Shown piece by piece: positions 1 through 64,000 of a DNA stretch of 64,000 nucleotides. The stretch is taken from assembly GCA_012521105.1 (NCBI GenBank), contig JAAYNA010000039.1, forward strand, positions 1 to 64,000. The letters run 5' to 3'. The DNA is from Clostridiaceae bacterium. Lineage in GTDB: Bacteria > Bacillota > Clostridia > DSM-8532. The notes beneath the pieces are model-generated. The model searched no databases, was not told where the DNA came from, and worked only from the letters and a program-made list of their open reading frames with translations. How positions within the stretch are numbered: the stretch's first letter is position 1; every line of letters starts with the position of its first letter. The position numbers and the translations under genes are program-made.

Positions 1-207
1 GTGTTATTATTCATATATAACTCATGGTACTCCTTTGCTAATGTTTTTCTTTGGTTATTAAACATTTTACAATGGATTACCATGAGTTTTCTATATATTA
101 CGGCATTTTATTTTACAACTTCCCTAAGAACTTACAGCTACCTGATGGGTAGCATAGGGCTTTTACTTCTTTCCAAGAGTTACAGGTGATTCGGGTGATT
201 TTGGTTT
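1..207. other. Intergenic flank at window start
   Basis: No gene is supported here. A plus-strand open frame covers positions 1-189 and translates to a very hydrophobic peptide, but it has no visible ribosome site, no recognisable family, and its composition is what AT-rich noncoding DNA gives. The only structured sequence near it is the repeat copy that begins at 208. Confidence 0.4.
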
Positions 208-288
208 GCGAGTTTCGGCTTGCCCGAGCTGAACTGCACAGCTCTTGCAAATGTAGCGTCCTGTTTCGGGTATTGCGCAATATCTCCG
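208..288. repeat. Partial copy of the 4.1-kb foldback repeat
   Basis: About 80 bp, starting GCGAGTTTCGGCTTGCCCGA and ending CAATATCTCC, that is repeated at 4159-4237 with one 1-base gap and two or three substitutions. It corresponds to the centre and right half of the longer palindromic element there; the left half and the outer arms are not found on the upstream side, so this is a truncated copy. It ends three bases before the stop codon of the patatin-like gene. See the entry at 4062-4319. Confidence 0.75.
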
Positions 289-290
289 GG

Positions 291-1349
291 TTAAACAGAG
301 GGGAGGGAGACAAAAGAACCATCACCGCGCTTCCCCTGGGCTATTAATCTGACAAGTTTATTAATCTGAACTGTGTTGCCATTCCACATTTCCCTGCCTT
401 TGGCAAGCAAATATTCGATATTTTCAGTGTTCCCGTCATCAATACCGGCCTTTTCACTGCCAAGATCAATATCGAAGCGGAAAAGTGTGACCTGGGGCAG
501 TTTCTTCAGCATGTGATTTGTACTTATCTTTTGGCCTTCACCGACTGCGGTAATCAGCGGTACCCCAAGCCATGGCGCAATCCAGTTAAAAAATCCCCAA
601 TTTCGCATTTTATCTGTTTTATACTCCTCTTTTTGGTTTCCTGTGCCCAGTGACAGAATTATATACTCGCTGCTGTCAGGGAAAATTTTTCTGGCTTCTA
701 TAAATGCGCTCATTGCAGGATTTATGCAAAAAATACCGCCATCTATAAGACAGTAACTGTCATCAAATTTATCAATACGGCTGGTATATACAGGCGGAAA
801 GTAGGTAGGAACTGCCGCTGTTGACAATGCCGCATCTACCATATAAAAATCAGGATCTGTGTCCCCGCCTGCATTAAGCGGCCTTTTTTTAATAAAAACC
901 GGCTGCATGGTTTTCATATCAAAAGTTGTAATTAATACATTTGTCAAGGCTTCTTTAACAGTATGATTTTTAAATATTTCTCTTAAAACCGTCCGAAACG
1001 GATCAGGGCTGTATTTACTTGTAAATATCTGTCTTATTATTTTTCGCACTCTGTTTCTGTTTCCAGGGAATACTCTGTTACCAAACATTTTGTACAGCTC
1101 CGGTAATTGCTCTGCATACACACCCCCGTTGATATCATATAAATCTCCATCACTTTTTTTGTAAAGAGGAACCGTTAAAGCAAGAGTTATCAAACCACCT
1201 GTGGATGTTCCTGCTATAATGTCAAAAATTTGATGGTAAGGTCTTTTTACACCATTTCTCTCAAGCACTTTTTTCAGCTCTGACAGGAAAAATGCCGGTA
1301 TTATACCACGAATTCCTCCACCGTCTACAGAAAGAACAAATCGTTTCAC
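291..1349 (-). CDS. Patatin-like phospholipase
   Basis: Predicted acyl hydrolase acting on membrane lipids. The sequence shows the patatin Ser-Asp dyad: the oxyanion loop DGGGIRG at residues 9-15, the nucleophile elbow GTSTGG with Ser49, and the DGG motif with Asp203. Length (352 aa) suits a single-domain bacterial patatin such as the CapV-type and plant-like enzymes. There is no signal peptide or membrane segment, so it is probably cytosolic. I chose the GTG at 1349, which has GGGGG five bases upstream, over the GTG at 1361. It is divergent from the glycosidase at 1518 and no cyclase, sensor or other defence gene lies beside it, so a phage-defence role is not supported; lipid turnover is equally likely. 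Family call is firm, role is open. Confidence 0.85.
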   Translation of the reverse strand: MKRFVLSVDGGGIRGIIPAFFLSELKKVLERNGVKRPYHQIFDIIAGTSTGGLITLALTVPLYKKSDGDLYDINGGVYAEQLPELYKMFGNRVFPGNRNRVRKIIRQIFTSKYSPDPFRTVLREIFKNHTVKEALTNVLITTFDMKTMQPVFIKKRPLNAGGDTDPDFYMVDAALSTAAVPTYFPPVYTSRIDKFDDSYCLIDGGIFCINPAMSAFIEARKIFPDSSEYIILSLGTGNQKEEYKTDKMRNWGFFNWIAPWLGVPLITAVGEGQKISTNHMLKKLPQVTLFRFDIDLGSEKAGIDDGNTENIEYLLAKGREMWNGNTVQINKLVRLIAQGKRGDGSFVSLPSV

Positions 1350-1452
1350 AATAACCCCCACATATATTTTTCTATTGGATCCTATGTTTCATTCTGTTAT
1401 AAATGCTTAATTACTAATAGAATTTTTTGCCGGTCCTCAAAGCTGTAAATCA

Positions 1453-1481
1453 TTCAAAGACCTAATCAAAAGTGGTATAAT
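1453..1481 (+). promoter_or_regulatory. Promoter of the glycosidase-like gene
   Basis: A -35-like TTCAAA at 1453-1458 and a perfect -10 TATAAT at 1476-1481 are separated by 17 bp, about 30 bp upstream of the ribosome site GGAAGGTGA of the gene at 1518. Confidence 0.55.
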
Positions 1482-1517
1482 AGTACTCGCAGGCATCATT
1501 ATCTGGAAGGTGATTTT

Positions 1518-4043
1518 ATGGAATTCACGAAACTGGACAAAGTACTTAATCTTAACCTGGACAAACACAGGCCTTTGGCCTTTTTTGGAATTAAAGCCCA
1601 TGAAAGTCATGGAAGCATCATAGATTGGGTGAAATGGTGCAAGAGGCAGGGCTTTCGTGGATTCAATATAATAATTGCATCAGATTGTATGGGGCGGGCT
1701 AACGAGTCGTGGATTAACATGGTACTTGATTCCTATGAAACAGCGTTAAAAACCGCAAAGGAAGAAGGGCTTGAGGTATGGATATTCGATGATTGGGGAT
1801 ACCCCAGTGGCACAGCAGGTGGGCTGGTCTGCACAGAAGATTCATACAGGGCTAAAAAACTTGTAATTTCCCATAACTGTATATTAAAAAAAGGGGAGCG
1901 TATTTCGCTTACAATGCCTGATAATTTAGTTTCTGCAGGCATACTGAAAAACAATACCTTTGAAAGACTTAACACAAGATCAAAAGAGCCTTTTGAATAT
2001 GTCTGCGAGGACGACTATGCTCTTATTGTTGTAGTTTCATGGGATTACGATGAACATGCTTCAAAATCCTCATGTAAATCATATCCCGGAGATCCTGCAA
2101 TGTCCTGTATGGATATGCTGAATCCAAAGGCAACCAAAAAGTTTCTAAGTGTTATGCATGACAGGCATTATCAAAGATTTTCAGAGTATTTCGGCGATGT
2201 TATTAAGGGTTTTTTCTATGATGAACCATATCTTAGGTTTGATTTTCCGTACAGTCAAAAGCTTTTTGAAGTATTCCAGAAAAAGAAGGGGTACGACCTG
2301 CTGGAAATACTGCCCTACCTTCTTGTTAATATTAATGATAACCAGCCGGCAGCCATAAAAGAATACATTGATGATTTTTTTGATGTATATACTGATATGG
2401 TGGCAGATAATTTTTACCGCGTTCTCAGCCAGTGGTGCAGCGAGCACGGGGTTGAACTGTCGGGGCATATGGACCTGGATCATCACCTTAATACATTAAA
2501 TACAATAAGCGGGCATTTTTTTAAGAACATGCAATACAACAGCAGACCTGCCATAGATGTAATCTGGGCACAGATTGAACCGGGGGTTTTTACCGATTTC
2601 CCCAGATACGCAGGTTCGGTTAAAAGGATTTTAGGCCGAAAGCATGCTGTATCCGAAACTTTCGCAGGAATGGGTCAGGGACTGCACGGCGATTTAATGA
2701 GGTATATTACCGATCATCAGGTTATTCGCGGGATTGATGACTTTCACCTTATGTACTCTAATAACAGCCCCGACGATCCTTCTGAAAGCCCGCAAATGCC
2801 TAATCATATGCTCCAGGAACCTTTCGGGAAGCTTATATATGAACGTATGGCAGCTGCTTCGGCTATTTCCTGCTATGGTATGTCAGCCGGAAACACTGCA
2901 GTTTACGTGCCCTGTTATGATTTATACAGGGCTCAGCTTAGTATAGGTCAGCTCACTGTTAACAATGCCGAGAAATTTATTTGGGAATGGGTTAATGACA
3001 TTGCCCGGGAATTAACATACATGCCCTGTGATTTTGATTATATTTGGGATGAAGCAATTCTTATGCTTGAATTAACAGAAGGTGGGCTTTTAACCGGGTC
3101 GGGTCATATAATAGACACAATTATTTTACCACCGAATTGTACAATTAAGAATGATATAGCCAAAAAACTGAAATTATTCTCAAAAGCAGGAGGAAGAATT
3201 ATATCTGTATTCCGGTATAATCCGCTTTTGGAACAGGAAGCAATACTGTGCAGTGAACTCACTTCGCTGAGAAAATATATCGATACTCCTGTTGCCATAG
3301 CCCCTAAAAGCAAGATATCCCTCTGCACCAGAATTGGTGAGGACAAAACTGTGTACATGCTGCTGAATGAATCTTTGGAAGATTCAGACGTTGAGATATG
3401 CATTAATAATAATGGTGCTTTATATGAGGCCAGTCTTAGGGATGGCAGCTTAACACTTGTTTCACAGGAAGGGCCTTTCAAATTCTCAACTCAGTTTGAC
3501 GGCTGTGGTATGAAAGTATTTATTACAGATACGAAAGGTACCATTTCCTCGGCTAATAATATTTTTTACACTGATTCTGTACACCGAAGGGAAAACTGTA
3601 TAGAGCCATTTGACTGGCGGGTTGTACTGCCTGATAAAAAAGAAGTAAAGCTTGACGGTAAAAACTGGCCCGACTGGACAAGTCTTGGGTGGCCTGAATA
3701 TTCAGGATTTATGAAATACACTTCATACTTTGACTATGATTGTGATCAGACAGAGGCAATTCTTTATATGCCCGAGCTTCACTACCATGCTGCAGTGTAC
3801 GTCGATGGAAAGGAAGCCGGAAAAGTTGCATATAAACCCTATGAACTGGTTTTATCAGGATTAAGCAAGGGAAGGCATAAACTTGAGATTGAGGTTTATA
3901 ACACCGGTGCAAACCAGGTTGTGGGGACCATAGAAGCAGAAAAGAAAAAATATTCAAAACGTTTTGCCCATATGGCAGCCCACGACAGAAAATGGCTTAA
4001 ATCAGGGTTGCTTGGGCGGGTTACAATCCATCCGGCAGATTAG
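1518..4043 (+). CDS. Glycoside hydrolase-like protein (GH106-like)
   Basis: 841-residue protein that resembles large alpha-L-rhamnosidase-like (GH106-type) glycosidases. The N-terminal half carries the barrel-like region with WIFDDWGYPSG near residue 95 and the acidic motif FFYDEP with Asp235/Glu236, as in related proteins. The C-terminal part (about 680-840) looks like a galactose-binding or jelly-roll sugar-binding domain (RHKLEIEVYN). There is no signal peptide, so the substrate is probably an oligosaccharide taken up by the cell. It has a good ribosome site (GGAAGGTGA, five bases before ATG) and its own promoter, and stands alone, not beside a transporter. The exact glycan is not known; a family-2-like or uncharacterised glycosidase is the alternative. 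Confidence 0.65.
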   Translation: MEFTKLDKVLNLNLDKHRPLAFFGIKAHESHGSIIDWVKWCKRQGFRGFNIIIASDCMGRANESWINMVLDSYETALKTAKEEGLEVWIFDDWGYPSGTAGGLVCTEDSYRAKKLVISHNCILKKGERISLTMPDNLVSAGILKNNTFERLNTRSKEPFEYVCEDDYALIVVVSWDYDEHASKSSCKSYPGDPAMSCMDMLNPKATKKFLSVMHDRHYQRFSEYFGDVIKGFFYDEPYLRFDFPYSQKLFEVFQKKKGYDLLEILPYLLVNINDNQPAAIKEYIDDFFDVYTDMVADNFYRVLSQWCSEHGVELSGHMDLDHHLNTLNTISGHFFKNMQYNSRPAIDVIWAQIEPGVFTDFPRYAGSVKRILGRKHAVSETFAGMGQGLHGDLMRYITDHQVIRGIDDFHLMYSNNSPDDPSESPQMPNHMLQEPFGKLIYERMAAASAISCYGMSAGNTAVYVPCYDLYRAQLSIGQLTVNNAEKFIWEWVNDIARELTYMPCDFDYIWDEAILMLELTEGGLLTGSGHIIDTIILPPNCTIKNDIAKKLKLFSKAGGRIISVFRYNPLLEQEAILCSELTSLRKYIDTPVAIAPKSKISLCTRIGEDKTVYMLLNESLEDSDVEICINNNGALYEASLRDGSLTLVSQEGPFKFSTQFDGCGMKVFITDTKGTISSANNIFYTDSVHRRENCIEPFDWRVVLPDKKEVKLDGKNWPDWTSLGWPEYSGFMKYTSYFDYDCDQTEAILYMPELHYHAAVYVDGKEAGKVAYKPYELVLSGLSKGRHKLEIEVYNTGANQVVGTIEAEKKKYSKRFAHMAAHDRKWLKSGLLGRVTIHPAD

Positions 4044-4061
4044 AAGCATGGGGACATTTCT

Positions 4062-4319
4062 TATGCTTTCCGGAAACTAAATCACTAGCCGTGAGTCAAG
4101 ATATTGTGCAATACAAGGAAACTTTTAGCGAAATGCAGCTTAGAGATGTGCAGTCAGAGCGAGTTTCGGCTTGCCCGAGCTGAACTGCACAGCTCTTGCA
4201 AATGTAGCGTCTGTTTCCGGTATTGCACAATATCTCCACAATATTAGTGCGCGGGCCCTGCTTCGGGTGTTTTGCCCAGTTTTATACTTCTGCAAGTAAT
4301 TCAGTTTCCGGAAAGCATA
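4062..4319. repeat. Palindromic, MITE-like foldback element
   Basis: A 258-bp intergenic element bounded by a perfect 17-bp inverted repeat (TATGCTTTCCGGAAACT at 4062-4078 and its complement at 4303-4319). Inside it a second perfect 16-bp inverted repeat (AGATATTGTGCAATAC at 4099-4114, complement at about 4220-4235) closes a long imperfect hairpin with further pairing (GGAAAC; AGAGxTGTGCAGT). The central and right portion is repeated at 208-288. No open reading frame is present. It sits between two convergent genes. It could be a non-autonomous mobile element or a highly structured RNA. Confidence 0.7.
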
Positions 4320-4327
4320 GCTACGTT

Positions 4328-4963
4328 CTAATCTCTTGAAACAATGGCATAGAGACGGCCTTTTTTAATTGTTACCTCGGCTCTGTCCGAGGTAAATTCA
4401 TTACTGATTCCAAGGCCGGTGCCCATTACCATTACCGCATCTTTCAGAGGATATGCCAGTCCTTTAGTTGTAATACCCTCAACCTTCGGAGTTGCGGGTA
4501 TAAGCGACAGGTAAAAACCTTCCTTTTTTTGAAGTTCGATCTGATCTGTGATCAGATAAATATAATTATTGCTGTTTACAATGACTCCTTCTGCACCTGC
4601 ATCGGCAAGCTTATGGAGAAGCTGGATATTGGAAAGGGTATGATCCAGCCTTGTGCCTGTAGCGCCTGCAATAATAATTCTGGTTCCGCCCTTTTCCACT
4701 GCAATATCTAAAGCCAGCTCCATATCGGTATAATCTTTCTGCTTAGGAAATTTAATTATTTCAACGTTATTATTCTGGTAGAACTTCTTCATTTCAGGAT
4801 CAATTGAATCAAAATCCCCAACCAGAATATGAGGTTTTATTCCGGCCTGATTTAAATACCGCGACCCGCCGTCGGCACATATAATAAGGTCGGACGTTTT
4901 GGAGTATTCTTCAATAATTTCAGTGGATTCAACCGTTCCACTGCCTACAACCAATACATTCAT
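4328..4963 (-). CDS. thiN: Thiamine pyrophosphokinase
   Basis: Transfers pyrophosphate from ATP to thiamine to make thiamine diphosphate in the cytosol. The 211-aa protein has the family motifs: CADGGSRY (29-36), GDFDSI (49-54), KDYTD (76-80) and TRLDH (104-108), which bind metal, nucleotide and thiamine. Length is normal for the bacterial ThiN family. It is the last gene of the rsmB-rlmN-prpC-prkC-rsgA-rpe-thiN run and starts two bases after the rpe stop, so it is almost certainly co-transcribed and translationally linked. No TPP riboswitch is visible in front of it, consistent with expression from the housekeeping operon. Confidence 0.95.
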   Translation of the reverse strand: MNVLVVGSGTVESTEIIEEYSKTSDLIICADGGSRYLNQAGIKPHILVGDFDSIDPEMKKFYQNNNVEIIKFPKQKDYTDMELALDIAVEKGGTRIIIAGATGTRLDHTLSNIQLLHKLADAGAEGVIVNSNNYIYLITDQIELQKKEGFYLSLIPATPKVEGITTKGLAYPLKDAVMVMGTGLGISNEFTSDRAEVTIKKGRLYAIVSRD

Positions 4964-4965
4964 AT

Positions 4966-5658
4966 TTAGATCTTTCCAATAAAAGCTGATTTTTCTCTCA
5001 GTTCTGAAACAAAACGAGATTTATCGGGTGCATTAAAAAATGCAGACCCTGCAACAATTACATTTGCTCCTGCAGCTGTTACTTCAGTTATATTATTAGT
5101 ACTGATACCACCATCTATCTGCAAAAGAACATTGGGACAGCTTCTATTTAGTCTTTCACGCAGTGCTTTTATTTTTTCTGTCATTTGCGGTATGTATTTC
5201 TGCCCACCAAAGCCCGGATTTACTGTCATTATCAGTACCATATCCACAAGTTCCAATACATAATCCAAAACATTCAACGGGGTCGCCGGATTCAGCGCAA
5301 CACCTGCCTTAATCCCTGCTTCCCGTATAACCTGAAGAGTCCGGTTTAAATGCGTGCAGGCCTCAGCATGCACAGTTATCATGTCCGCTCCTGCTTCAAT
5401 AAAATCATTTAATAAAAGCTCGGGTTTTTCAATCATTAAATGAACATCAATAAACATGTCGGTTTGTTTGCGCATGGATTTTATTACAGGAGGACCTATT
5501 GTAAGGTTTGGTACAAAATGGCCGTCCATTACATCGGTATGAACCCAGTCCCCACCGGCATCTTTAATAGTATCCAAAGCCTCTTTCAAACGCGTGAAAT
5601 CGGCAGACAGAATTGACGGTGCAACAATTATTTCATTCTTATCTGTACCTGTTTTCAT
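4966..5658 (-). CDS. rpe: Ribulose-phosphate 3-epimerase
   Basis: Interconverts D-ribulose 5-phosphate and D-xylulose 5-phosphate in the pentose phosphate pathway. The 230-aa TIM barrel shows SILSADF (15-21), DVMDGHFVPNLTIG (from 42), DVHLMI (71-76), NPGFGGQ and a phosphate-binding DGGI motif. Residues for metal and acid/base chemistry are in place (Asp42, His40, His73). The start overlaps the 3' end of rsgA by 20 bases, implying coupled translation; this rsgA-rpe-thiN order is typical of Firmicutes. Confidence 0.96.
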   Translation of the reverse strand: MKTGTDKNEIIVAPSILSADFTRLKEALDTIKDAGGDWVHTDVMDGHFVPNLTIGPPVIKSMRKQTDMFIDVHLMIEKPELLLNDFIEAGADMITVHAEACTHLNRTLQVIREAGIKAGVALNPATPLNVLDYVLELVDMVLIMTVNPGFGGQKYIPQMTEKIKALRERLNRSCPNVLLQIDGGISTNNITEVTAAGANVIVAGSAFFNAPDKSRFVSELREKSAFIGKI

Positions 5659-6523
5659 ATTGTAATTTCAACTCCTCATACAATCTCTGGTAGCATTCGT
5701 ACCTTATTAATGAAATCTCACCCGACTGGACAGAATCCTTTACTGCACAACCGGGTTCCTTGATATGACTGCAGCCATTAAATTTACATTGGCCCTCTAA
5801 TTCATTAAACTCGGGGTACATTGAAGACAATTCACTATATTCAATGCCTTCCAATGACATTGAACTAAACCCGGGGGTGTCCACAACGTAACCATCGTTG
5901 TCTAGGGGCAATAGCTGAACATGCCTCGTTGTATGCCGGCCTCTTTGAATTTTGCTCATATCCCCGGTTTCCATAACCCATGAATCTATAATATTGTTCA
6001 GAATAGTGGACTTACCAACACCAGACTGGCCTGCGAACACAGTCCGGAACCCTTTAAGTTTTTCGTGTAGTTCATCATATCCATGTTTTCCGACTTTACT
6101 TATAGGAACAACCAGATACCCCGTACCTTTATAGATACTTTCTACCTCTGAAAGCTCGTTTTCATCTATTAAATCAATTTTGTTTATTATTATAAGCGGT
6201 GTTATGCCGTTTTTTTCTGCAGTAATAAGTAATTTATCCACAAGCAGGAAATCGGGTTCAGGGGATATCTTTGCCATAACAATAGCTATTTGATTTACAT
6301 TCGCAACAGGGGGACGTATAAAGAAATTCTGTCTTGTTTCAATTTCCTCAATCCAGCCCTCCCGTGCTGCTTCATCGGTTATAGTGAAATTCACAAAGTC
6401 ACCTACAAGTGGCGTTATCCCTTTCTTTCTGAAAACCCCCCTTGTTCTGCATTCATATATCCCGGTACTGCACTCTACTGTATAAAAGCCCCCCACACCC
6501 TTCAGGATTAAACCTCTTGGCAA
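5639..6523 (-). CDS. rsgA: Ribosome maturation GTPase RsgA
   Basis: Circularly permuted GTPase that checks late assembly of the 30S subunit. The 294-aa protein has an N-terminal OB fold (about 1-70), then G4 NKID (114-117), G1 GQSGVGKST (165-173), G2 GRHTTR, G3 DTPG (215-218), and a C-terminal zinc knuckle with Cys246, Cys251, His253 and Cys259. The motif order G4-G1-G2-G3 is diagnostic. It lies between the PASTA kinase gene and rpe; in Bacillus the homologue (YloQ/CpgA) is a reported substrate of the same kinase, so the operon groups regulator and target. Confidence 0.96.
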   Translation of the reverse strand: MPRGLILKGVGGFYTVECSTGIYECRTRGVFRKKGITPLVGDFVNFTITDEAAREGWIEEIETRQNFFIRPPVANVNQIAIVMAKISPEPDFLLVDKLLITAEKNGITPLIIINKIDLIDENELSEVESIYKGTGYLVVPISKVGKHGYDELHEKLKGFRTVFAGQSGVGKSTILNNIIDSWVMETGDMSKIQRGRHTTRHVQLLPLDNDGYVVDTPGFSSMSLEGIEYSELSSMYPEFNELEGQCKFNGCSHIKEPGCAVKDSVQSGEISLIRYECYQRLYEELKLQYENRYR

Positions 6524-6541
6524 AAATACTCCTCCATTTCA

Positions 6542-8545
6542 CTATTGCTGAATAAAAACTTCCTCTTCATATTGAAACTCACCATCCATATAAACTATTA
6601 ATGTTGTTTTTTCACCGGGGGTAACGGGTACAAGCACTTCGTACGGGAATCTGGATTTTTCCACAGCACCTTGTCTTAATAAAATCTCTTCCCCGGTATC
6701 TCCGGTAGTATAGTACACAACCAGTTCTACTATATTTCCGAAGTTTCGGTTTGGAGGAAGATGTATATACCTGGTTACCCTGGTACTGCCTGCCGGATCA
6801 ATACTGGCTCCGATTCCATCCCCGCCCGCAGGGGATTGTTCATCTCCAAAATAGAGATTAATCGCAGTTAATTCTTTAACAGGGGTTCCGGCTTTCGGTT
6901 CCTGATCTATAATCCAGCCCTTGTATCCTTCCCTGCCTTCAGGAAAAATCTTTCCTACAGTTAAGTTTTGTGAAAGCAGTTTATGCTTTGCCTCATCCAT
7001 TGTACTGCCTGTTAAATCGGGTACAATAACATCTTTTAATTCCGGACCAAGGCTTCTGTATATTATAACCTCACTTCCAACAGCCACTGTTGAACCCATT
7101 TCAGGTTCTGTTCTTATTACTCTTCCTTCGGCTACTTCATCACTGTATTCGGCAATTTCTCTTGGTTTAAGCTTTAATTCATCTCTAAGGTGGATTTCCA
7201 CCTCAACATAGTCGGCAAATTTTATATCGGTTGGAATTACAACCTGTTCCACACCATTACTGACAGTAAGCTCCACCTTCGTAATGGCATCCTTTCCGGG
7301 CATAATTGAAATACCCGCTGTGGGTTTCTGGTCTATAACAATCCCTTTCGGAACGGTATCATGGTATTCATATACCGGTTCTACATATGGAAGATTCTTT
7401 TCCTCCAAATCTGCTATAGCTTCTTCTATACTCATACCAACATAGTTGATTACTTCCACCGGCTGTTTTTTAGGTGCAAGGATTGCTCCTACGACATCCC
7501 TGACAATTTTATCATATGCAAGCCAAATGCCGCCTACGATTAGGCCGATTAGCAGGATGTATATGGATGCAATTAAAAAACCTTTTTTCGATGATTTCTT
7601 CTCCTTTTTTTCTTTTCTGTTTGCTTTCTTTTTCCGAACATTTTTCCCAGCCAAAACTTCCTCCTCCAAACTTCCCATAACTCTTGTTGCGTATGGATCC
7701 GGTTCATAGCCATTTCGTTCAATAATTTCACCTTTTTTAAGGTGATCAAGCTCTGCTATCATCTGCAGTGCACTGTCATAACGCTCGGTCTTTGATTTTT
7801 TCATTGCACGAAGAACAATCCCGTCCATTGCTTCGGGTATCTCAGGTGCAAACCTGGATGGCGCTAAAGGCTCTTCCTCAATATGTTTTAATGCTACCGA
7901 AACAGGGTTATCAGCATCAAAAGGCACCCTTCCTGTAAGCATTTCAAATAAAGTTACTCCAACAGAATAGATGTCGGATTTTTCATCGGTATAACCACCT
8001 CGTGCCTGTTCAGGTGATGAATAATGAACCGAACCCACAGTATCAATTTTCCGCGTTATTGTAGATGTTGAAGCAGCTCTGGCTATACCGAAATCTGTAA
8101 CTTTTGGCACATTATCCGATGTCATTAATATATTCTGAGGTTTTATGTCCCGGTGAATAATACTGTGCCTGTGAGCTTTATGCAGGGCGCTTAAAACAGA
8201 AATTGCTATTTCTGCAGCTTCCTGCCATGGAAGTGCCCCATTTTGCCTGATGTAATCCTTTAAAGTTATCCCGTCAATATACTCCATTACAATGTAATGT
8301 ATATTACCTTCTCTTCCAACATCGTAAATTGATACAATATTTGGATGATTCAGGCTGCCTGCTGCATAGGCCTCCCTTTCAAAACGTTCCAAAAACTCTT
8401 CATCATTAACAAATTCATCTTTTAATATTTTAACTGCTACCCATCTTTTTAATACCCGGCATTTTGCCTTATATACATCAGCCATGCCGCCACTGCCTAT
8501 TCTTTCAATCAATTCGTACCGATTATTCAGAACTCTTCCAGTCAT
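6542..8545 (-). CDS. prkC: PASTA-domain Ser/Thr protein kinase
   Basis: Membrane-anchored Hanks-type kinase that senses peptidoglycan fragments and controls growth, cell-wall metabolism and, in spore formers, germination. The kinase domain (1-270) has the glycine loop GSGGMA (17-22), Lys39, catalytic HRDIKPQN (131-138) and DFGIA. A basic stretch and a transmembrane helix (about 320-345) are followed by three PASTA repeats (about 355-570) and a further C-terminal beta-rich domain ending at 667. It is directly downstream of its phosphatase prpC. The symbol is by homology to B. subtilis PrkC. Confidence 0.95.
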   Translation of the reverse strand: MTGRVLNNRYELIERIGSGGMADVYKAKCRVLKRWVAVKILKDEFVNDEEFLERFEREAYAAGSLNHPNIVSIYDVGREGNIHYIVMEYIDGITLKDYIRQNGALPWQEAAEIAISVLSALHKAHRHSIIHRDIKPQNILMTSDNVPKVTDFGIARAASTSTITRKIDTVGSVHYSSPEQARGGYTDEKSDIYSVGVTLFEMLTGRVPFDADNPVSVALKHIEEEPLAPSRFAPEIPEAMDGIVLRAMKKSKTERYDSALQMIAELDHLKKGEIIERNGYEPDPYATRVMGSLEEEVLAGKNVRKKKANRKEKKEKKSSKKGFLIASIYILLIGLIVGGIWLAYDKIVRDVVGAILAPKKQPVEVINYVGMSIEEAIADLEEKNLPYVEPVYEYHDTVPKGIVIDQKPTAGISIMPGKDAITKVELTVSNGVEQVVIPTDIKFADYVEVEIHLRDELKLKPREIAEYSDEVAEGRVIRTEPEMGSTVAVGSEVIIYRSLGPELKDVIVPDLTGSTMDEAKHKLLSQNLTVGKIFPEGREGYKGWIIDQEPKAGTPVKELTAINLYFGDEQSPAGGDGIGASIDPAGSTRVTRYIHLPPNRNFGNIVELVVYYTTGDTGEEILLRQGAVEKSRFPYEVLVPVTPGEKTTLIVYMDGEFQYEEEVFIQQ

Positions 8546-8578
8546 TCCCGCACCTCAAATTCATTTTTACTCAACCAC

Positions 8579-9313
8579 TCATATTTTCACAGCAATAGCA
8601 GTAATATTGTCATCTCCACCACGTTCATTAGCCAATGCCACCATATTTCTCAGAATAATATTTAAATCCTTTTCTTCCCTAAGCATGGACAGTAATTCAT
8701 CCGACGAAAGTTTCATGGTCAGGCCATCAGTACAGAAAAGATATATGTCATCGGGCATTACATCCAGACTGTAGAAATCTATCTGAACCTCTTTTTCGTA
8801 ACCCAAAGCCCTGGTGATCTGATTTCTTAACGGATGTACCTTTGCTTCTTCCTGATCCAGTATTCCTTTTTCAACCAGTTCACCAACAAAAGAATGATCC
8901 CTTGTGAGCTTTTCAATGGTTTCATTCCGAATTAAGTAGAAGCGGCTGTCTCCGATATGGGCTATCGTTAGCTTTCCGTTACAAAGTAATCCTGCTGTAA
9001 GGGTTGTACCAATACTGGAGCCATTCAGGTTATCCAAAGCATATTGGAATATCACTTCATTCGCTTTATTAATGGCTTCTGTTAAAACCTGCTCGATTGT
9101 ATTTCCAGCATTCTTCTTTTCTAAATAGCAACTTATGCTTTTCGAAATTGACTCCACAGCCATTTTACTGGCTATATCACCGGCCTGGTGCCCCCCCATG
9201 CCATCAGCAACAATAAATGCCTGCGGATTACCATTCATATCAAGTATAATGTTCCAGAAATCCTCATTTTGTTCCCGGATGATCCCCTTGTCGCTAATAG
9301 CCGCATATTTCAC
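8579..9313 (-). CDS. prpC: PP2C-type protein phosphatase
   Basis: Metal-dependent serine/threonine phosphatase that reverses PrkC phosphorylation. The 244-aa protein has the PP2C motifs DGMGG (37-41), HIGDSR and the C-terminal GGDDNITAI that supplies metal-binding aspartates. Length matches the minimal PrpC/Stp1 type. It begins two bases from the end of rlmN and is followed by prkC after about 30 bases, the standard Firmicutes arrangement of phosphatase plus kinase. Confidence 0.96.
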   Translation of the reverse strand: MKYAAISDKGIIREQNEDFWNIILDMNGNPQAFIVADGMGGHQAGDIASKMAVESISKSISCYLEKKNAGNTIEQVLTEAINKANEVIFQYALDNLNGSSIGTTLTAGLLCNGKLTIAHIGDSRFYLIRNETIEKLTRDHSFVGELVEKGILDQEEAKVHPLRNQITRALGYEKEVQIDFYSLDVMPDDIYLFCTDGLTMKLSSDELLSMLREEKDLNIILRNMVALANERGGDDNITAIAVKI

Positions 9314-9315
9314 CG

Positions 9316-10368
9316 CTAATCCACCATCCTGTCACTTTCAACCAGCCTTTTTCTTAACTGACCACAGGACGCAGCAATATCGCTGCCCAACTCCCTGCGC
9401 ACAGTAACTGGTAACCCATATTCCTCAATTACTTTCTTAAAATTCTCTACTCTTTCTCTTTCGCTTTTTGAATAACCTGTTCCTTCTACAGTGTTTACAG
9501 GAATGAGGTTAACATGGCATAACAGACCGGCTAACCTCTCCCCAAGCTCTTGTGCATGTTCATTTTTGTCATTGATATCCTTGATTAAAGTATATTCAAA
9601 GGTTATCCTTCTCCCTGTCTTCTGAGTATAAATATGACATGCTTCCAGTATTTTGTCAATTGGGTATTTTTTAGCAATAGGCATAATACTTTTTCTTACC
9701 TCATCATTCGGAGCATGCAGCGAAATTGAAAGATTAACAGGAAATTCTTCTTCAGCAAATTTTAACATTTCAGGTACAAGCCCACAGGTGGATACGGTCA
9801 TCCTTCTGTAACTTATATTCAGTGTATCGGGTGAGTTCATTCTTCGTAAAAACCGAATGACGTTATCATAATTATCAAAGGGCTCACCTATCCCCATTAA
9901 TACTATGTGGCTTATTTTTTCTGCTAGATCCTTCTGTATTGCTATGATCTGTGCAACCATTTCACCTGCTGACAGGTTTCTGTCAATTCCAAGCTTCGAT
10001 GATGCACAAAAGCTGCACCCCATACGGCACCCAATCTGAGTTGACAAGCAAACGCTGTTGCCGTAATGATATTTCATTAAAACACTCTCTATAATCTTAC
10101 CGTCTTTTAACGCCAGAAGATATTTTCTTGTTCCATCCTTCCTGGACACAAGTTTATTTACTATACTGACTCCTCCAATATAAAAAAGACCCTTAAGTTT
10201 ATCGCGAAAGGATTTTGGCAGATTAGTCATATCATCAAAACTGTCGGTCCCCTGATAAATCCATTGCCAGACCTGCTTTGCCCGATATACAGGCTCACCA
10301 AGCCTGGTAATCTCATCTTTCAACTCATTAAATTCCAAATCAAAAACATTAATTACTGAAGAAGCCAT
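9316..10368 (-). CDS. rlmN: 23S rRNA/tRNA adenine-C2 methyltransferase RlmN
   Basis: Radical SAM enzyme that methylates C2 of A2503 in 23S rRNA and A37 in some tRNAs. In the 350-aa protein the cluster-binding motif CRMGCSFC has Cys114, Cys118 and Cys121, and the methyl-carrying Cys lies in the C-terminal SDIAASCGQL. Length is normal. It lies between rsmB and prpC in the rRNA-modification/kinase operon. A homologue that methylates C8 (Cfr) is an alternative, but the housekeeping context and full RlmN length argue for RlmN. Confidence 0.95.
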   Translation of the reverse strand: MASSVINVFDLEFNELKDEITRLGEPVYRAKQVWQWIYQGTDSFDDMTNLPKSFRDKLKGLFYIGGVSIVNKLVSRKDGTRKYLLALKDGKIIESVLMKYHYGNSVCLSTQIGCRMGCSFCASSKLGIDRNLSAGEMVAQIIAIQKDLAEKISHIVLMGIGEPFDNYDNVIRFLRRMNSPDTLNISYRRMTVSTCGLVPEMLKFAEEEFPVNLSISLHAPNDEVRKSIMPIAKKYPIDKILEACHIYTQKTGRRITFEYTLIKDINDKNEHAQELGERLAGLLCHVNLIPVNTVEGTGYSKSERERVENFKKVIEEYGLPVTVRRELGSDIAASCGQLRKRLVESDRMVD

Positions 10369-10406
10369 AATACCTTCCCTGCAAGTATGAATAGTAGTTT
10401 TAACCC

Positions 10407-11756
10407 CTAATTCTTTCTTTTCATCCTTGCTATAAAAAACCCATCGGTCCTGTCAATATGAGGGTATAACCTTAGTATACCCTCGTTAATTCCTTTTTTT
10501 CCCCTCAAAGCCTGTGGCAAATATTCTTCCAGCGGTTCGGCAACAAAATTTTTGTTTTCAGATAAAAAACCCGCAATAATCTGTTCATTTTCTCTCTCAT
10601 CGAGTGAACAGGTACTATATACCAGTACACCGCCGGGTTTCAAATATCTACTCGAATTATACAATATTTTTTTCTGGATCTCAACTAAACTGCTAAAATC
10701 TTCCTTTTTTCTTTTCCACTTAATATCAGGCTTTCTTCTGATGATTCCTGTACCCGAGCACGGGGCATCAACCAAAACCCTGTCATACATATCCTTGGCT
10801 TCCTCTACAAACTGTAAGGCATCTCTTTGAGATGACTCTATTATTTCAATTCCAAGCCTTTTTGCATTTTCACCAATTAAACTGATTTTGTGCTCATGAA
10901 TATCCCAGGCATCAATATGCCCTATATTTTTCATAACCTGACCTATATGTGTAGTCTTACCCCCTGGCGCTGCACAAACATCCAGTATTTTTTCACCAGG
11001 TCTGGGATCCAACACTTTTGTTACAAGCATTGAACTTTCATCCTGAACAATAATTTTTCCTTCCAAAAAAACATCCAGGCTTGAGATATCCGATATTTTT
11101 TCAAGGTACAGGGCTTCATCTAAAAAACGGCCGTTCACTGCTTCAATACCATTTTTATTTAACTCTTCTAAAAGATTATCCTTCGATGTTTTCATCGTAT
11201 TAATGCGAACCGAAAAATCAGGGCGCTCCAGTAAAGACAGTAAAAGAGCTTCGGTAAAATCTTCACCAAAAGCTGTAATCCATTCCTTCGCCAAATATTC
11301 GGGGAAGGAGTATTTTATCGAAAGTCTCATTGCAGTACTTCCAGCATCAATATCTTCAAGATTTATTTTGTCTTTATTCCTGGTAATGTTTCTGAGCACT
11401 GCATTTACAAAACCAGCAGATTGTTTTGCATACTTTTTTGCAAGATCCACCGACGTGTTGCAGGCCGCAGAGGGTGGAACCTTGTCCAGGAATAGAATCT
11501 GGTAAGTACCCATCCTTAGAATTTGCAGTACCAAACGAGATAGTTTTTTCAGTTGAATTTTTGAAAACCGGGAAATTACCCAGTCCAAAGTAAGCTTTCT
11601 TGTAACAGTGCCATAAACCAATTCTGTTATGAAAGCTCTGTCCCTCGAATCAAACTGCTTATTGGCCAAAAGCCTTTTAAGGGCGAGGTTTGAATATGCA
11701 CCTTTTATATCAGTTTCGTATAAAGCTTTCAAAGCTGTTCCCCTTGCTTTATCCAT
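10407..11756 (-). CDS. rsmB: 16S rRNA m5C967 methyltransferase RsmB
   Basis: SAM-dependent enzyme that makes m5C967 in 16S rRNA. The 449-aa protein has an N-terminal NusB-like RNA-binding domain (about 1-130) followed by the methyltransferase fold. The SAM region VCAAPGGKTTH and the two catalytic cysteines in DAPCSGTG and YSTCSLDE are visible, as in the RsmB/Sun family. It is the first gene of the run leading to thiN. No Def/Fmt or zinc-peptidase genes precede it, unlike in some Clostridia. Confidence 0.95.
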   Translation of the reverse strand: MDKARGTALKALYETDIKGAYSNLALKRLLANKQFDSRDRAFITELVYGTVTRKLTLDWVISRFSKIQLKKLSRLVLQILRMGTYQILFLDKVPPSAACNTSVDLAKKYAKQSAGFVNAVLRNITRNKDKINLEDIDAGSTAMRLSIKYSFPEYLAKEWITAFGEDFTEALLLSLLERPDFSVRINTMKTSKDNLLEELNKNGIEAVNGRFLDEALYLEKISDISSLDVFLEGKIIVQDESSMLVTKVLDPRPGEKILDVCAAPGGKTTHIGQVMKNIGHIDAWDIHEHKISLIGENAKRLGIEIIESSQRDALQFVEEAKDMYDRVLVDAPCSGTGIIRRKPDIKWKRKKEDFSSLVEIQKKILYNSSRYLKPGGVLVYSTCSLDERENEQIIAGFLSENKNFVAEPLEEYLPQALRGKKGINEGILRLYPHIDRTDGFFIARMKRKN

Positions 11757-11837
11757 TCTTCCCTCTCATCCTATTATTTAGATACTAATAAGTTTATAAT
11801 GGTTCCCTGATTGGAACAATTTTTTAAATTATTCCCT

Positions 11838-12770
11838 TTATTCAGTCAATACATCACGAAAAACCCTGAGAAAATTACCACCGGCAATTTTTTGAATTGC
11901 TCTGTCAGAATAGTTTAGTTTAGCTAATTCATTAAACAACAGATATAAATCCTCAACACCCTTAATATGTTCGGGCAGTGCATCCATTCCATCAAAATCT
12001 GCGCCAATACCAACGGTATCCTCACCAGCCAACCCACATATGTGTTCAATGTGGCGTATCAGTGCAGAAATATCGGCCTTTGGACTATTATTTATAAACT
12101 CGGTATAGAAGTTTATACCTACTACGCCACCGGTCTTCCTTATCCCGGTTATCTGCCAGTCATATAAATTCCGCGGATGGTCACATATATACCTGGCATT
12201 GGAATGGGATGCTATTACAGGCTTTGTACTCATGCTGATACAGTCCTCAAAGGTTTTCACATCAGCATGGGAAATATCCACTATCATTCCTTTTTCCTGC
12301 ATTAAATTTACTGTTTTTATACCAAAACTTGTAAGCCCACCGTTATACTGCGTCTCAGCTCCATCCCCCAGTTGATTTGCATAATTCCACGTAAGGGTAA
12401 TTAATCGTACTCCGGCATTATATAACGCATCCAGGTTTTCAATTTTCCCTTCAAGGGCATCCCCGCCTTCCAGCGATAATATACCGCAGACCTTTTTATT
12501 TTTAAGTCCTTCATTGATATCATTATAGGCTTTGCATATTTTGAAGAAAGGGCTTTGATTTTCAACCTTCCGGGCTTCTTGTATATATCTCATTGCGTTA
12601 TTAAAAGTGGGCTTTACGCTGTCGGGATCCTGAAACACAGCAAGAACCTGAACAAAGCCATCATATTTCAATGCTCTGTTTATATCCCAGTGATAAGAAT
12701 TACTAATCAGACTTTTTTTATTGTTTACTGCTCGTGTCAGCGAGTCGCAATGGGCATCAACAATTACCAC
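11838..12770 (-). CDS. Membrane-dipeptidase family (M19) peptidase
   Basis: Zinc dipeptidase that probably hydrolyses small dipeptides, including D-amino-acid forms. The 310-aa protein has the metal site DAHCDS (5-10), SLEGGD near residue 100 and later histidines in DISHAD and ASHSNAR, typical of renal-dipeptidase-like enzymes. There is no signal peptide, so it is cytosolic. It lies between rsmB and the YraN gene in the same orientation but is separated from both by 80-160 bases, so it may be transcribed alone. Confidence 0.9.
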   Translation of the reverse strand: MVIVDAHCDSLTRAVNNKKSLISNSYHWDINRALKYDGFVQVLAVFQDPDSVKPTFNNAMRYIQEARKVENQSPFFKICKAYNDINEGLKNKKVCGILSLEGGDALEGKIENLDALYNAGVRLITLTWNYANQLGDGAETQYNGGLTSFGIKTVNLMQEKGMIVDISHADVKTFEDCISMSTKPVIASHSNARYICDHPRNLYDWQITGIRKTGGVVGINFYTEFINNSPKADISALIRHIEHICGLAGEDTVGIGADFDGMDALPEHIKGVEDLYLLFNELAKLNYSDRAIQKIAGGNFLRVFRDVLTE

Positions 12771-12934
12771 AAATTTGCCTCCTTCATATTTTGGTTAACT
12801 TATTATCAGACATTTTATCCACCATTCTCCGACACTGTCGGTGAGCGCCTGAATAAAAGCAAAACACTGGCATTAGAGCTTAAATCAGCGGGTGATTTTG
12901 GCAACGCTGGTGAAGTCTTGTGCACTTGCAAGCA

Positions 12935-13294
12935 TTAAAAGGCTTCCTCTATGTGATTCACATCTACAAGTTTTCCGTCCTTTGTCATAATTATTTCAAT
13001 AACGTCAAACTGAACTTCGACATCGGATGTACCATATTCTTTAAGAAAACATGATGCAACCTTTTTTATTGTTCCTTGCTTTTTATATGACACTGCCTCT
13101 GCAGGAGTACCAAAAGAATCGCCGGTTCTGGATTTAACTTCTATAAAGAAAATCCTGTTATTTTTAAAGACTATCAGATCTATTTCTCCTAACCTTCCTG
13201 CTCTGTAGTTTTGCCGGAGAATTTTGTAATCCTTTTTTATCAGATATTCAACAGCAAATGTCTCTCCTTTTTTCCCTAATTGCCAGGTATTCAT
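12935..13294 (-). CDS. YraN family (UPF0102) nuclease-like protein
   Basis: 119-aa protein with the PD-(D/E)xK-like fold of the YraN family: GEIDLIVFKNN, then IFFIEVKSRTG, with the conserved Asp and the Glu-x-Lys pair. The function is unproven, though it is linked to DNA processing. The ATG at 13294 has GGAAGGA five bases upstream and is preferred over an upstream in-frame TTG. It follows the FlhB-like gene by about 18 bases and belongs to the rplS-rbgA-rnhB run, where YraN is commonly found in Firmicutes. Confidence 0.9.
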   Translation of the reverse strand: MNTWQLGKKGETFAVEYLIKKDYKILRQNYRAGRLGEIDLIVFKNNRIFFIEVKSRTGDSFGTPAEAVSYKKQGTIKKVASCFLKEYGTSDVEVQFDVIEIIMTKDGKLVDVNHIEEAF

Positions 13295-13312
13295 AAAAAT
13301 TCCTTCCAAATA

Positions 13313-13609
13313 TCATTTATCAGCTAGCTTTCCAAACTTCATTCCGGCCTTTTCATCCACACGGTATACAAAGGCAAGTATTTCAGCAACCACTTCATAG
13401 AGCTCCGAAGGAATTTCAGAACCCATATCAAGTTCAGACAGCTTTGATGCCAGATCCGAATCCTCTACAACGGGTATTTTCTCTTCCTGTGCTTTTTCTA
13501 TTATTTTTTCAGCAATTACCCCTTTTCCCGATGCAACAATTCTTGGGGCTTTGTCCTTATTTGGTGTATAGGATAAAGCAGTGGCTTTTTTAATTTTCTT
13601 TTCTTCCAT
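13313..13609 (-). CDS. FlhB-like orphan (EscU/YscU C-terminal domain)
   Basis: 98-aa protein matching only the cytoplasmic C-terminal domain of flagellar export protein FlhB (ATALSYTPNKDKAPRIVASG, then VVEDSDLASKLSELDMGSEIP). The transmembrane half is absent and the NPTH autocleavage tetrapeptide is not seen. Such stand-alone FlhB-like proteins usually occur between a FliK-like gene and yraN/rnhB in Firmicutes, exactly as here. Its role is not known. Start is an ATG; the FliK-like stop lies four bases upstream. Confidence 0.85.
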   Translation of the reverse strand: MEEKKIKKATALSYTPNKDKAPRIVASGKGVIAEKIIEKAQEEKIPVVEDSDLASKLSELDMGSEIPSELYEVVAEILAFVYRVDEKAGMKFGKLADK

Positions 13610-13613
13610 AATA

Positions 13614-14978
13614 TCAAACCTTAATATCTATTTTTGATTTGCTCTCTAAAAGTATTAAAGCCTTTTTTTCAGCGTTGAAAATACTTACCTTTTCATCCTT
13701 CAACTCAAAACCCAGCTCAAAAAGGGTATATCCTTTTCCTTTCAGGCTCTCATACAGAGACTTGTATTCATTGGTAAAAAGAGGTTTATAGTTTTCATTC
13801 TCTGCAAAAACCTTCACCATGACATTTTTATTTTTAACATGGACAAAAATATCCAAATCTCCAATATTATCGGTTGAAAGGGACAGAAAAAGAGTAAAAT
13901 CCCTGGAATTAATTTTTCCCTTTCCTCTCGCCTTTTTCATTATATACAATTCACCGTCGGTCTGGTTTTCTTTAAAAATAAAGGGTATCTGTACAAACAT
14001 TTCGAAACCCTGCAGGTCGTTGAAAAAATGCACTGCTGTTTCTAATCTGTCTATCTTTGACAGTATTCTTTCTTTATTGCTCAGCGTTGAGTCTGTAATA
14101 ACCCTGCTGACTACCGAAAGTTCTCTTTTAAGATCATTTATCCATTGATCTGCTTTAGGTAAGACTACTTCTTCTGATTTTTCAGTTTTATGACTGAACA
14201 CAATTTTTTCAGATTGGGTTTTAACCGTGAGTTCTGTTTCAACTGCTTCATGTTCACGGCCTGGTATGATTTTTTGAGGCTGTGACTGATTTTCCTGTTC
14301 AATGGGGGTTTTAATCAAGGACCTGTTAAATACTAATTTTAATCTTTCGGCAAGCTCGATAAGGGTTTCATCACCTGCTGCTTCCAATAGACCAATTAAA
14401 TCGTTCAACTCTTCGTTAAAGTGAAACTGTCCATTATCCAGCTCTGCCACAAGTTTATAGTATTGTTCTTCACCCTCCAGCTTGTTCAATACCAAAAGCA
14501 CTGCATGCTTCGGATCTTCAATGGGCATTTCTTCAATTAAATTTAAAGCTTTCTCAATAATCTCTGCTGCAGGCTCTCGTCCCATGCTAATAATTGCATT
14601 AACTATTTCAATATTCACTTTGCTGACCGGCAAATTCAATGATTTTAAAATGCCCGCAGGACTGCCTGCATTTGCGGGTCTGCTTATGTTTTCAGGATTC
14701 TTTATATTTTGCGCCGGGTTATGTTCTAATTCGGTTGCAATAAGTTTCCCCTGTTGTCTGTCAACAACCTTAAGTTTCAGCATATCTCCGGCATTATACA
14801 CAGCATCTGACTTTATCTGTGCACTTATTTCCCTTCCATCTAAAAGCTGCATTAGCAGAAAATCACTATCTACAGATATAACGCGCCCTGTAAAGATGTC
14901 CCCTTCCAACAGCATGCTTGTATTATGTAACTGAAGATACTGAAATATTTTATGAGATACAGAATCAGGAATTCTCAA
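13614..14978 (-). CDS. FliK-like (flagellar hook-length control C-terminal) protein
   Basis: 454-aa protein. The N-terminal region contains a short OB/beta-barrel-like stretch (LLEGDIFTGRVISVDSDFL). The C-terminal 120 residues look like the FliK/hook-length-control C-terminal domain (VKVFAENENYKPLFTNEY, then ELGFEL near the end). The middle is acidic, low-complexity and probably disordered. No flagellar genes are near. With the adjacent FlhB-like gene it forms an orphan pair of flagellar export-switch domains in a housekeeping operon. The assignment is by pattern, so moderate confidence. Confidence 0.65.
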   Translation of the reverse strand: MRIPDSVSHKIFQYLQLHNTSMLLEGDIFTGRVISVDSDFLLMQLLDGREISAQIKSDAVYNAGDMLKLKVVDRQQGKLIATELEHNPAQNIKNPENISRPANAGSPAGILKSLNLPVSKVNIEIVNAIISMGREPAAEIIEKALNLIEEMPIEDPKHAVLLVLNKLEGEEQYYKLVAELDNGQFHFNEELNDLIGLLEAAGDETLIELAERLKLVFNRSLIKTPIEQENQSQPQKIIPGREHEAVETELTVKTQSEKIVFSHKTEKSEEVVLPKADQWINDLKRELSVVSRVITDSTLSNKERILSKIDRLETAVHFFNDLQGFEMFVQIPFIFKENQTDGELYIMKKARGKGKINSRDFTLFLSLSTDNIGDLDIFVHVKNKNVMVKVFAENENYKPLFTNEYKSLYESLKGKGYTLFELGFELKDEKVSIFNAEKKALILLESKSKIDIKV

Positions 14979-14984
14979 TATAAA

Positions 14985-15755
14985 TCATCCCACCAATCCA
15001 TGAGTAAAGCTCTTTCTATGTATCGGACATAAATCGTATTTCTTTATAGCTTCCATGTGTTCTTTTGTTCCGTATCCTTTGTGTTTGTCAAATCCATAAT
15101 GGGGATATAATTTATGAGCCTCTTCCATCCATCTGTCCCTTGTTACTTTGGCAATTATTGATGCAGCTGCGACTGAAATACTAAGACTGTCCCCTTTGTT
15201 AACAGAAAGCTGCTCTACAGGTAATGGAAGTTCCATGGCATCAATAATTAAAAAATCGGGCTTCTTTTTAAGTTTTCCTACAGCATGAATCATTGCTTTT
15301 TTGGTTGCATTAAAAATATTAATCTGATCTATTTCCTCGGGCATGATCATTCCTATACCATAATCGACTGCTTCATTTATTATTATATCAAACAGCCTGT
15401 CCCTTACCGATGCAGAAAGCTTTTTTGAATCCTTTAAAAATTCTATAAAACAGTCTTCGGGAAGGACCACACACCCTGCAACAACAGGGCCCGCCAGTGG
15501 CCCCCTGCCAGCCTCATCTATACCGCCTACATGTACAAAGCCATTACTGCGTGCCTGAATCTCAAACCTTGACATTTGCTTTAGTCTTTCTTTTTCTTCC
15601 CTGAGCCTTATAAGCCTTTTTGAAAAGGTATCTGCAAGCTTTGCAACAGTTATACCATAATCGGGTATAATGTCACAAAGCCAGGGCACTGCTTCCTCAA
15701 GTGGCATTTCCTCAGCTTTTTTCCTTATTTCTGCCACTGTCATCTTTTTACTCAT
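14985..15755 (-). CDS. rnhB: Ribonuclease HII
   Basis: Removes RNA from RNA-DNA hybrids and single ribonucleotides from DNA. The protein (256 aa from this start) has the active-site motif GIDEAGRGPLAG, then DSKKLS, ASIIAKVTRDRWM and HKGYGTKEH; these hold the catalytic Asp-Glu-Asp-Asp residues. The first 70 residues are a helical extension common in Firmicutes RnhB. The ATG at 15755 lies within the 3' end of rbgA, and an 8-bp overlap suggests coupled translation. Confidence 0.95.
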   Translation of the reverse strand: MSKKMTVAEIRKKAEEMPLEEAVPWLCDIIPDYGITVAKLADTFSKRLIRLREEKERLKQMSRFEIQARSNGFVHVGGIDEAGRGPLAGPVVAGCVVLPEDCFIEFLKDSKKLSASVRDRLFDIIINEAVDYGIGMIMPEEIDQINIFNATKKAMIHAVGKLKKKPDFLIIDAMELPLPVEQLSVNKGDSLSISVAAASIIAKVTRDRWMEEAHKLYPHYGFDKHKGYGTKEHMEAIKKYDLCPIHRKSFTHGLVG

Positions 15756-16617
15756 TAAAATCACTCTCTTCTTCCGGACTTTCCAGCGTAATTCTGCCTA
15801 TTTTAGCAGCTCTGAATTCATCAAGAACTATACTGCTAATCCTATAATAATCAACTTCTCCGCCCGATACAAGACATCCTCTTTTTCTTCCCGCTTCTTC
15901 CAGAAGAACATGTCCGGGTTTTTCTCTTATCTCGTCAAACTTATATCTGCTTTTTAATTGCTCGGGATACAGCTTTGAAAGCACTTCCAAAAGATTTGAT
16001 GCTAAAGTAGCAATATCAATTATCTCATCGCGTATAGCTCCGGTGAATGCCAGATTCATTCCTGTTTGAGGATCATCAAATTTAGGCCACAATATACCCG
16101 GAGTATCCATAAGCTGGATTTCAGGGTTTACTCTGACCCATTGTTTATTTCTTGTCACGCCCGGCCTGTCACCGGTAACAGCCGTCGCCCTGCCTGCTAT
16201 TTTATTTATCAGTGCGGATTTGCCCACGTTTGGAATACCAACTATCATGGTTTTAATAGGTCTGGATCTTCTCCCGCGTTCAGCTGCTTTTTTAAGTTCA
16301 GACTCCATTATTTTTCTTAATTGAGCAAGAAGATTGGGTAAACCCTCCCCAGTTATAGCATTTATACATACTGCATCAATGCCATCCTGCTTAAACCGGT
16401 TAATCCATAAATTGTTTTTTTCAGGATCTGCAAGATCGCTTTTGTTCAGCGCTATTACCCTTGGCTTGTTCCTTGCCAGCTTATTAATCTCCGGGTTTTG
16501 GCTGCTTTTTGGTATTCTTGCATCCAAAAGTTCTATTACCACATCAATTAATTTTAAATTTTCAGAAAGCATCCGCCTTGTTTTGGCCATATGGCCGGGA
16601 AACCATTGTATATTCAT
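15748..16617 (-). CDS. rbgA: Ribosome biogenesis GTPase YlqF/RbgA
   Basis: GTPase needed for late 50S assembly. The 289-aa circularly permuted protein has G4 NKSD, G1 GIPNVGKSALI, G3 DTPG and a C-terminal helical domain. The opening MNIQWFPGHMAKTRR is diagnostic of RbgA. It lies downstream of rplS after a terminator-like hairpin and is coupled to rnhB, the usual Firmicutes order rplS-rbgA-rnhB. Confidence 0.96.
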   Translation of the reverse strand: MNIQWFPGHMAKTRRMLSENLKLIDVVIELLDARIPKSSQNPEINKLARNKPRVIALNKSDLADPEKNNLWINRFKQDGIDAVCINAITGEGLPNLLAQLRKIMESELKKAAERGRRSRPIKTMIVGIPNVGKSALINKIAGRATAVTGDRPGVTRNKQWVRVNPEIQLMDTPGILWPKFDDPQTGMNLAFTGAIRDEIIDIATLASNLLEVLSKLYPEQLKSRYKFDEIREKPGHVLLEEAGRKRGCLVSGGEVDYYRISSIVLDEFRAAKIGRITLESPEEESDFNE

Positions 16618-16663
16618 TCGCTATTCACCAAAATAATCTTTTATCGTGTAAAATAGGTATAAA

Positions 16664-16699
16664 TTAAGAAAGAGGACATTTTGTCCTCTTCTTTCTTAA
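16664..16699 (-). terminator. Hairpin between rplS and rbgA
   Basis: Inverted repeat TTAAGAAAGAGGACA / TGTCCTC(TT)CTTTCTTAA with a 3-base loop, just after the rplS stop. The tail on the minus strand is A/T-rich (AATTTATACC) rather than a pure U run, so it may be a partial terminator or an RNA-processing site that reduces rbgA relative to L19. Confidence 0.6.
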
Positions 16700-16704
16700 G
16701 ATTA

Positions 16705-17058
16705 TTATTTTTTTGCGCCGATGTCTTCTTTAACTCTTGCAGCTTTACCAACTCTGTCGCGCAGATAGTAAAGTTTGGCTCTTCTAACCTTTCCTCGTCT
16801 GACAATTTCAATATTGTCAACTTTTGGAGAATGAATTGGGAATACTCTTTCAACACCAATTCCAAAGGATAATCTTCTAACAACTATGGCACGGCGAATA
16901 CCACTGCCATGCATCCCGATAATAAAGCCTTCAAATATTTGAAGTCTTTCACGGGCACCTTCCTTTACCTTAACAGCTACCTTTACATAATCCCCTACTT
17001 TTAAATCGGGAAGGTCTTTTTTCATATTTTCCTTTTCCAGTTCACGTATAATATCCAT
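16705..17058 (-). CDS. rplS: 50S ribosomal protein L19
   Basis: 117-aa ribosomal protein at the 30S-50S interface. Core motifs: [47 protein letters not shown] and the C-terminal [19 protein letters not shown]. The ATG at 17058 has GGAGGATTTGAT directly upstream and gives the normal length; an open frame continues upstream but belongs to the leader. It has its own promoter and a structured leader (17059-17132). Confidence 0.97.
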
Positions 17059-17132
17059 ATCAAATCCTCCATTCATAGACGTTCTTGCCGGGATAAACCA
17101 ATCGTCCGGCAGCGGACCGCCCGTATTCACAA
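17059..17132 (-). ncRNA. Putative L19 leader (autoregulatory mRNA structure)
   Basis: The 5' UTR of rplS, about 70 nt from the expected start site, contains a perfect GTCCG-CTGC-CGGAC hairpin, a second region CCCGGCAAGAACGTC and then the ribosome site. Firmicutes rplS genes carry a known L19 leader in this place, and the layout fits, but I cannot run a covariance search. Confidence 0.5.
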
Positions 17133-17138
17133 TTAAGC

Positions 17139-17167
17139 ATTATAACACAGGAATTGATCTGTGTAAA
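17139..17167 (-). promoter_or_regulatory. rplS promoter
   Basis: On the minus strand, -35 TTTACA (17162-17167) and -10 TATAAT (17139-17144) with exactly 17 bp between them. The predicted start falls near 17131-17132, giving a leader of about 70 nt. Confidence 0.75.
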
Positions 17168-17271
17168 TACTAATTTTTCACCCGGTGTTCTCCCTGGTCT
17201 AGAGAAGTCAAACATATGTGACACAACCTCTGAAAAATTTTCCCTGAACAATGCTGTAATTACTTTTAATT

Positions 17272-17331
17272 GCTAATAATTATTTTGTCAAGGAGGAAAG
17301 CGAAGCGAGCCTTGATTAAATAATTATTAGC
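17272..17331. terminator. Hairpin inside the miniature element
   Basis: GCTAATAATTATTT...GTCAAGG pairs with CCTTGA...AAATAATTATTAGC across a GA-rich loop, about 20 paired bases. It lies just after the stop codon of the relic reading frame and could end transcription in either direction. Confidence 0.55.
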
Positions 17332-17340
17332 CATACCATA

Positions 17341-17463
17341 CTAAGCAGCATTTTCAGAGAAATAATGTTCTACCATCTCATTTGGTGTCTTAAAATTTAG
17401 TATTTTTGCATACTCAACTACTCTTTGACGGAATCTCATTTCTTCTGTTATAATTATTTTCAA
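17341..17463 (-). pseudogene. Internally deleted transposase relic, 40 codons
   Basis: TTG start with GGAGGT eight bases upstream. The peptide opens with TEEMRFRQRVVEYAK, which resembles the first helix of IS481-like integrases, and ends with LNFKTPNEMVEHYFSENAA, which resembles a transposase C terminus. The catalytic DDE core is missing, so the peptide cannot be a transposase. It lies inside the 17212-17551 element. Confidence 0.6.
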
Positions 17464-17604
17464 AGGAAAGATACCTCCAATTTTTGTTTTTGTGGTAATA
17501 AATATTATATCAGAGGTCTTTCCTTTTTTCTTATCTTCTTGTCACATATGTATATCTTATATCAAATTTTCACCCATAGTAAATACTGCCGCCCATATAC
17601 ATTT

Positions 17605-18768
17605 TTATCGTATACGAACTTCTGCATTAGGAGGTACAATTTGAATCCATGTCTGACCGGGATTTATGGTTATCTCATTTTTATTTTCATCAAGGTACCT
17701 GGTTTGGGAAGTACGGAAGGTTTTTATCCAGGTAATGTCCTGTTTTACACCATTACTTATATAATACCCTTTTCCGCTGCCCGTTGTATTTAAATGCTGT
17801 CTGCCGTATTTATCCCCTTCTATTGGTTTATTATCAACAAACAGGATTATTATATTCTTGGCACGGATGGTCTTATTTGTATTCCTGTCTATATGAAATT
17901 CGCCAAGGCGGGTTCTTTTATAGTTTTTCGCTTCTTCATCATAATAATATCCACATGTACTGTTAATACTGTATTTAATAAATATCTCCTTTGCACTTTC
18001 GCCATTTTCATAGTTAACATCTTCAGTGTTATAAGTTAGAGGAAAGTTTTTTTCCGTCGATAAAGAATAGTCGGATTTTTCAAGGAATTTATTTATTCTT
18101 TCACGATTAGTATACGTATCATGGTAATTTGATCTGTCATTGGTCAGATCCCAAAAGACCCCATAAGCATTTGACATAACACCGTCTATGTTATCTATTT
18201 TATATAGTTCCAGATCACGGTAGGCATAATCGCTCCATCCTACATGCGTATAAATAGAGTCATATTCCATTGCATAATCCAGGAAGTAATGTCTTGCACT
18301 TCTGACAGGTCCAATGTAGTCGGGCAGATTATCCCAAAATAATGCCATATATCTTGTGTCGCCATACTCGACAAGAGCTTCATACACTATCTGCGCCTGC
18401 CCTAAGCCTCCCTGAGGCAGTACTTCGCTTCCTTCATTATCAATCATAACAGCTACAGGTCTTGTCCCCTCCTTCGGAAAATCAAAGTCTATTGCTTTTT
18501 TCACAGGCGTTGGAGAAGGGGTAATGTTACTGTCTTCAATATTTTCATCGCCTTCAGATTCTGCATCTTCACTTCCATGTTCCAGGTCTTCAGTACCGGA
18601 CGGTTCAGGTTCAGGAGAAACATCTACATCGGATATGGCTGTGTCAGGAGTGTTGCTACGTTTTATCGCTTGGGCAATAAAAAAGGTGGTAGCTGCACTG
18701 ACAACAAATAATAAAGCAATAAGTATAACCACACCCCTTTTATTTAACTTAATTCTAATCTTCTTCAT
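17605..18768 (-). CDS. DUF3048 (YerB-like) membrane-anchored protein
   Basis: 387-aa protein with one N-terminal membrane helix (VVILIALLFVVSAATTFFIA) and an acidic, Ser/Glu-rich linker, followed by the DUF3048 region (RPVAVMIDNEGSEVLPQGGL, GDTRYMALFWDN, GPVRSARHYFLDYA) and a C-terminal second DUF3048 domain. It is probably exposed outside the membrane; the family function is not established. The ATG at 18768 follows GGGGGTTTATAT and is preferred over an upstream in-frame ATG. It has no close operon partner. Confidence 0.88.
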   Translation of the reverse strand: MKKIRIKLNKRGVVILIALLFVVSAATTFFIAQAIKRSNTPDTAISDVDVSPEPEPSGTEDLEHGSEDAESEGDENIEDSNITPSPTPVKKAIDFDFPKEGTRPVAVMIDNEGSEVLPQGGLGQAQIVYEALVEYGDTRYMALFWDNLPDYIGPVRSARHYFLDYAMEYDSIYTHVGWSDYAYRDLELYKIDNIDGVMSNAYGVFWDLTNDRSNYHDTYTNRERINKFLEKSDYSLSTEKNFPLTYNTEDVNYENGESAKEIFIKYSINSTCGYYYDEEAKNYKRTRLGEFHIDRNTNKTIRAKNIIILFVDNKPIEGDKYGRQHLNTTGSGKGYYISNGVKQDITWIKTFRTSQTRYLDENKNEITINPGQTWIQIVPPNAEVRIR

Positions 18769-19081
18769 ATATAAACCCCCATAAAAAAATAAGGATGATA
18801 AAGCAGTTATCATTTCTCTATCATCAATTATAACCTATGGAATTTGAAGGTCAACCTTATATTGCTTAGTCAATTTATGACAGCAATATTCTATCAGAGC
18901 AAAGGCCAAGCCAAACTGTTTGATAATCATATGTATTTAAATATAAAACTTCATAAAGTTACGTTTTTTTGTGGTTACAAAATTTATTTAGCAAAAAGTG
19001 TAACAAAATAAGGATAAAACTGTTTATATTATATAAACCAATATTTAACTAATATGTAAATTTGAAACGAGATGAGCGATT

Positions 19082-19156
19082 ATGGTCTATATTAGATCAC
19101 CGGATAGAGTAGTATTTGAATCAGCTTTTATATTCGCCTCAAATAAGTATCAATAA
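19082..19156 (+). CDS. Possible 24-aa small protein before a hairpin
   Basis: ATG to TAA, reading MVYIRSPDRVVFESAFIFAS and four more residues. Its stop codon lies at the foot of a good hairpin (19155-19187), so a short transcript ending there would end just after the frame. No convincing ribosome site precedes the ATG and no homologue is recognised. The rest of the gap between 18769 and 19266 is AT-rich and shows nothing else. Confidence 0.25.
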   Translation: MVYIRSPDRVVFESAFIFASNKYQ

Positions 19157-19187
19157 ACACTTTCTGATATGTAATCAGAAGGTGTTT
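19155..19187 (+). terminator. Hairpin, terminator-like
   Basis: AAACACTTTCTGAT and ATCAGAAGGTGTTT pair over 14 positions with one G-U and a 5-base loop. The following bases (AAATGCTTATTTT) are a weak T tract. Confidence 0.5.
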
Positions 19188-19266
19188 AAATGCTTATTTT
19201 AATTATCTTCTTAAATTGTCGATAATGGTTGAAAATAAATAACACAATTATTCTTTGGAGGTTAAA

Positions 19267-19653
19267 ATGAGGTCGCAACAAATACTTTTTTTAGTATGTC
19301 TAGGGCTTATGTGTCTTTTATCATCGTGTAACAAGCAGGAAAATATTTTTAATGATAATTTAAATGAAGAAACAGAGATTACAGAAAGTACCTCAGATTC
19401 ATTCGATGTTAACGTTCATATAAACATTAAAGTAGAATTGGATGAAAACCTGAAAAATGTGAATCCTGGCATTATAAAAGCTGCGAGGGAAGCAATGTTT
19501 AATTATCATTGTGATATGGCAAAGTATGTACATTACGATGGGTATGAGGTAAACAAATTCGTTAATATTTTCAATATAGAACAGAAAGATAATGTTAATT
19601 GGGAAGTTAAGTACAGAGTTAAACAAAATGAGAATGATTCACGTACAGCCTAA
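19267..19653 (+). CDS. Small secreted lipoprotein, unknown function
   Basis: 128-aa protein with a type II signal peptide: short basic start, hydrophobic core LFLVCLGLMCLL and lipobox LSSC. The mature part is acidic and predicted to be a small alpha/beta domain (VNVHINIKVELDENLKNVNP). No family is recognised. The ATG at 19267 follows GGAGG by five bases; an in-frame ATG at 19255 is less likely. A bidirectional terminator follows about 90 bases later. Confidence 0.7.
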   Translation: MRSQQILFLVCLGLMCLLSSCNKQENIFNDNLNEETEITESTSDSFDVNVHINIKVELDENLKNVNPGIIKAAREAMFNYHCDMAKYVHYDGYEVNKFVNIFNIEQKDNVNWEVKYRVKQNENDSRTA

Positions 19654-19746
19654 TAATAGTAGAAAAGCAAAAGTCAGACAGTTATAAAGGGTATATTATA
19701 CATTCCAGCCCACCACTTAAAGGAGATGAAACATTATAAAAAAATG

Positions 19747-19785
19747 AGCTATCTCAAATTTTTGCTTTGAGATAGCTTCATTTTA
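19747..19785. terminator. Bidirectional terminator
   Basis: AGCTATCTCAAA and TTTGAGATAGCT form a perfect 12-bp stem with a 7-base loop, flanked by A-rich and T-rich sequence on opposite sides. It separates the converging lipoprotein gene and the DUF1292 gene. Confidence 0.8.
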
Positions 19786-19800
19786 TTGTCTCATTTAATT

Positions 19801-20118
19801 TTACTCTTCTTCCAAGGCTGCTTTCTGGAATGCATCAAAGACCCTTTGCTGTACATCTTCGTCTTCTTCTGCAATCAGGTAGTACTCGCCGTCATCGTCA
19901 TCGTATTCCAGCCTCATAATAACAACCTCTGCTTCATCCGTATCTTCATCATAATCATCCAGAGTCTGCATAATTGCGTATTCCTGATCATCTACTTTAA
20001 CAGATGCTAAAAACTCAACTTTTATAGTTTCTCCATTTTCACCTGTTAGTTCAATGATATTGTCCATTTCATCGTAATCATGCTGATGACCGCATTCGTT
20101 GCATTTGTTATCCGGCAT
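19801..20118 (-). CDS. DUF1292 family protein (YrzB-like)
   Basis: 105-aa very acidic protein. The core DNIIELTGENGETIKVEFLA...YAIMQTLD...VVIMRLEYDDDDGEYYL matches DUF1292. A short Cys/His start (CNECGHQHD) is an added possible metal site not present in all members. DUF1292 genes usually follow ruvX, as here, and function is unknown. Confidence 0.88.
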   Translation of the reverse strand: MPDNKCNECGHQHDYDEMDNIIELTGENGETIKVEFLASVKVDDQEYAIMQTLDDYDEDTDEAEVVIMRLEYDDDDGEYYLIAEEDEDVQQRVFDAFQKAALEEE

Positions 20119-20184
20119 AAAATAACCTCCTTTATTTACCAGCCTACCAGCCGGTTATTGTGCCTGCCATAGCAGCAGGGTTCT

Positions 20185-20607
20185 TTAAGACATTTTCCGG
20201 GCGTCCATATAACTTTGCAGTATAATGGAAGCCGCCATCTGATCAATTTTTCCTTTGTGTTTTTTGCTGTTGATTCCCATTTCAATCAAAGCTTGCCGTG
20301 ATTGTACAGTGGAAAGTCTTTCATCCCACGGGATTACGCTTACACCGGGTATATGGTTTTTTAATTTTTCAATAAACTTTTGCGTTCTATGTCCCCGTTC
20401 ACCAACGGTACCATTCATGTTTTCGGGAAACCCGACAACAATTGTATTGCAGGAATAATACTCGGTGAGTTCTTTAATCCTTTCAAGGGGTTTTTTCCAT
20501 TCCTTGTTCCAATGGATGGTTTCAAGCGCCTGAGCTGTAATCCCTAAAGGATCACTTACTGCAACACCTATTCTTGCTTCACCAAAGTCTATACCCAGTA
20601 TTCGCAT
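20185..20607 (-). CDS. ruvX: Putative Holliday junction resolvase RuvX/YqgF
   Basis: 140-aa RNase H-fold protein implicated in pre-16S rRNA processing and Holliday junction cleavage. Motifs: GIDFGEARIGVAVSDP, VVGFPENMNGTVGERG, WDERLSTVQS. The ATG at 20607 follows GGAGG and gives the normal family length. It is followed by the DUF1292 gene (the alaS-ireB-ruvX-yrzB cluster of Firmicutes), but alaS and ireB are not in this window. Confidence 0.93.
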   Translation of the reverse strand: MRILGIDFGEARIGVAVSDPLGITAQALETIHWNKEWKKPLERIKELTEYYSCNTIVVGFPENMNGTVGERGHRTQKFIEKLKNHIPGVSVIPWDERLSTVQSRQALIEMGINSKKHKGKIDQMAASIILQSYMDARKMS

Positions 20608-20671
20608 AAATCCTCCCATATATACAACGAATGCTTCCCACCCTATCGTTTTATGATATATTAGTTATTAG

Positions 20672-22312
20672 TTATTTGTCAATCAAAATCATACTTTCTT
20701 CCCAAAAATCCGGTGCTTCAAAACCCAGAAGATTTGCAACCGTTGCAGCAATATTAGCAAGTCCAAAATCTCCACTTTTAAGCGTGTATTTATTATTATT
20801 TAAATTATCGTAAAGGATAAAAGGAACCTTGCTGAGTGTATGGCTGGTTTTTGCTTTAATTACCCCGTTTTCATCCAGTTTAGCCTTGCCGTTTTTATCG
20901 GTTTCAAACATTTCATCTGCGTTTCCGTGGTCGGCAGTTATAATTGCCATTCCACCCAGTTCGTCTACGACCGACAGTATACGTTTAAGGCATAAATCCA
21001 CAGTTTCTACGGCAATTCTTGCTGCAAGGAAATTCCCGGTGTGGCCTACCATATCTCCATTGGGGAAGTTAACCCTTACAAAACGATACTTATTAGTGCG
21101 CATTTCTTCAATGAGCTTGTCGGTAATTTCAGCAGCCTTCATCCATGGACGTTCCTCAAAAGGTACAACATCCGACGGAATTTCTATATAGGTTTCCAGC
21201 TTATCATCAAACTTTCCGCTTCTGTTTCCATTCCAGAAATAGGTAACATGCCCGTATTTCTGAGTCTCTGAAATAGCAAGCTGTGTAACTCCCGATTTAC
21301 ACAAATGCTCTCCCAGTGTATTTTTTATCTCCGGTGGCGGTACCAGGAATCTTTTCGGAATATGAAGATCTCCGTCATATTCCAGCATACCTGCATAGAC
21401 CACTTTTGGATATCTTTTTCTGTCGAACTTTGTGAATTCCTCTTCCTCAAAGGCACGGCTTATTTCGATAGCCCTGTCGCCACGGAAATTAAAGAAAATA
21501 ACACTGTCATTATCGTTTATTGTGCCAACAGGATTACCATTTTCAGCAATTACAAAAGGAGGCAGATCCTGATCAATGGCATGGGTTTCGGCTCGAAGAG
21601 TTTCTATGGCTTCTCTTGCTGACGAAAATTGCCTGCCTTCTCCAAGCACATGGGTTTCCCAGCCCTTTTCAACCATTCCCCAGTTTGCTTCATACCTGTC
21701 CATTGTTATTTTCATACGGCCACCGCCGCTTGCAATTCTTGCATCAAATTCCTGTGATCTGATTTCGGCAAGGAAATCTTCAAATGGGTTAACATAATCA
21801 AGCGCTGAAGTTTCACCTACATCCCTGCCATCAAGGAGTATGTGTACACGAACCCTTTTAATACCCTCTTTCTTTGCCCGGCTTATCATGGCTTTCAGAT
21901 GGTCAATGTGGGAATGAACATTACCGTCACTGAATAATCCAATAAAATGCAGTGTTGAGTTGTGTTTCAGCACATTTTCGGTAATATTGCGCCATGTCTT
22001 ACCTTCAAACATTTTACCCGTTGCAATGGCCTCATTAACGAGCTTTGCACCCTGACTATATATTTGACCAGCGCCAATAGCATTATGGCCAACTTCAGAA
22101 TTACCCATATCCTCATCGGTGGGTAAACCTACTGCAGCACCGTGAGCTTTTATCAGAGTATTAGGATATTGCTTTAACAGTCTGTCAAGGTTTGGTGTGT
22201 AAGCATGGTATACAGCATTTCCTTCGGTTTTTTCAGATATGCCAATCCCGTCCATAACTATTACAACAACAGGACCCTTGTAACCATCAAAATTATTAAG
22301 CTTTTTCAGCAT
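20672..22312 (-). CDS. gpmI: 2,3-bisphosphoglycerate-independent phosphoglycerate mutase
   Basis: Manganese-dependent mutase of lower glycolysis. In the 546-aa protein, DGIGIS (21-26) supplies a metal ligand, NSEVGH with Ser72 is the phosphorylated nucleophile, and DGRDVGETSA and ITADHGNADEM hold further metal ligands. The ATG at 22312 has GGAGG eight bases upstream and is preferred over the open frame that continues to 22390. It is downstream of the pgk-tpi gene, with a terminator between them. Confidence 0.96.
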   Translation of the reverse strand: MLKKLNNFDGYKGPVVVIVMDGIGISEKTEGNAVYHAYTPNLDRLLKQYPNTLIKAHGAAVGLPTDEDMGNSEVGHNAIGAGQIYSQGAKLVNEAIATGKMFEGKTWRNITENVLKHNSTLHFIGLFSDGNVHSHIDHLKAMISRAKKEGIKRVRVHILLDGRDVGETSALDYVNPFEDFLAEIRSQEFDARIASGGGRMKITMDRYEANWGMVEKGWETHVLGEGRQFSSAREAIETLRAETHAIDQDLPPFVIAENGNPVGTINDNDSVIFFNFRGDRAIEISRAFEEEEFTKFDRKRYPKVVYAGMLEYDGDLHIPKRFLVPPPEIKNTLGEHLCKSGVTQLAISETQKYGHVTYFWNGNRSGKFDDKLETYIEIPSDVVPFEERPWMKAAEITDKLIEEMRTNKYRFVRVNFPNGDMVGHTGNFLAARIAVETVDLCLKRILSVVDELGGMAIITADHGNADEMFETDKNGKAKLDENGVIKAKTSHTLSKVPFILYDNLNNNKYTLKSGDFGLANIAATVANLLGFEAPDFWEESMILIDK

Positions 22313-22346
22313 ATTGTAAACCTCCAGGTAATTTATAGTTTTATTG

Positions 22347-22371
22347 AAAAAACCCTCCGTTATCCGGAGGG
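22347..22371 (-). terminator. Terminator after pgk-tpi
   Basis: On the minus strand CCCTCCG-GATAA-CGGAGGG followed by six Ts; it sits in the pgk-tpi/gpmI gap and would partly or fully separate the two transcripts. Confidence 0.85.
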
Positions 22372-22390
22372 CCGGAATCTTAATGTTCAT

Positions 22391-24340
22391 CTATGCCTTA
22401 TTATAATTTACTATTGTTACGTATTCGTCAAGTTTCAGGCTGGCTCCTCCAATTAAGCCACCGTCAATATTCGGCATATCAAACAGCTCTGCAGCATTGG
22501 AAGCTTTAACACTTCCTCCGTATAATATTCGGATACTTTCGGAGGTTTCTTCATCATACAGTTCTTTTACCAGTTCACGTATTACAAAGCATGCCTCTTC
22601 AGCCTGATCAGTTGTCGCTGTTTTTCCGGTACCAATAGCCCAAATGGGTTCATAAGCAATAACAAGGTTTTTAACCTGCTCTTTTGAAAGGCCAAGAAGG
22701 GCTATTTTAACCTGGTAACGGATATGCTCCTTTGTAACACCCTGCTCTCTCTGAGTAAGGCTTTCACCACAGCAGATAATAGGGGTCATGCCTGCATTCA
22801 ATATCGCGTGTGCTTTCTTATTAACAGACTCATCTGTTTCAGCATAGTATTCTCTGCGTTCTGAGTGACCAATAATCACATATTGAACACCAAGCTCCTT
22901 AAGCATCTGGCATGAAATTTCACCAGTATATGCACCGCTTTCTTCCCAATGTACATTCTGAGCTGCAACCTTAATATTGGTACCCTTGCATGCTTCAGCA
23001 ACTGCAGGTATTACAACATAAGGAACACCGACAACTATTTCTGTTTCAGCATCCTTAACTTTATCCTTTAAGTTCTGAATAAACTCCACAGCTTCTTTTA
23101 GAGTCTTATTCATTTTCCAGTTTCCCGCAGCCATTATCACCCTATTTTTTTTTTCCATCAAGCAAGCAATGCCAGGTAGTTCTTTTCCTTCGAGGAATTC
23201 GAGGGAAGCACCACCACCGGTGGATATATGAGTAATCTTGTCAGCAAAGCCAAGTTGTTCAACTGCTGCAGCAGAATCCCCGCCTCCTACGATGGATATT
23301 GCGCCAGACTCTGCAACAGCTTCTGCAACTTTCTTTGTTCCGTTTGCAAACCTGGGGAATTCAAATACGCCCATTGGTCCGTTCCAAACAATGGTTCCTG
23401 CTTTTTTAATTTCTTCACTGAACTTTTCTATGGTTGTAGCACCGATATCCATGCCCATCCATCCGTCGGGTATATCGTTGGAGGATACTTCCTTACTCTC
23501 AGTGTCAGCATTGAATTCCTTGCCCACAACATTGCTAATGGGAAGCAGCAGGTTAACACCTTTCTTTTCAGCTTTTTCCATAAGTTCTTTTGCAAGATCC
23601 AGCTTGTCATCTTCACAGATTGAGTTTCCTATATTATATCCTTTAGCCTTAAGGAAGGTGTAAGCCATCCCGCCACCAATGATCAGGGAATTAACCTTTT
23701 CAAGCAGGTTTTCAATAACTGTTATTTTGTCTGAAACCTTTGCACCGCCTAAAATTGCAACGAATGGCCTTTCGGGGTTGGATAAGGCTTTGCCCATTAA
23801 ATCTATTTCCTTTTTGATTAAATAACCCGATACCGCAGGCAAATAATCAGCCAAACCTGCAGTGGAAGCATGAGCACGGTGAGCTGTTCCAAAGGCGTCA
23901 TTTACAAAAATATCAGCCATTGATGCCAATTCTTTTGCGAATTCGGGATCATTTTTTGTTTCTTCCTTATGAAAACGAACATTCTCCAGTAAAAGAACCT
24001 GACCTTCCTTCAGTTCTTCTGCTTTTGTCTTTGCGTCTTCACCAATTACATCTTTTGCAAGTATAACTTCCTGCCCTAAAAGCTCGCTAAGCCTGATCGC
24101 TGTTGGTTTCATGCTAAACTTGGGTTCAAACCCTGATTTAGGGCGGCCAAGGTGGGATACAAGAATTACTTTTGCACCGTTTTCAATAAGGTATTTTATA
24201 GTAGGCAGTGCAGCTACAATTCTTTTATCATCGGTTATATTTCCTTCACTGTCCAGCGGAACGTTAAAATCAACCCTGGTTATGACCCTTTTACCCTTAA
24301 CATCAATGTCCTCTATACTCATTTTATTGTACATGCCCAT
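22391..24340 (-). CDS. Phosphoglycerate kinase-triosephosphate isomerase fusion
   Basis: One open frame joins PGK and TPI. PGK (residues 1-394) shows [41 protein letters not shown] and the C-terminal [34 protein letters not shown] (from about residue 395, 255 residues) has NWKMN with the catalytic Lys, [11 protein letters not shown] with the catalytic His and [10 protein letters not shown] with the catalytic Glu. Both parts are full length. A fused PGK-TPI is known from Thermotoga maritima. The junction codons are ATG GAA AAA AAA AAT AGG: an A10 run (23145-23154) followed by TAG in one alternative frame and TGA in the other. The start at 24340 follows GGAGATGGGAG. Since other genes here carry homopolymer indels, the A10 length should be checked. 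Confidence 0.9.
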
Positions 24341-24422
24341 TATTCTCCCATCTCCTTTATCAATCAATATTCGGAAAATACCTGTCAAAATATTTATTAT
24401 CTGTCATTATCCTTAATTTAAA

Positions 24423-24446
24423 CAGGCATCCTTTTAAGGATGCCTG
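24423..24446 (-). terminator. Hairpin after gap
   Basis: CAGGCATCCTT and AAGGATGCCTG form a perfect 11-bp stem with a two-base loop between gap and pgk-tpi. The U tract after it is short (TTTAAATT), so some read-through is likely. Confidence 0.7.
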
Positions 24447-24466
24447 ACATGAACCAAAAAGTTAAA

Positions 24467-25578
<1,112 letters not shown>

Positions 25579-25620
25579 GTACAATCAGGTAAAAATTTGA
25601 TAGTATGCCAACAAGCATAT

Positions 25621-26421
25621 TCAGCACTTTTTACAACTCCGCTGCCTGTTACTTTCGTACATAAGTATGGAAGCTGCCACTGCCGCATTAAAGGACTCAG
25701 CCCCTCCAGGCATCGGGATTTTAACAAATTCTGAAGATTTTTTATTGAAACATTCTGATATACCACTTCCCTCATTACCAATCACTATAAAGAAATTACC
25801 CGATAAATCTATACTGAAACACGGCTTAGCATTCTCAAGCCTTGAAGAAATCACCCGTATTGAGTTTTCCCCGCAAAAGGCAAAAATATCTTCTGATTTT
25901 ATATTTTCCAATACCGGTATATAAAAAATTGAACCCATTGTAGAACGCAAAACTTTCCCGTTAAAAAGGTCAACTGTTCCTTCAGTTGCTATAACCGCAT
26001 CAAAACCCAATGCATGGGCAGATCTGATCATAGTCCCTGCATTTCCGGGATCCTGTATTGAATCTAAAATCAAACCTCTAAATCCTTTTTTATAGATAGT
26101 TTCAAATCTATGCTCATAGGTCCGGACAACCGCAAGAACACCCTGTGGCGAATCGGTCTCGGCAATATGCAGAAATAATTCATAAGGTACTTCATATAGC
26201 TGCACTTCTGAACTTAATTTGCTTACCAGCTCATTTCTATATTTCTTATCGGTATGGTCCGAGAAAAAAACTTTCTCAATTACCGCGCCCGAAGAAACAG
26301 CCTCATTGAGGAACCTGTATCCTTCAATAATAAACTTTCGCAATTTCCTGCGATACTTTTTATCCTTTAAAGAAATAGCCTCTTTAATTGTTTTATTTTG
26401 GCGGCTTTTAACAAGTTGCAT
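25621..26421 (-). CDS. TrmH/SpoU-family rRNA methyltransferase
   Basis: 2'-O-ribose methyltransferase, probably for 23S rRNA. The 266-aa protein has an N-terminal substrate-binding domain (EGYRFLNEAV) and the SPOUT trefoil-knot motifs LDSIQDPGNAGTMIRSAHALG, IVIGNEGSGIS and SFNAAVAASILMYE. The exact target nucleotide is unclear. Confidence 0.9.
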   Translation of the reverse strand: MQLVKSRQNKTIKEAISLKDKKYRRKLRKFIIEGYRFLNEAVSSGAVIEKVFFSDHTDKKYRNELVSKLSSEVQLYEVPYELFLHIAETDSPQGVLAVVRTYEHRFETIYKKGFRGLILDSIQDPGNAGTMIRSAHALGFDAVIATEGTVDLFNGKVLRSTMGSIFYIPVLENIKSEDIFAFCGENSIRVISSRLENAKPCFSIDLSGNFFIVIGNEGSGISECFNKKSSEFVKIPMPGGAESFNAAVAASILMYESNRQRSCKKC

Positions 26422-26493
26422 AGTAACCCCTGTGTATTACACCATCAGACTTTTTTATGCTCAAATATGGAGTTCATTTTTATTGTTACCTCT

Positions 26494-27606
26494 TTATACC
26501 TTTGGATAACCCCATTCTTTGAATGTAAAGTCATACCGTTTAGATATTTTCTGCATCAATTTCGGATCTATTTTATATCTGTTTGGTCTGTAGCCTTTTT
26601 GTGATTCAATATATTTCTCAATACGAGGTCTTGCCTTTTCAAAACCTTCAAAGCCAAGTTTTTTATAAATCATTTCAATATTACTCAAAGGATCTTTTAC
26701 AACATCCTCATAACGCACTTCTACCAGGTTGCCTTCAGGGATCAGATGCTTTTCTTCAAAAAATTTCTTGTACATGTTCACATAAATATCCAGTTGAACT
26801 TCATCTGCTTCTTCATCAGGGATGGGTTTTTGTAATTCAAACACCGGGAAGAATTTTTCGTAAAGCCTTTTCGTTGATACATATACTTTATATGGGTTTC
26901 TGTATATGTGAATAAACTTGGCGTTTGGAAATAATTCCAGCAGTTGCTTAACCCTGCTTGTATTTGTTGGGCTCTTTAATAAAAGCCTTTTCCCTTTTAA
27001 CTGATATGTTACTTTTTTTAATATAAAAAGGTATTTTTCCTTCCATTCTTTTATTTCTTCTTCAGACATATCCTTAAAATATGCATATTTTTGGTATTTC
27101 AAATGATTCCTCGGAAAAAAGCACAGGTGATAGTTTGAGATTGTAGACATATTAGCTATGGCAAACTCTTCTTCCTGCGATGAGATAGTATCCAAAGGAA
27201 CATTGTCCATATGCCGGTTTTTTGGGAGTACTTTACTTAAAACCCACTCAAGAGCTTTATAGCAACTGAGAAACATATTCGGGCAAAAACAATGAATAGC
27301 GTTTGTTACCCCAAACTGCTCATCCTGAGAAAGCATATTTACAAGATAGGTAGTTCCGCTGCGCCAATGTCCCAGAACAAAAACAGGTTCTAAATCTATC
27401 TTTGTTTTTTTAACCTTTATATCGAAAAGGAGCTTTTCTATAAGACGTACAGGTGTAAGCAAAATTATTACAATGGTAATGTATATAAACTTAGGAAGAC
27501 TCTTCCAATAAATAGGTTTATCTCTGTTTTGCCAGAGTAACTTTATCCAGTTACTTAAAGAACATCCAAGCAGAAACTGGATTGATAAATCCCTTATGTA
27601 TCCCAT
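26494..27606 (-). CDS. Sulfotransferase family protein
   Basis: 370-aa protein with the PAPS-binding phosphate loop GHWRSGTTYL (residues 79-88) and a 3'-phosphate region (IHIYRNPYKVYVSTKRL). It would transfer sulfate from PAPS to a hydroxyl or amine of a glycan or lipid. A hydrophobic segment at about residues 40-58 may attach it to the membrane. The acceptor is not evident: it lies between a SpoU methylase and holA, with no sulfate-activation or polysaccharide genes in the window. The start has AAGGAGAGCT upstream. Confidence 0.8.
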   Translation of the reverse strand: MGYIRDLSIQFLLGCSLSNWIKLLWQNRDKPIYWKSLPKFIYITIVIILLTPVRLIEKLLFDIKVKKTKIDLEPVFVLGHWRSGTTYLVNMLSQDEQFGVTNAIHCFCPNMFLSCYKALEWVLSKVLPKNRHMDNVPLDTISSQEEEFAIANMSTISNYHLCFFPRNHLKYQKYAYFKDMSEEEIKEWKEKYLFILKKVTYQLKGKRLLLKSPTNTSRVKQLLELFPNAKFIHIYRNPYKVYVSTKRLYEKFFPVFELQKPIPDEEADEVQLDIYVNMYKKFFEEKHLIPEGNLVEVRYEDVVKDPLSNIEMIYKKLGFEGFEKARPRIEKYIESQKGYRPNRYKIDPKLMQKISKRYDFTFKEWGYPKV

Positions 27607-27706
27607 AGCATAGCTCTCCTTTGCATACTGATTTAGTCTTTTGCCTGTACTGTCAAAACTGCTGTTGAAAGCACCTGAAAATTTTCATATATATAATATT
27701 ACCAAA

Positions 27707-28693
27707 TTAATTAATCTCCATCAATAAAAGTTCAATAGCAAGCCTGCCATCAATTTGACCTGTCTTAACAGCCAGATCTGTTTCAGCACATTTATTGGTC
27801 AGGCTTTTTAAAATATCCATGGAAAAATTGGAGGCCTGCCTTCTGGTCTTTTCCATATAATAGGGCATAATACCCAGCAACTTTGCCATTTCCGCCTGTG
27901 GCACCCTTTTTTCTTCCAGCTTTTTGGTCTTCAACAGAATAGAAAATTGTCTTCCGATCATTGCCATAATTAAAGGAACAGGTTCCTTCATTTCTATAAG
28001 CTCGTCCATAATTTGTATGGCATCTGACATTCTCCGCTGGGACATAGCATCAATGAGATCGAAAATCCTTGCCTTCGCATTTTTTGTAATCACATCGGTT
28101 ATAATGCTTCGGGTTACCTCTGTTTTTTCCCCCATGTAGCAAACTATTTTTTCTATTTCCAGAAGCATAAAAGTCATGTCAGGTTCAAGAAGATTCACAA
28201 AAAAGGCAGCATCGCTTCCACTAATCCGCTTTTTATACGATGCAAATACTTTTATTACCCACTTAGTCAAAGCATCAGCCTTCTGCCAGCCGCATTCAAC
28301 AATCAGAGCATATTTTTTTAATGCTTTATAAAGGGAAGTTCTTTTATCGGGCTGACTCTGAATGAATATTAAACATATGTAGTCGGGGAGAGACTTAAAA
28401 AAGTCATCGTATCGTTGCTGTTTCTCTCCGGTTTTAAAAAGATTACTTTCCTTTACAACAACTACCCGCCTCTCTGAAAAAGCAGGAAATATAGATACCG
28501 CATCCTCTACTTGCTCAAAAGTTACCTTTTCTTCAAATACATTATAGTTTAAGGTTTTTGCATTTTCGGGCAGCACCGTTTTTATAATTTCATTAACGTA
28601 ATGCCTTACTAAAAATTGTTCAGGCCCTGTGAAAAAATATAATTTTCCTATATTTTTTTCTTTAAGTTGTTTTTTTAAGTTTTTCATACCCAT
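27707..28693 (-). CDS. holA: DNA polymerase III subunit delta
   Basis: Clamp-loader subunit that opens the beta clamp. The 328-aa protein shows the HolA pattern: KLYFFTGPEQFLVRHYVNEI at the start, VVVVKESNLF and a C-terminal helical collar domain (LGIMPYYMEKTRRQASNFS). It follows comEC in the same direction, a common Firmicutes arrangement. Confidence 0.92.
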   Translation of the reverse strand: MGMKNLKKQLKEKNIGKLYFFTGPEQFLVRHYVNEIIKTVLPENAKTLNYNVFEEKVTFEQVEDAVSIFPAFSERRVVVVKESNLFKTGEKQQRYDDFFKSLPDYICLIFIQSQPDKRTSLYKALKKYALIVECGWQKADALTKWVIKVFASYKKRISGSDAAFFVNLLEPDMTFMLLEIEKIVCYMGEKTEVTRSIITDVITKNAKARIFDLIDAMSQRRMSDAIQIMDELIEMKEPVPLIMAMIGRQFSILLKTKKLEEKRVPQAEMAKLLGIMPYYMEKTRRQASNFSMDILKSLTNKCAETDLAVKTGQIDGRLAIELLLMEIN

Positions 28694-28743
28694 AGTTTTT
28701 CCTTTGCCATATTGTTTATCATAATTTTATTATAACAATACAT

Positions 28744-31134
28744 TCAGTGCAATTGCGCACAATCATCAGTCAGAAAGAAAGTATATCTGTTATTCCTTAC
28801 CCAGGAACTTACCCGGTAATTATTGCCGTTGCTTTGAACAATTATGGCACCGCATTTTTCTGTGGTATATATCCTGGCTCCCGCCATGAGCAAGCGCTCT
28901 ATTACTTCATCCGACGGGTGCCCGTAATTATTCCTTCCCACACTTATAATCGCTGCTTCGGGTTTGACTATATTCAAAAAGTCAGGTGTTGTGCTTTCTC
29001 TGCCACCGTGATGGGCAACTTTAAGTATATCACAGTCAATATTATCGCCATGCTTTAATAAAAATTTTTCAGCTTCTGCTTCAATATCACCTGTAAAAAG
29101 AATTTCTAAGTCTCCAAATCTTAGCATTCCACAGATAGAAGTATTATTCAGGTTACCGGCGAAAGAGGTGTTCATAGAAGGAGGGTTTAACACTTCAAAG
29201 GTTGTTTTATTGTCCAGATTAATGGTATCACCTTCATTATAGAAAAAAACGGGTATATTTTTACCTTCACAAAGATTAATCAGCTTACTGAAATCCTTTT
29301 CTGTATTTGGGTATTCAGGTAATCCCACCGAATTAACATGAAATATATCAATTAATGTTAATACTCCCGCCATATGATCTGAATGGGCATGGGTCACTAT
29401 AGCCATATCAATATGAGATATTTTCTCATGCATTAACATGGGAAGAATTATCTGCTTGCCGTGGTAACCAGTTTCTTCTTCATTATGAGTACCACCTCCG
29501 TCAATAAGATAATTCCTGCCTTCGGGAGTCTGTATCAGAATACAGTCACCCTGACCCACGTCTGCGAAAATAACCTTTAAATGTGCGGGCGTAATTCCCT
29601 GTACAACGAGAAAAAGTCCAATCACAAAAGCACAGGCAATTACTGCCGATTTATTATGCTTAAAAAAACCAATTCCATAAATTCCCCACAGAAACACCAG
29701 TGTATAATAAAGAAAAATAGACCAGTAACTCCAATGGTGCATATATATTTCAGCCCATTCAACCGATGCACATTTATCGGTTACAGCAAGTATGAAATGC
29801 AGGACGGCTTCAAGGGCATAACCTGTTATCTCGCCGGGAAAGGGATGAATACTTCGGACAATAATGCATACAGCACCTAAAGTTGTAGCAAAGCCTGTTA
29901 CAGGCACAACTAAAAGGTTTGAAAAAAGTGAAATAAGGGATACTTTGTTAAAATACATTATTAGCAGCGGTAATACTCCTGCCTGGGCTGATATTGTGGC
30001 AGCTATTGTTTCGCTGATAAACCCGGGTATTTTGGCGGGAAAAATACCTCTAACCCTTTTATACAAAACTCCGAGTCCCAGGGTTGCCCCAACCGATAAC
30101 TGAAATCCCACATCAAAAAACATGAAGGGATTTATAAGTAAAAGTACAAGAACAGCTACTGCAACCGAGTTTACAAGTTCGGCTTTTCTGTATAATGCCC
30201 TTCCAAGCAATAATAATACCGCCATAACCGATGCTCTTAAAACAGAGGACTCCATCCCGGTTAGCAGAAGATACAGAAAAATAAAAGGTATTGCAATGAT
30301 AGCACTTACTTTACGATCTACTCCAACCATACTTAATAACCATAGGAGGGGGAAAATAAGGAAAGCAAGGTTTGCGCCTGAAACTGCCATTATATGAGTA
30401 AGGCCTGAAGCACTGAAAGCATTTTCCATTGATTCAGTAAGGTTTTCTCTGTAACCAATGAGCATTGCTCCTATTAATGCTGCCTTTTCACAAGAGAGAT
30501 TCTTTTCCAGCGAAGTGAGTATGTACCGGCGCATACTTAAACCAAACCTTTTTACAGGTAGATTTCTTATAAATCCGGCCTTTTTTACATTGTTTTCATT
30601 TATAGATAATGTAGCAGGTATCCTCTTAGTGTAAAGGTAATTTCTGTAATTAAAACCGCCGGGATTTCTCGATCCTGGCGGATTCCTGAGAACCCCGGTT
30701 AAAATCAGTCCTGTACCCAGAGAATAATCCTCAGCATCCTTAAAATTGTATACATTAATCAGCACTGTTCTTCTTATATCTGGTTCTTCATTGTTGATAT
30801 TTTCAATAAAAAATTCAAAAGCTATCCTGTTGTTTTCTGCTTTACACTCGCTATTTACATAACCTGTCACGGTTATGCGATTCTCATAATACGGTACCAG
30901 GGGTTGTGAAAGAATTGTATATTGAAAAGCAAAATTTGTGAAACCCAAAATTACAAATATCCCGCACAGCAAAAAACTCCCTGCAAACCGAATATTCCTT
31001 TTTGCTCCATACCACGGAAGAAACATAAGCACAGGGAACAGCATAATAATGATAAAAATCTGCCTTATATAATAAGCAAGTACAATACCGGCACAATAGG
31101 CTATTGCAGCTTGTATCACAGGCCTTTTCATCAT
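28744..31134 (-). CDS. comEC: ComEC/Rec2 DNA internalisation protein
   Basis: Integral membrane channel for uptake of single-stranded DNA in transformation. The 796-aa protein has an N-terminal DUF4131-type domain with membrane segments (about 1-220), the Competence domain with about eight to ten helices (220-500, with GLTHIMAVSGANLAF), and a C-terminal metallo-beta-lactamase-like domain with HAHSDHMAG. The full fold appears intact. No comEA or comEB gene is adjacent in this window, so uptake is not proved. Confidence 0.93.
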   Translation of the reverse strand: MMKRPVIQAAIAYCAGIVLAYYIRQIFIIIMLFPVLMFLPWYGAKRNIRFAGSFLLCGIFVILGFTNFAFQYTILSQPLVPYYENRITVTGYVNSECKAENNRIAFEFFIENINNEEPDIRRTVLINVYNFKDAEDYSLGTGLILTGVLRNPPGSRNPGGFNYRNYLYTKRIPATLSINENNVKKAGFIRNLPVKRFGLSMRRYILTSLEKNLSCEKAALIGAMLIGYRENLTESMENAFSASGLTHIMAVSGANLAFLIFPLLWLLSMVGVDRKVSAIIAIPFIFLYLLLTGMESSVLRASVMAVLLLLGRALYRKAELVNSVAVAVLVLLLINPFMFFDVGFQLSVGATLGLGVLYKRVRGIFPAKIPGFISETIAATISAQAGVLPLLIMYFNKVSLISLFSNLLVVPVTGFATTLGAVCIIVRSIHPFPGEITGYALEAVLHFILAVTDKCASVEWAEIYMHHWSYWSIFLYYTLVFLWGIYGIGFFKHNKSAVIACAFVIGLFLVVQGITPAHLKVIFADVGQGDCILIQTPEGRNYLIDGGGTHNEEETGYHGKQIILPMLMHEKISHIDMAIVTHAHSDHMAGVLTLIDIFHVNSVGLPEYPNTEKDFSKLINLCEGKNIPVFFYNEGDTINLDNKTTFEVLNPPSMNTSFAGNLNNTSICGMLRFGDLEILFTGDIEAEAEKFLLKHGDNIDCDILKVAHHGGRESTTPDFLNIVKPEAAIISVGRNNYGHPSDEVIERLLMAGARIYTTEKCGAIIVQSNGNNYRVSSWVRNNRYTFFLTDDCAQLH

Positions 31135-31136
31135 TG

Positions 31137-31622
31137 CTACAGAACCTTTTCAAAAATAAATACTCCACTGTTATTTTCTGAATCATTTATTTCAAGGGTT
31201 TTTATACACGACATCCCCATTTTTCTCCAGAAGCTTATTCCCGCCTTATTCTCTTCTGAGACCGACAAATATACCCGTTTTACGTTGAGATGTTCTGAAG
31301 CATGTTTGCACAAAAGATTAAAGGAATACGTTCCATATTGTTTCCTCTGCCAGGCCGTATCAATTAAAAATGTTCGTATCCATAACACAGTTTCTCTTAT
31401 TTTTTTAAGCTCGCCGATTATCAGGCCGATAATGGTTTCATTTTCGGTGTATATACCCGAAACAAATGAATCAGGACAAATTTTCAAAACATCCTCTGCT
31501 TTTTTTCGGCCTGTTGCAAACCTATAAGAATCAGATTCACCATACCAATATTTTACCATATTTATGCTATCACCATTAATTGGCTTTATGTTAATCTTTT
31601 CACCTTTTATATACAATTTCAT
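31137..31622 (-). CDS. GNAT family N-acetyltransferase
   Basis: 161-aa protein with the GNAT fold: IIGLIIGELKKI, then the acetyl-CoA loop WQRKQYGTYSFNLLCKHA and a C-terminal RVYLSVSEENKAGISFWRKM. The substrate is unknown. The start is uncertain; ATG 31622 lies inside the 3' end of the upstream gene and has only a poor ribosome site, so a longer form from 31670 is possible. comEC starts three bases after its stop. Confidence 0.78.
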   Translation of the reverse strand: MKLYIKGEKINIKPINGDSINMVKYWYGESDSYRFATGRKKAEDVLKICPDSFVSGIYTENETIIGLIIGELKKIRETVLWIRTFLIDTAWQRKQYGTYSFNLLCKHASEHLNVKRVYLSVSEENKAGISFWRKMGMSCIKTLEINDSENNSGVFIFEKVL

Positions 31623-31630
31623 TATGGTTA

Positions 31631-33118
31631 TTACTTCAAACCGCCTTCGCTTAAAATAGGCTTGTACCATGAATAAAAGCCCTGATATGGATTCCAGTAA
31701 TTCGCACTCTTTTCTCCACGTATGGTATTTTTAAACAGGACAGCCTGCTGATTTCGGAATAGAGGTAGAATGAAAGATTCATCCCTCCCATAGCCCAAAT
31801 CCTGCTGCATTCTTTTTATGGTATCGGTTAAAGCCTCCCAGGGTTTTAATACATCGGAAACCGGCGACAGGTCATATTTTCCGTTGCGGATTTCCCGCTT
31901 AAAGCTATTTTTATTAATTGATACAATCTCAGCTTCTATTCCTGCATCACCTAAAATGTTTACAAGGAAGTTGGCAGTGTGAAGCTTTGGAAGATCCTGA
32001 TGCGGTACGGCAATTAAGATTTTATCCAGTTTTCTGTTGTAATAAGTAAATATATTTTTCTTTTCATCATAGTTAAGCCCTGACCTGATTAACTCTTCTC
32101 TGAAACCATCAATGTCGATCGGTTCCTGGCTGTATTCATCAAAGTACTGGACCTGCCCCAGATTCAACTCGTGTAGCCTGTATGCGACATACCTGAACAG
32201 CGCTTCCTGCCTTCTGGACTGGCCAAAAATGCTGTCAGGATTCACATACAGAAAATGACTTTCGTTTGAGGGAAACACCCTGAAATCAATATCTGTTCTG
32301 TAGTGGTACTTTGAAAAATCAACATTCTTAACAAAAGCAACATCTATCTCATTATTTTGGAAAGCATTCAGCATTTCCTCTTCCTCATATATCTTAAATA
32401 CTATATTTTCGAGATAGGGCTCTGCATACCACCAATTATTATTTTTTACAAGCCTGAGTTCGTCATCGGTCATGGTATCAAAACAGTATGGCCCTGTTCC
32501 TGTAACATCATCCTCTTTTTCATAAGTCTGCGGCAGTATGGGAAAAACAAGTTTTTTAATAAAGGCATCGTCGGGCTTATTTAGCGTAATTTCAAATTCT
32601 GAACTGCTTATTATATTAAACTCCTTAATATTATTAGTAATACCGGTTTCATAAAAGGGGCTGTCCGAATTTTCAAGTTCCCTAATGGTATACCTCACAT
32701 CATAGGAAGTTAATTCCCGTCCGTTATGAAATCTCACATCCCTTTTCAATTTAAAATTCCACACTGTAAACGCTGTATGGCTATAGCCATCAACCAGCCA
32801 CGGTTCAAAATTATTCTCACTTGACTGAATAAAAAGCGGCTCGTAAATAAATAGAAATATATAACTGACATATCTGCCCGAAGTGGTAAAAGGATTCAGG
32901 GAATCTACAGGGGTTGTTGCCAGTGTAAGGGTTCCTCCGTGAACGGGTCCGCTATCAATAAGTTTTACCTGCTTATCGACAGGCTCAGTAGAAGTAACCG
33001 GCACTGTTGGAATTAAGTCGTGCCCTTCACTGAATACCTGACTGGATTCACAGCCCGCTAATAAATGAACTATGAAAAATATAACAATAGCAGCAATTAA
33101 TATTCTGTTTTCTTTCAT
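31631..33118 (-). CDS. ABC transporter substrate-binding lipoprotein, family 5
   Basis: 495-aa lipoprotein of the peptide/nickel/dipeptide-binding (SBP_bac_5) type. It has a type II signal with lipobox LLAGC, then the family stretch GGTLTLATTPVDSLNPFTTSG and the DVRYTIRELENSDSPF region. No permease or ATPase genes lie beside it, so it must borrow a transporter encoded elsewhere or act as an orphan sensor. Ligand unknown. Confidence 0.85.
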   Translation of the reverse strand: MKENRILIAAIVIFFIVHLLAGCESSQVFSEGHDLIPTVPVTSTEPVDKQVKLIDSGPVHGGTLTLATTPVDSLNPFTTSGRYVSYIFLFIYEPLFIQSSENNFEPWLVDGYSHTAFTVWNFKLKRDVRFHNGRELTSYDVRYTIRELENSDSPFYETGITNNIKEFNIISSSEFEITLNKPDDAFIKKLVFPILPQTYEKEDDVTGTGPYCFDTMTDDELRLVKNNNWWYAEPYLENIVFKIYEEEEMLNAFQNNEIDVAFVKNVDFSKYHYRTDIDFRVFPSNESHFLYVNPDSIFGQSRRQEALFRYVAYRLHELNLGQVQYFDEYSQEPIDIDGFREELIRSGLNYDEKKNIFTYYNRKLDKILIAVPHQDLPKLHTANFLVNILGDAGIEAEIVSINKNSFKREIRNGKYDLSPVSDVLKPWEALTDTIKRMQQDLGYGRDESFILPLFRNQQAVLFKNTIRGEKSANYWNPYQGFYSWYKPILSEGGLK

Positions 33119-33127
33119 ATCACAACC

Positions 33128-33926
33128 TCATTCAGTCATCATAAAAAGGGCAGCTCCTGTTCCGCTTATACTGCGCCCTCCTCTGTGTGAGAAAAAAAGC
33201 TCCTTTTCACAAACCGTACATCTGTTTATATCACGAATATTTGAGTAACTTAAACCCTCTTGGGTTAGTGTATTTATAATTATGTTTACCAGGTCAATCT
33301 TCCATTTGCCTCCACCGCTTGCAAACGCATCGGAACATCCCGGAAAAGTATTTAAGAATTCCTCGTAAACATCCTTTCCTACCTCAAAACAGCATTTCCT
33401 GATGCATGGGCCTATAACCGCATTAATATCTGAACTTACGCAGTTAAAATTTTCTTTCATAATCTTCACAGCTTTTGCAGATATCTTTTGTAATGTACTT
33501 CGCCATCCCGAATGTACAAGACCAATAACTTTTTTAGAGCTGTCATACAGATAAACTGGTACACAGTCAGCATGAAAGGTAACAAGGGCTACATTCCTGT
33601 CCGAAGTAATAAGCCCGTCAGAGTCCCCAAAGGTTCTGTCTCTTATAATCCCCATTCCACTATGTTTTTTATTAACTAATGTGATATCAGAACCATGAAC
33701 CTGCCTGGTTAAAACCATATTTTCAATAGGTATTCCTATATTTTCAGACAGCAGCTCAAAATTTCTTACTACATTTTCCCGGCTGTCATCGCGCTGAAAA
33801 CTTAAGTTCAACGAGTCATACGGGAACTTGCTTACGCCTCCATGCCGTGTTGTAAAAAATAGCTCTGGCTTTTAACTCATCACCAACCGGGATTGGAATC
33901 CACATAGGCATATCAGATTTTGCCAT
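33128..33926 (-). CDS. pgeF: PgeF/YfiH family protein, apparent frameshift
   Basis: Multicopper-oxidase-fold (laccase-domain) enzyme related to PgeF, with purine nucleosidase or peptidoglycan-editing activity. The main frame (33128-33811) has GDSDGLITSD, FHADCVPVYLYD, VHSGWRST and IGPCIRKCCFEV, giving the His/Cys metal site. Its N terminus is interrupted: the ATG at 33926 has a good ribosome site (GGAGG, nine bases upstream), but a T6 run (+ strand A6 at 33854-33859) puts it out of frame. With T5 the protein would read through RAIFTTRHGGVSKFPYDSLNL, the normal family start. Either a base was wrongly called or the gene is phase-shifted. The coordinates given are for the restored gene. Confidence 0.75.
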
Positions 33927-34114
33927 GTTAATGAAACCTCCGGGTATGCAGGCCTAAAAAGATGTACATTGCTTTTCAGGCCTGTAGAAAAAGATACCGT
34001 ACTGTGAATAAAATCCCTTAGACGCAGAATCTACATTAGCTGTCAAAATACATTTACTCATCATTAGAGTAACATAACACTTATATCTGTACAAGTGGAA
34101 ATAATAGAAGAAAA

Positions 34115-34243
34115 GCTTTTATTTCTGAAAACAGTTTTATGTAATACAGGCAGGGGTCTGTGACTTTGAGGTTAAGCTCTCCAACTGTTAATTCAGAAAT
34201 AAAAGCCCTGATCTTTCAACATATCTTGAAGACTACAGACCCC
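34115..34243. repeat. Two interleaved inverted repeats in the dpaB-pgeF gap
   Basis: The 356-bp gap between 33927 and 34282 holds repeat 1 (34115-34136 and 34183-34206, core TTTATTTCTGAA) and repeat 2 (GGGGTCTGT at 34153-34161, ACAGACCCC at 34235-34243). Their order left1-left2-right1-right2 is interleaved, a pseudoknot-like topology. No gene is seen in the gap. It may be a structured RNA, a terminator complex or a small repeat. Confidence 0.6.
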
Positions 34244-34282
34244 GCTGAATGAAGTGTAATCTGTAAAGAGAATAATTTTAAA

Positions 34283-34861
34283 TCATACAAGTACCGGTTC
34301 TATTTGTTTGCTGTTAAATGCAGCTTCTACGGCAGGTATAAAAAGATCCATACGGCACACAAGCGAGTTGTATTTCTTTTCAGGATCATCCTGTCTGTAT
34401 GGAACGAAGTATATGTTTTTTGTGTTTTGCAAAAGCCCTATGTTTTTTGCATTCGCTCCTAATCCATCATTTGTTGCGATCCCCAATAAAACCGGTCTGT
34501 TATTTCTAAGATGGGCCTTACAGGCCATAGTCACAGGTGTGTCTGTTATACCGTTTGCAAGTTTTGCCAGTGTATTTCCTGTACATGGCATCACTACCAT
34601 AAGATCAAGGTTTTTGGACGGTCCAATTGGTTCAGCATCAACTATTGAATCTATGCATTTTTTCCCGGTAATCACTTTTATCTGTTCAAGAAAAAAGCTT
34701 GACGTTCCAAATCGGGTATCTGTCGATTTAACCATAAAGGATACCACGGGAAGGATATCTGCACCCAAAAAAACAAGTTTCTCCATTTGTATCAGCGCAT
34801 TTTGTAATGTGCAAAAAGAGCCGGTCAATCCAAAGCCAATTTTTTTCCCTGATATGCTCAC
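34283..34861 (-). CDS. dpaB: Dipicolinate synthase subunit B
   Basis: Flavoprotein-like subunit that, with DpaA, makes dipicolinic acid for the spore core from dihydrodipicolinate. The 192-aa protein shows the phosphopantothenoylcysteine-decarboxylase-like flavoprotein pattern (KIGFGLTGSFCTLQNALIQM at the start; VMPCTGNTLAKLANGITDTP). It overlaps dpaA by four bases. This pair marks the organism as a spore former. Confidence 0.94.
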   Translation of the reverse strand: MSISGKKIGFGLTGSFCTLQNALIQMEKLVFLGADILPVVSFMVKSTDTRFGTSSFFLEQIKVITGKKCIDSIVDAEPIGPSKNLDLMVVMPCTGNTLAKLANGITDTPVTMACKAHLRNNRPVLLGIATNDGLGANAKNIGLLQNTKNIYFVPYRQDDPEKKYNSLVCRMDLFIPAVEAAFNSKQIEPVLV

Positions 34862-35727
34862 TTTTTCCTTCCTCCTTCCACCAGAATATTATCAACAGTT
34901 TTTTTGATTATCTCTGCTGCTGTAAGCGGAGCCACTTTTCCAGGAAGACTTAGTGCCCAATCGATTTTTAACCCAAGTTCCTTGGCATAATTGAAATCAA
35001 TTCCGCCGGGATAAGAGGCTAAATCTATCAGGTAGCAATCCGGACGTATCTTATTTAATATATCTGCTGTGATATATTGGTATGGTATTGTATTTATAAT
35101 TACATTCATGTCTGTTATGTATCGTTCCAGATCATTTAAGTGAACCGGCTTATATCCGAAAGCCTCTGTCCAGCTCAGATCTGAATAAGTTCTTGCTGCA
35201 ACCCAAATCTCAGCACCAAAGCCCGATAATATCCGTGCCAGTACTTTTCCTATCCTTCCATAGCCCATTATAAGTATCCTGCTGTTATGAATTGTTCTGG
35301 GAATGGAGCTCATTATAAGTTCCACAGCACCTTCTGCTGCAGGTATAGCATTTAACACAGCCATATCCTCCCGTTCCAGCAAATCGATATAAGATACGCC
35401 CCTGTTATCAAGGTTTTTTTTAACTTCTTTTTCAATTTTGCCTGCTACAAAAAGAACATTCTTAGGTATCATTTCAATCAGAGTATCAAGTGGAAGTGTC
35501 TCTTCAGAAAAAGGCATATTGACATACCCGCCTGCAGAAGTCAGTGGGATTCCACATATTATTACATCACAGTCTGTAATCATTTGAGCTAAACTTGAAT
35601 TTTTCTTTTTTACATTTTTTTTATCAAACCCATATATTTCAACCCAATGATATTCCTTTTTTAATAATTCGGCAAGGTAGAAGTTTCTCATATCACCGCC
35701 GATAACAAGATACTTTGGTTTTTGCAT
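34858..35727 (-). CDS. dpaA: Dipicolinate synthase subunit A
   Basis: 289-aa Rossmann-fold protein, first gene of the dpaA-dpaB pair. It has the DpaA start KYLVIGGDMRNFYLAELL and the NAD-binding motif ILIMGYGRIGKVLARILSG. The ATG at 35727 follows GGGGGTATTTTA. The B. subtilis order (M16 peptidase, spoVFA, spoVFB) is kept. Sporulation control in the mother cell is expected but I cannot identify a sigma-K promoter with confidence. Confidence 0.94.
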   Translation of the reverse strand: MQKPKYLVIGGDMRNFYLAELLKKEYHWVEIYGFDKKNVKKKNSSLAQMITDCDVIICGIPLTSAGGYVNMPFSEETLPLDTLIEMIPKNVLFVAGKIEKEVKKNLDNRGVSYIDLLEREDMAVLNAIPAAEGAVELIMSSIPRTIHNSRILIMGYGRIGKVLARILSGFGAEIWVAARTYSDLSWTEAFGYKPVHLNDLERYITDMNVIINTIPYQYITADILNKIRPDCYLIDLASYPGGIDFNYAKELGLKIDWALSLPGKVAPLTAAEIIKKTVDNILVEGGRKK

Positions 35728-35818
35728 TAAAATACCCCCTGCATACATACTAAGATCATTACATATACTCCATCCTATGAAAATCAGGGGGTTCAAGTGC
35801 TTGTTCGGTTTTTACTTA

Positions 35819-37077
35819 TTAAAAATCAATTTTATCAAGAAGATGAGGATCAAAGTCAATATCACCAATGGCCGACAACCCTATCTGTTCAGGTCTGAAG
35901 ATATCTTCAATAACCTCTTTAATACTGTCACGGCTTATCTTATTTATGCTGTCCAACACTTCCTCTGGTGTTCTGACCCGGCCTAACATTAATTGGGATT
36001 TACCCATGCTGTTCATTCTGCCACTGGTACTATCCAGACTGATTATGAAATTACCCTTTAGCTGATTTTTTGCTTTTTCTACATCAGTTTCTGTCAGAAA
36101 GTCGCTTGTTAATGATACAAGCTCATTCTGAATGTGTTTTACCACATCCATAAAGCTACCGGGACTTGAGGCAGCATAAATCACAAACATACCCGTGTCC
36201 CTGTATGAGGTTGGGTAGGAATATATTGAATAAGCAAGACCTAATTCCTCGCGAACTTTTTGAAACAGACGTGAGCTCATTCCACCACCTAAAATATTGT
36301 TAAGAGCCAACAACGAATACAAACTCTCCTCACCATGCTTTATACCGGGAAAACCAATACACATATGAACCTGTTCGGTTTCTTTTCTTTTGACCTTCAT
36401 ACTCCGGTTAAACCACGGTTTAAGTGCATTAAACTCATATAAACTATTTGATTTCCATTCACCGAAGTACTTTTGTACAAGTTCAATCAGGTAATTTTCA
36501 TCGAAATTACCTGCGACTGAAATAACACTGTTTTCGGGAACATAAAAGGTATTCATGTAATCAATAATCTTTTCCCTTGTAATGGACGCTATGGATTTGT
36601 AGCTTCCAAGTATTGGATAGCTTAAGGGGTTTCCACTCCAAACCTCTTCGGATAACATGTCATGGACTAATTCCTCAGGGTAATCTTCATACATGCTTAT
36701 TTCTTCTGCAACAACTCTCTTTTCGGTCTCTATATGTACCGGGTCAAAAGTAGAGTTAAAAAGCATATCCGAAATTAATTCCATTGCAGTTTTTAAATCC
36801 TCATCAAGCGTTTTGGTATAAATACAGGTACATTCCTTTCCGGTAAAAGCATTAAGTTGCCCTCCAACGTTATCAATCGTCATTGCTATGTCCTTAGCCG
36901 TTTTTGTTTCTGTACCTTTAAACAGCATATGTTCGATAAAGTGGATATACCGTTTTGCTCATAGGTTTCGTAGCGTGAACCTGTTCCAATCCAAAGCCCA
37001 AACGAAACAGAACGTACAAAAGGCAGTTTCTCATACACCAGAGTCAGACCGTTATTTAAAACCAATTCCTTATACAT
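35819..37077 (-). CDS. M16 family zinc peptidase, apparent frameshift
   Basis: Insulinase-like peptidase of the YmxG/MlpA type. The N-terminal frame (start 37077, ribosome site GGGGGAAACT) reads YKELVLNNGLTLVYEKL to EQNGIS; the next frame reads HFIEHMLFKGT. The zinc motif HxxEH therefore sits exactly at the frame break near 36941-36945, where one base seems missing from TCCAC (a restored TCNCAC would join the two frames). The rest (to 35819) is intact. In B. subtilis the homologue precedes the dipicolinate synthase genes, as here. Confidence 0.75.
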
Positions 37078-37104
37078 AGTTTCCCCCATTAGTTTAAGTT
37101 TGTG

Positions 37105-38907
37105 TTATATATGGTTTTCTTCCCTGCTTTTCAGGCTTAATTCAACATAATTTCTATATAGCCCGTTTAAACTCAATAAAGTCTCATGATCACCTTCTTC
37201 CAGAATTTTGCCCTGGTCGATGACATAAATACGATCGGCCTGACGAATGGTTGAAAGCCTGTGGGCAATAAGAATGGATGTCCTGCCTGAAGTAACATTT
37301 TCCATTGATTTTTGTATCATTTCCTCTGTTTCTGTATCGATATATGCCGTAGCTTCATCAAGAATCAAAACAGCAGGATTTAACGCTACAGCACGGGCAA
37401 AAGAAAGAAGCTGACGCTGCCCGGAAGAAAAAGTGCAACCTCTTTCCTTGACCTCGGATTTTATACCATTTGGCAAAGAGTTAACAAAGCTGTCGGCACA
37501 GGCTATTTTTAACGCCTTATAAACTTCATCATCGGTCAGTTCCTCGTTGTTGAGCCTGATATTTGACGCAATGTCACCGGTGAAAAGAAAAACATCCTGT
37601 AACACTACGGCTATTTTTCTTCTTAAGTCAGTCAGCCTGTATTTTTTAATATCTATACCGTCAATAAGTATTTCACCCTTCTGAATATCATAAAAGCGTG
37701 TTATTAAACTTATTATAGTTGACTTTCCTGAACCTGTTGCACCGACAAACGCAACGGTTTCCTCGGGCTTAATATGAAAACTTACATCCTTCAGCACCCA
37801 GTTATCATCTTCATAAGCAAACCAGACATTTCTGAACTCTATTTCTCCCCGGAGGCTTTCGCAGCCTGTTCCGGTGTTCAAATCCTCTACATTATCACTG
37901 ATATCCATTATTTCAAATATTCTTTCTGAGGAAATAACAGCAGACTGCAGTCCTGTATATTTATCGGCAATTTCGTTTATTGGCTGAAAAAACTCGCGGA
38001 CATACGAAATAAACGTATACAGCACACCGTATTCAAACGCTCCTGAGAGTATATCCCCCGCACATACCCAGATAAGGGATGCAATAGCCAGGTTATTTAT
38101 TACCTCCACTATGGGCCTTCCCAGGCTGTTTAGTATAACTTCCCTGAGACTTGATTCAAAATAATCCTTTTCAATTAAGTTGTACTCATCAAACTTCTGC
38201 TTTTCACGGTGAAAAATCTGGACTATTTTCATTCCGCTTATATTCTCGGCTAAAAAACCGTTTATCCTTCCTACGGCTCGTTTCATGCGTATAAAATTCT
38301 TTCTTGCGGCTTTTCTGTATATTACTGCGATGATTGCAATTATCGGAACAGTACATATGGCAACAACAGCCAAAGTTGTATTCATTGAAAACATTACCCA
38401 AACTATCCCTATAATCATAACGGCATCCCGGAAGAGATTAATCAGCACACCTGAAAACAGCTCATTAAGTGCTTCAACATCGTTTGTAACCCGTGTTAAA
38501 AGCCTTCCTGACGAAAAATGGTCGAAGAAAGTCATTTTCATTCTCTGAATTTTATTGAATAATTCGGTACGGAGCCTGTGCATTATATTTTGGCCCACGT
38601 AATTTAAAAGAATGGTCTGGGAATAATTCAGTACAGCTCCAAGCAATATAAGACCAAAGAAGATAAAGCCAAGGCGGTTTATTGCTGCTGCATCGTATAT
38701 TTCAGGTACCAGGTAATCATCAATTACTCGCTGCAGTACCCTTGGCTTAATAATGACCGTTGCGTTTATTGCAAAAGCCATAATGACGGCAAGAATAATA
38801 TGTGGGATATAAGGTATAAAATAAGATAAGAGCCTTCCAACATTAGCTTTTTTACTGCAAATTTTGTCTTCACTTTTATCGTATCTTTTGCTACCTAAGT
38901 CTGTCAT
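37105..38907 (-). CDS. ABC exporter half-transporter (canonical NBD)
   Basis: 600-aa half of a heterodimeric type IV ABC exporter. Six membrane helices lie within about 30-330. The nucleotide-binding domain shows Walker A GATGSGKST, signature FSSGQRQLLSFARA, Walker B VLILDEAT with a catalytic Glu, and H-loop IAHRLST. Its ATG overlaps the stop of the next gene by four bases, so the pair is translated together. Resembles YheH/BmrD-type multidrug exporters; the substrate is unknown. Confidence 0.88.
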   Translation of the reverse strand: MTDLGSKRYDKSEDKICSKKANVGRLLSYFIPYIPHIILAVIMAFAINATVIIKPRVLQRVIDDYLVPEIYDAAAINRLGFIFFGLILLGAVLNYSQTILLNYVGQNIMHRLRTELFNKIQRMKMTFFDHFSSGRLLTRVTNDVEALNELFSGVLINLFRDAVMIIGIVWVMFSMNTTLAVVAICTVPIIAIIAVIYRKAARKNFIRMKRAVGRINGFLAENISGMKIVQIFHREKQKFDEYNLIEKDYFESSLREVILNSLGRPIVEVINNLAIASLIWVCAGDILSGAFEYGVLYTFISYVREFFQPINEIADKYTGLQSAVISSERIFEIMDISDNVEDLNTGTGCESLRGEIEFRNVWFAYEDDNWVLKDVSFHIKPEETVAFVGATGSGKSTIISLITRFYDIQKGEILIDGIDIKKYRLTDLRRKIAVVLQDVFLFTGDIASNIRLNNEELTDDEVYKALKIACADSFVNSLPNGIKSEVKERGCTFSSGQRQLLSFARAVALNPAVLILDEATAYIDTETEEMIQKSMENVTSGRTSILIAHRLSTIRQADRIYVIDQGKILEEGDHETLLSLNGLYRNYVELSLKSREENHI

Positions 38908-40652
38908 TTCTCTGCCCCCATGTTTTCATCCGACTCTTCAGACTGGGACATATATAATTTGTAATATGCCCCTTTTTGGTCCATAAGTTCCTGATGAGAC
39001 CCCTTTTCAATTATCCGGCCATCTTCAAGATAAATAATTCTATCAGCATTCATAACTGTTGAAACTCTGTGAGATATTATGATTCCGGTTCTGTGCTTCA
39101 AAATGTTCCTTATATTGCCCAGGACTTCATTTTCTGTTTCTGTATCAACAGCTGAAAGGCTGTCATCAAGAATTAATATGGATGGATTTTTTGCCAGGGC
39201 ACGGGCAATTGTTACCCTTTGCCTCTGGCCACCCGAAAGTGTAATTCCACGCTCGCCAACAACGGTATCAAAGCCCTCGGGGAATTCAAGGATATCGTCA
39301 TAAACACCCGACATCCTTGCTGCTTCTTCAATTTCCTCATCGGTAATACCTTCGTGATAAAAGCCTATGTTACTTTTTATTGTTGTAGAGAAAAGGAAGT
39401 TGTCCTGGGGTACAAATCCAATTTTTTCTCTTAATGTTTCCAGAGATATTTGATTAATATCAATTTTATTAATGAAAATATGTCCATCGGGTATTGGATA
39501 CAACCTTAACAGGAGATTTGCAAGGGTTGTTTTTCCACTGCCGGTTTTACCTATGATACCAAGAGTAGAACCTGAAGGAATTGTAAGGTTTATGTTTTTA
39601 AGTACAGGTATCTGTGTTTGTGGGTATGTAAATGTTAAGTTTTTTATTTCTATATCGTAGTCTTTAATCTCGCTTTCATCACCGTCTGAAATATCGCTTG
39701 TTTCACTGAATATATAATCAAGCCTTTTGGCTGAAGCCGCACCCCTTTGCCATATTTCAATAATTCTGCTGATATTTATAACCGGCCTCATGATAGCAGC
39801 CATGTACGAGTTAAAAGCTATAAAATCACCAAGGGATATTGTACCTATTGCTACCAGTTTACTTCCGTAGATAATAAATAACAAAAAACTGATACTGAAG
39901 CATACCTGAGTAACAGGACCAAGAGCACCTGAAACCCTGACCATTCGCATATGGGTTTTTACATTTTTCCTGCTTAACCGGGCAAACCCGGACATTTCGT
40001 GTTTTTCCTGCGCAAAGGCCTTAACAACGCGAATACCCATAATATTTTCCTGAACCCTCTCAGAAATCATTGCAAAAGCCTTTTGCACTTTTTCAAATCG
40101 GCTTCGGATTGTCTTCCTGAGAAGTATCGTTACAATCACAACTATAGGTACAGGCCCCAATGCCATAAGCGTTAGAACCGGTTCAATTGTTCTCGCCATA
40201 TAATAAACAGATACCGTGTTAATTAGCACTCCTTCAATTAATGCTACAAAGCCGAATCCGAAAACCCTTCGTATTGCATTTATATCATTTATGGCATATG
40301 CAACAAGATCCCCTGTCCTGTGGTTATTATAAAAGTTAACAGGGAGTGTCTGAAGATGTGCAAAAAGCTTTCTTCTCAGATAGCTTTCAACATGCCTGCA
40401 GTTACCAACAAGAAAATACCTCCAGCAAAAACGCAGCACAAACCCTAATACTGCAAGTCCAACCATTAAAAGAAGCTGAATACGGATCTCTTTAACTGTT
40501 CCCTGCCCTTTATTTAGCATATCTGTTACTTTTCCGAGCACTTTTGGAATACGAAGTGATATTATTGAAGCAGTAATTAAAATTATAATACCTGTTATGT
40601 AGGATAAAATACGTTCTTTTATAAAGTTTAGCAGAATTTTTCTAACTTCCAT
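38904..40652 (-). CDS. ABC exporter half-transporter (degenerate site)
   Basis: 582-aa partner of the gene above. Walker A GKTGSGKTT and signature LSGGQRQRVTIARA are intact, but Walker B reads ILILDDSLSAVD with Asp where the catalytic Glu should be. One degenerate ATP site is the hallmark of heterodimeric exporters such as BmrCD. Resembles YheI/BmrC. It lies upstream of its partner on the minus strand. Confidence 0.88.
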   Translation of the reverse strand: MEVRKILLNFIKERILSYITGIIILITASIISLRIPKVLGKVTDMLNKGQGTVKEIRIQLLLMVGLAVLGFVLRFCWRYFLVGNCRHVESYLRRKLFAHLQTLPVNFYNNHRTGDLVAYAINDINAIRRVFGFGFVALIEGVLINTVSVYYMARTIEPVLTLMALGPVPIVVIVTILLRKTIRSRFEKVQKAFAMISERVQENIMGIRVVKAFAQEKHEMSGFARLSRKNVKTHMRMVRVSGALGPVTQVCFSISFLLFIIYGSKLVAIGTISLGDFIAFNSYMAAIMRPVINISRIIEIWQRGAASAKRLDYIFSETSDISDGDESEIKDYDIEIKNLTFTYPQTQIPVLKNINLTIPSGSTLGIIGKTGSGKTTLANLLLRLYPIPDGHIFINKIDINQISLETLREKIGFVPQDNFLFSTTIKSNIGFYHEGITDEEIEEAARMSGVYDDILEFPEGFDTVVGERGITLSGGQRQRVTIARALAKNPSILILDDSLSAVDTETENEVLGNIRNILKHRTGIIISHRVSTVMNADRIIYLEDGRIIEKGSHQELMDQKGAYYKLYMSQSEESDENMGAEK

Positions 40653-41035
40653 TTTGTCTCCCTTAAGCCAAGCAAAAAAAGATGAAGGATTGTCTGATAA
40701 TTATTTCATTTTCTATATTATAAAATACAATTAAGTTTTTTCCATAGTTATGGTGAAATGTTCAGAACATTATGAATGTTAGGAATTTAATTGCAAAAGC
40801 AATTACCATTCCATATTACTAAACAGTGAATCAATTTTAAAAATGAAAGAGTGAAATTTTGACTTTCATATTATGATACTAAATCTGGCATGTAATTGGT
40901 TTTGCACACTCAGGAAACAGCTAAAGCTGCTGACTTCATTTAGAAACATCGTGAGTATCAGGAGCTCGATGGTGCAGGCTACATGTTCAAGAAAAACATG
41001 ACCGCAATGCCATCGATGCTTTGAAAAGATTTATG
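40653..41035. other. 383-bp gap with an unrecognised gene scrap
   Basis: AT-rich, and presumably the promoter region of the exporter pair. At about 40911-41024 the plus strand reads QETAKAADFI, a stop, then KHREYQELDGAGYMFKKN, which has coding character but no start codon and an internal stop. It looks like a remnant of a lost gene; I do not recognise the family. Confidence 0.3.
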
Positions 41036-41689
41036 TTAAACACTTAAAATTTTCATAAGTTCCATGGGATCACTAATAACTGCATCAGCGCCTGCTCTGA
41101 TTAATTCCTCCCTACTTCTGAAGCCCCATAAAGCTCCAACAGCATACATATCTGCATTCTTAGCTGTCTGTATATCAACATTACTGTCACCAATATAAAT
41201 ACATTGTGAAGGCTCAACACCAAGCTTGTCAGCAATTAGCACAGCACCTGACCCATCGGGCTTTTTGGGGATGGAAGTTCTGCCTCCTACCAGATATGAA
41301 AAATAGCCTGGAAAGTATTTATCAACAATTAGTTTTGCTATGTCTTCATTCTTGTTTGTGTTAACACCAAGTTTTATATTTTTTTGTGACAGAGAATTCA
41401 GTAATTCAAAAATACCATCATAGACATACATTTGATAATCCCAGTTTTTTGAGTAGTCTTCAATCATATCGCGGTAATACTGCTCCAGTATTGAATCATC
41501 AGGGCAGTCAATCCCTGCTGCTTTTCTGACCAGTTCCTTAATTCCGTTTCCCACAAATGTTTTGCATTGATCTACATTTATCTTGTCCAGCCCATGTTTT
41601 TCAAGAACATTGTTAACCGAATGCATCAGAGCGTATATTGAATTAACCAGTGTTCCATCCATGTCAAAAATAACTGCTTTATATTTCAT
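41036..41689 (-). CDS. HAD family hydrolase (phosphoglycolate phosphatase-like)
   Basis: 217-aa phosphatase with motif I DMDGTLVNS (nucleophile Asp), a helical cap (about 16-85), motif II NTNK and motif III/IV KPDGSGAVLIADKLG...IYIGDSNVDIQTAKNA. It resembles Gph-type phosphoglycolate phosphatases, but sequence alone does not fix the substrate. The ribosome site AAGGAG precedes the ATG. It stands alone, divergent from erm. Confidence 0.85.
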   Translation of the reverse strand: MKYKAVIFDMDGTLVNSIYALMHSVNNVLEKHGLDKINVDQCKTFVGNGIKELVRKAAGIDCPDDSILEQYYRDMIEDYSKNWDYQMYVYDGIFELLNSLSQKNIKLGVNTNKNEDIAKLIVDKYFPGYFSYLVGGRTSIPKKPDGSGAVLIADKLGVEPSQCIYIGDSNVDIQTAKNADMYAVGALWGFRSREELIRAGADAVISDPMELMKILSV

Positions 41690-41844
41690 GTCTTTTCTCC
41701 TTGTAAAATATTCTTATTATATTTAGTATCCATCAAATCTTAAATATTTACAATAGAATCCTCACTCTGTAATTCCGAAATCATTTGCCTGCCACGTTTA
41801 TATGAGATTAGTTAAATATAAAAAAATGTATCCTGCCTTATAAC

Positions 41845-41873
41845 TTGACATATGCATACATTTATGCTATTTT
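41845..41873 (+). promoter_or_regulatory. erm promoter
   Basis: -35 TTGACA (41845-41850) and -10-like TATTTT (41868-41873), spaced 17 bp. The transcript would begin near 41880, giving a leader of about 157 nt that holds the leader peptide and attenuator. Confidence 0.7.
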
Positions 41874-41916
41874 TTATTATTAATAGAATCATATATTTGG
41901 AGGCTTTTATACACCT

Positions 41917-41946
41917 ATGATCGGTTTTGCTCGTATTCGAAAATAA
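41917..41946 (+). CDS. erm leader peptide MIGFARIRK
   Basis: Nine codons, ATG to TAA, with GGAGG at 41899-41903 (13 bases upstream, slightly long). The peptide contains Arg-Ile-Arg. Arg/Lys-X-Arg/Lys motifs are known to stall ribosomes in the presence of macrolides or ketolides (as in ermD-type leaders with Arg-Leu-Arg). The stop codon lies just before the terminator hairpin. Confidence 0.6.
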   Translation: MIGFARIRK

Positions 41947-41947
41947 T

Positions 41948-42006
41948 AGTGCACTGGAAAATAAGATAGCTTAATGTAGCCATCTTTATTTTGGTGCACT
42001 TTTTTT
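41948..42006 (+). terminator. Attenuator hairpin upstream of erm
   Basis: AGTGCACTGGAAAATAAGATAGC (left arm) is nearly the complement of 41978-42000, leaving a short loop, followed by T7 (42000-42006). The arrangement is a textbook intrinsic terminator placed between a leader peptide and a resistance gene. Confidence 0.8.
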
Positions 42007-42037
42007 GATTACGAAAAATCGAAAGAGGTGTATTTTT

Positions 42038-42823
42038 ATGCCTAAAATCAGGAATAAGAGGAAAAAAGCTCCTGTTTGGGTTTCTCAAAACTTTTTAACC
42101 AGTTATAAAACTATAAACAGGATAATACGCAAAACAACGTTAAGCAATTATGACCATGTTATTGAAATCGGCCCAGGAAAGGGGCATATTACCCGTAATC
42201 TCGTGAAATGCTGCAAATATGTTTCTGCAATTGAGATTGATGGGCGTCTGTATAATAAGCTGAAAGATAAATTTAAGCATACTGATAACGTTAAATTATA
42301 TCGTTATGATTTTTTAAAGTGGAAGCTCCCTAAATCCGGAGATTACAAGGTTTTTTCAAATATACCCTTTTGTATTACTACGAGTATTGTAAAAAAACTT
42401 ACCGAGTGTAAAAACGCGCCTGTAGAGACATGGCTTATAATGGAAAAAGGTGCTGCCAAACGCTTTATGGGGAAACCTTCCGAATCGTTACGTTCACTAC
42501 TTCTCAAACCCAAGTTTGATGTGAATATAATTTACTATTTCAATCAACATGATTTCCATCCTAAACCCGGTGTAGATGTTGTATTGTTTCATATTAAGAA
42601 AAAACCGCAGCCAGATATACCTTTTAATCAATGGAAAGCTTATGAACATTTTATCACTGCAGCGTTTAAGCACGGCCTTCGCAGCTTATTTACCCAAAAT
42701 CAATTAATTAGAGCCTTTCACATTGCCGGTATAGAAAATGACGCAACACCTTCAGAAATTCTATATATACAATGGCTCTGCCTTTTTCGATGTTACCGGA
42801 TATATGTGTTAAACAGAAAATAA
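42038..42823 (+). CDS. erm: Erm-family 23S rRNA adenine-N6 methyltransferase
   Basis: Methylates A2058 of 23S rRNA, giving macrolide-lincosamide-streptogramin B resistance. The 261-aa protein has the Erm/KsgA pattern: SQNFLTSYKTINRIIRKTTL, EIGPGKGHITRNLV (SAM motif I), AIEIDGRLYNKL, and the catalytic SNIPF in place of NIPY. The C-terminal helical domain (HFITAAFKHGLRSLFTQNQL) is typical of Erm, not KsgA. ATG 42038 has AGAGGTG seven bases upstream. The short basic tail and NIPF form suggest a chromosomal, distant Erm type; the exact erm class is not assigned. Transcription and translation appear controlled by the upstream leader. Confidence 0.88.
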   Translation: MPKIRNKRKKAPVWVSQNFLTSYKTINRIIRKTTLSNYDHVIEIGPGKGHITRNLVKCCKYVSAIEIDGRLYNKLKDKFKHTDNVKLYRYDFLKWKLPKSGDYKVFSNIPFCITTSIVKKLTECKNAPVETWLIMEKGAAKRFMGKPSESLRSLLLKPKFDVNIIYYFNQHDFHPKPGVDVVLFHIKKKPQPDIPFNQWKAYEHFITAAFKHGLRSLFTQNQLIRAFHIAGIENDATPSEILYIQWLCLFRCYRIYVLNRK

Positions 42824-42902
42824 AGAAACATGCAAAGCCTGTATGCAACACCAAGTGCATATATGGCCTATCTCAAAAAGCAAATTAATTGCGTAATAAG
42901 GG

Positions 42903-42931
42903 AAAAGCCAGGGTGAGCAACCCTGGCTTTC
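42903..42931. terminator. Bidirectional terminator between erm and the uptake operon
   Basis: AGCCAGGG (42906-42913) and CCCTGGCT (42921-42928) form the core of a GC-rich stem with a 7-base loop; AAAA on the left and TT on the right serve both converging genes. Confidence 0.8.
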
Positions 42932-42948
42932 TCCAGTTGAGCATGAGC

Positions 42949-44622
42949 TTATTTGTTGTTTTTGTAGTACTTATTTCCGTATTCTATAATTTCTCTTCCC
43001 CCCGCGTTCGACCATTTCTCAACCATTTCGTCCCATTGTTTGTCAAAATTATCGAAGTAGACAACAGATTTAAGCCATCCCTCGGCAAAAATGCTTAAAA
43101 GTTTCTGCTCGTCGCCCAGGAGGTTATCATCAAATACGTTCATAAGAGGACTGGGTATGGAATAATTTGTGTTCATAATCTGCCAGTTCGCAAACTGACC
43201 TTTCGCCATATCTTCGGGCTGCCAGGCTTTTACATTCTTGAAGGCTTCGTCATAATCGAAATTGTACTCTTTTATTGGAATGTATGCGTATTCATAATAG
43301 TTAAAGCCTCCCCATGCCAGCGGATATAAATACCCGTTCTTTTGCGTGTCCCAATCCTTATCGCATTCAGCCTTATTTATGTAATAGATCCTGCCGCCGC
43401 TGCCGTTATCGGTGTAACCGGTAAAATGAATACCCTCTATACCATATTCGGTTAGCTCTCTTCCCTCGGGTGTAAGACTGTAGTCGAGCAATTCAAGAAC
43501 TTTTTCAGGATTTTTGCAGGTTATGGGTATAATATTTCCCCACCAATAACCTCCATTGTTCCCGGAATTGGCCGGTACACCGTTTTCACCATTTAATGGC
43601 GGAAGAAACGTAATTTTCCATTCGGATTTACCGACATAAGTTTCTGGTTAAATACGTCGGGTATCGATGTCGGAGCAATACCGTATTTTCCAGCAGCAAA
43701 ATCGTCTGACTCCGGCCCCTGCGCCGAATCTCTCTTAAGGCTCAGCCAGTCTTTGTTTATCAAGCCGTCTTTGATGGCTCTGGCTATGAATTTAGCTCCC
43801 TGTTTTGCAGCCTCGGAAGCCTCATAGCGTGTAACAGTTCCATCAGGCAACTCTACCCAATTCCCGGGCTCCAGCATTTACCGCATAAGCCCGCAGGATA
43901 TATGAGAAAGTCTGTAATTCCGTCGGATCGGCATCTCCTCCTGCGCGGACATATAATCCATATGTATCATCTTTGCTGTTTTTATCCGGGTCATCGTAAG
44001 TGAAAGCCCTGATTACGTCATAAAACTCATCTATATTGGTTGGAATATCCAGGCCCAGGTTATCAAGCCAATCCTGCCTGATTAGATAACCCCACTGCTG
44101 CGGACATAAGCCTAATGGCTTATAATATGCCTTCCCGTCAACTTTTAGTCCTTTATACATTTCAGAATTAACAACCGAACTAACATAGGGATATTTTCCA
44201 TCTTTCAGGAATTCGTCATAGGATAGAATAAGCCCATTTCTCGCCCATTCGATAAGTGTTCTTCCGTGTTCGCAGTTTGCCATATCCAATTGCTCTCCTG
44301 ATGCCATCATAATATTAAGTTTATTCGGAAATTGATCCCACGGTATGCTTACTATTTCCAGGTCAATATTCAGTCTCTTCTGCAGTTCCAAAAGTATTCT
44401 GTCTTTTTTCGGATCCTGTTCGTTCCCGGCCCTTGCCCATCGTATTGGCACAGGTGCATCGCTGTCGGTTTCTTTTACAGGTGATTTTGTGTCTTTTTCA
44501 GCTGGCCCTGCCGGGGTACTGTCTTTACTGCCAGTAGCAGTGCCACAGCCAGCTGCAAACATAAGGAGAATTAACAGAGAGATAAAAACCATCGAAAACC
44601 TGACATAAAATTTTCTTTTCAC
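42949..44622 (-). pseudogene. Sugar-type ABC substrate-binding lipoprotein, two frame breaks
   Basis: About 557-residue extracellular solute-binding lipoprotein of the LplA/YtcQ type (lipobox AAGC after a membrane start). Three collinear open frames cover it. The first break is at the CCCGGG run 43863-43868, where one extra base is implied (NAGA then GNWVELPDG); the second is at a TTT run 43641-43643, where one base is missing (NQK then YVGKSEWKITFLPP). The two changes cancel, so the last frame equals the first. Start GTG 44622 has GGAGTG upstream. It is the last gene of the uptake operon. Two compensating base errors in the assembly are as likely as a true pseudogene. Confidence 0.7.
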
Positions 44623-44682
44623 TTTATACACTCCTTCACATTTATATTTTATACCATAATCCGCTTTACAGACGGATTATTT

Positions 44683-45549
44683 CTATTCCTTGACAGCGCC
44701 AAGCATAATGCCTTTTGTGAAATATTTCTGAACGAACGGATATACGCACAATACAGGAATAATACCGATAATTATGCAGGCCATCTTAAACTGCTCGGGG
44801 TTTGACCCCACAGTTTGAACCCCTACCTGGGCGAGAACCATGTTTTGGATAATCATTTGCCTGAGCACAATCTGCAACGGGAACATTTTGTTTGAACTTA
44901 TAAAAAGAGTGGCCATAAAATAATCATTCCAATACCCTACTGCATAAAAAAGGCTTATTGCGGCAATAACGGGTTTAGAAATCGGTATAATAATCTTATA
45001 CAGGATTTGAATATCGTTATACCCGTCTATTTTTGCCGATTCTTCAAGGCTCACAGGCAGGCCTGTGAAGTAATTTTTCATGATTATCAGGTTATATGTT
45101 GAAATTGCAACCGGTAAAGTGAGCGCCAGTATTGTATCGTTAAGCTTTAAGTTTCGAACGAGAATATAAAAAGGGACAAGCCCTCCGCTAAAAAACATCG
45201 TAAAAACCAAAATACGGAATAATATTGATCGCCCCGGAAGATCTTTTTTTGATAATGTATATGCTCCGCAGCATGTCAGAAACATACTCAATGCAGTTCC
45301 CAAAACCGTTGTTTCCACCGATATTAATAATGCTCTTGCAATTCCTCCAATACTGTGGAAGGCTCTTTTATATTCGGCCAGGCTGAAACTTTTTGGTATC
45401 AGATGATATTGATCGGTAATATAGACCGTAGGGGAGGAAGTGGATATAACGAATATATGCCATACCGGTATCAATATTATCAGCGCAAAAAATGTTAAAA
45501 ACGTATATATCAGAAAACTGGCCAGACTAAATTTTTTCCTGAACAACAT
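44683..45549 (-). CDS. ABC sugar permease, LplC/YtcP-type
   Basis: 288-aa membrane protein with about six helices and the EAA-loop region (SLEESAKIDGYNDIQILYKIIIP). The family usually moves oligosaccharides or uronates with an LplA-type binding protein, and here it sits between the partner permease and the lipoprotein. ATG 45549 follows GGGGG; the N-terminal open frame extends further but lacks a ribosome site. Confidence 0.88.
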   Translation of the reverse strand: MLFRKKFSLASFLIYTFLTFFALIILIPVWHIFVISTSSPTVYITDQYHLIPKSFSLAEYKRAFHSIGGIARALLISVETTVLGTALSMFLTCCGAYTLSKKDLPGRSILFRILVFTMFFSGGLVPFYILVRNLKLNDTILALTLPVAISTYNLIIMKNYFTGLPVSLEESAKIDGYNDIQILYKIIIPISKPVIAAISLFYAVGYWNDYFMATLFISSNKMFPLQIVLRQMIIQNMVLAQVGVQTVGSNPEQFKMACIIIGIIPVLCVYPFVQKYFTKGIMLGAVKE

Positions 45550-45574
45550 ATAATATAGAACCCCCTGTTTCTCA

Positions 45575-46534
45575 TTAATATATGCTTTCCTCGCCAAGCA
45601 GCTTCACAACATTGTTTGATATAAGCAGCAGTGCCGTGCAGATAACCGATCTGAAAAGTCCTGCAGCCGCGGCATAGCTGAATCTGATATCAGCCAGCGC
45701 AGTCCTGAAGATGTAAGTATCTAAAATATCACCGGTATCATAAACCAATGGGTTGTAGAAATTATAAACCTGATCAAAACCCCATGTCAGAATTTGCCCT
45801 AAAGTCAGAATAAACATGATTACAATAGTGCTACGAATACCCGGCAGTGTTACATGCCACATCTGTAGCCAGCGTCCTGCTCCGTCAATTGTTGCAGCTT
45901 CATATAATTGAACATTTATGCCAGCAATTGCCGCAACATATATTACAGTCATCCATCCCGACTCTTTCCAGATATCAGTCAGGATAAGAACACTGCGAAA
46001 AGAATCAGCTTTAGTCAAAACATCGGGAATCTGTACCCCCATAGCCGCGAACAATGTTGTCACCAATCCGGCTTCGGGACTGAAAATGGTAATGAATATG
46101 GAAGCTACGATAACCCAGGATAAGAAGTGAGGCAAATAAATTATTGTCTGAATTGTCTTCCTGTATTTCATATGTCGCACTTCATTTAATAGTAACGCCA
46201 GTATAATTGAAAACGGGAACTCGGTAAGCATCCGGTAAACTGCTATTACAACCGTATTTGAAAATGCTCTGAGGAAGTAATCATCATTAAACAGATCTCT
46301 GAAATTTTTAAGCCCCACAAACGGGCTGGCAAAAAAGCCCTTGCTCATTGTATAATCCTGGAATGCCATAATGATTCCATACATCGGTATATAACAAAAA
46401 ATTATGTACCAGACCAGTACCGGGATAAAAATCAAATACAGATATTTATATTTGATAACCTTTTTTAAAAGAGTCCCTGAGCGGGTATTATGTTTTTTAG
46501 CATTACCGGATGTGGATGAAATTTTCTGTGACAT
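45575..46534 (-). CDS. ABC sugar permease, LplB/YteP-type
   Basis: 319-aa permease, the partner of the previous gene. It has six helices and the EAA loop QLYEAATIDGAGRWLQMWHVTLP. ATG 46534 follows GGGGGATT. No ATPase gene is in the operon; such systems commonly share a MsmX-like ATPase encoded elsewhere. Confidence 0.88.
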   Translation of the reverse strand: MSQKISSTSGNAKKHNTRSGTLLKKVIKYKYLYLIFIPVLVWYIIFCYIPMYGIIMAFQDYTMSKGFFASPFVGLKNFRDLFNDDYFLRAFSNTVVIAVYRMLTEFPFSIILALLLNEVRHMKYRKTIQTIIYLPHFLSWVIVASIFITIFSPEAGLVTTLFAAMGVQIPDVLTKADSFRSVLILTDIWKESGWMTVIYVAAIAGINVQLYEAATIDGAGRWLQMWHVTLPGIRSTIVIMFILTLGQILTWGFDQVYNFYNPLVYDTGDILDTYIFRTALADIRFSYAAAAGLFRSVICTALLLISNNVVKLLGEESIY

Positions 46535-46569
46535 GCACAATCCCCCTGATTTATGTTTTGAATGGCTCT

Positions 46570-46581
46570 ATTATAATTATA
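46570..46581 (-). promoter_or_regulatory. Possible promoter for the permease genes
   Basis: Minus strand shows two adjacent TATAAT boxes in the 75-bp gap after the histidine kinase gene, next to a GTACAGTAC palindrome (about 46590-46600). A good -35 is lacking, which would suit an activator-dependent promoter, for example one using the AraC-type regulator of this operon. Confidence 0.35.
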
Positions 46582-46609
46582 TCCCGGGGGTACTGTACTG
46601 AACATGACC

Positions 46610-49366
46610 CTAATATAACTTATTGTTCGTTTTTTTAACCATTTGTACAGTTTCTTCGGTCAAATTCGGAAGTAATACTCTTACTGTTGTTCCATACCCA
46701 ATTTTGCTTTCGATATCAAGACCGTAATTTATTCCAAAATATAACCTTATCCGTTCATGGACATTCAGCAGCCCAATACTTCTTCCTGCTTTAAGTCCTT
46801 TAAGCTGCTCCTTTATTTCTTTTAGCTTCTCTTCGGTTATACCCAGCCCATTATCACGAATAACAAAAACAAGCCTGTCTTCATTCATCTCACCTGTAAT
46901 TTCAATAATCCCTTCTTCTTCAGCCATTTCAAGCCCATGATAAATGGCATTCTCAACTATAGGTTGAAGTGTAAGTTTTAATATTTTTAAATCCATTACG
47001 CTGTCATCAATAACATAATTCACCTTGAATTTATTGGAAAAACGCATTTGCTGGATATCTATATATGTTCTGATATGCTCAATTTCCTCCCTTACACTAA
47101 CAAGTTTTTCTCCCTTTGAAACTCCTGTCTTGAAAAGTTTAATAAGAAGCTTAATCATTTGCTCTGCGTGTTTGTCCTTTGAATACACCATATACTGGGC
47201 GGTTTTCAGAGTATTGTATAAAAAATGAGGATTAATTTGTGCCTGCAGGAGGTTCAACTCATATTCCTTCATTTTAAGTTCTGCATCCTTTGCCCTGACC
47301 TCGGAAATGTACTTTTCTTCGATCAGTTGATTTAACCGATCCAACATTTCATTAAAGCTGTTTCCCAGTTCACTTATCTCATCCATGGTTCTGCTGTAAA
47401 AACGCACTCCAAGTTCTCCGGCTTTTACATGCCTTACAGTTTTGACCAGTTTTAATATATTTATTGAGAGAATTCTTGAAAATCCGTATGAGAAACCAAA
47501 GCTAAGCAATAACAACCCGAACAGCACAGCTATGCTGTAATAAAGGATCTGCCTGCTCTCATTAAAATTTTTTAACAGGAATATGAGTTTCCAACCGTTA
47601 TTTGCAAATTCCATAAACACGGCAAGATAATTTATCCCGTCACTGCTAAAAGAATCTCTTCCATTGCCTTTGGACAGGTCAATTTTCCCCTGTTTCAGCA
47701 AAGAATCCAGATTGCTTTCCATTCCGGTTTTCATCGTAACAAGGCCGGATGAATCAATAAGGCCTGCTTGCACATTACTGTATTGCAGAAAACTGTTCAG
47801 CATTGTCTGGATGTTATCGGCCTGGTAATCGATTAAAATATACCCAAGCAGTTTCCCTGCACCGGCATTGCTGGATACATCCCTAATCTGCATGCCTACT
47901 CTGAAACAACTTAAATTGAAATACATGTCAGGATAACTGCGCCACAACTGAGATCCAAAGTTTTCGCTGATATAATCAAGATCCTTTTTATTATCAGGCC
48001 GTGTGGTAAATGGATGTCCATATGTGGAAGAGCATATCAGCCGGTATGATGTGTCATAAACCGATATGTTCGCTATCTTCCGGCCAAGCAGGTTATTCGA
48101 AAGAATGACCTGGTTCAGTTCGTTTTGCATCTGTTCTCCTACATCAGGAGATGTCAGATCACGCATATATGACTGTATGGTCTGGTTAACCGTTGATATT
48201 TCAATAGCTGTGCTGTCGTAGTTGTGAAAAATGAAATCCAACTGCTTATACAGGCTTTCGGCACTGTATCCAAAAACCGAACCAATTTTGCTTTCCACAA
48301 TGTTTTTTGAGCATATGTACGAATTTCCGGTAATTAATATAACAGGGACAGTTACCATAATGGAGTAAAGAAGAAACATGGATTTTCTTAAACTGATTTT
48401 CCGCGATTTAAAGCTAATGGGTCTGTTTTCTATATCAGTATGGTTTAGCAGCTTAATCTGTTCTTCCATCTGCTTAACAGGAGCAACAAGTTTTCTTCCC
48501 GTAACAAACAGCAAAATCAATGACAGCAAGAAACAGGCAATTCCAATGTAAAAATTGTAAATCAGGTTTTCCAGAATGGTTTTGTATATCTTTTCAAAGG
48601 AGTATATGTTTGAAATGGTCCATCCCGTAAAATTCAGGCTGTCACTGTATATAAACCGATTATTTGAAAGCTTGTCATTTGTAATATCAACTAAAATGGC
48701 AGAATTCCCAATATTATCGGTAAGAATGATCTGATTTCCCGAAGAACTTAGATCCTGGGACAATTTCTGGCTTAAAACTGCAATAATACAAGCCTGCACT
48801 CTGCTTCCGTATGGTTCGAGAACAGGACATACAATAGCCATCCTTTCATAATCTCTTTCCTCATATTTATCAAGAAAAAACTGGCTGGTCGGGTTCTCCT
48901 GCGAATACTTCCTTATGCTGCTATAAAATTCGGACAACCGGTATTTTGCATATTCCTTCCCAACAGAATTGGCGGCACTGACGAAAACATTCGTATCTTC
49001 CTTAACAACAAGAAGAGCATCAATTTTATCATTATACAAAATCATATCCCTTAAGTAAGCTGTATAGTTCTGTTGCACACTTACAATCTGATTTGGGGAT
49101 AAACTGTCCGAATCGATTATAGTGTTGAAATAAGTACTCTTCATTGACAGATTAATAATATTTGCAATTTCTCCAAGATAAGTGTTGGTTTTCTCAGCAG
49201 CAGCGCTTGTAGCTATCCGATTGACATATTCAAACTGATTCAGTATAACCCTGTAACTTACAAAATGGCATGTGAAAGCAGTTATAACAACCGAAATAAC
49301 CGAAAGAACTGCTCCATATATAACAAGCCTTTTTTCAAACAAGCCTTTAAAACCGAACAATCTCAT
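46610..49366 (-). CDS. YesM-type histidine kinase with two sensor modules
   Basis: 918-aa sensor kinase, much longer than the usual 570-600 aa. Layout seen: TM helix (about 16-37), extracellular region, TM helix (about 270-290), a second TM helix (about 335-353), a second extracellular region of similar size, a fourth TM helix (about 625-645), HAMP-like linker, then the kinase with QINPHFLYNTL (phosphoryl His about residue 714), N box VENAIYHGLE and the DNGLGI and SIGLLNV nucleotide motifs. It partners the response regulator next to it and probably senses the sugar taken up by the following ABC genes. Confidence 0.85.
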   Translation of the reverse strand: MRLFGFKGLFEKRLVIYGAVLSVISVVITAFTCHFVSYRVILNQFEYVNRIATSAAAEKTNTYLGEIANIINLSMKSTYFNTIIDSDSLSPNQIVSVQQNYTAYLRDMILYNDKIDALLVVKEDTNVFVSAANSVGKEYAKYRLSEFYSSIRKYSQENPTSQFFLDKYEERDYERMAIVCPVLEPYGSRVQACIIAVLSQKLSQDLSSSGNQIILTDNIGNSAILVDITNDKLSNNRFIYSDSLNFTGWTISNIYSFEKIYKTILENLIYNFYIGIACFLLSLILLFVTGRKLVAPVKQMEEQIKLLNHTDIENRPISFKSRKISLRKSMFLLYSIMVTVPVILITGNSYICSKNIVESKIGSVFGYSAESLYKQLDFIFHNYDSTAIEISTVNQTIQSYMRDLTSPDVGEQMQNELNQVILSNNLLGRKIANISVYDTSYRLICSSTYGHPFTTRPDNKKDLDYISENFGSQLWRSYPDMYFNLSCFRVGMQIRDVSSNAGAGKLLGYILIDYQADNIQTMLNSFLQYSNVQAGLIDSSGLVTMKTGMESNLDSLLKQGKIDLSKGNGRDSFSSDGINYLAVFMEFANNGWKLIFLLKNFNESRQILYYSIAVLFGLLLLSFGFSYGFSRILSINILKLVKTVRHVKAGELGVRFYSRTMDEISELGNSFNEMLDRLNQLIEEKYISEVRAKDAELKMKEYELNLLQAQINPHFLYNTLKTAQYMVYSKDKHAEQMIKLLIKLFKTGVSKGEKLVSVREEIEHIRTYIDIQQMRFSNKFKVNYVIDDSVMDLKILKLTLQPIVENAIYHGLEMAEEEGIIEITGEMNEDRLVFVIRDNGLGITEEKLKEIKEQLKGLKAGRSIGLLNVHERIRLYFGINYGLDIESKIGYGTTVRVLLPNLTEETVQMVKKTNNKLY

Positions 49367-49387
49367 AAGGGCACCAACATTTAATTA

Positions 49388-51007
49388 TTAAACTTTATAC
49401 TTTTCACGATATTCCAGAGGCGTAAGCCCTGTCATGCTTTTAAACAGACTGCTGAAATAGCGCGGTTTCTCATAACCTATCATTTCGGATATTTCATACA
49501 CTTTGCTATCCAGATTGCTGACCAGTAATTTTTTTGCTTTTTCTATCCTGATTTCAGTTAATACTCGCTTAAAGGTTTTTCGTATTTCACTTTTAAACAG
49601 CCTTGAAAGGTATACCGGGTGCAAATTTACATGCGATGCAACGTCTTCAAGCAAAATCTGTTTTGAGTAGTTTGAATGAATATACTCCAAGGCTTCTACT
49701 ATTATTTTTTTGTTTTGTGCAAAGTTGTCGGACAATAAAACAACAACCTCATTAAAGAATAGTTCCAACTTCCGCATGGCACAGCCAATGGTATCACAAA
49801 AACCAACCGTTTTTATCAGGCAGGAGGATTTTAAAATCAACTCATCGTCGGAATTAACCCTCATTTTTCTAATCTCGTTCATGACCGTCAGAACCACTTT
49901 TGTGACAAATGCAGTTACTATGCTCATATCGGTAAGCTTGAAATCTATGAAACTTTTCCGGATAAACTCAAGATATTCTGCAATTTTTGTGGTGTTTCCC
50001 TCAAGTATATAGCTAAGTATTTTAGCAGCCACTTTTTCTTCATCGGGCAAATTAAAGCAATTACAGGTGCCTGATGTAATTTCGGCGCAGTCTATGATTT
50101 GACCTCCTCCGATATAAATCCTGTGAAGAAGAGCTTCCATAGCTTTGCGACAGGAATACTGCAACCCGGAAATATCGCTTCCGGGTAAACCAACAGCACA
50201 AGTAATGCTAATCTGGGGTTCTTCGCCATTATCATATACCTGAACCTCTGAGCAAAGATCGGTAAATATGGTTCCAAGTCTTTTTAATGCCTTTTGCTTT
50301 TCAATGTTCCATATTACATACACAGTTGAATCCGATACAAGGACATACCCCAGTTGCTTTAACTCTATCCGGGAAATCAGAAAGTTTTTGATGTGAAGAA
50401 TCAATTGAGTAATATATTCGGTTTCGTATAAATAATCCAAATATCTTTTCTCATCAAGTTCAAAAAGAGAAACAGTGCAGTTTTCATATGTAACAGGCAG
50501 ACGAGCTTTTTTTGCGATATCCCTGATTTGACTAATTGGAGTGGTTTCTTCTTTTATTAAATATTGTGCGAATAGTTCCCTTTGCCCCCATATATCTCTA
50601 TTCTCATAGAAAATTTCACTATCGAGGGTTTTCTTAAGATTTCTGAAGTACCTTTCAATTTCATCCTCGCCCTCGGATTTTAGGATATAACCATATACAC
50701 CGCAATCTATTCCTTTTCTGGCATAATCAAACTCATTAAAAGCGCTGAGCAGGATGATCTTTGTCATGGGATAACGATTTTTCACTTCCATGGCAAGATC
50801 CAAACCATTCAGGACAGGCATTCTGATATCGGTCAATATGACATCTACCTGCTCTTCCTGTAAGTATTCCAAGGCCTTCCGCCCATTATCAACAACTTTG
50901 ACAATGTTAAAGCCCAATGCATTCCAATCAATTATTTCAGGTAATACCCTCCTGAAGATTTCTTCATCTTCGACCAGAACTACTTTATACTCACATATTA
51001 CCCCCAT
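49388..51007 (-). CDS. YesN-type response regulator with AraC output
   Basis: 539-aa regulator. The receiver domain (1-120) has EDEE, phospho-acceptor Asp60 in LTDIRMP and a Lys in ILKSEGEDEIE. A long middle region is followed by the AraC/XylS DNA-binding domain (last 100 residues) with VASHVNLHPVYLSRLFKSE and EISEMIGYEKPRYFSSLFK. It is the first gene of the operon (RR-HK-permease-permease-binding protein), 21 bases before the kinase. Confidence 0.9.
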   Translation of the reverse strand: MGVICEYKVVLVEDEEIFRRVLPEIIDWNALGFNIVKVVDNGRKALEYLQEEQVDVILTDIRMPVLNGLDLAMEVKNRYPMTKIILLSAFNEFDYARKGIDCGVYGYILKSEGEDEIERYFRNLKKTLDSEIFYENRDIWGQRELFAQYLIKEETTPISQIRDIAKKARLPVTYENCTVSLFELDEKRYLDYLYETEYITQLILHIKNFLISRIELKQLGYVLVSDSTVYVIWNIEKQKALKRLGTIFTDLCSEVQVYDNGEEPQISITCAVGLPGSDISGLQYSCRKAMEALLHRIYIGGGQIIDCAEITSGTCNCFNLPDEEKVAAKILSYILEGNTTKIAEYLEFIRKSFIDFKLTDMSIVTAFVTKVVLTVMNEIRKMRVNSDDELILKSSCLIKTVGFCDTIGCAMRKLELFFNEVVVLLSDNFAQNKKIIVEALEYIHSNYSKQILLEDVASHVNLHPVYLSRLFKSEIRKTFKRVLTEIRIEKAKKLLVSNLDSKVYEISEMIGYEKPRYFSSLFKSMTGLTPLEYREKYKV

Positions 51008-51195
51008 AGCTCCGAAGTCGGTTCACTCTGCCAGGGAGTCAGGATAGGACTGAACTCCACCTAACCAAAGAAGTCAATAATTCTTTTTTCATTACTTTTG
51101 TTTCTATAAAGCCAGCATTTCAAAAAACATTGATAAATAAAAAAGTAGACATCTAAATAGATTATAGCATATCTACTCTTACTTTTTTACTTTTT

Positions 51196-51303
51196 TCAAT
51201 AGAGCAATGAATTTCTATCGAAAACAAATAACCCATCTTTCCTCATTTTAGCCAGTTCTCGGGATAAGGATGTGCGCTGAACCCCAATTCCTTCAGCAAG
51301 CGC
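51196..51303 (-). pseudogene. Crp/Fnr regulator C-terminal relic
   Basis: Minus-strand fragment of 35 codons plus stop, ALAEGIGVQRTSLSRELAKM then RKDGLFVFDRNS, the recognition-helix part of a Crp/Fnr-type HTH. The frame opens straight after a TAA, so the start and the sensor domain are missing. It lies between the CobW terminator and the response regulator start, in a 360-bp gap with no other gene. Confidence 0.75.
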
Positions 51304-51317
51304 TTAAACATGCAAAA

Positions 51318-51357
51318 ACAGGGATTTTGCCTAAGATTACACAAGCAAAACCCCTGT
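51318..51357 (-). terminator. Terminator after the cobW-like gene
   Basis: Minus strand ACAGGGGTTTTGC pairs with GCAAAATCCCTGT (one bulge), followed by TTTT. It ends the methyltransferase-cobW operon. Confidence 0.75.
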
Positions 51358-51370
51358 CCCTTTGAACAGC

Positions 51371-52288
51371 TTAGTTGTTAAGGCATTGGGCAATTTTCTT
51401 CCGGTTAAGCCTCCTGCCTATGATATTCAGCATTACCCAGCCCCCATCCAAAGTTTCAAATTGTCTGTCGCTTACGGTGCAATTTACGGCTATAGTGCCA
51501 TCCGGCGACTTTACAAAACCCTTGATGCGGGAAATTTCACCGTATTCTCCGCAGGATGTCAAATGTTCAATGCAACGCTGTATGCCCTCCATTGTATAAA
51601 CTTTGTCCGGGTATAATCTTGCACTTTGAAAAATCATAGTATGGTCTGTGTAGGTCCTGGTATGCATTCTACGTATAGGACCAAACTTCATCAGCTTTTC
51701 GAAATCCTCATACTTCAGCATGTGTGACCAAGTTGGAAAACATGGAATATCCTCTTCAATGCCTATATCTTTTACAATGTCCCTTACCTGTTTTTTTACT
51801 TTACTAATGTCAATCTCAGGAGGCATGTCCATCTTAGTCCATACAATGCATCCCATATCTGCCAGTTCAGAAGCCAAAACAGAGCGTTCTGACCCGTTAA
51901 GCTTATCAATGGAATGGGGATCAATAAGAGCTATGCACATTCCTGGTTGGCATTTCTCTTTAAGGTCGGGACTTGTTATAACGTCAAAAAAATCATCACA
52001 GTTAAAAATTCCCGAAGGCTCCACTATAATTCGATCATAATTTTCGGCTAACTCACTGATTATCTGGTGAAAACCTGTTTTCATTGTACAGCAGATGCAA
52101 CCGCCCGATATCTCAGTTACATTTCCAAACTCGCTTTGCAGTATGGCAGAGTCAACCCCTGGTGCCCCGAACTCATTTTCCACAACTGCAAAGCTTATAT
52201 TCTTCTGTTTAAGAAAACTGCCATATTTTTTAATAAAAGTGGTTTTCCCTGCACCTAGAAAGCCTGTTATAAGATCAATTTTTGTCAT
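51371..52288 (-). CDS. CobW/P47K-family GTP-binding metallochaperone
   Basis: 305-aa G3E GTPase. Walker A GFLGAGKTT (9-17), the metal-binding CICC motif (Cys64, Cys66, Cys67), ENEFG, and the G4-like TKMD are visible. Family members insert or insulate metals (cobalt or zinc). It overlaps the methyltransferase by four bases, so the two are coupled; a metal or corrinoid insertion role for the partner is the natural reading, but it is an inference. Confidence 0.88.
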   Translation of the reverse strand: MTKIDLITGFLGAGKTTFIKKYGSFLKQKNISFAVVENEFGAPGVDSAILQSEFGNVTEISGGCICCTMKTGFHQIISELAENYDRIIVEPSGIFNCDDFFDVITSPDLKEKCQPGMCIALIDPHSIDKLNGSERSVLASELADMGCIVWTKMDMPPEIDISKVKKQVRDIVKDIGIEEDIPCFPTWSHMLKYEDFEKLMKFGPIRRMHTRTYTDHTMIFQSARLYPDKVYTMEGIQRCIEHLTSCGEYGEISRIKGFVKSPDGTIAVNCTVSDRQFETLDGGWVMLNIIGRRLNRKKIAQCLNN

Positions 52289-53328
52289 TTATTATACTTC
52301 CCATAGGTTTTTGCTATTTCTATCATACGCCGGGCACGATCGAAGGAAGCATTTGCAGGATATTCACAACCGGTAGCCAGTATAAATCCGCCTCCCTTCG
52401 CCATGGCATCTATCTGCTCACGGCATTGCGCATCCCATTCCTCATCAGTACCTATTACAGCGTTTGCCGGTGTTACGCATCCTATAAGGGTAACAGTGTC
52501 ACCATATTTTTCTTTACATTCAGCGAAGTCCTTACAATCATCGGGTGGATATAAGAATGAGATTGCCGCCGGTTTCATGGTTTCTATCTGCACGTCAAAA
52601 TAAACATTTTTTCCACAATTGTGAACCATTGTAAGACAATTTTTCTGGCGGATAACATCTGCAATCTCTTTTACAAAGACACCCTCCATTTTGTACCATA
52701 ATTCCTTTGACATAATTGAACCTGAAGCAAAAAGTGTATCCAGCATAACTGCATCAACACCTGTGTCACACAGTGCGGCAACATAATCTTTCAGTGTTTC
52801 ATTAACTTCCTTCACAGCTGACAGTACAGCATCGGGATCATCATAAATATCCATGTACATATCCTGCTGACCACGAAGCATGGAAAGCACACCAAGGGGG
52901 CCAAACACAAATGCCACTATCGGCTTTTTGCCCTTTAGTTCAGCAACAATGCGACGACATACATCTATATGCATCATCATACGCTTAGATGTGCGATAGT
53001 CCACTTTCTTGATTTTTGCATAGTCTTCAATGTCCTTGATAACACAGTTGGAATAATCAGGACGGGCAGCCTCATTTTCAGGAAATACAATCTTCTGCCC
53101 CCATGCGTCACATTCTACCGATAAATCAATAAGTGTAACAACACAATCTATATCAAATTGCTCTGTGGATTTAATAAAAGCCTCAGCACAAATTTCTGCA
53201 TCGGTAGACCACTGCTTGTATGTGGCATTAACCAATTTTCTTGTTACACCACTCAAAATAGGATACACCGGCACTCTGTCAGCTTCTTTATGCGACAGCG
53301 CTGCCGCAACACGTTCATATGAATTCAT
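52285..53328 (-). CDS. MtaA/CmuA-type (uroporphyrinogen decarboxylase fold) methyltransferase
   Basis: 347-aa barrel protein of the uroporphyrinogen decarboxylase superfamily. HNCG in LTMVHNCGKN and the later Cys in ATGCEYPAN are the expected zinc ligands of corrinoid:coenzyme-M-type methyltransferases. The start RVAAALSHKEADRVPVYP is typical. It probably moves a methyl group to or from a corrinoid protein, but no corrinoid protein gene lies in the window, so the methyl donor is unknown. It uses AGAGGAG as ribosome site. Confidence 0.82.
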   Translation of the reverse strand: MNSYERVAAALSHKEADRVPVYPILSGVTRKLVNATYKQWSTDAEICAEAFIKSTEQFDIDCVVTLIDLSVECDAWGQKIVFPENEAARPDYSNCVIKDIEDYAKIKKVDYRTSKRMMMHIDVCRRIVAELKGKKPIVAFVFGPLGVLSMLRGQQDMYMDIYDDPDAVLSAVKEVNETLKDYVAALCDTGVDAVMLDTLFASGSIMSKELWYKMEGVFVKEIADVIRQKNCLTMVHNCGKNVYFDVQIETMKPAAISFLYPPDDCKDFAECKEKYGDTVTLIGCVTPANAVIGTDEEWDAQCREQIDAMAKGGGFILATGCEYPANASFDRARRMIEIAKTYGKYNK

Positions 53329-53538
53329 AGATACACTCCTCTTTTCAAATTAAGTTTTGAATAATCGAATAATTGCTTAACAACCCAAGTAAATCAAAAG
53401 TGCAATTCACTCTGTATACTAAAATTTTATAGGTATTATGAAAGAACCTCTTGTAAAATATTAATAATTTTAAGATAAAATTAACGAATTTTGACTACAG
53501 TACCCGGTTCTCTTTTTTTAGCAGGCATCATTTTATAT

Positions 53539-53567
53539 TTGACAAGGTGACCAGGCGGTCATATAAT
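53539..53567 (+). promoter_or_regulatory. TetR gene promoter with operator in the spacer
   Basis: TTGACA (53539-53544), 17-bp spacer, TATAAT (53562-53567). The first TetR operator is inside the spacer. Confidence 0.85.
53548..53561. promoter_or_regulatory. Operator 1, TGACCAGGCGGTCA
   Basis: Palindrome TGACC-N4-GGTCA filling the promoter spacer. A near-identical copy lies at 53580. Confidence 0.75.
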
Positions 53568-53579
53568 ATAAATATAAGA

Positions 53580-53593
53580 TGACCACCTGGTCA
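53580..53593. promoter_or_regulatory. Operator 2, TGACCACCTGGTCA
   Basis: Second TGACC-N4-GGTCA palindrome just downstream of the expected start site and 20 bases before the ribosome site. Together with operator 1 it would shut off its own gene. Confidence 0.75.
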
Positions 53594-53614
53594 CAAAATA
53601 AAAAGGAGAGTTTT

Positions 53615-54253
53615 ATGCCTAAAGAAACCTTCTTTAACCTGCAGGCTGATAAAAGAAATTTAATAATATCAGTAGCTATTTATGAATTTTCCAAAGCTGA
53701 CTATAATACAGCCAGTATCAATCAGATTTGCAAGAAGGCATGCATTGCCAAAGGAAGCTTCTATCAGTATTTTGCAGATAAACTGGATTTATACGTTTAT
53801 GTAATGACTTCAGCTATTGAAGAAAAAATCAAATTTTTCTCTTCTACTATAACAGAATTTCATAACTTAACACTACTTGAGCAATTTCGTTTTCTTTTTA
53901 AAAAAGGAATAGAATTTGCAAAAAAACACCCTAAATATGCTGCTTTAGGTGAACAATTCTCAAAGGAAAGTGATGAAACCGCTAAATCAGCGGTTATAAA
54001 GGAAGGGAACAAACAATCAGAAACGCTGTTTATGCAAATGATACACAATGCAAAAGCAAAAGGTGAAATAGACAATAAAGTTGATACCTTAGCATTAACC
54101 CTTTTGCTGCAATCATTAAACAGTGCCATTTACAAATATATGCAGGATAAGTTTGAAAGCATCAGTTATGAACATAATGAAAAAGACATAAACGCCTTTG
54201 TAGATTCACTCTTATATATAGTATTCAATGGAATAAAGATTAAAACTGATTAA
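53615..54253 (+). CDS. TetR family regulator
   Basis: 212-aa regulator with an N-terminal HTH (SINQICKKACIAKGSFYQYFADKLDLYVY, about 30-58) and a helical C-terminal ligand domain. ATG 53615 follows AAAGGAGAG. It faces two matching operators in its own promoter and is followed after about 20 bases by a membrane protein gene, likely its co-transcribed target. Confidence 0.9.
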   Translation: MPKETFFNLQADKRNLIISVAIYEFSKADYNTASINQICKKACIAKGSFYQYFADKLDLYVYVMTSAIEEKIKFFSSTITEFHNLTLLEQFRFLFKKGIEFAKKHPKYAALGEQFSKESDETAKSAVIKEGNKQSETLFMQMIHNAKAKGEIDNKVDTLALTLLLQSLNSAIYKYMQDKFESISYEHNEKDINAFVDSLLYIVFNGIKIKTD

Positions 54254-54272
54254 AATTTTAAGGAGGTCCACC

Positions 54273-54843
54273 ATGAAGAAAAAGGCAGATTTTATTATAG
54301 GGATGTTATTCGCTGTTGCTACAATAATTTTTATCATAATATTTCTAACTAACGATAGTTTTTTTAATTGGGCATTTGAAAAGACACCACAATATTTTAA
54401 GCTGGTATATCAGGCCTCTGTTTATAATACCAATGGTTGTATTTGCTTATAAGAAAAGTTTCACAGGTATATTCGCTTCAATATTTGCATTATTCACAAG
54501 CATGTTCTGGTTTCCTGTTCCGGCTAAAACCAGTCCGCAGGTTTTAGAATTCCTAGCTTTTGAAATGGATTATCTTAAAGGTACATGGACTACTCCCAAA
54601 ATAGTTATAAGTTTGGCAGTGCCCCTGTTTTTCTTTATGCTTCTTATGGCAGCATGGAAAAGAAACTGGAAATGGCTTATAGGTATTATCACAGGGGCAG
54701 CAGTTTTAAAATTTATATGGAGTATTGCATTCAGCGGTGAAGCAGGAATGTCTATTCTAAAACCTGCATTATTTGGCTTAATTGTCTGCATTGCTGTATT
54801 AGGTTATTTTTTCAGGAAGCACAAACAGCAACAAAAATCATAA
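54273..54843 (+). CDS. Multi-helix membrane protein, apparent frameshift
   Basis: About 189-residue protein with several membrane helices, second gene of the TetR operon. ATG 54273 has AGGAGG upstream and the frame reads MKKKADFIIGMLFAVATII to FFNWAFE; the continuing frame from 54376 reads RHHNILSWYIRPLFIIPMV. An A4 run at 54379-54382 joins them if it is A3, so one base is extra. Family unnamed to me; a similar protein often accompanies TetR-type regulators. A membrane role under TetR control suggests a stress or efflux function, not shown. Confidence 0.7.
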
Positions 54844-54855
54844 GGCAAATACCCG

Positions 54856-55596
54856 TCACAGTATCCATTTCCTCTTTATATTCCACTGGCAGAAATAGAA
54901 CAACAATACGCCAAATCCAATCAGTACGGTAAGGCTAAGCCATACATTCATATACCCGGTATGCATAATTGCACCATTTAGCATGTCCACTCCATATGTC
55001 AGAGGAAGGCAATATGAAACAGGACGTAAAAAAACCGGCAATTTTTCTATCGGGAGAAATAATCCAGATAAAAACAGCATAGGAAAACGAAAAAAGTTAG
55101 AATAGGTCTGAGCTTCAAAAACCTCTTTTGAAGAGACCGCTATTGCGAAGCCAAGCAGAGTGGAGGTCACTGCCATCAGTAATATGCTTATTATCGCAAC
55201 ACCCCAATTGATTCCCGATAGTTCAGTCAGAAAGGCTGCAAATAAGAGAGGCGAAAATGCTATACTTACTCCAAAAATGATTGCCCCGGAAATTTTGGCA
55301 AGCACCATTGTAGTCATACTGATAGGCGCTATCAATAAACGCTCAAAGGAACGGCCCCTTCGTTCAAAAGTTATCGTTACCGCCAGCATGGACGTTGTAC
55401 CAAACAGAATGCTCATACCCATCAATCCTGGCAAAAGCCCTCTGATACTATCAAGCCCCGCCTGGGGAGTACCGATCAATTGCATCAGCGTCCAAGAAAG
55501 AGGGAAAATGATTCCCCAGCTAATGTTCGGCGGTTTTAGATAATAATTTCTTATATCTTTCTTTAGAATATTCCAAAACGCTATCCAAGAATTCAT
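54856..55596 (-). CDS. ABC-2 type permease
   Basis: 246-aa membrane protein with six helices, the second gene of an ArsR-ATPase-permease operon. The pattern FLSGLFLPIEKLPVFLRPVSYCLPLTYGVDML is typical of ABC-2 permeases of drug or bacteriocin exporters. It overlaps its ATPase gene by four bases. Confidence 0.85.
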   Translation of the reverse strand: MNSWIAFWNILKKDIRNYYLKPPNISWGIIFPLSWTLMQLIGTPQAGLDSIRGLLPGLMGMSILFGTTSMLAVTITFERRGRSFERLLIAPISMTTMVLAKISGAIIFGVSIAFSPLLFAAFLTELSGINWGVAIISILLMAVTSTLLGFAIAVSSKEVFEAQTYSNFFRFPMLFLSGLFLPIEKLPVFLRPVSYCLPLTYGVDMLNGAIMHTGYMNVWLSLTVLIGFGVLLFYFCQWNIKRKWIL

Positions 55597-56558
55597 TTCT
55601 TTCCACCTTCTTTTTCTTTATGCAGCTTATTGACTTCAATTCCAGTAACCTTGACAAATACATCCTCCAAAGTAGGACGCATTTCTTTTGCCTCAAATAC
55701 AGAAATACCTTTTTTATCAAGGTATTGTAGGAGCGGTGATAGGGCGATCCTTTCTGGCGACGATATAAAGCAAGTGTTTCCTTCCTCTGCCTCAATACGA
55801 ATTGTGGGAAAGTGCCGCTGAAGCTCGGCTTTTATTCCATTCGCATTATCATTCAACGTCAGTTTAATTATATGCTCCTTCTCCGCATTTTCCATCAGTT
55901 CTTCAACCGTACCTGATTTTACAATTTTTCCGTTTACTATAAAGGCGATTCTATCACAAATTCTCTGCGCATCTTCAATATAGTGTGTTGTTAGGAATAC
56001 CGTAGTACCCTGACGCTTCAGATCCAAAATAAGGCTGCGAATTTGCCTTGCGCTTTCGACGTCAATACCTGTGGTAGGCTCATCCAGGAATAGAATCTTT
56101 GGCTTATGGATAATACCTGCTGCAATGGTAAGCTTACGCCGCATTCCCTTTGAATACGCCCTGAAAGGACGTCTGCCTGCATTTTTCAGGCCGAACCATT
56201 CAAGCAATTCCTTTGCCCGTTTTTCACGCTCGGCTTTTCTCATGCCATAAAGTGAAGCACAAAAGCAAAGATTATCATAGCCATCCATTTCATCGTAGAG
56301 ATTGCTTTCATCTGCCACGACACCCATAATGCTTTGTGCCTTTTTTATATCTTTTATGCTGTCAATGCCGTCTATAAATATAGTGCCGGCAGTAGGTCTG
56401 CATAAGCCGATTAGCATATTGATGGTAGTTGTCTTTCCTGCTCCGTTAGGACCTAAAAAACCAAAGATTTCACCCTGTTCAATATCAAAAGAAATACCGT
56501 CTACCGCTGTGAAATCACCATATTCTTTTTTAAGATTTCTGACACTTACAATGCCCAT
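55593..56558 (-). CDS. ABC-2 transporter ATPase
   Basis: 321-aa ATPase with Walker A GPNGAGKTT, signature YSKGMRRKLTIA, Walker B ILFLDEPTTGID and a long C-terminal extension. It pairs with the permease after it. Its ATG is three bases after the ArsR gene stop. Confidence 0.9.
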   Translation of the reverse strand: MGIVSVRNLKKEYGDFTAVDGISFDIEQGEIFGFLGPNGAGKTTTINMLIGLCRPTAGTIFIDGIDSIKDIKKAQSIMGVVADESNLYDEMDGYDNLCFCASLYGMRKAEREKRAKELLEWFGLKNAGRRPFRAYSKGMRRKLTIAAGIIHKPKILFLDEPTTGIDVESARQIRSLILDLKRQGTTVFLTTHYIEDAQRICDRIAFIVNGKIVKSGTVEELMENAEKEHIIKLTLNDNANGIKAELQRHFPTIRIEAEEGNTCFISSPERIALSPLLQYLDKKGISVFEAKEMRPTLEDVFVKVTGIEVNKLHKEKEGGKK

Positions 56559-56561
56559 AAT

Positions 56562-56969
56562 CTAAGTTCTCCCTTTCATCTGTACTCGGGCCATGGAAGT
56601 CAAATGCACTTTCTCGGAGCATTCTTTTCCAGACTCATGCACATGGCATTTATCTCTCTTTTTCTGCGTGCAGTCTTCTTCCTCGGGTTTGCAGGTCTGT
56701 CTTTGAATTGCAGCCATTTTCTCAAATTCAGAGGCAAGTGTCAGCAGATGCTTAGGTTCTACATAATAATGCATGAAGTATCCGCGCCTCTCTCCTATAA
56801 TTAAACCCGCCTCGCGCAGAATTTTTAAATGCTGCGATATGGCAGCCTCCGTCAATCCGAGATGGCGAGCCAATGCACCCACACAATAGTTTCTCTGTAA
56901 TAACAGTCTTACTATTTTTAGCCTTGTATCGTCAGCAATTGCTTTCAATAACGCAAGGGTGTTATCCAA
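56562..56969 (-). CDS. ArsR family regulator with Cys-rich tail
   Basis: 135-aa winged-helix regulator (LTEAAISQHLKILREAGLIIG is the recognition region). The C-terminal tail has cysteines in QTCKPEEEDCTQKKRDKCHV and SGKEC, a possible metal or thiol sensor, though not a standard ArsR metal site. The TTG at 56969, eight bases after GGAGG, is a better start than the GTG at 56975. It leads the operon with the ABC-2 genes and has two perfect palindromes in its promoter. Confidence 0.88.
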   Translation of the reverse strand: MDNTLALLKAIADDTRLKIVRLLLQRNYCVGALARHLGLTEAAISQHLKILREAGLIIGERRGYFMHYYVEPKHLLTLASEFEKMAAIQRQTCKPEEEDCTQKKRDKCHVHESGKECSEKVHLTSMARVQMKGRT

Positions 56970-56981
56970 AAGCACAACCTC

Positions 56982-57011
56982 CTTTTAATTAAGCAATTAC
57001 TTAATTAAAAG
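56982..57011. promoter_or_regulatory. ArsR operator 1 (palindrome over the -10/+1)
   Basis: Perfect 12-bp inverted repeat CTTTTAATTAAG / CTTAATTAAAAG with a 6-base centre. It overlaps the -10 and start region of the ArsR promoter and touches the ribosome site. Confidence 0.8.
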
Positions 57012-57037
57012 ATATTACATTAATCTAATTAAGTCAA
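57009..57037 (-). promoter_or_regulatory. ArsR promoter
   Basis: Minus strand -35 TTGACT (57032-57037), 17-bp spacer, -10 TATCTT (57009-57014). The two boxes fall inside the two palindromes. Confidence 0.65.
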
Positions 57038-57051
57038 TACTTAATTAGATT
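57022..57051. promoter_or_regulatory. ArsR operator 2 (palindrome over the -35)
   Basis: Perfect 12-bp inverted repeat AATCTAATTAAG / CTTAATTAGATT with a 6-base centre, 40 bp centre-to-centre from operator 1 (about four helical turns). Confidence 0.8.
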
Positions 57052-57144
57052 TCATATAATCAGCAAATCTCATTGCATCATAAATTAACTCATTGTTAAT
57101 TCTAACCCTGAGGGAGTGGCTATACATTTAAGGGGAAGACAGGA

Positions 57145-57180
57145 ACAGGGACTTTATCTGATTTATGACAAAGTCCCTGT
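57145..57180 (-). terminator. Hairpin after the EFR1 gene
   Basis: ACAGGGACTTT and AAAGTCCCTGT form an 11-bp stem with a 14-base loop; the T tract is poor, so it may be a weak terminator. Confidence 0.5.
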
Positions 57181-57187
57181 CTCACGC

Positions 57188-58186
57188 TTACTTCCGTTGA
57201 ATTAGAAGCTTATCGGTAATACCACGGAGCATAATAACAATTACCATTCCGATCCTGGTACTGAGAATTCTAAGCATAATTGGTTTTTTCTGACGCAGAT
57301 GCTGCGTACTTTCCTTCGTGTGTTTAATTAAAAGCTCTTCATCTTTAAGTTTTTTTCGATTATAATAGTCGATTTGATCAATACCCTTAACGTAAATGGC
57401 GTGTTTTGGACAGATATTGATGCATTTTTGGCAACTGAAACATTTGCTAAGGTTCTGTACAGGATATGGCTCCAGTGATAATGCTCCGACAGGGCACTCT
57501 TTTTGGCATAAACCGCATTTCACACATTTATCCTGGTAAACCAGCAATGAAGTTTCATTTATTAAATCAATCTCTCTGGATCTGACTGTATTTGAAACCC
57601 ATCTTCTTATTTTGCTGTATCCAGGTTTTTTTATTTTTTTCCCTTCCGAAAAATCCCGGTAGATAGTAATCAGTTTTTCTGAAAACTCCTTTATTTGAGC
57701 CGCATCAAAACTATTTGGTCTTCCAATTCCGTCAAAAAAAGACTTAAAAAAAGGTGTTCCATGCTTAATTGAACCCAGCACAATCGGATGGCTCGGGTTG
57801 CCCAAAAAACCCAGGGAGGCAACTACCTGTATGTTTTTTGCACTTAAAGCATCCATAAAGATCTCTCTGCTTCCCCAGTAACCCATGGTTGAGCATGGGC
57901 AAAGTACTGTAAATGCCGGAACTTTGTATGTAAAGGTTTTTGAGCGCTCAATAAAGTTCATTACAATCTTTGCCGGGTAACCACCATATACCGGGGAGGC
58001 AAATCCCAATAAATCGCAATCATAACAGATGCTGTCTTCGTTTTCCACAGTTCTCAATTTACAGCTATGCCCTTTGGAAGTAAGGTAATACTGAAGTAAT
58101 TTAAGTCCGTATTTTGTGTTTCCCGTTGCTGAAAAGTAGTAAATCTTAATATTCAGGCTCTTTCTCCCTTCAGCTGAAGAATTCAT
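57188..58186 (-). CDS. EFR1-type flavodoxin-ferredoxin protein
   Basis: 332-aa protein. An N-terminal flavodoxin-like domain (YYFSATGNTKYGLKLL, ASPVYGGYPAKIVMNFIE) binds FMN. A ferredoxin domain follows with two 4Fe4S motifs, CVKCGLCQKECP and CFSCQKCINICP. It would carry electrons between soluble partners. ATG 58186 follows AAGGAGATGAG. Its promoter holds an operator shared with the adjacent TetR gene. Confidence 0.9.
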   Translation of the reverse strand: MNSSAEGRKSLNIKIYYFSATGNTKYGLKLLQYYLTSKGHSCKLRTVENEDSICYDCDLLGFASPVYGGYPAKIVMNFIERSKTFTYKVPAFTVLCPCSTMGYWGSREIFMDALSAKNIQVVASLGFLGNPSHPIVLGSIKHGTPFFKSFFDGIGRPNSFDAAQIKEFSEKLITIYRDFSEGKKIKKPGYSKIRRWVSNTVRSREIDLINETSLLVYQDKCVKCGLCQKECPVGALSLEPYPVQNLSKCFSCQKCINICPKHAIYVKGIDQIDYYNRKKLKDEELLIKHTKESTQHLRQKKPIMLRILSTRIGMVIVIMLRGITDKLLIQRK

Positions 58187-58218
58187 TTTTCTCATCTCCT
58201 TTTCTAAATAACTTGATT

Positions 58219-58247
58219 CTTATATGACTAACTTACCAGTTGGTTAA
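58219..58247 (-). promoter_or_regulatory. EFR1 gene promoter with TetR operator
   Basis: Minus strand -35 TTAACC (58242-58247), 17 bp, -10 TATAAG (58219-58224). The 18-mer TAACTTACCAGTTGGTTA (58229-58246) fills most of it and matches the 18-mer at 58903 in 15 of 18 positions. Confidence 0.65.
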
Positions 58248-58263
58248 TTTAGCTTAAAAATTT

Positions 58264-58878
58264 TTATGGCAGATGTGCTGCCAAATGTGTTCTTGTGTAA
58301 ACTCGATAAAGAGTTTCGCGCAGTTCCTCCTCACTGACATTGTACAGGCTCTCCCACTGTTCTTTATATAACGCATAAGCCAGAAATGGTGTCAGGCCTG
58401 TAAAGAATTCCATAACAAGCAGTTCCTGTATGTCATCGGGAAAATGAAGGCCTTTCGCGTTATATTCCCTGCGAATTTTTTCAATTTCAGCATTAATAAT
58501 GATATTTCCAAGTTCCATTACTATAGAAGGTTTGGCATTATCTTTTGCCGACTCGGCTATGGCTATTTTTATTATTTTTCTGTTTCTTGTAATAAAATCA
58601 ATATAGGTATCAAACAGCTTTCTGTAATTGTCACCGGAAGAAATATCGGGTATGTTTCGGGCAGATTGGACCAACATATCCTTTGCATCTTTAAAAAGAT
58701 TAGACAATATGGTTTCAAGTATTTCATTCTTACTTTTAAAATAATAATATATCAGAGCTTTATTTACACCGGCTTCCTTCGCTATTTTATCCACTCTGGC
58801 ACCGTCAAAGCCTTCTTCCGAAAATATTCTCTCGGCTGTTTTCAGTATTTTAGCTTTTGTTTCAACAGAGTCCCTCAT
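58264..58878 (-). CDS. TetR family regulator
   Basis: 204-aa regulator with HTH VDKIAKEAGVNKALIYYYFKSK (about 28-49). It probably represses both its own gene and the EFR1 gene, since both promoters carry the same operator. ATG 58878 has GGAGG upstream at a long spacing. Confidence 0.9.
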   Translation of the reverse strand: MRDSVETKAKILKTAERIFSEEGFDGARVDKIAKEAGVNKALIYYYFKSKNEILETILSNLFKDAKDMLVQSARNIPDISSGDNYRKLFDTYIDFITRNRKIIKIAIAESAKDNAKPSIVMELGNIIINAEIEKIRREYNAKGLHFPDDIQELLVMEFFTGLTPFLAYALYKEQWESLYNVSEEELRETLYRVYTRTHLAAHLP

Positions 58879-58902
58879 ATACTTAAAAACCTCCGCAAAA
58901 AT

Positions 58903-58950
58903 TAACTAACCAATTAGTTATATTTTATGAACAGTAAAAAGAATTGTCAA
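58903..58950 (-). promoter_or_regulatory. TetR gene promoter and operator
   Basis: Minus strand -35 TTGACA (58945-58950), 17 bp, -10 TAAAAT (58922-58927), followed at the start site by the palindrome TAACTAACCAATTAGTTA (58903-58920). Repressor binding there would block its own transcription. Confidence 0.8.
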
Positions 58951-59058
58951 TACATTAAAAGCCAAAGTTTTTATCTCTGGCCCCAAATTTTTGGATTATT
59001 TTGTTTTATGTTCCTATTTAAGCAAAAAGCTTTAATCACAATATACATATCTGCTCTT

Positions 59059-60039
59059 TCAAACCGTTGTTTTATATATTTCGGTTATGATTTTTTCCAT
59101 TGGAAGTTCCTTGATGGATATATCAGAAAACTCACACATCTCCGACAACCGTTTTATAATTTCGTTAATGGAACTGTTTTCAAGATTAACTTCCAATGTG
59201 TACTCAAAATCCGAGTTCCTGTCAATCACTTTTATGCCTTCAAGTTTAATTTCAGCTACAGGTTTTGCAAGAACAAGGCGTATAATTTTTTTTGCTCCCA
59301 GATTCATTTTCAGCTTTTGCAGGGTATCATCAAAAACCTTCTGCCCATGATTAATTATAATTACCTTCCTGGCAAGCTGTTCAACATCCTCCAGATCATG
59401 TGTTGTGAGAATAAAAGTAACTCCCTGCCTGTTCATTTCCCTGATAAAGCTCCTGATTTTCTGTTTAGCTATGACATCCAGGCCTATCGTTGGTTCATCA
59501 AGGAATACAATTTTGGGCTTATGCAACATGGCCATTACAAATTCGCATTTCATCCGTTCACCGAGGGAAAGGACACGGGTGGGCTTTTCAATTATATCTT
59601 CCAGTTCAAACATACCGATTAATTCTTTCAGCGTGTTCCTGTATTCTTTTTCAGGGATAGAATAAATAGCCTTGTTCATCTGAAAACTGTCTACCGGCGG
59701 GATATCCCATACAAGCTGCGATTTCTGCCCGAATACCGCACCAATATGGTTCACATATGTATTTCTGTCTCTGAAAGGTGTATAACCCATAACCGATATA
59801 TGTCCGCTGGTAGGATACAGTGTTCCGGTAAGCATTTTTATCGTTGTGGATTTTCCCGCACCGTTAGGACCCAGAATACCGGTGATTTGTCCCTCATCAA
59901 CCTGAAAAGATACATTATGAACCGCATTTACGCAAGTTCGTTCCCGGCGAAAAAAACTTTTTATAGTATCGGAAAAACTACTTCCCCTTCTGTATGTATA
60001 GTATGTTTTTGTTAAGTTTCTTACATCAATTATTGCCAA
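59059..60039 (-). CDS. ABC-2 exporter ATPase
   Basis: 326-aa ATPase with GPNGAGKST, signature LSLGERMKCEFVMA, IVFLDEPTIGLD and a C-terminal regulatory region. It is the last gene in the serine hydrolase-permease-permease-ATPase operon. Resembles the ATPase of DUF990-type two-permease exporters. Cargo unknown. Confidence 0.88.
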   Translation of the reverse strand: MAIIDVRNLTKTYYTYRRGSSFSDTIKSFFRRERTCVNAVHNVSFQVDEGQITGILGPNGAGKSTTIKMLTGTLYPTSGHISVMGYTPFRDRNTYVNHIGAVFGQKSQLVWDIPPVDSFQMNKAIYSIPEKEYRNTLKELIGMFELEDIIEKPTRVLSLGERMKCEFVMAMLHKPKIVFLDEPTIGLDVIAKQKIRSFIREMNRQGVTFILTTHDLEDVEQLARKVIIINHGQKVFDDTLQKLKMNLGAKKIIRLVLAKPVAEIKLEGIKVIDRNSDFEYTLEVNLENSSINEIIKRLSEMCEFSDISIKELPMEKIITEIYKTTV

Positions 60040-60043
60040 CCGT

Positions 60044-60829
60044 CTATCCTCCTACTCCTTCATACAAACGAATCATATGTCTGAACAAAAAGATTCCTCC
60101 CATCGTAAAAACAAAGCACGGGAGTATGGCAATAAATGCCGTGCCATTGGCTTCCCCTAAAAGAGCTGCTGCAGGGAAGTATCCTATCATCGCAACGGGT
60201 ATAATAAAAGAAGTAAAGCCTGAAATAGTTTTGTGGAATATGTTTTGCGGATATCTTCCAAAATATTTGATACTGTCAAAAATTTCGGGTAATCTTGAGT
60301 TTCCCACCCATTTGAACGATGTTGCCGCCATAATGAGTGAAATGCCCATCATAACACAAACACCTGACATAAAAAGGACCAGGAATTGTAAAACCATCAG
60401 GATTGAAACCGGCCCGATATGGGAAAGGGCAATGGCAAACATTACGCCTCCACCAAGAAAAAGACTGAGGCTGCTAAATTCAACAGTTGATGCAATCAGA
60501 AAAAAAAGGCAGTTAACCGGCTTTATTAATGCAATTTCCAGGCTGCCTTCAATAATGTGCCTCATTGTCGCCCATAAAACACCACTAAAGAAGATATTCG
60601 CTACTCCTGTTGACATTGTAAATACAGCCTGAATCAGTAAAACCTCGTATAGCGACCAGTTCGGGAATTCAGCTCCTGAACCATATATTAACAGCGTAAC
60701 CAGCGGAAAAAGAGTATTGCTTACAAGCATAATAAAGTTATCCAAAATAAAATTAAACCGATATGTCATCGCGGTTGATATCGATATTTTAATACATTCC
60801 CTATATATTTCTATATATTTTTTCAGCAT
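60044..60829 (-). CDS. ABC-2 family permease (DUF990-like)
   Basis: 261-aa membrane protein, about six helices. ATG 60829 follows AGGAGGAAAA. It is the second permease of a heteromeric exporter with the gene at 60849. Confidence 0.78.
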   Translation of the reverse strand: MLKKYIEIYRECIKISISTAMTYRFNFILDNFIMLVSNTLFPLVTLLIYGSGAEFPNWSLYEVLLIQAVFTMSTGVANIFFSGVLWATMRHIIEGSLEIALIKPVNCLFFLIASTVEFSSLSLFLGGGVMFAIALSHIGPVSILMVLQFLVLFMSGVCVMMGISLIMAATSFKWVGNSRLPEIFDSIKYFGRYPQNIFHKTISGFTSFIIPVAMIGYFPAAALLGEANGTAFIAILPCFVFTMGGIFLFRHMIRLYEGVGG

Positions 60830-60848
60830 TTTTCCTCCTGCCACGCTA

Positions 60849-61667
60849 TTATGCACCCACTCCGGTAAACCTTTTCATTGATGAACGGTAGACAATCTCA
60901 CTAATCAGAGCTGTTACCACTACGGCAATAGCCTGCAGCCCAACAATCTGCGGAATCGGTATTGACACACCCGCAAGGGTATAGCGGCCTATAAAAACCA
61001 TCGCCGGAACATACGATACATACTGAAACGGTAGAAACAATAAAAGCTTTTGCAATATTTTCGGGAAAAACACCAGCGGGACCAGGCCACCTGAAAAAAT
61101 ACTCTGCAAAAGAAGATATACCCTGCGTACACCTGTAGCCTGCACAAGCCAGAAAGCCGTCAAGCCAATTGTATAGTTCAGGTACAGATTCATCAGAAAG
61201 GCGAGGACCACCGATATGATTGTCCAGCCATAATTTGCGGGGCTTAAGTTTATTTTAAATATAAAACCAAAAATAAAAAGGCAGGGTATGAACTCGAAAA
61301 ACAAGCCAAGAATCCTATGCCCTATTTTTTGCGATAATGCAAAAAAACGGTGGTGTATTGGCCGTAGCGCAAAGGTCAGAAATTTTCCGGTTCTGACAAG
61401 CATCTGAAGATTCCAGTCTGCAAAATCCATCGTAATATACCCGATTAACGTAGTTATTCCAAAATAGGTCAGCATTTCAGAAAGCTCCATTCCATTGAGC
61501 GAAGTCTTCCCCGAATAAACAGCAGTCCAGATATAATACTGTACAATAAAATAAACCGGACCTACAAATATTGACACCATGGAATGTGTGCGGTATGCGC
61601 TCCATTCCTTATATGTAACCAGCGCTACAGCCTTGATCACCTTAAGTTTTTTTACAAGGAAATTCAT
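60849..61667 (-). CDS. ABC-2 family permease (DUF990-like)
   Basis: 272-aa membrane protein with about six helices; opening KEWSAYRTHSMVSIFVGPVYFIVQY. ATG 61667 overlaps the serine hydrolase stop (TAATG), so it is translationally coupled. It forms the exporter with the two genes after it. Confidence 0.78.
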   Translation of the reverse strand: MNFLVKKLKVIKAVALVTYKEWSAYRTHSMVSIFVGPVYFIVQYYIWTAVYSGKTSLNGMELSEMLTYFGITTLIGYITMDFADWNLQMLVRTGKFLTFALRPIHHRFFALSQKIGHRILGLFFEFIPCLFIFGFIFKINLSPANYGWTIISVVLAFLMNLYLNYTIGLTAFWLVQATGVRRVYLLLQSIFSGGLVPLVFFPKILQKLLLFLPFQYVSYVPAMVFIGRYTLAGVSIPIPQIVGLQAIAVVVTALISEIVYRSSMKRFTGVGA

Positions 61668-62815
61668 TATTTCAGCCCCGACCATATAATTGCAGATACA
61701 TTGTATATCCCATGAGCATACCAGGCATCATTTTTAAAAGGCACAAACCACGAGGCAACAAGTTTCTCATACGGATCAATTATAAGTGCACATGCCCCTG
61801 CTCCCTCGTGAAAATATGAACCTTTGGTATAAAATGTTGTCAGGTTATACCTCATATCTGGACCAAGGCCGTACAAACGCGGAACCCCTCCCGCATTCCA
61901 GCAGTAATCCTTTACATCCCCTGTGAGATAGAAAGTTGTCATTTTTTCAACAGCTTTTCTGCCAATAATTCGCCTACCTTCATATGTACCGTTATTCAGA
62001 AGCATAATTCCAAATTTATTCAGATCATAAGCAGTTGAAAACATTCCGCCACCGGTTGAAGGAATTCTGTCCCATATACTGCTCTTCTCTTCATTATTTA
62101 AAAAGGATTGCATTCTTTTTTCCCTGCGTTCGTTCGGAATATTCATCCGCAAAACCTGTTCCCTCGTAGGTGTAAAACCTGTATCCTCCAAACCGCATGG
62201 CTTAACAATGTTCTCCATAATATAGTCGTGGGCAAACATACCGCTGACTCTGGTAATAACCTCACCCAGTATAACGTAGCCAAAACTGCAATATGCCCAT
62301 TCTTCTCCGGGTTCCCTGTACATTCCTGCAGAAAGGGCAGCCTCAATCCAGTTGGTTCCATTCATATTTTCTATAAAATACCACGGAGATTTAAAGTATT
62401 TGTTTTCAAATGATCCGGGATCGGAATACATACCAGATGTATGTGACAGCAGGTGAGCAATATTTACTTTGTTGAAGGGCTGTTCTTTGAACTCATCAAT
62501 AAACTCACCAACTGTCTGATCCAGCCTCAGCATCCCGTCCTCAGCCAGTTTGAATATCGCAACGGCGCAGAACAATTTGGTAATTGACGCAATCCATTGT
62601 ATCGTATCAGGTTGCAACTTTCGATTGTCGTCTTTGTACGATAGCTTTCCTATAGCTGCATTTGCAAATATTTTGCCATCTCTGGACAGGCAGTAGTTTG
62701 CAGACAGAAGTTCATTTGCATCTATCATCTTTTGAAAGTGTCTGTCCAGAACAGACATTCTTTCCTCGTTGTAGTTTACATCTGCAGGTGAATAAGGAGT
62801 TTCAGCGCGTATCAT
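61667..62815 (-). CDS. Class C beta-lactamase-like serine hydrolase
   Basis: 382-aa serine hydrolase of the AmpC/DD-peptidase/esterase family. The nucleophile motif SITK has Ser77 and Lys80; the second motif reads YCS (175-177) where YxN is usual; HEGA near the C terminus stands for the KTG/HxG motif. No signal peptide is seen, so it is not a secreted beta-lactamase; an intracellular esterase or peptidase is more likely. It leads the exporter operon; the coupling suggests it processes or modifies the cargo. ATG 62815 follows AGAGGTGGAG. Confidence 0.82.
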   Translation of the reverse strand: MIRAETPYSPADVNYNEERMSVLDRHFQKMIDANELLSANYCLSRDGKIFANAAIGKLSYKDDNRKLQPDTIQWIASITKLFCAVAIFKLAEDGMLRLDQTVGEFIDEFKEQPFNKVNIAHLLSHTSGMYSDPGSFENKYFKSPWYFIENMNGTNWIEAALSAGMYREPGEEWAYCSFGYVILGEVITRVSGMFAHDYIMENIVKPCGLEDTGFTPTREQVLRMNIPNERREKRMQSFLNNEEKSSIWDRIPSTGGGMFSTAYDLNKFGIMLLNNGTYEGRRIIGRKAVEKMTTFYLTGDVKDYCWNAGGVPRLYGLGPDMRYNLTTFYTKGSYFHEGAGACALIIDPYEKLVASWFVPFKNDAWYAHGIYNVSAIIWSGLK

Positions 62816-62967
62816 AAACTCCACCTCTTTCTTATTTAGTTTTTTCAAGCTATATTGGGTAGTTAAAAGACCGGTATTGCAATAAAGTACCTCAAAATGC
62901 TACAGACAGATGCATATCAGAGTACCGGAATATATTGCTTAAAACGTAATTAATAACTATTTTTATT

Positions 62968-62996
62968 ATTGTATGAAATTCTCATATATAATTCAA
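62968..62996 (-). promoter_or_regulatory. Promoter of the serine hydrolase-exporter operon
   Basis: Minus strand -35 TTGAAT (62991-62996), 17 bp, -10 TACAAT (62968-62973), leaving a 5' UTR of about 145 nt. The remainder of the 62816-63049 gap shows no gene. Confidence 0.5.
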
Positions 62997-63049
62997 TACC
63001 ATAAATCAATTATACTTTTTCTTGATCTGACAGTACTTACGTTAAATAA

Positions 63050-63163
63050 CTATTTATCTTTATCTGCGCTGTAAAATGAATACCCATTCGCATAAACCTT
63101 TTTGGCGATGTCTGAATACTTTCCAAAAACTGCTTTTAGCCTTCGTATATCCATCTCTGTCAT
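63050..63163 (-). CDS. 37-aa open frame near the tRNA, possibly a gene remnant
   Basis: Minus-strand frame whose sequence has real-protein character (MDIRRLKAVFGKYSDIAKKV, then YANGYSFYSADK). The same frame continues open upstream (RTSAFFFYGNLN), but there is no ribosome site for any start codon. It may be the tail of a lost gene downstream of tRNA-Leu. No family recognised. Confidence 0.25.
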   Translation of the reverse strand: MTEMDIRRLKAVFGKYSDIAKKVYANGYSFYSADKDK

Positions 63164-63264
63164 GTTCAAATTGCCATAAAAAAAGAATGCAGAAGTCCTG
63201 TGGAAATACCTCAAACAGTGTAAGAAAACTGCTCCATGGGTTTTCGATTATATCTTCTCAACAT

Positions 63265-63302
63265 AAAAAAACAGCTAACTGATACATTGTATCAAATAGC
63301 TG
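63265..63302 (-). terminator. Terminator of tRNA-Leu
   Basis: Minus strand CAGCTA...TTTGATAC pairs with GTATCA...TTAGCTG around a short loop, followed by T6-T7. Confidence 0.85.
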
Positions 63303-63311
63303 CTCAACACA

Positions 63312-63394
63312 TGGTGCGGACAAAGGGACTTGAACCCCCACGGTTACCCGCCAGATCCTAAGTCTGGTGCGTCTGCCAATTCCGCCATGTCCGC
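63312..63394 (-). tRNA. tRNA-Leu (UAG)
   Basis: GCGGACA acceptor arm, long variable arm as in class II tRNAs, T loop GTTCAAGTCC, anticodon stem CCAGA / TCTGG with loop CTTAGGA (anticodon UAG), and an encoded CCA at the 3' end (63312-63314). Confidence 0.95.
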
Positions 63395-63415
63395 ATATAA
63401 AATTGTCTGGAACTA

Positions 63416-63444
63416 ATTATAAAATGGATTTTCCATTTTGTCAA
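63416..63444 (-). promoter_or_regulatory. tRNA-Leu promoter with palindromic spacer
   Basis: Minus strand TTGACA (63439-63444), 17-bp spacer, TATAAT (63416-63421). The spacer is itself a palindrome, AAATGGA-AAA-TCCATTT. Confidence 0.85.
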
Positions 63445-63647
63445 ACACAATTAAATGGTATTTCTCCCCACCTTGCACCTGGTAAGTTACCAATTCTTCT
63501 GCCAGAATTAAAGAAGCACTCGATGAAAACTTCATGTTAGAATACACTTAAGCCATTATCCGGCATATGGATAAATGGATTGTAGGGTTACTTATAAATA
63601 GTGTTATTAAATGAGTTTAAGGTTTATTGGATTAAAGATGTATTCTA

Positions 63648-63755
63648 GTGCCAATTGGGTATTTTTTTACCAAAGTTATTGAAACCTATTATGATAAGCC
63701 GATAAAATTAGCAGCAGATCCTATTACGAATATTAGTTTGAGGTATGTACTATGA
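63648..63755 (+). CDS. Short open frame coupled to the last gene
   Basis: GTG at 63648 to TGA at 63753-63755, 35 codons plus stop (for example YYDKPIKLAADPITNISLRY). Its TGA overlaps the next gene's ATG (ATGA), a translational-coupling arrangement. It looks like the end of a larger coding sequence that has lost its front. No family recognised. The rest of 63445-63647 shows nothing. Confidence 0.3.
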   Translation: MPIGYFFTKVIETYYDKPIKLAADPITNISLRYVL

Positions 63756-64000
63756 ATATTAGAGATGAAATGAACAAAATATATAAACCACTAGTTTTAA
63801 AGCAGAAAGAACTCATATCTGAATTGAAAAAATGTGGTGATTTCAAGTTTTCAAGTGGTTTTTTTAATAATCATTATCACAAAAACGAAATAGGTGTATA
63901 TATTGCTGATTGTTTTCCCATTCCGGTAATTTCAATTAAAGGATTATGCGATATAGAAATCGACTTGGAAAGAATAAGCGTTACATCTAAATTAGAAAAG
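63752..64000 (+). CDS. Unrecognised gene, cut by the window end
   Basis: ATG at 63752 with GAGGT upstream; 83 codons are visible before the sequence ends without a stop (MNIRDEMNKIYKPLVLKQKE, HYHKNEIGVYIADCFPIPVI). Codon use is AT-rich, unlike the housekeeping genes. It overlaps the short frame before it by four bases. A small unit such as an immunity partner of a larger toxin gene is possible but not shown. Confidence 0.6.
   Translation, partial: MNIRDEMNKIYKPLVLKQKELISELKKCGDFKFSSGFFNNHYHKNEIGVYIADCFPIPVISIKGLCDIEIDLERISVTSKLEK

Follow-up and report, generated by a model that had tools for sequence, protein, structure and literature searches.

The usual account of inducible erm genes is one of translation attenuation, erm(K) and erm(D) being the exceptions that act at transcription. 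The attenuators of ErmC and ErmB have no terminator and make use of longer peptides and other stall motifs, and those of erm(K), erm(D) and erm(J) have longer leaders in which control is exerted through alternative hairpins; in these latter three we know of no ribosome-site lock formed by the sequence preceding the uORF start. PMC4335068 cites the erm(K)/erm(D)/erm(J) leaders of Bacillus (MTHSMRLRFPTLNQ) and describes erm(K) and erm(D) as transcription attenuators, in agreement with what the original prediction for the present locus had said of ermK-type leaders. A combination of both levels of control has been demonstrated for tlrB (yxjB) of B. subtilis in experiments with fusions, toeprinting and termination in vitro (PMC6851288). 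In that leader, the toeprint at U74 overlaps the terminator base, an AYA mutant is uninducible and almost no termination remains with a stem two bases shorter; no antiterminator is called for in the published model (PMC6851288). The same work found that only a fraction of RXR motifs stall ribosomes (PMC6851288). Dual control is also exerted at B. subtilis vmlR, through antiterminator and anti-antiterminator structures (PMC9226507). For mefA and msrD, a macrolide-stalled short uORF prevents an intrinsic terminator, and the MefAL peptide MTASMRLR is of the RXR kind (PMC10314930, PMC4335068).

The window analyzed here, a 64,000-nucleotide stretch of DNA from a Clostridiaceae bacterium, carries an erm gene behind a short leader, the features of which are collected in Table 1. 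The gene had been called erm in the original prediction, and its product indeed passes the equivalog cut-off of NCBIfam NF000499 (241.7 bits against 212); it falls short of the cut-offs of all the named Erm classes listed and has 1yub and 1qam (ErmC') as PDB relatives. The promoter, the MIGFARIRK uORF, the T7 hairpin and the 8-base complement between ATACACCT and AGGTGTAT on which that prediction was built were likewise all found in place. In our reading, the leader senses macrolides and controls erm as a dual attenuator like that of B. subtilis tlrB, and we assign this reading a probability of roughly 0.8.

Table 1. Features of the erm leader and gene in the window (positions are those of the 64,000-nucleotide stretch).
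Feature	Position	Strand	Basis or remark
Sigma-A-type promoter TTGACA-17-TATTTT, TG before -10	41845..41873	+	promoter scan; boxes at 41845-41850 and 41868-41873, 17 nt spacer, 10/12 matches
Shine-Dalgarno of leader uORF (GGAGG), 13 nt from ATG	41899..41903	+	
AGGC pairing with GCCT 42040-42043 at erm start	41901..41904	+	MFE fold
Anti-SD ATACACCT, exact complement of erm ribosome site	41909..41916	+	
Leader uORF, 9 codons, MIGFARIRK	41917 (ATG)..41946 (TAA)	+	
Codon helix, 5' arm (uORF codons)	41921..41943	+	20 bp in MFE fold
Arg-Ile-Arg codons of uORF	41932..41940	+	predicted stall: Ile7 in P site (41935), Arg8 in A site
Intrinsic terminator: hairpin 41948-42000, T7 42000-42006	41948..42006	+	stem covariation in relatives
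Codon helix, 3' arm, between terminator and erm ribosome site	42002..42022	+	
erm ribosome site AGGTGTAT	42026..42033	+	sequestered by 41909-41916 (fold)
erm, 23S rRNA adenine N6-methyltransferase, 261 aa	42038..42823	+	NCBIfam NF000499

In the MFE fold, the leader (~158 nt) is a single nested hairpin in which the uORF SD and the erm ribosome site close each other and the uORF codons pair with the stretch that follows the terminator, a helix absent from the original prediction. The segment 41880-42060 folds at -56.2 kcal/mol, compared with -31.2 +/- 4.1 kcal/mol in 200 dinucleotide shuffles (z = -6.1, 0/200), and an exact 8-bp complement between the two 12-nt intervals concerned arose in 3 of 5000 dinucleotide shuffles. 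A search of Rfam 15 with the leader returned no family at gathering score, just sub-threshold chance matches, and the hairpin with its T7 was absent from the list of a simple terminator scan. Promoter-like sites were overall no commoner in the promoter scan than in shuffled sequence, so that the weight given to the window promoter comes only from its position and its conservation. A TTATTT pause-like motif lies at 41986-41991; the position of the NusG pause motif (TTNTTT), sought across leaders, was not conserved.

Erm relatives were gathered from genome contigs and whole genomes, and 20 non-identical compact leaders were collected. The check on conservation proposed with the original prediction came out in its favor: the R-(I/L)-R motif is kept in the leader peptide of 20/20, and the helix between anti-SD and ribosome site is kept with compensatory changes. 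The codons beneath the motif vary (first Arg CGT, CGG, CGC or CGA; middle residue ATT, ATC, TTA or CTC), and the P-site codon lies 15-24 nt from the uORF start. All 20 leaders share a common fold consisting of an anti-SD helix of 5-12 bp, a codon helix of 12-23 bp and a terminator hairpin of 13-27 bp, and 17 of them have a comparable promoter (at least 9/12 matches) 28-53 nt upstream of the uORF start. The uORF SD stands 12-15 nt from the start codon in 14/20 leaders, a long spacing that arises because the anti-SD is wedged between the two. Such unusually long spacing, seen in the window (41899-41917) and in relatives, may keep uORF initiation weak.

A second intact leader is found in the window's own genome, on contig C165 (L083/L084, ~1007-1522, minus strand), with the peptide MGIIIRIRK. 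It precedes a broken erm, with residues 7-50 in one frame and 51-134 in another, the second frame continuing into an APH-type phosphotransferase domain (PF01636); the break reflects gene decay or else an assembly join. In L001 (~2697-2995), the compact-leader terminator is separated from the erm ribosome site by additional sequence containing a strong inverted repeat. A 100/100 branch of the Erm tree sets all the compact leaders apart from a long-leader group; 52 rows were assigned to neither group. In this sister group the uORF lies at about -245 (L008, L010, L043) or about -231 (L011, L014, L016) and encodes M..S(M/V)RIRK, MWTFIRMR or MGIIIRIR, some of these peptides resembling ErmDL; the group probably has a different attenuator layout.

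Covariation among the 20 leaders was assessed by three tests, which gave concordant results. Cognate 5' and 3' arms pair at -24.8 kcal/mol versus -18.0 kcal/mol when arms are swapped among leaders, and 0 of 20000 permutations were as good. At the third, synonymous position of the first Arg codon, the base pairs with its opposite in 16/20 leaders versus 9.25 in shuffles (p = 0.0025), in a test for which the helix was located without use of the tested base; this result allows selection on the RNA to be told apart from selection for the peptide. For the anti-SD and lower terminator helices, the covariation score, computed on a MAFFT alignment, was 0.416 versus 0.243 +/- 0.021 in shuffles (0/500), far above the slid versions, although relatedness of the sequences inflates such figures somewhat. 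Altogether, the best reading of these comparisons is that the RXR leader, the intrinsic terminator and the ribosome-site lock, conserved and covarying in 20 leaders, would make up a combined transcription and translation attenuator.

In the proposed mechanism, ribosomes would complete the nine-codon uORF and depart when no drug is present, and the hairpin at 41948-42000 would end transcription before erm. A read-through transcript would fold into one long hairpin with the erm site (via ATACACCT) and the uORF ribosome site both closed, which would place the decision during transcription and leave escaped transcripts silent. The cost of opening the uORF ribosome site is 13-24 kcal/mol in full leaders versus 4-14 kcal/mol in the nascent leader, so the uORF should be readable mainly before transcription of the leader is complete. 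If a macrolide occupies the tunnel, a stall with Ile7 in the P site and Arg8 in the A site is predicted by analogy with tlrB (PMC6851288), and the ribosome would then cover ~41920-41950, a stretch that takes in the start of the terminator stem as well as the 5' arm of the codon helix. The stem would be detached from the U-tract, RNA polymerase would read through, and the stall would at the same time remove ~20 bp of the lock and make erm translatable. Sequence and statistics bear out the parts of this scheme, their conservation and covariation and the overlap of the predicted footprint with the terminator; that ribosomes stall, that transcription terminates or reads through and that the erm ribosome site is freed are inferences.

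The transcription half of the switch is well supported, by the tlrB analogy and by the geometry of the predicted footprint, which reaches ~+15. The terminator stem starts 9-14 nt after the P-site base in 16/19 leaders, which places the terminator base within this footprint. In the window the stem starts at P+13, and the stalled ribosome is predicted to cost it the first three pairs and to part it from the U-tract. The exceptions are L002 and L006, with stems starting at +16, just outside the footprint, and L005, at +27. The U-tract adjoins the stem in most leaders; it is weak in L007, L009 and L015, and none is recognizable in L090.

The translation half, in which the erm ribosome site would be released, is weaker than the transcription half. 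The original prediction held that one stalling event would relieve both locks, and the footprint agrees with this at the terminator but not at the anti-SD. In erm-type leaders the last base of the anti-SD directly precedes the uORF ATG and lies 0-9 nt upstream of the stalled-footprint edge, and the anti-SD is not masked because the 5' edge of the ribosome falls at +0 to +9. Folding the leader in both states, as had been proposed, gave the nested lock without a ribosome, but masking the footprint barely opened the erm ribosome site (mean opening cost at equilibrium of 12.4 versus 13.1 kcal/mol unmasked), so little release is predicted. The same masked-footprint calculation, which ignores ribosome bulk, gives only a weak effect in tlrB-type leaders too, although their SD is paired to uORF bases +5 to +9 and thus borders on the footprint, so it weighs little for or against release. 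In the erm type, the site would have to be freed by the disappearance of the 20-bp codon helix together with ribosome bulk beside the anti-SD.

These results bear on whether only transcription attenuation is drug-controlled, with the ribosome-site helix acting as a constant brake that silences read-through transcripts and prevents uORF re-translation, and which the stalled ribosome would by itself leave closed. The anti-SD of the erm type lying outside the stalled footprint, the little release in folding and the higher opening cost of the uORF ribosome site in the full leader are all consistent with such a brake. However, a permanently closed brake would bar translation of the induced transcript as well, so some release is needed, and the low release comes from a folding model that takes no account of the bulk of the ribosome and gives little for the tlrB type too; we consider the constant brake unlikely. 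The weak or missing U-tracts of L007, L009, L015 and L090 would instead suit classical translational attenuation as in ErmC/ErmB, the mode of most characterized inducible erm genes (PMC4335068), with the terminator-like hairpin a non-working terminator. This is made very improbable by the long window stem that runs straight into T7, by the U-tracts adjoining the stem in most leaders, and by the folds, in which no ErmC-like alternative anti-attenuator hairpin pair is evident.

The signal could also be something other than a macrolide, such as another tunnel-binding drug or arginine-tRNA shortage, given that RXR leaders differ in drug specificity and that tlrB answers tylosin, not erythromycin (PMC6851288). 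The controlled gene argues otherwise, being erm (macrolides, lincosamides, streptogramin B) or tlrB (tylosin), as does the retention of R-X-R, a known macrolide arrest motif, through synonymous codon change, and a different signal appears quite improbable. A last possibility is chance, with an uninvolved small ORF and an arbitrary hairpin happening to lie together in AT-rich intergenic DNA. Such DNA often contains short ORFs, and promoter-like sites are equally common in shuffled sequence, but 20 leaders are conserved and covarying and covariance-model matches adjoin rRNA methyltransferase genes, and we give chance next to no credence. The tlrB-type dual attenuator is the reading that we retain for the window leader.

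Erm was found in 3/32 genomes of the window's family (E <= 1e-30) and in 7/391 genomes of its class (E <= 1e-50), a sporadic occurrence that suggests horizontal spread or frequent loss. A plasmid search with the leader DNA gave no match, every plasmid-borne Erm relative was <60% identical to the window Erm, and no Erm relative was found on viral contigs. A degenerate DNA pattern run over 391 genomes found two erm leaders only and was too tight, missing the window itself.

The 20 erm leaders alone were used to build a covariance model (R1), which, run on 398 genomes of the phylum, gave 12 matches in 10 genomes, all of them directly upstream of a 23S rRNA methyltransferase gene bar one (L113). 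Seven are window-type erm leaders (six leaders, two halves taken as one), two precede a different Erm (L106 and L107, the Erm of L106 scoring 211.6 bits, just at the cut-off of 212), and three precede RlmA(II)/tlrB homologues (L108, L110 and L111; Pfam PF21302), with E-values of 8e-7, 2e-4 and 8e-4 per genome. The two halves, L113 and L109, lie ~1.4 kb apart in genome G535 and seem to be one erm leader split by an insertion sequence. This putative insertion carries a transposase-like ORF and sits between the terminator arms, cutting off the promoter and uORF from the ribosome site and erm.

The leader peptide MGIRFIRIR is common to L106 (erm) and L111 (tlrB), and within this second subtype the identity between erm and tlrB leaders is 60-68% over ~150 nt, nearly as high as the 66-75% between tlrB leaders; the Erm and RlmA proteins have no meaningful similarity. 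A second covariance model (R2), built from the five second-subtype leaders (L106, L107, L108, L110 and L111), recovered the window leader at 41898-42040 (E = 9e-6). Additionally, it found further tlrB leaders, two of them with the peptide MIIQFIRLR, one residue from the MIIQFIRYR of B. subtilis tlrB. No clear tlrB-like leader was seen at RlmA genes in the window's own and neighboring families. Judged by sequence, the leader looks like a reusable regulatory part, present before erm and before tlrB, and the likeness of the two in sequence and structure points to a relationship, convergence under shared constraints being less probable. We put at about even odds the proposal of a portable device (RXR uORF, nested terminator and mutual ribosome-site lock) exchanged between the unrelated 23S rRNA methyltransferase families erm and tlrB, with the lock of the erm branch shifted ~10 bases upstream, outside the stalled footprint, and its release needing a mechanism other than direct masking.

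An Erm clade of Clostridia thus appears to use transcription and translation control together within ~160 nt, and tlrB is served likewise. Being absent from Rfam, the leader can be added there and used to predict drug-inducible silent erm/tlrB genes, and more than 20 natural variants are available for asking how far a stalled ribosome influences RNA folding.

Set beside the known systems, the window leader resembles vmlR in its predicted combination of transcription and translation attenuation under a uORF, and differs from it in that vmlR is an ABC-F gene controlled by an antiterminator route. With ErmC/ErmB it has in common a sequestered SD and control of erm by a macrolide-stalled uORF (predicted for the window); unlike the ErmC type, it has a terminator-like hairpin and U-tract, conserved in most relatives. 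An RXR leader peptide and terminator-based attenuation of erm (the latter predicted for the window) are shared with erm(K)/erm(D)/erm(J), and the long leaders of the sister group (~231-245 nt) look closer to that type. The mefA and msrD systems serve efflux and ABC-F genes, and no ribosome-site lock is apparent in their published model. A literature search, with subscription journals mostly outside its coverage, found no erm gene with a tlrB-like dual leader.

The tlrB leader shares with that of the window a 9-aa RXR peptide, a hairpin that sequesters the SD, takes in the uORF codons and holds down the uORF as well, a terminator base under the stalled ribosome (these last two effects being predicted for the window) and the lack of an antiterminator. 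The two differ in the gene, Erm (A2058) in the window and RlmA(II)/TlrB (G748) at tlrB, although leaders of the tlrB subtype precede erm too (L106, L107), and in the register of the lock, in which the SD pairs just before the uORF start in the window type and with uORF bases +5 to +9 in the tlrB type. The elements of the dual switch in the original prediction are conserved and covarying, but the arrangement itself had already been shown experimentally for B. subtilis tlrB (PMC6851288). The window leader has the structural features of a tlrB-type attenuator and would control erm instead; it is not a wholly new mechanism but a tlrB-type attenuator placed before erm, with the lock in another register.
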